A stretch of DNA of 5,893 nucleotides from an uncultured Clostridium sp. (lineage in GTDB: Bacteria > Bacillota > Clostridia > Clostridiales > Clostridiaceae), in contig CAMNZV010000116.1 of NCBI GenBank assembly GCA_946575275.1, forward strand, positions 1-5,893, written 5' to 3'. The translations under genes were made by a program, and so were the position numbers. Under the pieces are notes generated by a model that saw only the letters and a program-made list of their open reading frames with translations, searched no databases and had not been told where the DNA came from. Position 1 is the stretch's first letter; every line of letters begins with the position of its first letter. This document shows positions 1 through 5,893 of this stretch, in pieces.

Positions 1-368
1 AAGGGAACCCTATAGATATTGAAATTAATATAAGCTCAGAAGAAGCAGAAAATGAAGCCCTTAATTTATTTAATAGTACAAATCAAAATGGAAACATTAC
101 AATTATTACAAAAGAAAGTAACAATCAAACTGATTTAGTAAACAAATCATCTTTAGATATTAAAGAGGGTGGTGATGAAACTTATAAGGTTTATTATAAT
201 AATAGGGAACAAGGGGCCACTGAATTATGTTATGTAGTAACAATTTCAGGAAAGGATTCTGATGATAAGGATATAAAAATAAAATATTTTGTATCTACAG
301 AAACAGGTAAAGTTATAAATGAAATTAGAGACACTGTAAGCAATACTATAATTATTGGAGACAAATAG
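1..368 (+). CDS. C-terminal part of a PepSY/M4-propeptide-like protein (5' end outside window)
   Basis: An open frame enters from the left edge (first full codon at 3) and runs 121 residues to TAG at 366-368. No start is visible, so the N-terminus, any signal peptide and the total length are unknown. Two segments resemble halves of PepSY-type domains. ISSEEAENEALNLF near the visible N-end has the 'is-x-EEA-x-x-x-A' helix pattern. ELCYVVTISG followed by KYFVSTETGKVINEI near the C-end has the strand-strand-'(D/S)xxTGKV' pattern of PepSY domains, notably those in propeptides of thermolysin-like M4 proteases. The protein ends only about 15 residues after the TGKV motif, so no protease domain follows. 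It could be a stand-alone secreted or lipoprotein PepSY protein that inhibits or chaperones an extracellular enzyme; this is inference. It converges on the PBP gene and shares a terminator with it. Coding status is fairly sure; the family is tentative. Confidence 0.6.
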   Translation, partial: GNPIDIEINISSEEAENEALNLFNSTNQNGNITIITKESNNQTDLVNKSSLDIKEGGDETYKVYYNNREQGATELCYVVTISGKDSDDKDIKIKYFVSTETGKVINEIRDTVSNTIIIGDK

Positions 369-378
369 TTAATTATAT

Positions 379-413
379 AAAAAGCCTTAGCTAATAATAA
401 GCTAAGGCTTTTT
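379..413. terminator. Bidirectional Rho-independent terminator between convergent genes
   Basis: The arms 379-392 (AAAAAGCCTTAGCT) and 400-413 are exact reverse complements (14 bp) around a 7-nt loop AATAATA. The inner GC-containing stem is bordered by five A on the left and five T on the right, so RNA from either strand ends in a hairpin plus U tract. It starts 11 nt after the stop of the left plus-strand gene and 9 nt beyond the stop of the minus-strand PBP gene, the expected place for a terminator shared by convergent genes. Confidence 0.93.
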
Positions 414-421
414 GAAATATA

Positions 422-2872
422 TTAATGATTATCAGTAGTATCTGGACTATCCACCTCATCTTCAGCATTATCAGTAGTATCAGAATTGTCATTGGAATCC
501 TGAAGGCTCTTAGCATCTGAAGCTGTTAAGTAAGTATCAATAGTACTAGGTAAGGTGTAATAATAATCGGCAGTGTTGGAATTTACGTATCGTTTTTTTA
601 CGTATATAGTTGTTTCAGAATCTGAATGCACTTGAACATGAGCATCACAGTATGATGTTGGCTCAGTACCTTTTTCAAAAAGTTCTTCGTAAACCCTGTT
701 ACCACGGCTATCATTTTTACATAAATCTGTTGCAAGTTTCCCGGAATCCTTACAAATTGTTGCCTTAACAATTCCACTTGGCATAGTAATATCTTTAACC
801 TCTAAACCTTCGTGGACCTTAGCCATTATTTTACCAAAGGCAGCAGCGGCAGTATTTGAATTTAATCCATATTTAGATAAATTAACAGTACTATTATAGT
901 ATCCAAGCCATACGGAGCCAGAATAATAAGGTGTTAATCCTGAAAACCATAAGTCTTTAGAATCTGTGGAAGTTCCTGTTTTACCTGCAACTGGCATATT
1001 CCCCCACATAGAACTAGGTCCTGTAAATTCTCTTGAGCCTTTAAGAAGGTCATACATAATATATGCTGTTTGCGGTGAAAATATTTCTTTTGTAATTGGA
1101 TCTTCATTGCTTAATAAAACTTTTCCATTAGAATCTAATACTTTAGAATAAAGGTTAGGTTCTGTATATAAACCACCATTACCAAATACACCAAAAGCTT
1201 GAGCTAAGATAAAGGGTGTTCCACCATCTTGGTAACCGTCAGTATGACCAAATTGACCAAGGGCCAAGGTTGATATACCAGTATCTTTTGGATTATATAC
1301 AAGCCCAAATTTTTCTCCGTAGGCTTTACCAATATCAATACCAATTTTATGTTCTGTTAAAAAAGCCACTACATTTTTAGAATATTTAAGACCTTCTCTT
1401 ATAGGAAGGTTTCCAGCATAGGAAAAGTCATCATTTTTAGGATTATATCCTTTTCCATCTGCACCAATATACTGATTTGCAATATCTTCTGGAATTGGGG
1501 CATCATCTATAGTTGTTCCTGCAGTAATTAAACCTTCATTTATACCTGGTCCATATACAGTTAATGGTTTAGTACAGGAACCTATTGAACGAAATTCACT
1601 ATAAGCTCTATTGGTAGAATTTGCATTGTGGTTTCCGCGACCACCAACTATGGCTACAACATTTCCAGTGTGATAATCTACAATGGTTGCAGCAGCTTGA
1701 AATTTAGGTGTTACTGAGTTTTCAATTAAAGGGTCACCGTCACCTAAGCTAATTTCGTTTAAAACTTTTTGGGTGTAGTCTTGAATGTCCCTATCCATGT
1801 TGGTATATATTTTAAGACCACCATTTGCAAGTAATTTAGAAACTTCTTCATCGGTATATTTGTATCTTTTTATCAAATCTGCCTTTACTTTTGATACAGT
1901 AGGATTTATGTACCATTCAAAATCAAGGTTATAAGTTGATACCTTTTTATTAAAAACAAGACCATTATTATCAAGTAGGGCATAAGCCTCATCATGTTCT
2001 GATTTTGATATTTTATTAAGTTCTAGCATTTTATCAATAACAGTTTTAGTTCTATTAATGTATGAAGATGGATCTTCCTTATTCCTATCCATGTATGGAC
2101 TGTAATAGGAAGGTGCTTGGGTAAGTCCTGCAATAAAAGCACTTTCAATTAAGGTTAAATCTTTTGCAGATTTAGCAAAATATAAGTTTGATGCAGCTTC
2201 AACACCATAAGCAGTACCACCTAATGGGATTGTATTTAAATATTGAGTTAATATTTCATCTTTTGACATATGTTCTTCTAATTGAAGAGCAAGCCATATT
2301 TCTTTAATTTTTCTTTCAAGTACAAAATCTTCATCTGATAATATTGTGTTTTTAAGTAGTTGTTGTGTTAATGTTGAACCACCATGAAAAGAGGAAGTAT
2401 CACCATTAAATACTTTTTTTATGTCAGTAATTATTGAGCCGCCTATTCTAATGATATCTATACCATTATGAGTATAAAACCTTTGATCCTCAATTGAAAT
2501 ATATGCATCCTTTAAGGACTGTGGAATTTGATCACTAGTAATTACTGTACGTTCTACTTCAGAGTGCAAGTTGTCCATAAAGACTTCATCACTATCATAA
2601 ATTGATGTTGCTTGACTTAAATTTTTTACAGCTTGAACGTTAATACTTGGTGTGTTTTTAATTATAGCAAAAACATAACCAAGACCAATAACTCCAATTG
2701 CAATACATAATAAGAATAATGTGAGAAAAAGTCCCTTGATAAATCTAGAAAATTTATTTTTCTTTTTCTTTAAAGGTTTCTTTTTGTTTTTTGAAACATT
2801 ACCCTTAGTATTACGGCTATTAGCTCCATTGGACTTTTTGGCTTTGTTTTTTATATTTTTATCTGTTGCCAT
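422..2872 (-). CDS. Class A penicillin-binding protein, PBP1A type (bifunctional transglycosylase/transpeptidase)
   Basis: This 816-residue membrane-anchored enzyme polymerises lipid II into glycan strands and cross-links the stem peptides outside the membrane. The N-terminus (1-43) is cytoplasmic and very Lys-rich, followed by one membrane helix at about 44-71. The GT51 transglycosylase domain (about 95-270) has EDQRFYTHNGID with catalytic Glu128, GGSTLTQQLLKN at 164-175 and the ERKIKEIW helix at 186-193. The transpeptidase domain (about 392-690) has Ser432-x-x-Lys435 (SCTK), Ser498-Lys-Asn500 and KTGT at 631-634, so both active sites look intact. A C-terminal segment holds Cys707, Cys718 and Cys742, then an acidic Ser/Thr/Asp/Asn tail (about 792-816). 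The ATG start is supported by AGGAGG 6 nt upstream (minus strand). The gene is transcribed alone, from a sigma-A-like promoter to the bidirectional terminator. It may be called pbp1A or ponA elsewhere; family assignment is very sure, the exact orthologue less so. Confidence 0.97.
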   Translation of the reverse strand: MATDKNIKNKAKKSNGANSRNTKGNVSKNKKKPLKKKKNKFSRFIKGLFLTLFLLCIAIGVIGLGYVFAIIKNTPSINVQAVKNLSQATSIYDSDEVFMDNLHSEVERTVITSDQIPQSLKDAYISIEDQRFYTHNGIDIIRIGGSIITDIKKVFNGDTSSFHGGSTLTQQLLKNTILSDEDFVLERKIKEIWLALQLEEHMSKDEILTQYLNTIPLGGTAYGVEAASNLYFAKSAKDLTLIESAFIAGLTQAPSYYSPYMDRNKEDPSSYINRTKTVIDKMLELNKISKSEHDEAYALLDNNGLVFNKKVSTYNLDFEWYINPTVSKVKADLIKRYKYTDEEVSKLLANGGLKIYTNMDRDIQDYTQKVLNEISLGDGDPLIENSVTPKFQAAATIVDYHTGNVVAIVGGRGNHNANSTNRAYSEFRSIGSCTKPLTVYGPGINEGLITAGTTIDDAPIPEDIANQYIGADGKGYNPKNDDFSYAGNLPIREGLKYSKNVVAFLTEHKIGIDIGKAYGEKFGLVYNPKDTGISTLALGQFGHTDGYQDGGTPFILAQAFGVFGNGGLYTEPNLYSKVLDSNGKVLLSNEDPITKEIFSPQTAYIMYDLLKGSREFTGPSSMWGNMPVAGKTGTSTDSKDLWFSGLTPYYSGSVWLGYYNSTVNLSKYGLNSNTAAAAFGKIMAKVHEGLEVKDITMPSGIVKATICKDSGKLATDLCKNDSRGNRVYEELFEKGTEPTSYCDAHVQVHSDSETTIYVKKRYVNSNTADYYYTLPSTIDTYLTASDAKSLQDSNDNSDTTDNAEDEVDSPDTTDNH
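428..481. repeat. Short direct repeat in the PBP C-terminal tail
   Basis: The 15-base sequence ATTATCAGTAGTATC occurs at 428-442 and again at 467-481, 39 bp (13 codons) apart and in frame. On the minus strand each copy encodes DTTDN (PBP residues 798-802 and 811-815). It suggests a small in-frame duplication within a low-complexity, probably unstructured tail. Confidence 0.7.
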
Positions 2873-2878
2873 TTAAAG

Positions 2879-2884
2879 CCTCCT
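2879..2884 (-). promoter_or_regulatory. Ribosome binding site of the PBP gene
   Basis: On the minus strand AGGAGG lies 6 nt before the ATG at 2870-2872. It is a perfect Shine-Dalgarno core and fixes the start codon of the penicillin-binding protein. Confidence 0.9.
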
Positions 2885-2914
2885 ATTTATAATGAAATAT
2901 GTAAAATAAATTAA

Positions 2915-2943
2915 TAATATTATACAGTATTATAGCATAATTA
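2915..2943 (+). promoter_or_regulatory. Possible sigma-E (mother-cell sporulation) promoter of yunB
   Basis: TAATATT at 2915-2921 fits the Bacillus sigma-E -35 consensus (G/T, A/C, ATA, then two A/T) at all seven positions. After exactly 14 nt comes CATAATTA at 2936-2943, matching the CATA core of the -10 consensus but not its second half. Transcription would start near 2950, about 34 nt before the yunB ATG. B. subtilis yunB is a sigma-E-dependent gene, which makes this candidate worth noting. The AT-rich background makes it uncertain. An alternative sigma-A -10 (TATAAT, 2942-2947) is present but lacks a convincing -35. Confidence 0.35.
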
Positions 2944-2968
2944 TAATATGATAGTATGAATAACTCAA
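2940..2968 (-). promoter_or_regulatory. Sigma-A-type promoter of the PBP gene
   Basis: On the minus strand, a -35 TTGAGT (plus-strand 2963-2968) and a perfect -10 TATAAT (2940-2945) are separated by exactly 17 nt. Transcription would begin near 2933 and give a leader of about 60 nt before the ATG. A second TATAAT preceded by TGC (extended -10) lies at 2929-2937 and could act as an alternative or additional -10. In such AT-rich DNA chance matches occur, but the spacing and position are good. Confidence 0.6.
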
Positions 2969-2983
2969 TATAAAGGTGAATAT

Positions 2984-3628
2984 ATGAAATATTATACAAC
3001 AAAGCCACGTAAAGGGAAGAAAAAACTATTATTAATTACAATTATAACCTTTATTATATTTTTTAATCTTTTTGTTTATTTATATAATACAAAAATATTC
3101 CCTCATGCCTTAAAGATGTCAGAAGTAATGGTTGATGCTAAAACTAGTGATATAATAAGTGAGACAAGTATTAATTTATTTAATGATGAATTTAAATATG
3201 ATGAAATGATAAAAATAGAAAAGGATGCTGAAGGCAATATAACACTAATACAAGCAGATGCAGTTAAACTTAATTACTTAACTTCCAAGTTATCTATATT
3301 GTGTAATGAAAAATTATTAGAAATGGGTGAAGTAGGATTTTCAGTTCCTTTAGGATGGATAAGTGATAATAGTGTTTTTTATAATTTGGGGCCTAAGATT
3401 AATGTTTTAATACAACCCATTGGTAATTTGAAAGTTTCCTATGATTCTATTTTTGAAAGTGCTGGAATTAATCAAACTAGGCATAAAATTTATTTAAATG
3501 TTGTAGGTACAGTTAGAATTATGTTGCCTTTACATAGTGAAGATATAGAGGTATCTTGTGAAATACCTGTTGCAGAAACAATAATAATTGGGAAAATACC
3601 AAGTACTGCTATTGATTTTCAAAAATAA
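2984..3628 (+). CDS. yunB: Sporulation protein YunB
   Basis: This 214-residue protein is recognised as YunB from its conserved C-terminal half: VPLGW (121-125), the LGPKINVLIQPIGN stretch (135-148), SAGINQTRHKIYL (159-171) and the closing AETIIIGKIP (197-206). A basic N-terminus (KPRKGKKK) is followed by one membrane helix at about 14-34, so the rest is expected on the far side of the membrane. It is somewhat shorter than my recollection of the Bacillus protein (about 250 residues). In B. subtilis yunB is expressed in the mother cell under sigma-E and is needed for efficient sporulation; its molecular activity is not known. The ATG is preceded by AAAGGTGA (2972-2979) at suitable spacing. The gene is divergent from the PBP gene and 67 nt upstream of the hflX start, with no terminator hairpin between yunB and hflX, so read-through into hflX is possible. 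Confidence 0.93.
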   Translation: MKYYTTKPRKGKKKLLLITIITFIIFFNLFVYLYNTKIFPHALKMSEVMVDAKTSDIISETSINLFNDEFKYDEMIKIEKDAEGNITLIQADAVKLNYLTSKLSILCNEKLLEMGEVGFSVPLGWISDNSVFYNLGPKINVLIQPIGNLKVSYDSIFESAGINQTRHKIYLNVVGTVRIMLPLHSEDIEVSCEIPVAETIIIGKIPSTAIDFQK

Positions 3629-3633
3629 AAAAC

Positions 3634-3662
3634 TTGGAATAAAGCATTAAGTAGTATAGAAT
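3634..3662 (+). promoter_or_regulatory. Probable sigma-A promoter of hflX
   Basis: TTGGAA (3634-3639, 4/6 match to TTGACA) and TAGAAT (3657-3662, 5/6 match to TATAAT) are separated by 17 nt in the gap after yunB. Transcription would start near 3669, about 27 nt before the TTG start. It would let hflX be expressed in vegetative cells independently of yunB. Confidence 0.5.
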
Positions 3663-3683
3663 AAAAAGATAAATTATTTTATT

Positions 3684-3689
3684 GAGGTG
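3684..3689 (+). promoter_or_regulatory. Ribosome binding site that decides the hflX start
   Basis: GAGGTG lies 6 nt before TTG at 3696-3698. The in-frame GTG at 3687-3689 is part of this Shine-Dalgarno sequence and so cannot be the start. The same AGGTGAATAT string precedes the yunB ATG at nearly the same distance, which supports the reading. Confidence 0.85.
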
Positions 3690-3695
3690 AATATT

Positions 3696-5489
3696 TTGAT
3701 AAATGGAAATATTGATGGAATTAAGAAAAGTTTCTTAGAGGAACTTGAAAATATAAATAATATAAAAACTGATAAAGATGAAATTTGTAATATTTCAATT
3801 GCTAATATTATGGTAAGAATCTCCACTTTAATTGATAGGGAAATAAGTGTGGCTATTGATAGAAAGGGAAAGGTCCATTCTGTTGCAGTTGGTGATTCTA
3901 CATCTGTTGAATTGCCTTTAATTGATATTAAGGAGCAAAAACTTTCTGGAATTAGAATAATCCATACTCATCCTAATGGATATTCAAATCTTTCGGCTTT
4001 AGATTTGTCAGCACTATTAAAACTAAAGCTAGATGCAATTGTGGCTATTGGAATTTTAGGTGGGAATATAATTGACACTTCAATTGCAACTTTAATGGTT
4101 CATAATGACATACTAATAACTGAAGAAAAGGGCAAACTATCCATAGAGGAATTATTAAAGTTTAACCTTAAAGAACAAATAAAGCATATTGAAATACTAA
4201 TTAATGAAAATGATATTATTGAAGATGATAGTGAAAAGGCAATTATAGTTGGTTCTGATACAAAAGAAAGCTTAGTTGAACTTAAGGAACTTGCAAGTGC
4301 CTGTAATATACCAGTTCTAAATATGATTTTTCAAAGTAGAGCTAAAATAGATCCAGCCTTTTTTATAGGAAAGGGTAAGGTATTTGAAATTGCGGCTTTA
4401 AGGCAAACCTTAAAAGCTAATATAATTATTTTTGATGATGAATTGTCAGGTTCTCAGGTTAGAAACTTAGAAAATGCAATTGGAGCAAAGGTTATTGATA
4501 GAACAACATTAATCTTAGAGATATTTGCAAGAAGAGCCAAATCAAAAGAAGCTAAAATTCAAGTTGAATTAGCTCAATTAAGATATCGAAAATCTAGACT
4601 ACAAGGACTTGGAACTGTACTTTCAAGAACAGGTGGAGGTATTGGAACAAGGGGGCCAGGTGAAAAAAAGCTAGAAACAGATAGAAGGCATATAGAAGAT
4701 ACTATAAATGATTTAAATAAAGAATTAAAAAAGATAAAAAAAGTTAGGGAAGTTCAAAGAGGCAAAAGAACAAAAGAAAATATACCAAAGGTATCCTTAG
4801 TTGGATATACTAATGCAGGTAAATCTACTTTGAGAAATAATATGTGTGAAGCAGCTGCAATAGATGCAAAAGATAAAGAAAGAGTTTTTGAGGCAGATAT
4901 GTTATTTGCAACATTAGATGTTACTACAAGGGCAATAAGACTTAAGAACAAAGGGATTGTCACATTAACAGATACAGTAGGATTTATTAGAAAACTTCCC
5001 CATGATTTGGTAGAGGCATTTAAGTCTACCTTAGAAGAGGTGGTATATTCAGACTTGTTATGTCATGTTGTTGATATATCTTCAAATACAGCTAGTGAAG
5101 AAATAAAGGCTGTTGAATTAGTTTTAGGGGAACTTGGGACACTAAGTAAAAAAACCATTTTAGTTTTAAACAAAATAGATAAAGCATCAGAAAGTCAATT
5201 AAATGAAATTAAGGATAACCTTCATTATGAAAAGATAATAGAAATATCTGCAACAGAAGGTCTAAACTTAGATGTCTTACTAGAATTAATTGAAGAAAAC
5301 TTACCTTATAGTATGAATAAATTTGAAGTATTAGTCCCTTATGATAGAGGTGATATTGTTTCAATGATACATAGAAGCAGTAGAGTAATTGAAGAAGAAT
5401 ACAGAGATGAAGGAACCTTCCTATTAGTTGAGGCAAAAGATGAAATTTACAATAAATCAAAGGACTTTTTACTTAAGAAAATAAATTAA
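3696..5489 (+). CDS. hflX: Long-form GTPase HflX with an N-terminal JAMM-like domain
   Basis: This is a 597-residue protein starting at TTG (numbering from there). HflX GTPases bind the 50S subunit and dissociate stalled or stressed ribosomes. The HflX N-terminal domain spans about 182-270 (IGKGKVFEI, FDDELSGSQVRNLE). A helical linker of about 273-360 contains the Gly-rich TGGGIGTRGPGEKKLE loop and RRHIE. The G domain has G1 GYTNAGKS (370-377), switch I ATLD with Thr406, G3 DTVG (426-429), G4 NKID (492-495) and G5 SAT (518-520). A C-terminal domain of about 542-597 closes the protein. All GTPase motifs look intact. Classical HflX is about 420 residues; the extra 180 or so lie at the N-terminus. 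There Glu49 and H90-T-H92-P-N-G, then Ser100 and Asp103, form the JAMM/MPN+ pattern (H-x-H-x7-S-x-x-D), with the HPxG context of RadC. HflX identity is very sure; the JAMM fold is inferred from the motif. Confidence 0.96.
   Translation: MINGNIDGIKKSFLEELENINNIKTDKDEICNISIANIMVRISTLIDREISVAIDRKGKVHSVAVGDSTSVELPLIDIKEQKLSGIRIIHTHPNGYSNLSALDLSALLKLKLDAIVAIGILGGNIIDTSIATLMVHNDILITEEKGKLSIEELLKFNLKEQIKHIEILINENDIIEDDSEKAIIVGSDTKESLVELKELASACNIPVLNMIFQSRAKIDPAFFIGKGKVFEIAALRQTLKANIIIFDDELSGSQVRNLENAIGAKVIDRTTLILEIFARRAKSKEAKIQVELAQLRYRKSRLQGLGTVLSRTGGGIGTRGPGEKKLETDRRHIEDTINDLNKELKKIKKVREVQRGKRTKENIPKVSLVGYTNAGKSTLRNNMCEAAAIDAKDKERVFEADMLFATLDVTTRAIRLKNKGIVTLTDTVGFIRKLPHDLVEAFKSTLEEVVYSDLLCHVVDISSNTASEEIKAVELVLGELGTLSKKTILVLNKIDKASESQLNEIKDNLHYEKIIEISATEGLNLDVLLELIEENLPYSMNKFEVLVPYDRGDIVSMIHRSSRVIEEEYRDEGTFLLVEAKDEIYNKSKDFLLKKIN
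3774..4121 (+). other. JAMM/MPN+-like domain within HflX
   Basis: Residues of about 27-142 (TTG numbering) carry a RadC-like arrangement. A strand with Glu49 in REISVAID is followed by KGKVHSVAVGD. The strand IRII then leads into H90-T-H92-P-N-G, with Ser100 and Asp103 at the canonical spacing, followed by the helix LSALLKLK and the strand DAIVAIGI. In known JAMM domains the two His and the Asp bind zinc, the Glu activates water and the Ser stabilises the intermediate. All five are present here. The domain boundaries are estimates by eye and no metal binding or protease activity is shown. Confidence 0.7.
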
Positions 5490-5507
5490 AGTTTAAGGAT
5501 GATAATA

Positions 5508-5893
5508 ATGAATAATACAGTGGAAATGTTTCAAAAAGCCTTTCAATCATCATTAAAAACCTTAAAGCGTAATAAAAAGGTTTTAAGCATATTAACCTTT
5601 GGCAGTGTGGTATCTGGAGACGTGTGGGAAGAATCGGATATAGATTTATTTGTAGTATACAATGATGATTTTCATGAAATTAGAGATGTTTTTTCTTTAA
5701 TTGAAAAGATACCTGTACATACAAGGATTATTTCAAAACAAAGATTTATGGAAATATATGAAAGTGAGGATAAAAAATCTTACATAATAGATATTTTATC
5801 TAAGTCTAAGCTTGTATATAGTAATGATGAAGAAATTACAAATGTATATAATAAATTCGCATATGTAAAAAACTCTAAAGTATTAGGATTAAA
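5508..5893 (+). CDS. Nucleotidyltransferase-fold protein, N-terminal part (3' end outside window)
   Basis: 128 complete codons are visible before the window ends. The N-terminal domain has the minimal nucleotidyltransferase (DNA polymerase beta-like) signature: FGSVVSGD at 31-38, with Gly32-Ser33, then SDIDLFVV at 43-50, giving acids Asp44 and Asp46. Such domains transfer a nucleotide to a protein, RNA or small molecule, or occur as antitoxins of HEPN/MNT pairs; the substrate cannot be told. The next predicted strand (PVHTRIIS, 69-76) shows no obvious third catalytic acid. From about 110 a new helical segment begins, possibly a second domain. ATG 5508 has AAGGA (5495-5499) 8 nt upstream; an in-frame ATG at 5499 overlaps that site and is less likely. 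Only 18 nt separate it from hflX and no terminator lies between, so the two are probably co-transcribed. Confidence 0.85.
   Translation, partial: MNNTVEMFQKAFQSSLKTLKRNKKVLSILTFGSVVSGDVWEESDIDLFVVYNDDFHEIRDVFSLIEKIPVHTRIISKQRFMEIYESEDKKSYIIDILSKSKLVYSNDEEITNVYNKFAYVKNSKVLGL

Follow-up and report, generated by a model that had tools for sequence, protein, structure and literature searches.

A predicted JAMM-type domain joined to the N terminus of the ribosome-splitting GTPase HflX in Bacillota

HflX is described as a stress-time ribosome splitter tied to the antibiotic response (PMC12493154), which docks on the 50S interface via its ND1 domain and splits or blocks 70S ribosomes (PMC6912228, PMC12493154). 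In mycobacterial HflX, a short extension right before ND1 touches uL16 and helix 38 of the 23S rRNA and reaches the H69-H71 junction, and N-terminal HflX extensions are also mentioned for several Clostridium and Paenibacillus species, their nature not being stated in the available text of that review (PMC12493154). JAMM proteins, in turn, are recognized by the pattern EXnHS/THX7SXXD (PMC300881). While HflX and JAMM proteins are each known, we did not find their fusion described in the open-licence literature, where word searches covered HflX with a JAB or JAMM domain, or with an isopeptidase. The word JAB is absent from the HflX review (PMC12493154), and the accessible part of a study on prokaryotic ubiquitin-like and JAB proteins names neither HflX nor RadC (PMC1779556).

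A long form of HflX with a conserved JAMM-like site

The window, meaning the whole stretch of 5,893 nucleotides analyzed here, corresponds to bases 1-5893 of contig C116 from a genome that is 71% complete and consists of 327 contigs. It carries an hflX gene encoding a long form of the protein (Table 1), for which a sequence-only reading had proposed a JAMM/MPN+ metalloprotease-like domain fused to HflX at positions 3774-4121. The fusion is confirmed, as the domain lies in the same frame as a complete HflX that scores 455.1 bits against the TIGR03156 GTP_HflX equivalog model (cut-off 216.75); the proposed extent covers the core, but the domain itself reaches from about 3696 to 4180. The HflX core is normal, the full model matching Listeria HflXr (8a57) with a Foldseek E of 7.8e-40 and 42% identity. 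Compared with HflX/HflXr proteins (TIGR03156), the window form thus has the same ND1, helical, GTPase and C-terminal parts, plus about 178 N-terminal residues left unassigned by Pfam and NCBIfam models. Likewise, the precomputed Pfam annotation of 256 homologues among the matches listed, read by eye, contains no JAB accession. The nearest named proteins are from Clostridiales and Clostridium, and Clostridium beijerinckii (L063) also has the long-form gene. Of the four named Clostridium loci examined, two (L033 and L101) likewise have a nucleotidyltransferase gene directly after hflX, and L077 has a short related frame farther from hflX.

Table 1. Features of the window and of its long-form HflX (residues numbered from the TTG start)
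Feature	Position	Strand	Basis or remark
Penicillin-binding protein gene	within window	-	Pfam/NCBIfam model matches
Spore protein gene yunB	within window	+	Pfam/NCBIfam model matches
Likely ribosome-binding site GAGGTG	3684..3689, six bases before TTG	+	read from sequence
hflX, long form, 597 aa	3696..5489 (TTG start 3696, stop at 5489)	+	TIGR03156; GTP-bdg_N, GTP-bdg_M, MMR_HSR1
HflX N-terminal domain, residues 1-178	3696..4229	+	AlphaFold2 model, pLDDT 92.0, pTM 0.88
JAMM-like core of N-terminal domain	about residues 27-160	+	VIA-align to JAMM structures, model residues 26-163
E49, predicted catalytic Glu of JAMM site	3840..3842	+	kept in 60/60 strong-match genomes; aligns with Glu of RadC 'REH'
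H90-T91-H92, predicted zinc ligands (H-S/T-H)	3963..3971 (H90 3963-3965, H92 3969-3971)	+	invariant, 25 families (eroded ones omitted)
S100 of JAMM pattern	3993..3995	+	homologue conservation
D103, predicted third zinc ligand	4002..4004	+	homologue conservation
HflX ND1 (GTP-bdg_N), adjoins JAMM-like domain	4266..4529	+	PF13167, E 4.8e-32
Start of nucleotidyltransferase gene	5499-5891	+	directly after hflX

Residues 49-103 fit the JAMM/MPN+ pattern, the middle Thr91 included. As the sequence-only reading had stated, H-T-H-P-N-G is followed by S-x-x-D at JAMM spacing (H90, H92, S100, D103), with a well-placed Glu49 upstream; H-x-H-x7-S-x-x-D occurs only once in the six-frame translation of the whole window. 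All five motif residues are present in 120/120 close homologues (the best 120 of 1336). Of 136 further homologues among the matches listed, 134 have them as well, the other two having a gap at the Glu column. At the level of loci, the five residues are complete in 138 of 143, the window's own included. These comprise 82/82 of a near set (80 loci from named genomes, the window's locus and that of one other genome in its family), which is biased because the 80 named loci were found by patterns containing the His pair or the Glu, and 56/61 of a far set found when a profile built from Clostridium alone was run over whole genomes. When every family counts once and two eroded families (see below) are omitted, nine of the 178 domain columns show no variation across 58 rows from 25 families, namely E49, G58, G66, H90, T91, H92, P93, S100 and D103. 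When the eroded families are included (63 rows, 27 families), the five motif residues are all among the top eleven columns. Rows left out were L001 (a copy of L002), L144 (without HflX) and, from the tree described below, L004 (for its length). Conservation of the site is well supported.

Relation of the domain to JAMM, RadC and Prok-JAB proteins

An AlphaFold2 model of the N-terminal domain (Table 1) aligns best to JAMM/MPN structures in VIA-align, with deubiquitinases among the top matches and the DNA deaminase DddB as one further match. The VIA Z stays below 8, a level that the tool calls common, and identity is 3-18% in the structural matches listed; a Foldseek search with the domain model gave no PDB match at E<=1e-3. 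The domain has the same strand and helix order as JAMM/MPN+ metalloproteases such as AfJAMM, P. furiosus JAMM1, AMSH/Sst2, Rpn11 and CSN5, as well as the same motif, E-Xn-H-S/T-H-X7-S-X-X-D, and these proteins are its best matches both in structure and among PDB sequences. A JAMM fold is thus well supported as a model-based prediction.

For sequence comparisons we used two profiles, A1, made from Clostridium only, and A2, a diverse set of 41 rows, each of which was picked for a complete motif. Of the 23 rows returned by A2 against PDB sequences, the best 14 were AMSH-family JAMM proteases, seven were Prp8 and two were unrelated, while A1 found nothing. Scanned alone, the window domain reached 13.7 bits against Prok-JAB (PF14464; cut-off 25), with an E of 0.06 that equals its match to the unrelated family DUF3929. 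No match to RadC (PF04002; cut-off 22.1 bits) was listed for it, its motif reading H-T-H-P-N-G and not H-N-H-P-S-G. The best HflX frame against Prok-JAB in 149 genomes scored 24.2 bits, under the cut-off, and among the HflX proteins examined no match stood at or above a curated JAB cut-off, so that membership in RadC or Prok-JAB as Pfam defines them is rejected. Kinship at lower scores is visible nonetheless: of the 41 diverse members scanned singly, Prok-JAB matches 25 at E<=1 (best 1.1e-4) and RadC 16 (best 4.7e-4), contrary to an outcome in which no JAB hit is found.

In profile-profile comparison by hhalign, A2 aligned to 25 RadC proteins with a probability of 94 (E 1.3e-7, 84 columns) and to 29 Prok-JAB proteins with 31.8%, against at most 0.69% for eight control clusters, one of which is by eye a reverse-strand frame and no real family. 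With A1, the RadC and Prok-JAB signals (4.1% and 2.8%) were not above control, one control also reaching 4.1%. When the five motif residues were masked, the A2-RadC probability fell to 14.6 (E 0.0018), its score of 25.9 still exceeding the highest score, 19.7, of 40 column-shuffled profiles, and when E49 and the whole 90-103 block were masked the match was gone. Much of the evidence from sequence thus comes from the region around the motif, and the fold prediction is the more independent line. The local likeness to RadC that had been pointed out stands as regards motif spacing and profile similarity, which extend to Prok-JAB, but not as regards the motif itself, since the HflX domains have H-T-H-P-x-G where the RadC proteins compared have H-N-H-P-S-G. 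Separate RadC genes are present in 41/41 genomes searched, the window's own included. We class the domain as a JAMM-type family of its own, outside present Pfam families, and its junction to HflX as an architecture that is new as far as open-licence papers show.

Complete, eroded and short forms of HflX in Bacillota

We surveyed 398 sampled genomes of the window's phylum, Bacillota. HflX (PF13167) is present in 306 of them, only two of which, by our reading of the table, have more than one copy, and the A2 scan found the domain in 73 HflX proteins. Sixty of these score at E <= 1.2e-35 (56 loci of the far set together with L002, L003, G051 and G118) and all 60 have the five residues complete, while the remaining 13, with E values from 2.4e-24 to 1.9e-10, all lack an intact site, a split that is partly circular because the motif columns contribute to the score. 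Relative to the HflX-bearing genomes, about 20% (60) have a complete and 4% (13) an eroded site. Hence, among domain-bearing long forms, loss of the site in most proteins is not seen, five residues being kept by 60/73. The expectation that classical HflX lacks such a domain holds for most sampled HflX, although the fusion is not peculiar to the window genome. In nearly all sampled genomes, the domain-bearing HflX is the sole HflX.

The eroded proteins cluster as whole families, with five in f49, seven in f92 and one, G177, in f99. The f49 proteins have no His at all at the motif position; those of f92 retain Glu and Ser and have Asp or Glu as the last motif residue, the H-x-H being gone. The first His is absent in 13/13, and for f92 and G177 the alignment chosen decides whether a second His is left. 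Since these families keep the domain without an intact site, part of its role there cannot be JAMM catalysis; and since most sampled HflX have no domain and three families have an eroded site, HflX function does not require it. The loci with such eroded sites are L139-L142 and L153; L143 and L154-L159; and L261. A perhaps further eroded form is L152, the HflX of G150, which has about 205 N-terminal residues and a 13-bit match to the domain profile.

Below HflX, from E 1.1e-4 upward, the A2 scan returned mostly frames of 230-260 codons; one of these (G005:C10) is RadC, the RadC search having covered 41 genomes, and five more (G093, G100, G131, G134, G143) coincide with Prok-JAB model matches. 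A first-scan match in G300, inside a frame resembling peptidyl-tRNA hydrolase by eye, was set aside as chance. Among the 348 proteins returned by a length-limited A2 search for standalone relatives, the best 120 span 134-339 aa; most of the named ones among these are GTPase HflX, often 'partial', and a few are 'hypothetical protein'. A third protein search gave 16 matches only. Several single cases deserve mention. P0198, encoded on a contig of 1,127 bases, joins the domain in frame to a PF00486 DNA-binding domain and may be a chimaera. P0129 comes from a Caloramator contig of 2.6 Mb, where the HflX start and the domain form a 235-aa 'hypothetical protein', probably through a frameshift or assembly error. 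In G089, the HflX frame matches the domain only from residue 39, and G089:C1:2541504-2541629, about 1.9 kb upstream of hflX, matches profile residues 1-42, perhaps reflecting an insertion or a rearranged hflX start, perhaps chance. The HflX frame of L265:1-2217 (+), family f59, runs without a stop into an apparent tRNA-dihydrouridine synthase (by eye) over about 740 codons, and four other f59 genomes have HflX frames of 740-830 codons, a possible HflX-Dus fusion. RadC-like matches within frames of 855 and 830 codons (G040:C13:67648-67872 and G009:C24:115402-115500) may be other JAB fusions.

A core tree of 112 HflX proteins, built by a quick method with midpoint root and no bootstrap, groups the proteins by form (complete, eroded or short) into few blocks, with 8 label changes compared with 39.7 for shuffled labels; a single origin of the domain is compatible with this tree. 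Several distant genomes share the order mutL, miaA, hfq, a spoVK-like gene, hflX and a methionine-gamma-lyase-like gene; among 25 loci, mutL and miaA are found in five, hfq as well in four and the lyase-like gene in 11 (names by eye). This is the ordinary place of hflX in Bacillus, so that the domain would be part of the orthologous HflX, with an early gain followed by several losses or erosions. Within Bacillota, the domain seems to be an ancient component of HflX that has been passed on mostly by vertical descent.

Proposed function and alternatives

Strong constraint on the complete site is most simply explained by a zinc peptidase or isopeptidase, and on balance we consider it probable that HflX carries such an enzyme to the ribosomal subunit interface, where it cleaves a ribosome-associated protein. 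Zinc binding, hydrolysis of a peptide or isopeptide bond and a ribosomal substrate are each predicted. The window HflX, judging from its family, would bind and split ribosomes, and docking via ND1 would bring the JAMM-like head to the interface. The mycobacterial extension sits at the same place, directly before ND1, although at 39-58 aa it is too short for a JAMM domain; tethered at this same point, the domain would by analogy lie near uL16, H38 and H69-H71. The enzyme could then act on a protein in this region while ribosomes are split under stress or while they hibernate; the likeliest substrate would be a protein or tail held at the interface of stalled or hibernating ribosomes. Ribosome splitting itself probably does not need the domain, given that short and eroded forms of HflX exist. 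HflX is reported to split 100S ribosomes (PMC6912228), yet a link of the domain to hibernation is suggestive only; long HPF is found in 193/199 genomes and in 34/35 complete-site genomes, and being near-universal in the sample it cannot discriminate. The Prp protease trims bL27. That the domain replaces Prp finds no support and was rejected, as Prp is present in 29/35 complete-site and 133/164 other genomes (n=199, Fisher p = 1; sorted by hand, with genomes missing from the match list counted as negative, 17 negatives being unlisted).

Other readings have to be weighed against a zinc peptidase. The domain could be a pseudoenzyme, a JAMM-fold module that docks on a ribosomal protein or factor and aids HflX binding or splitting without catalysis. 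Many MPN domains are scaffolds, and three families show that the domain can serve without an intact metal site; the mycobacterial extension, too, works by rRNA contact (PMC12493154). A dock, however, has no need for E, H, H, S and D, which are complete in 60/60 strong-match genomes and are the most conserved feature of the domain over 25 families, so that we regard this explanation as unlikely. Alternatively, the site might belong to an active metal hydrolase of another kind, RadC-like, acting on a nucleic acid, a nucleotide or a small amide in rRNA, tRNA or a signal. RadC, whose function is to our knowledge not settled, gives the strongest profile-profile match, HflX touches rRNA and DddB is among the structural matches; but known JAMM enzymes are mostly peptidases or isopeptidases, the best PDB sequence matches are peptidases (AMSH), and the H-T-H-P form is that of AMSH, as opposed to H-N-H-P in the RadC proteins compared, which leaves such an activity rather improbable.

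Like Rpn11 and AMSH, which remove ubiquitin, the domain might strip a ubiquitin-like modifier off nascent chains or ribosomal proteins, which would agree with the AMSH-family deubiquitinases that are the best PDB sequence matches and with the deubiquitinases among the top structural ones. We nonetheless hold it to be very improbable, as we know of no ubiquitin-like system that tags ribosomes in these bacteria and recognized no ubiquitin-like protein, E1 or E2 in the gene clusters common to at least three of the 25 loci, clusters that also gave no hint of a substrate. The domain differs from known JAMM/MPN+ metalloproteases in that it is fused to a ribosomal GTPase, no ubiquitin partner is seen, and its activity is a prediction. 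Lastly, an N-terminal extension of unrelated origin that carries the motif by coincidence might seem allowed by the window domain's own Prok-JAB match, no better than that to DUF3929, but it is contradicted by the PDB profile matches, the predicted fold and the RadC comparison, and conservation across homologues, loci and weighted families rules out a chance motif, making this account barely credible.

Beyond the zinc peptidase that we favor, we tentatively raise a broader possibility, to which we give somewhat less than even chances: in a large part of Bacillota, HflX may be a two-headed ribosome-quality-control machine, in which a splitting or guarding GTPase is joined to a JAMM protease that clips a defined interface protein. 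The protein clipped could be a hibernation factor, a peptide that stays behind on the large subunit, or the tail of a ribosomal protein close to uL16. The complete, strictly conserved JAMM-like site, which Pfam and NCBIfam models do not call, predicts that proteolysis takes place at the ribosome, and the short, active-site and eroded forms of HflX offer a natural comparison within one protein. If the two-headed reading is true, HflX would carry a JAMM enzyme of a new kind, tethered to the ribosome and spread over at least 25 families.
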